Assembly (NCBI GenBank): GCA_031296345.1
Contig: JARLFW010000129.1
Location: forward strand, 1-12,658
Length of the DNA stretch: 12,658 bases
Origin: Nitrosotalea sp.
Lineage (GTDB): Archaea; Thermoproteota; Nitrososphaeria; Nitrososphaerales; Nitrosopumilaceae
Reading direction: 5' to 3'
Positions 1 through 12,658 of the stretch are shown here, piece after piece. The position numbers and the translations under genes are program-made. The notes under the pieces were generated by a model. It was not told the origin of the DNA, did not search any database, and was given only the letters and a program-made list of their open reading frames with translations. The first letter of the stretch is position 1. Every line of letters begins with the position of its first letter.

Positions 1-306
1 ATCTTTAAGAAAATTTCAGGTTTGGGAGACCTTGAACTTGGAAACTTTGGAGTAATGGAGCCAAAGGAAAAATGTGAGACTGTTAAAAACTTGGATGTTG
101 TACTGGTTCCAGCAATCGCACTTACACGTGAGGGGTATAGATTAGGATATGGCTTTGGATTCTATGATAGATTTCTGCATGGGAAAAAATCAAAAAAAAT
201 TGGCATGACATACGCAAAACAAGTGCTCAGATCATTTCCTAATGATGACCACGATGTTAAGATGGACTGTGTTGTAACAGAAGACGCAGTAATTTATGTA
301 AAGTAA
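1..306 (+). CDS. 5-formyltetrahydrofolate cyclo-ligase, C-terminal part (5' end outside window)
   Basis: Partial gene: the frame is open from base 1 to the TAA at 304-306, giving about 101 C-terminal residues. A TTG at 22 is internal and should not be taken as the start. Family knowledge: the enzyme (MTHFS) uses ATP to convert 5-formyl-THF to 5,10-methenyl-THF, recycling a storage folate into the one-carbon pool in the cytoplasm. Seen in the sequence: the family's FGxxEP segment (FGVMEPKEKC) and the strongly conserved REGYRLGYGFGFYDRFL block, equivalent to the usual RxGxRLGyGgGyYDRfL that binds folate and nucleotide, followed by an ordinary C-terminal strand region ending VTEDAVIYVK. One Gly of the usual GGGYYDR is Phe here. 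The gene is not in an obvious operon with what follows, because 174 nt separate it from the next start. The neighbouring purD is also linked to folate-dependent purine synthesis, but lies on the other strand. Confidence 0.9.
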   Translation: MFKKISGLGDLELGNFGVMEPKEKCETVKNLDVVLVPAIALTREGYRLGYGFGFYDRFLHGKKSKKIGMTYAKQVLRSFPNDDHDVKMDCVVTEDAVIYVK

Positions 307-480
307 AAATAGAGAAAAATCTAGAATAACTAAATAATGATTTATGTTTAAAAATTACCTGGAATCTTTGTCATAATGTCATAATTATTGTCGTCCCCAA
401 ATCCCGTAGTTAGAAATTCTTTACACTAGATCCGCCACAAAGATATTTACATTGCATACTTTCCCTTACAAGATCATATT
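307..480. other. Intergenic region with one short tandem repeat
   Basis: This 174-nt stretch separates the cyclo-ligase stop from the next start. No open frame of interest, tRNA-like fold or strong terminator hairpin was seen. It holds a perfect tandem 8-mer, GTCATAAT twice at 370-385, followed by a partly similar TTATTGTC. A weak TATA-like stretch, AGATATTTAC at 441-450, could serve the gene starting at 481 with a leader of roughly 8 nt. Confidence 0.45.
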
Positions 481-813
481 ATGTCATTAATTAAAAAATT
501 TGAATTTTTAGCTACTTCTTTAAAAAATAAAATTGGCAAGTTTGACAAGAAATCAATCATAGGCCTCATCTTATTGCTATCTCCATACGCTGTAGGCATC
601 ATAACTCGTCAATCAGCCTCCATAAACAATCAACTTCCAAAAAGATTTCCTACTTGTGACAGTTTCATTCATGGGCTTTGCATTCCAACGATGTACATCC
701 CCATACCTTTAGGAGTTGGTTTTCTTGTAATCAATTTGACTTCATTTCTTTTGAGCGCTTCACTCTTCCTTGCCGGTTACTTCATAGTAAAGAAAAAAAC
801 AGATTTCAAGTGA
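481..813 (+). CDS. Small two-helix membrane protein, function unknown
   Basis: A 110-residue protein with an ATG start that I do not recognise. A basic, Lys-rich N-terminus (residues 1-24) precedes a hydrophobic helix at about 25-42 (IIGLILLLSPYAVGII). A loop of about 30 residues with Cys59 and Cys67 follows, then a second hydrophobic region at about 72-103 (LGVGFLVINLTSFLLSASLFLAGYF split by polar residues), and a short Lys-rich tail. The positive charges at both ends suggest both termini are cytoplasmic and the two-Cys loop lies outside, where a disulfide is possible; that is inference. It is a single gene: 174 nt from the upstream gene and convergent with purD. Another frame at 678-926 overlaps its end and looks non-coding. 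The chance that this is a real gene is good but not certain, since no family supports it. Confidence 0.6.
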   Translation: MSLIKKFEFLATSLKNKIGKFDKKSIIGLILLLSPYAVGIITRQSASINNQLPKRFPTCDSFIHGLCIPTMYIPIPLGVGFLVINLTSFLLSASLFLAGYFIVKKKTDFK

Positions 814-873
814 GTGGGATTACAAGTAATCACAGTTTCCAAAATTACATTTCAAAAATGGCATATTCTATTT

Positions 874-2139
874 TTATCTATATAAAACAAGACCTTTTTT
901 GCCAATATCTGTTCTACAATATTTAGAAGGCCATGTGATGGTATCCACTCTGGCATATGCATTTTTTATTGCACTCTCTAGTGTATCACCAGTCGCAGTT
1001 ACTCCTAGTACCCTTCCACCACTTGTCAAGACCTTACCATTTTCTTTTCTTGTTCCAGAATGAAAGACCTGTGAGTGAGGAGTTGCAACGTCAAGGCCCA
1101 ATATCTCTTCATTTTTTGGATAGGATTCAGGATATCCTTTTGATGCCAACACAACACATACCGCACTTTGTTTCTTCCACAAAATAAGTGGTAAAGAAGA
1201 TAGAGTTCCATCAATACTTGCCTGGATGTAATCAAACAAGTCAGAATCCATTCGCATCATTATTGGCTGACATTCTGGGTCCCCCATTCTTGCATTAAAC
1301 TCCAAGACATAGGGCTTGCCATCTTTTAGCATTATTCCAGCATACAAAAATCCCTTGAATGTAATTCCTTCTTTTTTCATAGAATGTATAGTCTTTTCAA
1401 TAACATTTTTTTGAATCTCTTTTGCAGTGGAATCATCAATTACAGGAGTTGGGGAATACGTTCCCATTCCCCCAGTGTTTGGCCCCTTGTCATCATCATA
1501 GATTCTTTTATGATCTTGGCTTGTTGCCATTGGGTATGCGACATTTCCATCAGATATTGCAATAAAGGATGCTTCTATTCCATCTATTCTCTCTTCAAGA
1601 ATAATTCTAGAGCCTGCATTACCAAAGTTTTTTTCAACTAGTATCTTGTTTATGGCATCAATTGTTTCAAAAGAGTCATTGCATACAATCACTCCTTTTC
1701 CAGCAGCAAGCCCATCTGCTTTAACAACTAGAGGATAGTCAACAGACTTTGCAAATTCAATTGCTTTTTTTGGATCGTCAAAGACTTCAAACCTTGCAGT
1801 AAGAATATCATTTCTTTTCATAAAATTTTTCGACCAGATCTTGCTTGATTCTAGCTGTGCAGCGTTTTTTGTTGGACCAAATATTGAAAGACCTTTTTTT
1901 GTAAACTCGTCAACTATTCCCACAGATAATGGAACTTCAGGACCTACAACTGTTACACAATTATTCTCTTTGGCAAATTTGGCAAGACCTTCAATATCAT
2001 CAGATGAAATATCTACATTGTTTTGAGTTCCACCATTTCCTGGGGCATAGTAAATTTTATCCACTTTGGGACTCTGAGCAAGCTTCCAGCCCATAGCATG
2101 CTCTCGTCCACCAGAGCCTACAACTAGAACATTGACCAA
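874..2139 (-). CDS. purD: Phosphoribosylamine-glycine ligase (GARS)
   Basis: PurD joins glycine to 5-phosphoribosylamine with ATP hydrolysis, the second step of de novo purine synthesis. At 421 residues it has normal family length. Seen: the N-terminal Rossmann-like motif VLVVGSGGREHA (residues 4-15), APGNGGT (32-38), the ATP-grasp segment VVKADGLAAGKGV, the KRIYDDDKGPNTGGMGTYSP signature, the metal-binding YVLEFNARMGDPECQ, and a C-terminal domain ending in the usual R-DIG-KG-type sequence. The start is TTG at 2139: an in-frame TAA lies 18 nt upstream with no ATG between, and the protein begins exactly where PurD proteins begin. A TATA box centred about 26 nt upstream predicts a leaderless transcript starting on that TTG. 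It is a single gene, convergent with the small membrane-protein gene and divergent from the gene at 2223. No damage is visible. Confidence 0.97.
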   Translation of the reverse strand: MVNVLVVGSGGREHAMGWKLAQSPKVDKIYYAPGNGGTQNNVDISSDDIEGLAKFAKENNCVTVVGPEVPLSVGIVDEFTKKGLSIFGPTKNAAQLESSKIWSKNFMKRNDILTARFEVFDDPKKAIEFAKSVDYPLVVKADGLAAGKGVIVCNDSFETIDAINKILVEKNFGNAGSRIILEERIDGIEASFIAISDGNVAYPMATSQDHKRIYDDDKGPNTGGMGTYSPTPVIDDSTAKEIQKNVIEKTIHSMKKEGITFKGFLYAGIMLKDGKPYVLEFNARMGDPECQPIMMRMDSDLFDYIQASIDGTLSSLPLILWKKQSAVCVVLASKGYPESYPKNEEILGLDVATPHSQVFHSGTRKENGKVLTSGGRVLGVTATGDTLESAIKNAYARVDTITWPSKYCRTDIGKKGLVLYR

Positions 2140-2160
2140 TGCTTTCGGCTTTGATTATGA

Positions 2161-2170
2161 GGTATATAAT
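2161..2170 (-). promoter_or_regulatory. TATA box of purD
   Basis: Read on the minus strand the sequence is ATTATATACC. The TATATA core is centred about 26.5 nt upstream of the TTG start at 2139. This is the usual archaeal spacing from TATA box to transcription start, so the mRNA should begin at or next to the start codon (leaderless). Confidence 0.7.
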
Positions 2171-2222
2171 CCAAGATTGAATTTAGCAATATTGATTAAA
2201 GCAATGATTAGGATATACTTTA

Positions 2223-2522
2223 TTGATTCAAGTAGATACAACAAAAGCTGTTTATCTTTTCACACATGGTAGAAGAGATTTAGAACAAGCTGCAACAGAT
2301 GCACTTGTTGCAAATGGGTTTACAAAAGACAAGATATCATCCGCAAGACCTGATGCCGTAGGAAATATCGGTGATTACATGGCAATGCTTTGGATGCCAC
2401 CAACTCCTGATCACATAAAAATCCAAAAAATAACAAAGGTGGAAGAAGTAAAACCAGAAGGCATGATTGGGCTATGGAAAGGAGTCTCAAAAGAAGATAT
2501 GTTTACAATACCTCTAAAGTAA
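2223..2522 (+). CDS. Small soluble protein, function unknown
   Basis: A 99-residue protein of unknown family. The start is TTG at 2223: an in-frame TGA at 2205-2207 closes the frame upstream, and the first internal Met is about 50 residues in. A weak TATA-like GATTAAAGC at 2194-2202 sits about 25 nt upstream, so a leaderless start is possible. The composition is that of a compact globular protein with no signal peptide and no membrane segment. It starts with a strand-like KAVYLFTHGRRDLEQAA, then an alternating helix/strand pattern, and has a Pro-rich MLWMPPTPDH segment in the middle. There is no Cys and no recognisable catalytic motif. It is divergent from purD and convergent with the SWIM gene, so it is probably transcribed alone. 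The even codon use and good charge balance make it look real. Confidence 0.65.
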   Translation: MIQVDTTKAVYLFTHGRRDLEQAATDALVANGFTKDKISSARPDAVGNIGDYMAMLWMPPTPDHIKIQKITKVEEVKPEGMIGLWKGVSKEDMFTIPLK

Positions 2523-2547
2523 ATCACAAATAATTTTTAGTTCAACT

Positions 2548-2578
2548 GATTTTTTAATCAAGATTTAGATTTTTTTTA
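2548..2578 (+). terminator. T-rich terminator after the gene ending at 2522
   Basis: The plus strand carries two T-runs, six T's around 2550 and eight T's ending near 2577, without a hairpin. Archaeal RNA polymerase commonly terminates on such oligo-T tracts. The tract lies between two convergent genes and is oriented to stop only the plus-strand transcript. Confidence 0.55.
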
Positions 2579-2579
2579 T

Positions 2580-2882
2580 TTATACAAGATCTTGTAATAA
2601 TGCTAAAATAAAACTCTCAAACTCTGAATCTTGAAATTTTACCACCTCAATTTTGTCTTGTTCCACTGCAGCCTTTACTGCACTTAGGTGGTAACATTGC
2701 CTACCCTGTTCCATTGCATTATAGAAATAATCCTCACATGAGCAATACCCTAGATTCAAGTCAAGCCAGTGCTCATTTTCTTTTCCTACTACAGTCCAGA
2801 TCTTTCTGTTGCTTGGCTCAAACAAGTGTAATTTGACACCATTTGATGATACGATAGACTCTACATTCCCAGACTCTTTCAC
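2580..2882 (-). CDS. SWIM zinc-finger protein
   Basis: A 100-residue protein with the SWIM metal-binding pattern CxCx(n)CxH. The ligands are Cys47 and Cys49 (YCSCEDYFYN), then Cys63 and His65 (GRQCYHLSA), with 13 residues between Cys49 and Cys63. SWIM domains bind zinc and occur in DNA-binding and recombination proteins; small archaeal SWIM proteins have been linked to RadA paralogues, so a role in DNA repair is possible but is inference here. The N-terminal half is predicted beta-rich and the C-terminus is helical. The start is GTG at 2882, as an in-frame stop lies three codons upstream. A TATA box about 27 nt upstream predicts a leaderless transcript. It diverges from the phosphoesterase gene across only 35 bp, which suggests co-regulation. 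Confidence 0.85.
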   Translation of the reverse strand: MKESGNVESIVSSNGVKLHLFEPSNRKIWTVVGKENEHWLDLNLGYCSCEDYFYNAMEQGRQCYHLSAVKAAVEQDKIEVVKFQDSEFESFILALLQDLV

Positions 2883-2917
2883 AAGAATTTAATTGAAAAA
2901 AGTTACGTATATCTTAA
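2883..2917. promoter_or_regulatory. Compact divergent promoter pair, 35 bp
   Basis: The whole spacer between two divergent start codons is 35 bp. On the minus strand GATATACG (2913-2906) is centred about 27 nt upstream of the GTG at 2882. On the plus strand AATTTAATTG (2886-2895) is centred about 27 nt upstream of the ATG at 2918. Both transcripts would be leaderless, and each TATA box lies close to the other gene's start site. Confidence 0.6.
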
Positions 2918-3664
2918 ATGGTAAAGACCAGAATAATCCCTTCACAGCCAGCCTTAATTTTAGAAGATGAACAGAGGTTTCTTGTTGTAACTGATTTACA
3001 CATAGGATTTGAGCTTGGCATGATCTCAAATGACATCAATGTAAGGCCAGAGGAGATGATTCAAGAAATACATTCTAGTCTTGATTCCCTGATAGAATTT
3101 GAAAATCCCGATACCCTCATTCTCTTGGGAGATATAAAATCTGGAATAGAGTCAATCTCAAAGATAGAATGGCAGACAGTGCCAATGTTTTTTGAGATTG
3201 GAAAAAAAATAAACACAATTGTAATACCTGGAAATCATGACGGCAATTTGTCACGTCTAGTTCCAGACTATGTTTCCATGACAGGACCATCAGGTCTAGT
3301 CATAGGAGATACATTGCTGACACATGGCCACGTAATGCCGTCTAAGAATTTCTCTCAGATAAACAGAATTGTAATGGGTCATCTCCATCCAGTGTATTTC
3401 CAAGAAGGCTCTGTCTTGGACGGACAGAGATTATGGGTATCAATCAAGGCAGACAAGAGTAAAATATTTCCATCAAGTAAAGGTGAGATTGAGATAATTA
3501 TAGTTCCATCTTTTAACAAGTATTTTTATGCCACAACTAAAAGATATCACAAAAAATCAATCTCCCCAATACTTGAGAGAGTAAAAGATCTTTACTCTGC
3601 AAAGATTGTAACACTTGATGGAACCATAATTGGGGACGAGTCCATACTCAAAAATGTAATTTGA
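2918..3664 (+). CDS. Metallophosphoesterase, COG1407 (archaeal Icc-like) type
   Basis: A 248-residue calcineurin-like phosphoesterase. The metal-ligand motifs occur in the correct order: TDLHIG (Asp26, His28), LLGDIKSG (Asp72), PGNHDGN (Asn106, His107), THGH (135-138) and GHLHP (154-158). Members of this archaeal family are predicted nucleases or phosphodiesterases with two metal ions, and some are encoded beside Lhr-type helicases; the natural substrate is not settled. The C-terminal part (about 170-248) is beta-rich, with the family-like PSFNKYF segment. The start is ATG at 2918, with a TATA-like box about 27 nt upstream. It is divergent from the SWIM gene. Its TGA ends just 3 nt before the carB stop on the other strand. 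It is intact and all key residues are present. The family call is sure, the biological role is not. Confidence 0.88.
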   Translation: MVKTRIIPSQPALILEDEQRFLVVTDLHIGFELGMISNDINVRPEEMIQEIHSSLDSLIEFENPDTLILLGDIKSGIESISKIEWQTVPMFFEIGKKINTIVIPGNHDGNLSRLVPDYVSMTGPSGLVIGDTLLTHGHVMPSKNFSQINRIVMGHLHPVYFQEGSVLDGQRLWVSIKADKSKIFPSSKGEIEIIIVPSFNKYFYATTKRYHKKSISPILERVKDLYSAKIVTLDGTIIGDESILKNVI

Positions 3665-3667
3665 TAT

Positions 3668-6600
3668 CTAGTCTATTTTCTCATATGATTCTAGTGGCTT
3701 TTTCGTAGTCTCGTTATGCTTTAGCCACTCCAAAGTCTTAGCAAAAGAATCTGCAAGCTCTGTAGTTATCAGCACGGGAATTCCAAGCTCTACTGCCTTT
3801 CGTCTAATTTGATATTCATCATAAAGCATGCCAACATATTTTTCAAGTGTCGAAGTACTTGGGACATTTATGATAAAATCAATTTTTCGCTCATATAACA
3901 TGTCTGCAATGTTTGGCTTTCTTTCAGGCTCACTTATTTTATAGACTACTTCTACATCACCTATTCTTTTATCAGACAAAAATTCAGCAGTATGCTCTGT
4001 TGCAAGGAGCTTGTATCCTAGGCTTTTGAGTAAAAGTGCAGTCTGCAACAGTTTTTCCTTGTTCTCAGACCCACCTGCACTAATAAGTACAGAGCCCTCT
4101 TTTGGAAGAGAATACCCTACAGACGTCAGACCCTTTGCAAGTGCATCATAGAAACTCTCACCAAAGCATGCCGCCTCACCAGTTGACTGCATCTCTACAC
4201 CCAGTACAACATCTGCACCTTCAAGCTGCATAAAGGAAAACTGCGGTACCTTGATTCCATAATTATGAATTTTACGCCACCTATCTTTTGGAACATGTGG
4301 AAGGGGTTTGCCCAATACCGCACGGGCTGCCAAGTTGATAAGATTCATCCTTACAAATTTTGAGACAAACGGCATGGAGCGTGATGCCCTGATGTTAAGT
4401 TCTATCACATAGACCTGGTCTTGGTGTATCAAAAATTGCAGATTAAACGGTCCTTTGATCTTAAATGCAACAGCAACTTTTTGCGTGTAATCAAGTATAG
4501 TATCAATTGCTTTATTGTTTAGAGTCCAAGGGGGAATACACATCATGGAATCTCCAGAATGAACTCCCGCACCTTCAATATGTTCAATTACTGCACCAAT
4601 CACAACATTTTCTCCATCACCCACACCATCAACTTCAGCCTCAAGTGAATTTAGCATGAACTTTGTAATAACTACAGGATAGTCTGGTGATACATTGGTT
4701 GCCTCTTGAAGATATTTTTTGAGCTGAGTTTCAGACCATACAACTTTCATTGCAGCTCCACTTAGGACATAGGACGGTCTCACAAGAACTGGATATCCAA
4801 CTTTGATTGCAAATTTTTTGGCATCAACAAGACTTGAAAACGCCTGCCATGGAGGCTGTCTGATATTTAGAACATCAAGTACTTTGCTAAATGTAGAACG
4901 ATTCTCTGCTCTATCAATATCTTCAAAAGATGTTCCAATAATTTTAATTCCATTTTGTGCAAGTTTTGGAGTAAGATTGTTTGCAGTCTGCCCTCCTACT
5001 GCTGTAACAATACCATCTAACTTTTCAAATTCTGCAATATCCAAAACTCGTTCTAGTGTGAGTTCTTCAAAGTATAGCCTATCACAGATATCATAATCAG
5101 TCGATACTGTCTCGGGGTTGCAGTTAATTACAGATACCTCTTTTACACCATTTTCTTTTAATCCCCATACCATGTTTACAGTTCCCCAGTCAAACTCTAC
5201 ACTACTACCGATTCGGTATGGACCTGCACCAAGTACTGCTATTTTTTGAGAATCAGTTGTTATCTCAAAGTCGCTAGTCTTTCCTCCATATGTCAGGTAT
5301 AGATAGTTGGTCTTGGCAGGCCACTCTGCTGCAAGTGTATCAATTCGTTTTACTACGGGTAAAATTCCCTCTTTTTTCCTTAATTTTCTAATCTCAAGAT
5401 CATCTTTTCCAACCAGTCTTCCAATTTGTTTATCAGAAAAACCCAATATTTTTGCCTCGTGAAGTACATTTTTTTCAAGTTTAGACTCTTTGATTCTTTT
5501 TTCAGAATTTACTATATTTTTGATTTTTTCTATAAACCACGGGTCAATTGCAGAGAGCTTGTAGATGCGCTCAACAGGCATTTCTTGTCTTATTGCCTCT
5601 GCTACATAGTACAAGATGCGGTCATCAGCATGTTGGAGTTTATTTTCAATCTCTTCAATGTCATATTTTTTATCTCCGTTACGATTTGCAACTAGGCCAT
5701 CATTTCCAATCTCTAGCATTCGTATTGATTTTTGCAATGACTCTTCAAAGCATCTCCCAATTGCCATGACCTCGCCTACAGATTTCATGGTAGGTCCAAG
5801 ATTACGATTAGCAAGTTCAAACTTGCCAAAATCCCATCTAGGATGTTTACATACAATATAATCTAAAGATGGCTCAAAACATGCAGTTGTAGTTTTTGTG
5901 ATACGGTTTACAAGTTCTGGTAAAGTATATCCCATCACAATTTTTGCTGCCATGTATGCAATAGGATATCCAGTTGCTTTGCTTGCAAGAGCAGATGAGC
6001 GAGAAAGTCTCGGATTCATCTCAATTGCAACATACTTGTCAGAATCCGGGTCTAGTGCAAATTGGACATTACACTCTCCAACAATTCCCACATGTTTTGC
6101 AGCACGTAATGCTGCAGAGCGCAACAACTGATATTCATAATTGTCAAGTGTCTGCGATGGTGCAACTACAATATTGTCACCAGTATGAACCCTCATTGAA
6201 AGTACATTTTCCATGTTACAGATTATCACATTGTTTCCAGTATAGTCTGCCATTACTTCATACTCGATTTGTTTCCAGTGACCCACATATTCTTCAATTA
6301 GAACTTGGCCCACTAGACTTGCGTTAAGACCTCGCGATACAATTTCATGTAATTCAATTTCATTGTGTGCAACGCCTCCACCTTTTCCACCCAGAGTATA
6401 CGCAACCCTTACGATAACAGGATAGCCCAATTCATTTGCGATTTTTTTTGCGTCTTCGAAGTTGTATACGGTCCTACTTTTGAGAACAGGTACATTGCAT
6501 GCAATCATTGAATCCTTGAAGAGCTGTCTGTCTTCAGTGGCTCGGATTCCAGTCACCTGAGTTCCAAGTACTTTGATACCGTATTTTTTTAAAATCCCAA

Positions 6601-6935
6601 GTTCGTCTAGATTTACTCCACAGTTAAGTGCAGTCTGGCCTCCAAAGCCAAGCATAAGACCATCTGGCCTTTCTGCTTCTATGATAGATTCAACATATGC
6701 AGGATTTACTGGAATAGAGTACACCTTGTCTGCAAATCTTGTATCAGTTTGAATTGTTGCAATGTTTGGATTTACAAGTACACTCTTGATTCCGTCTTCC
6801 TGGATGGCTTTGAGGCACTGGCTACCGGAGTAGTCGAATTGACGGCCACTTGAAGTGACTTTCGCCTGCTTCTCCGATTTTGATTGCCCCACTGCCAAGA
6901 ACTAGAATCTTCTTTAACGACTCATCTTTTGGCAT
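3668..6935 (-). CDS. carB: Carbamoyl-phosphate synthase large subunit, interrupted by a 22-nt intron
   Basis: CarB makes carbamoyl phosphate from bicarbonate, ammonia delivered by CarA, and two ATP, feeding pyrimidine and arginine synthesis. Exon 1 (6935-6861) encodes 25 residues with the expected start, KILVLGSGAIKIGEAGE. Exon 2 (6838-3668) begins FDYSGSQ and runs uninterrupted. The spliced product is 1081 residues (E. coli CarB about 1073). Seen: first ATP-grasp unit with YTLGGKGGGVA and EMNPRLSRSSALASKATGYP; a helical oligomerisation region; second unit starting VLGAGPYRIGSSVEFD, with HIEGAGVHSGDS and ELNIRASRSMPFVSK; and a C-terminal MGS-like allosteric domain (ISAGGSENKEKLL onward). The ATG at 6935 overlaps the carA stop by 14 nt and follows GGGGAGG, a Shine-Dalgarno-like site. 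A longest-frame start at 6898 (TTG) would give a wrong N-terminus and lose the first nucleotide-binding strand and loop. If the 22 nt are not removed, translation stops after 37 codons. Confidence 0.95.
6839..6860 (-). other. Predicted archaeal pre-mRNA intron (22 nt) with relaxed BHB (HBh') fold in carB
   Basis: On the minus strand, GGCG (6866-6863) pairs with CGUC (6844-6841) as the central 4-bp helix. The next three bases, AAA (6862-6860), form the 5' bulge. Inner helix GUCAC (6859-6855) pairs with GUGGC (6849-6845) around the loop UUCAA (6854-6850). AAU (6840-6838) forms the 3' bulge. The outer helix is essentially absent: only A6867-U6837 pairs next to the bulge, so this is the relaxed HBh' form. 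Cleavage after the second base of each bulge, the standard splicing-endonuclease rule, removes 22 nt and joins GGC GAA to TTC GAC, giving GEAGEFDYSG in frame. Because both ends carry AA, the same product is reached by junctions shifted 1-2 nt. Structure, size and restored protein motif agree independently. Confidence 0.88.
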
Positions 6936-8094
6936 TGTCCTCCCCTATGAGTTTCTTGAGCTCTTCAAAAATAAACATGCAATCAAAAGGTCCAGGTGAT
7001 GCCTCTGGATGAAATTGTACAGCGATTATCTTTTTTTGTTTATGTTTTATTCCTTCTACTGTTTTATCATCTGCGTTTGTAAACCATAATTTAAAATCAG
7101 TATTTTTCAAAGACTCTGGGTCAATACAGTATCCATGATTTTGACTAGTAACATAGACTTGATTATTATCAAGATCAATACAGGATTTGTTTTGTCCTCG
7201 GTGACCATACTTTAGCTTGTAAGTATTTGCACCACCTGCCAGTCCCAAGATTTGTGCACCAAGACAAATTCCTAGTGTCGGAATATTTTTCTCGATTAAT
7301 GATTTTGCAGTCTTCATTGTTTCACCACACTTGAGTGGATCGCCTGGCCCATTTGAGACAACAACCCCTTTTGGATTGTATGATAAAATTTTCTCAATTG
7401 AATAATTCCACGGAACTTTGATTACCTTGTATCCCAAGCTTCGAACATTTCGCAATATTGCATTTTTTACTCCAGTGTCAATTACCACAATTGATTCATA
7501 TTCTGAACCAAATATTTGTGGCTCTTTTGTAGATACAGTATTCATAAATTCCTCATCGTTGTATTTTTTAGCAGATGTCAATCTCTTTTTAAGTTCTGAT
7601 ATATCAATTGGAGTATCAGATACTGCAAGTGCTCCCATCATTACTCCACTCGTTCGAAGTTTTATCGTAAGTTCCCTTGTATCAATTCCTGAAATTCCTG
7701 GAATTTTTTCATTATACAGCCATTCATCAAGTGTCAGGGATAAATTCCAGTGGCTTGCTGTAAGGGATAATTCATGTACAACTAGTCCCCTTGCCTGGAT
7801 CATTTCAGATTCAAAGTTTTTTCGTATACCATCAGAGTCTTTTGCCATAGGGTCAGGAACGCCATAGTTTCCCACAAGAGGATAGGTAAGTGTCAGAATC
7901 TGTCCACTATAGGAAGGATCCGTGAGTGCCTCAGTATAGCCAGTCATGCCAGTATTGAATACTGCTTCACCAAAGACAGTAGTAGAATAGCCAAAACCCA
8001 TGCCCTCAAAAACAGTCCCATCTTCTAAAATCAATACACCAAACTTGTTTGCATGTTTGGCTTTTCTTGTTGGAATCCTTGAAACCCTCTGCAT
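6922..8094 (-). CDS. carA: Carbamoyl-phosphate synthase small (glutaminase) subunit
   Basis: CarA hydrolyses glutamine and passes ammonia to CarB. It has 390 residues. The N-terminal CPSase domain (about 18-150) shows LILEDGTVFEGMGFG, FNTGMTGYTEALTDPSY and the GISGIDTREL segment. The C-terminal class I amidotransferase domain (about 200-385) has the nucleophile in LGICLGAQ (Cys277) and the His-Glu pair in VQFHPEASPGPFD (His362, Glu364), so glutaminase activity should be intact. The ATG start at 8094 gives an extra basic segment of about 17 residues before the usual beginning, which is not unusual for archaeal versions. An A/T-rich TATA box about 25 nt upstream fits a leaderless transcript and supports this ATG. 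Its stop overlaps carB by 14 nt, which implies translational coupling. The cdvC gene ends 90 nt upstream on the same strand, but carA seems to have its own promoter. Confidence 0.96.
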   Translation of the reverse strand: MQRVSRIPTRKAKHANKFGVLILEDGTVFEGMGFGYSTTVFGEAVFNTGMTGYTEALTDPSYSGQILTLTYPLVGNYGVPDPMAKDSDGIRKNFESEMIQARGLVVHELSLTASHWNLSLTLDEWLYNEKIPGISGIDTRELTIKLRTSGVMMGALAVSDTPIDISELKKRLTSAKKYNDEEFMNTVSTKEPQIFGSEYESIVVIDTGVKNAILRNVRSLGYKVIKVPWNYSIEKILSYNPKGVVVSNGPGDPLKCGETMKTAKSLIEKNIPTLGICLGAQILGLAGGANTYKLKYGHRGQNKSCIDLDNNQVYVTSQNHGYCIDPESLKNTDFKLWFTNADDKTVEGIKHKQKKIIAVQFHPEASPGPFDCMFIFEELKKLIGEDNAKR

Positions 8095-8110
8095 GTGGAT
8101 TTTGATAGGA

Positions 8111-8124
8111 ATTTAAATTTTATG
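8111..8124 (-). promoter_or_regulatory. TATA box of carA-carB
   Basis: The minus strand reads CATAAAATTTAAAT. The ATAAAATT part is centred about 25-26 nt upstream of the carA ATG at 8094, consistent with a leaderless carAB transcript separate from the Cdv operon. Confidence 0.55.
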
Positions 8125-8184
8125 CCGATCTAAAATTCAAAACAGAGATTTTTGGCAAAAACAAAATTGTTTAAAAAATAAAAT

Positions 8185-9369
8185 CTAGAGTGCTTTGAAT
8201 TGTTCAGTCCACTTGTAGTATGCTCTAATCATTTCCATGCTAACACTTGGCTTTCTTCTTGATATGATCTCTTTGAAGTCAGCTGTTGTTAGTATACGCG
8301 GTTGTGATTTTGGTTCTCCCAATACTTCTTCTCCAAAGTTTGGAGAGTGGAATAAATCGTTTACAACCATCAATTGTGCGGATTGACAAATATCTTTAAC
8401 ATCAGATGCACTATACCCATCTGCAAGTTTTGCAAGCTCAATTGCCTTTACTTTATCATCCTTATGTAATGGCGCAGTGTAGAGATTGAAGAGCGCTTCT
8501 CTTGCTTCAACGGACGGAAGTGAAACATAGACTCTCTTTGTAAATCTTCTAAGAAACGGCCAGTCAAGACTCCATGGTTTGTTTGTTGCACCAATGACAT
8601 AGAGTTTGAGGTCTTTTCCTTTACCGTTGATTCCATCCATCTCGGTTAAGAATTGGTTTTTGACACGAATCTCTCCACCAATCTCACTGTTACGGTTACC
8701 AAGAAGCGAATCTACCTCATCACTAAATAATATAACTGGAAGTCCTTCTTTTTCTGCCAATCCTCTTGCCATTTGGAATAGTTTGGAGACATTTTTTTCA
8801 GCTTCTCCTAGCCACTTGCTCATCATAGATGCTGCATCTACGTTGATAAAGTAACCATCAATCTCATTTGCAGTAGCTGCTGCAATGACTGTCTTTCCAC
8901 AGCCCGGTGGACCATAAAGTAAGATTCCTCTTGGCCATCCAAGTGGGAACAGGTCTGGTCGTTTTGCAGGATATACAATTGATTCTCGTAAAGCATTCTT
9001 TGCGTCGTCCAAGCCGATAACTTCTTCCCATGTTACATTTGGTTTTTCCTTCATTATCAGCGAGTCTAGTTCATTTTTAGTAAGAGATTGTTTTTGTTCT
9101 TCAGGAGTTGCTTTTGGATCAACAGCTGGTTCCAATTCAACATTATTCATCTGCAATGCCTTGATGCGATTCTGATATGCAGCAGTTCTCTCTTGATATA
9201 CTCTGTTTAGTTTGTTTTCAGGATAAAGCTGGATTAATTTAACAAGGGATTCAATTGCTCGTTGGTAATTTGCAATTGCCATTCCTCTGGCACCTTGAGA
9301 ATCAAGTTTTATTGCTTCTGCAGCAAATTTACTTGCGCTATTTTCTAATTCTTGTGGGGCTAGACTCAT
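8185..9369 (-). CDS. cdvC: Cell-division ATPase CdvC (Vps4-like AAA+)
   Basis: CdvC is the archaeal homologue of Vps4. It disassembles ESCRT-III-like CdvB polymers with ATP during membrane constriction at division. The 394-residue protein has an N-terminal MIT-type helical domain (about 1-75), which binds motifs in CdvB proteins, then a linker, then one AAA+ module from about 110. Seen: Walker A GPPGCGKT (153-160), pore-loop SKWLGE (184-189), Walker B VILFSDEVDSL (Asp217, Glu218), sensor-1 Asn263 in GATNKPW, and an arginine-finger pair in PFLRRF (Arg274, Arg275). The Walker B strand ends in Ser before DE, where Ile or Leu is more common, a minor variation. The C-terminus has the Vps4-like helical end (YYKWTEQFKAL). 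The ATG at 9369 follows the upstream gene by 11 nt, so it is co-transcribed with the two genes before it. Confidence 0.95.
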   Translation of the reverse strand: MSLAPQELENSASKFAAEAIKLDSQGARGMAIANYQRAIESLVKLIQLYPENKLNRVYQERTAAYQNRIKALQMNNVELEPAVDPKATPEEQKQSLTKNELDSLIMKEKPNVTWEEVIGLDDAKNALRESIVYPAKRPDLFPLGWPRGILLYGPPGCGKTVIAAATANEIDGYFINVDAASMMSKWLGEAEKNVSKLFQMARGLAEKEGLPVILFSDEVDSLLGNRNSEIGGEIRVKNQFLTEMDGINGKGKDLKLYVIGATNKPWSLDWPFLRRFTKRVYVSLPSVEAREALFNLYTAPLHKDDKVKAIELAKLADGYSASDVKDICQSAQLMVVNDLFHSPNFGEEVLGEPKSQPRILTTADFKEIISRRKPSVSMEMIRAYYKWTEQFKAL

Positions 9370-9380
9370 AATATCATCAA

Positions 9381-9959
9381 CTATATCTCGACTGCTGTTC
9401 TTTCAAGGTAATCACCTGTGTTAACTCGTCTAGCAGAATTTGTTAAATTAATTGAACCAACTTCAGTCCTTGGCATTTCAACCTTCACAGGCTCAATTTT
9501 TACAGGTTCGGCTTTTTGGGTAAGAGTACTTAGAAGAGAAGGTATTCTAAAGTCATCAATCTTGGTTTGAGATACTTTGCCAAAGGCAAGATTCTCAGTC
9601 ACATCATCGTGCAGTGTCTGAATCTGGTGTAGTGCAAATTCTGCAGATATAACCAAGTCTTCAAGTTCAGTTTTCAATCCATTAACAGAGTTCGATGCGT
9701 TCAGTATGATTCCAATAAACTCTTGTAAAAAGACTTGGATATCGCGCTTATCTTGATATTTTGTAAGTAAATATTCTGCAGCCTGCATCACTTGTCTTAT
9801 GTCTTTTAACTCCTCAACAGAAAGAGTCTCAATAAAAGAATCACTGTCATCTTTTCCCTTTTGAGATATTTTTTGCTCAATTTTCGAAGACAAGGTCTTG
9901 ATTTTATCGAGATGCCCAGACAAGTCAGATTGGCCATCATTCTTTGTAAAATTTAACAT
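9381..9959 (-). CDS. Helical Cdv-operon protein of unknown function, possible divergent ESCRT-III partner
   Basis: A 192-residue protein that I do not firmly recognise. It is almost entirely helical from about 10 to 140 (HLDKIKTLSSKIEQKI, then VEELKDIRQVMQAAEYLLTKY, then an amphipathic stretch through ISAEFALHQIQTLHDDV). A flexible Pro/Val/Glu-rich linker follows at about 148-166 (KAEPVKIEPVKVEMP), then a polar tail ending GDYLERTAVEI. The linker recalls Pro-containing MIT-interacting motifs through which ESCRT-III proteins bind Vps4/CdvC; this resemblance is weak and is inference. It lies between the CdvB-like gene (9 nt gap) and cdvC (11 nt gap) in one tight operon, so a role in the same division or membrane-remodelling machine is likely. 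ATG start at 9959. There is no signal peptide and no Cys. It could be a second, highly diverged ESCRT-III subunit or an adaptor. Confidence 0.75.
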   Translation of the reverse strand: MLNFTKNDGQSDLSGHLDKIKTLSSKIEQKISQKGKDDSDSFIETLSVEELKDIRQVMQAAEYLLTKYQDKRDIQVFLQEFIGIILNASNSVNGLKTELEDLVISAEFALHQIQTLHDDVTENLAFGKVSQTKIDDFRIPSLLSTLTQKAEPVKIEPVKVEMPRTEVGSINLTNSARRVNTGDYLERTAVEI

Positions 9960-9968
9960 ATCAGTGCC

Positions 9969-10532
9969 TTACCAGAAATCTAGATTAGGGAACTGCTTGT
10001 ATATTTTAGAGTCGGCGATCAATTTAGCTTCATCCAATAACCTGCTTGAGACCTCATTTGCCTTGCCAAAGTCCAAGTTTGTGCTTGCCAAGTGTGCTGC
10101 ATCAATTATAATTCCGCCCAATAGTAATGACAATTCCCCTAATTGAAAATCCATTGCCGGCATTAGTGCCAAGAGTTTAGACCTAATTGTTCTAACAACA
10201 GATATTGTTGGAGAGAGTACCGTTGGAACATTTCCAAGCCCAACTATACAGTCAATGCTTCGTCTTACTTGCCTTAGCGATTCAATGGTATAAGACAGTT
10301 CAAGTTCATATCGAACTTGTTTTTCAAGTGTAGAAAGTACCTGAGAGTCCTTGTCTAATCTTTGATACAACTCTAAATTATTTTTGTTCACATCTTGTCG
10401 GTGTCGTGCCAGAACATCAAGCAAGCCATCTACAATCTCAGCGGCATAGTCAATTCTTGGCTTGATTGTACTTGCGCGTACTAGTTGACTCTTGCTATTA
10501 TTTTCAATAATCCATTTTGATTGATTTATCAT
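9969..10532 (-). CDS. ESCRT-III-like protein, CdvB family
   Basis: This is a 187-residue helical protein from ATG 10532. A TTG at 10541 would add three residues, but the TATA position favours the ATG. The segment from about residue 90 to 140 matches the pattern of archaeal CdvB proteins: a long coiled helix ending LRQVRRSIDCIVGLGNVPTV, followed by LSPTISVVRTIRSKLLALMP and QLGELSLLLGGIIIDA. This is the family layout of a helix, LGDV-like turn, P-x-I-x-V-hydrophobic segment, a MPE-like turn, and ELGE. CdvB proteins form filaments at the division site and are remodelled by CdvC. No C-terminal winged helix or clear MIT-interacting motif is visible, so it is a short paralogue rather than a full CdvB. 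It is first in the operon, and the start of the TrmB gene is about 160 nt away on the opposite strand. Confidence 0.78.
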   Translation of the reverse strand: MINQSKWIIENNSKSQLVRASTIKPRIDYAAEIVDGLLDVLARHRQDVNKNNLELYQRLDKDSQVLSTLEKQVRYELELSYTIESLRQVRRSIDCIVGLGNVPTVLSPTISVVRTIRSKLLALMPAMDFQLGELSLLLGGIIIDAAHLASTNLDFGKANEVSSRLLDEAKLIADSKIYKQFPNLDFW

Positions 10533-10556
10533 TCCCAACAAGAGACTTGACTTTGT

Positions 10557-10566
10557 ACATATACGG
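10557..10566 (-). promoter_or_regulatory. TATA box of the Cdv operon
   Basis: The minus strand reads CGTATATGTA, with the core centred near 10561. The predicted transcript start is about 10534-10535, only 2-3 nt before the ATG at 10532. That makes the operon practically leaderless and supports the ATG over the TTG codons at 10538 and 10541. Confidence 0.6.
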
Positions 10567-10691
10567 TCCTTGTTACATCAAACCATGTCACTACAGTCAC
10601 ACAGTCCAGGGATACAGCTTAGTATTTTTTCCAAGCTTTGTTCAATGAATTTAGCTATTCACCTTACCTTTGAACTTGATAAATTCAAACA

Positions 10692-11867
10692 ATGGTAAAA
10701 GGCCAAGACCTAGCAGTAAGCCTAGAAGAGTTCGGGTTGAGCAAGTATGAGGCTCAAGCATATGTTACTCTGATTACAAAGGGTACAATTTCTGCAGGAG
10801 AAGTGGCATATTACTCCAATTTGCCAAGAACCAAAGTTTATCCAACATTACTCAAACTAGAGAAAAAAAAGATTGCCATAATATCCAAAAGTAAACCAAT
10901 AATGTGTACTGCAATTGCTCCAGAAGACGCTTTTGATGAAATTATCCAAGAACAGATTAACCGAGTAAATGCCATGAATAGTCTTATTACAAAATTAAAA
11001 GAGCTAAGCGAGGACAGCAAAAAAGCAAGAGGGTCAGAAGAGCAAAGATACTTCCACTTGGCTCCAAACTATGTATTCAAACAACTTCAGACAATGATAG
11101 AAGGTTCCAAGACATCAATACATGTAGTAATAGATTCATGGGGGCTCAATCTTTTATCACAATGCAAAGAAGTGCTTCTCCATGTCTTGAGAAAAGACAT
11201 TGATGTAAAGATTGTAATTCCGCCAGGTCTTGTTGGGTCTGAGACTTTTCATGGACTACCAACAGGAATCAAGATCAAGACATCAGACATATCACAAAAT
11301 GTCTTCATCTTTGATGATTCTGAAATACTTATGATAAACAGCAATAATGGAAAAGGTGCAATATTTCACTCAACAGATGTTTTAGGAACTAATCAGGTCA
11401 AGTCATTTGATCAAATATGGAAGAATGGAATCAAGATAAGTAATTTGGCAGAGATGACAAAAAGCGATGCACAGGAGACATTGAAGACGATTCAAGTTAT
11501 AACTGAAAATGGATTAGGCTATGTGCTAAATTCTATGATTAACTCAAAGAGTAAGGGAATAGATATTTTGAATTTCTTGAATAAAAATGGTATCGACCTT
11601 GAATCAAAGACACTTGATGAAATAATAGCACTTGTTGATTCTACACTAGACATAACATGTTCTGGACATCTAAAGTACGAATCTAATGCAAACCACTTTG
11701 TGATAGAATCCAAACTCAATAGTGGTCACTCCATCCCTTGGGCTTTGTTGCTTGAAGGATATCTCAATAAAAAAGGAATCAAGACAAAGATGATCTATAA
11801 TGACCATGTCCACAATGGCGAGCGAATCCATATCAAGGTAGATTCAAAAATCAGCCTAACATCATAG
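10692..11867 (+). CDS. TrmB-family transcriptional regulator with an extra C-terminal domain
   Basis: A 391-residue protein. Residues about 8-75 form a TrmB-type winged helix-turn-helix (LEEFGLSKYEAQAYVTLITKG, then AGEVAYYSNLPRTKVYPTLLKLEKKK, the likely recognition helix). A short coiled linker leads to a central sensor-like domain (about 120-250) with HVVIDSWGLNLL and the strand VKIVIPPGL, in the style of the PLD-like ligand-binding region found after TrmB HTHs. Residues about 270-391 form a further alpha/beta domain (SGHLKYESNANHFVIESK, WALLLEGYLNKKGIKTKMIYND) that I cannot assign. TrmB proteins usually bind DNA near their own gene and respond to sugars or other small molecules; the ligand here is unknown. 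The ATG start is clear. The gene is divergent from the Cdv operon with 159 nt between starts, so it may control that operon, itself, or both. Confidence 0.85.
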   Translation: MVKGQDLAVSLEEFGLSKYEAQAYVTLITKGTISAGEVAYYSNLPRTKVYPTLLKLEKKKIAIISKSKPIMCTAIAPEDAFDEIIQEQINRVNAMNSLITKLKELSEDSKKARGSEEQRYFHLAPNYVFKQLQTMIEGSKTSIHVVIDSWGLNLLSQCKEVLLHVLRKDIDVKIVIPPGLVGSETFHGLPTGIKIKTSDISQNVFIFDDSEILMINSNNGKGAIFHSTDVLGTNQVKSFDQIWKNGIKISNLAEMTKSDAQETLKTIQVITENGLGYVLNSMINSKSKGIDILNFLNKNGIDLESKTLDEIIALVDSTLDITCSGHLKYESNANHFVIESKLNSGHSIPWALLLEGYLNKKGIKTKMIYNDHVHNGERIHIKVDSKISLTS

Positions 11868-11889
11868 ACTATAGAAAACTTGTTTTAAT

Positions 11890-11904
11890 TTCATACCCTA
11901 TGAA
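11890..11904. repeat. Short perfect inverted repeat between the TrmB gene and the exported-protein gene
   Basis: TTCATA, spacer CCC, TATGAA: a perfect 6-bp palindrome with a 3-nt spacer, 22 nt after the TrmB stop. No T-run follows directly, so it is unlikely to be a terminator. It could be an operator for the gene at 11964, but one copy of this size may also be chance. Confidence 0.35.
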
Positions 11905-11933
11905 GCGTGAGGGAATTTTTCATATCATAAATA

Positions 11934-11941
11934 GTTATATG
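11934..11941 (+). promoter_or_regulatory. TATA box of the exported-protein gene
   Basis: GTTATATG is centred 26-27 nt upstream of the ATG at 11964, the archaeal spacing for a leaderless transcript. No Shine-Dalgarno sequence is present before the ATG, in agreement. Confidence 0.65.
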
Positions 11942-11963
11942 TGCACTATTTAGAAATAGAAAC

Positions 11964-12599
11964 ATGAATAGCAAACTCGTTAAGGCATCAAGTGCTTTGA
12001 CCCTGTTCGTTTTAATGGCATCAGTTGTTGCAGCTAGTGCACCAGCTTTTGCACTGAACGGATATGGAACAACATATGGACGAGGACCACAGTTTGGCGG
12101 GGGAATCGGCGACGCATCAGCCGGTGGTAACTATGTGTCATATAACAACGGTCTTTCGATTAACGGTGCATCCTTTGATATCTCAAAATACACCACAACA
12201 ATCAAGACACAAACATTGTATGTGAACATACCATCAGATATAACAGTAAAAATCTATGAACACAATGGTGTCCAATTGATTCAACATGGAATATTATTCC
12301 TTGGCCTCAAAGGAACTGATCCTCAAACATATCAGACCAACACATACATCGAATGGGACAAGAATACTGGTGCATCAACATCAGATCCTAATGGATTGTT
12401 CAAAAGTGCAACTGTAACCGCAAAATATAGTGGTCAGTTCTTATACCTTACATTCCATATCAATCCAGCTAAGACATTAGATACAAGTCACATAATTGTC
12501 AGAGCATGGGATTTGAACCATTCAAACGGTCAAGTAGTAGTACTTAATGCAATCAAGATAGCATACACTCCACAAGGATTCGGACGTACTAATCCATAA
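11964..12599 (+). CDS. Exported beta-rich protein, function unknown
   Basis: A 211-residue protein with a clear Sec signal peptide. It has a Lys-containing N-terminus, a hydrophobic core at about 10-25 (ALTLFVLMASVVAASA), and a likely cleavage after APAFA at residue 30. The mature part starts with a Gly/Tyr/Asn-rich low-complexity segment (about 31-65: YGTTYGRGPQFGGGIGDAS), then turns into a beta-strand-rich domain with many Thr, Ile and Val residues (QTLYVNIPSDITVKIYEHNG, FLYLTFHINP, HIIVRAWDLN). It is Cys-free and has no C-terminal anchor, so it is presumably released or held in the cell envelope. I do not recognise the family; secreted proteins of this style are frequent in ammonia-oxidising archaea. 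It has its own strong TATA box and a T-rich terminator, so it is a single-gene unit and possibly well expressed. Confidence 0.82.
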   Translation: MNSKLVKASSALTLFVLMASVVAASAPAFALNGYGTTYGRGPQFGGGIGDASAGGNYVSYNNGLSINGASFDISKYTTTIKTQTLYVNIPSDITVKIYEHNGVQLIQHGILFLGLKGTDPQTYQTNTYIEWDKNTGASTSDPNGLFKSATVTAKYSGQFLYLTFHINPAKTLDTSHIIVRAWDLNHSNGQVVVLNAIKIAYTPQGFGRTNP

Positions 12600-12614
12600 G
12601 ACATAAACAATAAC

Positions 12615-12633
12615 TTTTCTTTTTTCATTTTTT
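12615..12633 (+). terminator. T-rich terminator of the exported-protein gene
   Basis: Three T-runs (4, 6 and 6 T's) separated by single C or CA lie 15-35 nt after the stop codon, with no hairpin. This is a typical archaeal intrinsic termination tract. Confidence 0.65.
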
Positions 12634-12638
12634 GTACC

Positions 12639-12648
12639 TTTATAATAT
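12639..12648 (+). promoter_or_regulatory. Possible TATA box of a gene beyond the window
   Basis: TTTATAATAT follows the terminator immediately and would place a transcript start about 20 nt past the window end. The gene itself cannot be seen. Confidence 0.35.
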
Positions 12649-12658
12649 GATGTGATTC

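What the first reader, a model, noticed from the sequence alone, without database searches (positions are those of the whole stretch)
6835..6870. A 22-nt bulge-helix-bulge intron inside carB
The carB reading frame breaks after 25 correct codons and resumes 22 nt later. The 22 nt sit in an RNA fold with a 4-bp central helix (GGCG/CGUC), a 3-nt bulge AAA, a 5-bp inner helix (GUCAC/GUGGC, one G-U) with loop UUCAA, and a 3-nt bulge AAU. Applying the archaeal splicing-endonuclease rule (cut between bulge bases 2 and 3) at both bulges removes exactly the out-of-frame 22 nt and rebuilds GEAGEFDYSGSQ, the conserved CarB motif. Archaeal introns are normal in tRNA and rRNA; among mRNAs the well-known case is cbf5 of crenarchaea. 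I know of no described carB intron, and 22 nt would be very small for a protein gene. Heterotetrameric endonucleases, reported for Thaumarchaeota, accept relaxed HBh' substrates, which fits the missing outer helix.
Basis: partly seen in the sequence, partly recalled or inferred. Interest (0 to 1): 0.95.

Follow-up and report, generated by a model that had tools for sequence, protein, structure and literature searches.

The report
Tiny spliced intron in archaeal carB
In many ammonia-oxidising archaea the gene for an enzyme needed to make pyrimidines and arginine is interrupted at one fixed spot by a 20-40-letter insert that spoils its reading frame, and the cell's tRNA-splicing enzyme is predicted to cut this insert out of the messenger RNA, a kind of message splicing that has very likely been overlooked in this gene.

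Summary
Confirmed and extended. carB (minus strand) encodes 25 correct residues, breaks for exactly 22 nt (6839-6860), and resumes FDYSGSQ. It is no artefact. Of 219 genomes whose letters I read here (a chosen set, not a census), 142 carry an insert of 18-40 class size (20-40 nt, all three lengths mod 3) and 77 none. In 112 distinct sequences the bulge rule places both cuts at the insert's ends; the first four inner-helix pairs form in 444 of 448 cells (3' arms dealt anew: mean 369.6, SD 4.1). Distinct inserts of length 3n hold an in-frame stop in 49 of 49. The genome has a catalytic and a non-catalytic EndA gene. The intron is widespread in Nitrososphaeria, absent in sister genomes of several genera, and recurs in Woesearchaeota, some with a second predicted intron and a 23-nt micro-exon. 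No RNA was examined, so splicing is inferred. Archaeal mRNA introns are known from cbf5; my searches listed no paper on carB.

The parts
6861..6935 (-). carB exon 1, 25 codons, overlaps the end of carA by 14 nt
6839..6860 (-). predicted 22-nt BHB intron AGTCACTTCAAGTGGCCGTCAA
3668..6838 (-). carB exon 2 (FDYSGSQ... to stop)
6860..6862 (-). 5' bulge AA^A, predicted cut between 6861 and 6860
   Evidence: AR^A in 109 and AR^T in 3 of 112 distinct sequences
6838..6840 (-). 3' bulge AA^U, predicted cut between 6839 and 6838
   Evidence: A(A/G/T)^T in 109 of 109 distinct inserts
6863..6866 (-). central helix, 5' strand GGCG (exon 1)
   Evidence: three inner pairs in 112 of 112, outermost in 95 of 112
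6841..6844 (-). central helix, 3' strand CGUC (intron)
   Evidence: GGTG/CACC in G040 is a both-sided change
6855..6859 (-). inner helix, 5' strand GUCAC
   Evidence: first four pairs 444 of 448 cells, fifth 77 of 112
6845..6849 (-). inner helix, 3' strand GUGGC
6850..6854 (-). loop UUCAA; varies in sequence and length between genomes
6869..6875 (-). outer helix, 5' strand GGAGAAG (exon 1 codons Gly-Glu-Ala)
   Evidence: six pairs in 140 of 142 intron genomes, 18 of 77 intronless
6827..6833 (-). outer helix, 3' strand CUACUCC (exon 2 codons Asp-Tyr-Ser)
6922..8094 (-). carA, small subunit gene just upstream (named by eye)
   Evidence: ORF; family not tested

Best explanation
The 22 nt at 6839-6860 interrupt carB and are likely a bulge-helix-bulge intron, which the two-subunit tRNA-splicing endonuclease EndA would cut at both bulges and the ligase RtcB would then seal, so that the message would encode an unbroken CarB. 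Shown by sequence: the interruption, its conservation, the covarying BHB fold, the exonic outer helix, the two EndA genes in this genome, and RtcB genes in relatives. Inferred: transcription across the site, cleavage after base 2 of each bulge, ligation by RtcB, and translation of the spliced message. Inferred on weaker grounds: unspliced copies would meet a stop after at most 28 codons in each of the 275 insert-bearing loci, and the 3n-length introns hold an in-frame stop, so selection seems to act against read-through of unspliced carB; and since an unspliced message would give only a short peptide, splicing could set the amount of CarB.
For: Same site, phase 0, in 142 of 219 genomes read, lengths 20-40 nt in all three residues mod 3, including the single-contig genomes G005, G035, G043, G045, G156 and G174, so assembly error is excluded. 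End-anchored inner pairs 444 of 448 against 369.6 +- 4.1 when 3' arms are dealt anew (maximum 383 of 1000); sliding the partner by 1-3 drops the share to 0.60 or less. The count of structure pairs on 16 chosen rows: cells paired 95.8% against 85.2%, covariation score 0.469 against 0.264, both 0 of 500 shuffles. Central-helix Gly codon GGC in 141 of 142 intron genomes against 8 of 77 intronless, near-by background about 0.20; the one exception, GGT, is matched by CACC in the intron. Outer helix through codons GGA, GAC, TAC, TCC far above background. 3n introns with in-frame stop 49 of 49 distinct sequences; loop shuffles mean 16.7, maximum 26 in 2000. EndA: the catalytic subunit is closest to 3p1z, 2cv8, 3ajv and 2zyz, with KPK aligned to K44-P45-R46; the second subunit lacks the His and Lys of the triad, as I read the alignment. 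RtcB in 15 of 15 relatives searched. Uninterrupted carB in genomes of the same genus as intron-bearing ones.
Against: No cDNA, RNA-seq or peptide was examined. The window alone folds only modestly better than shuffles (z -1.52) and its minimum-energy drawing lacks the central helix; over 126 distinct sequences the minimum shows at least 3 central pairs in 87 and all three helices in 85. The outermost central pair is G.A in 17 of 112 and the fifth inner pair fails in 35 of 112. In one search two of the five measures do not exceed the shuffles (pairs changed on both sides, 150 of 500; further pair types, 456 of 500). RtcB was not found in the window's own genome, a draft of 78% completeness. No public protein listed carries the spliced junction at high identity: of 120 listed of 7,999 scored, the only row above 85% identity is the window's own exon-2 protein.
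Confidence: 0.94

Rival explanations
1. Translational bypassing: the ribosome hops over the insert, as in T4 gene 60 (recalled), with the hairpin as a helper.
For: A hairpin sits just behind the last codon, and bypassing would also tolerate any length.
Against: No landing codon: the three bases before TTY never begin with G (0 of 109 distinct inserts) and never equal the GAR take-off codon (0 of 275 loci). Bypassing does not explain two 3-nt bulges spaced by a central helix, the exonic outer helix, or the second interruption in Woesearchaeota.
Confidence: 0.03
2. Pseudogene or assembly error: the frame break is a sequencing fault or carB is dead in this lineage.
For: The window's genome is a draft of 78% completeness in 180 contigs.
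Against: The insert occurs in 142 genomes read, several in one contig, in many genera; exon 2 stays open to its end; stems covary.
Confidence: 0.005
3. CarB starts inside exon 2 or just upstream of it, and exon 1 is a leader.
For: A mechanical ORF list does this for the window: its ORF starts at a TTG in another frame of exon 1, so the window is among the 20 of 275 loci that have some upstream start codon.
Against: 255 of 275 insert-bearing loci have no ATG/GTG/TTG in the exon-2 frame between FDYSG and the nearest upstream stop (or 75 nt above GEAGE), and none has an ATG there; the first ATG inside exon 2 is codon 61 in 233 of 275. Solved CarB chains match the spliced protein from its residue 1 (1bxr: 1-138 on 1-138), so a late start would lose a conserved part. 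Exon 1 keeps its frame and sequence.
Confidence: 0.02
4. The BHB is cut but mainly to break the carAB message (RNA decay or control), with little ligation.
For: EndA processes a 5' UTR site in a Haloferax mRNA (PMC7714728, passages).
Against: The insert varies in length in all three residues mod 3 while both exon frames stay intact and the bulge rule keeps both cuts at the insert's ends, which has no reason without ligation.
Confidence: 0.03

Closest known systems
cbf5 pre-mRNA intron of Crenarchaeota (Watanabe 2002, cited; Yokobori 2009, PMC2738675, passages and section 8 part 2)
   Same: Short BHB intron in a protein gene (16-44 bp there), cut rule between bulge bases 2 and 3, hetero-oligomeric EndA, lineage-wise loss.
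   Different: Another gene (carB), phase 0 after GEAGE, other lineages (Nitrososphaeria, Woesearchaeota). A table passage of PMC2738675 gives 0 for cbf5 in C. symbiosum and N. maritimus. Here an outer helix is held by exon codons across an internal loop, and a second intron with a micro-exon occurs in some Woesearchaeota. Splicing of cbf5 was shown by cDNA; here it is predicted.
Other predicted introns in archaeal protein genes (SIRV1 virus 12-bp inserts, Peng 2004; Sulfolobus genomes, Brugger 2006; both only as cited in PMC2738675)
   Same: Predicted, unconfirmed introns in protein genes.
   Different: Those papers were not read; the passages do not name carB or these lineages.
Archaeal tRNA and rRNA BHB introns
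   Same: BHB fold and enzyme.
   Different: The host RNA here is a message; ARAGORN finds no tRNA in the window.
HVO_1309 5' UTR BHB in Haloferax volcanii (PMC7714728, passages)
   Same: An mRNA substrate of EndA.
   Different: Lies in an untranslated leader and does not restore a reading frame.
T4 gene 60 type translational bypass (recalled)
   Same: A non-coding gap in a reading frame beside a hairpin.
   Different: No matching take-off and landing codons here.

Membership tests
Archaeal BHB pre-mRNA intron (cbf5 type) | Insert that interrupts a conserved protein reading frame, removal of which restores it | tested here: met
   142 of 219 genomes read. The loci were found by a pattern that requires both flanks, so rejoining as such is built in; uninterrupted sisters show the same joined reading
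Archaeal BHB pre-mRNA intron (cbf5 type) | 4-bp central helix flanked by 3-nt bulges on opposite strands, cuts between bulge bases 2 and 3 falling on the exon borders | tested here: met
   Three inner central pairs and first three inner-helix pairs 112 of 112; outermost central pair 95 of 112, G.A in 17; bulges
Archaeal BHB pre-mRNA intron (cbf5 type) | Stem maintained by compensatory change | tested here: met
Archaeal BHB pre-mRNA intron (cbf5 type) | Hetero-oligomeric splicing endonuclease in the organism | tested here: met
   Two PF01974 genes, one with the catalytic motif, one without its His and Lys; assembly of the enzyme not tested
Archaeal BHB pre-mRNA intron (cbf5 type) | Spliced mRNA observed | not testable with these tools
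   no read archive at hand
Archaeal BHB pre-mRNA intron (cbf5 type) | Cleavage by EndA in vitro | not testable with these tools
   needs a bench assay
Translational bypass | Matched take-off and landing codons (recalled) | tested here: not met
   0 of 275 loci
Group I or group II intron | Large catalytic core (recalled) | tested here: not met
   longest insert among those read is 40 nt

The most novel reading that the evidence does not exclude
Message splicing by the tRNA-splicing enzyme is an old and widespread trait of archaeal carB. One intron at the same codon border is shared by ammonia-oxidising and related Nitrososphaeria and by Woesearchaeota, lost many times, kept in shape by synonymous codons in both exons, and policed by translation through in-frame stops. 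In Woesearchaeota a second intron leaves a 23-nt micro-exon, so that one message needs two splicing events. carB splicing would gate pyrimidine and arginine synthesis.
Probability: 0.5. Interest if true: 0.94.

Novelty: new member of a known kind. Interest (0 to 1): 0.88.

Why it matters
A paper of 2020 (PMC7714728, passage) names cbf5 as the one archaeal message with a reported BHB intron, beside its own 5' UTR case. A second gene, in archaea that are among the most abundant on Earth (recalled) and in cultured strains, would turn mRNA splicing by EndA from a rarity of hyperthermophiles into something that can be studied in mesophiles with existing RNA-seq. It also means that automatic annotation is liable to call CarB truncated or broken in these genomes, that reading-frame breaks in archaeal genes deserve a BHB check, and that synonymous codons in both exons carry a splicing signal. 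In-frame stops in introns of length 3n are, as far as I recall, a signature described for eukaryotic introns; here they would speak for selection by translation on unspliced archaeal messages.

Tried and rejected
Artefact, pseudogene, bypassing, late start and group I/II introns were considered and rejected on the evidence given. A covariance model of the intron (R1, 16 rows) searched in 21 genomes found the carB site in 12 and nothing else below E = 0.1; four weak matches (E 0.106, 0.12, 0.54, 0.702) were not followed, and at most 150 first-look candidates per genome were scored. So a second intron gene in these genomes is neither shown nor excluded; the model also missed the 30-nt carB intron of G040. 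Protein look-up for a spliced junction in public proteins gave none among the rows listed. Paper searches for such introns. No listed title or abstract start describes a carB intron, but several listings were cut (25 of 308, 15 of 345, 20 of 36). The 2006 C. symbiosum genome paper is not held; Yoshinari 2006 was seen only in reference lists.

Rows dropped: seven loci gave no pattern match. L045 was a wrong stretch (G048 was read later as L128). L080, L154, L221, L222 and L223 are uninterrupted by eye but carry other letters in the motif or unread bases, so five intronless genomes are not in the 77. L298 ends too close to the match. The 219 genomes are not a random draw: the stretches were picked mainly because the protein match was broken or held a stop. 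The 275 insert-bearing loci include repeats of one genome, named copies of unnamed ones, and two Woesearchaeota. Strict BHB hits are common by chance (5 candidates round L341, 5 round L407, 13 round L410, 6 round L409), so the second Woesearchaeota intron rests on frame, stops and the shared register as well. For L366 its inner helix needs a 1-nt bulge, and the strict scan gave a different 42-nt candidate that would delete conserved residues.

Full report
What is there. carB lies on the minus strand behind carA. Its first 25 codons (6935 to 6861) encode MPKDESLKKILVLGSGAIKIGEAGE; then come 22 nt (6860 to 6839) that shift the frame; then FDYSGSQ and an open frame to the stop at 3668. The rejoined protein is matched from its residue 1 by solved CarB chains (1bxr, query 1-138 on chain 1-138; E. 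coli, recalled), and in the printed alignment to 6uel the stretch from LGSG to FDYSGSQ has no gap.

Is it real. A DNA search in 61 genomes found the site in 46. The 30 loci it fetched, all of the window's genus and one of them the window itself, each carry an insert of 20, 21 or 22 nt at the same border. The genus is Ca. Nitrosotalea, judged by equal contig lengths: G035, 1,805,304 bases, equals LN890280.1 Ca. N. devanaterra; G013, G016 and G036 match other Nitrosotalea records likewise. A protein search of 400 genomes of the class matched 344, and further searches by handle gave places for other families. Letters at the site were read in 219 genomes: 142 with an insert, 77 without. This is a chosen set, since many stretches were fetched because the match was already seen to be broken. 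By family: f1 91 with and 33 without, f8 33 and 1, f10 11 and 14, f12 2 and 1, f3 2 and 0; f5, f11 and f20 one each with; f2, f4, f9, f13, f14, f15 and f17 none with, 28 without in all. Five more uninterrupted genomes did not fit the pattern and are outside the 77. They bear names such as Nitrosopumilus salaria BD31, Nitrosarchaeum, Nitrosotenuis, Cenarchaeum, Nitrosocosmicus, Nitrososphaera sp. AFS and Ca. Nitrosopolaris. In the phylum search 271 of 398 genomes matched; the listed matches from outside the class span the border and show no stop, but not all 271 are listed.

Fold. Counting from the two ends of the insert, so that no alignment can favour the structure, the four inner-helix pairs next to the bulge form in 444 of 448 cells over 112 distinct sequences; dealing the 3' arms anew gives 369.6 +- 4.1, at most 383 in 1000; sliding the partner by 1 to 3 gives 0.016 to 0.598 in place of 0.991. 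The fifth pair forms in 77 of 112. Twenty-two arm combinations occur, such as GTCA/TGAC, GTCG/CGAC, GCCG/CGGC, GCTG/CAGC, GTTA/TAAC and GTGC/GCAC. The central helix holds its three inner pairs in 112 of 112 and its outermost in 95. Its exon strand is a Gly codon plus one base, and that codon is GGC in 141 of 142 intron genomes against 8 of 77 intronless, where GGC makes up about a fifth of Gly codons near by. The one GGT genome, G040, has CACC in its intron. Bulges are AR^A (T for the last A in 3 of 112) and A(A/G/T)^T. In 175 of 275 loci the two cuts could slide by one to three bases and give the same message; the BHB rule picks the register used here. On 16 chosen rows the pair counter finds 95.8% of cells paired and a covariation score of 0.469, above all 500 shuffles, while the number of pairs changed on both sides and of further pair types are not above them.

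Outer helix. GGAGAAG of exon 1 pairs with CUACUCC of exon 2 around one A.A mismatch, set off by an internal loop. All six pairs stand in 140 of 142 intron genomes and 18 of 77 intronless ones. GGA, GAC, TAC and TCC are used in 138, 135, 138 and 120 of 142 against backgrounds of 0.37, 0.43, 0.34 and 0.17 in the same genes. The helix often runs on into the neighbouring codons: all three further pairs in 91 of 142 against 6 of 77. RNAfold draws at least four of the six outer pairs in 121 of 126 sequences, at least three inner pairs in 124, at least three central pairs in 87, and all of these together in 85. For the window alone the energy is not striking.

Stops. Inserts whose length is a multiple of three hold an in-frame stop in 49 of 49 distinct sequences, the others in 39 of 63; shuffling the loops of the 49 gives 16.7 on average and at most 26. 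Unspliced, translation meets a stop after at most 28 codons in the 275 loci. Relatedness inflates such counts, but stops of different kinds and places occur in families f1, f3, f5, f8, f10 and f12.

Enzymes. The window's genome has two EndA genes. One keeps the catalytic motif and is nearest to 3p1z, 2cv8, 3ajv and 2zyz (crenarchaeal enzymes, recalled); its KPK aligns with K44-P45-R46 of the loop that PMC12397907 ties to broad substrate use (passages). The other lacks the His and Lys of the triad as I read its alignment. PMC4090602 (passage) states that Thaumarchaeota have the alpha2beta2 type. RtcB is in 15 of 15 relatives searched but was not found in the window's own incomplete genome.

History. 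On a tree of CarB exon 2 the trait needs at least 12 changes over 219 rows (FastTree) and 10 over a 78-row set. Families f1 and f8 form a supported group in which intron-free rows are nested (G179 in f8, groups in f1), which speaks for repeated precise loss; the count itself cannot tell gain from loss. Genera g10, g12, g27, g29 and g44 hold both states. G103, by recalled length Nitrosopumilus maritimus SCM1, is intron-free; G156 and G174, by recalled length N. gargensis and N. viennensis, carry 21 and 33 nt.

Beyond the class. Two of the named stretches are Woesearchaeota (L341, L366). In the class of L341's genome, 24 of 378 genomes matched CarB, one of them only in the second half of the protein. 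Of the other 23, G918 has the same-site intron; G961 has an 18-nt one there plus an upstream one; G730 (L341's genome) has both; G1007 has the upstream one alone; 13 are uninterrupted by their letters and 6, which did not fit the pattern, by match length and lack of a stop. The four upstream introns (29, 30, 32 and 36 nt, L366 included) share one register with three central pairs and a mismatch, restore GSGALKIGEAGE, hold an in-frame stop each, and lie 23 nt before the GEAGE border. Both genomes checked, G730 and G731, have an EndA gene. Woesearchaeota CarB forms its own clade (100), so misbinned Nitrososphaeria contigs are unlikely; the intron-free Nitrososphaeria family f13 joins it (99), away from the other Nitrososphaeria, which hints at transfer of the gene. 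Shared descent, transfer of the gene's 5' end, or a favoured insertion site remain open.

What is not shown. No transcript or peptide was seen. The literature seen here names cbf5 as the archaeal message with a reported BHB intron (PMC7714728, passage; PMC2738675, passages and section 8 part 2, which also mentions predicted, unconfirmed introns in other genes), and nine searches listed no paper on a carB intron (some lists were cut). Papers not held may say otherwise.

Noticed in passing
L341 (= L388), L366, L410, L409 (Woesearchaeota and their class): A second predicted BHB intron of 29-36 nt inside the GSGA-L-KIG codons of carB, leaving 23 nt before the GEAGE border; G1007 has only this one, G918 only the other.
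   Followed up: partly
L142, L152, L173 (family f1): 21-nt introns without the usual loop TAA (such as AGTCGCAAAAACGACCGCTAA) still have a TAA as their last codon, as if one in-frame stop must be kept.
   Followed up: partly
L077 (G179, family f8, genus g44): An uninterrupted carB nested among intron-bearing sisters, with synonymous codons that differ from the intron type: looks like a clean loss.
   Followed up: partly
L126, L128 (family f13): CarB of these intron-free Nitrososphaeria groups with Woesearchaeota CarB and not with the rest of its class, so carB may have moved between the two.
   Followed up: no
window 8185-10541: By eye, an AAA ATPase with an MIT-like start and two coiled-coil genes behind it, resembling the Cdv/ESCRT-III division genes; no family search was run.
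   Followed up: no
window 6922-6935: carA and carB overlap by 14 nt, so splicing of carB would act close behind the carA stop on what is probably a shared message.
   Followed up: no
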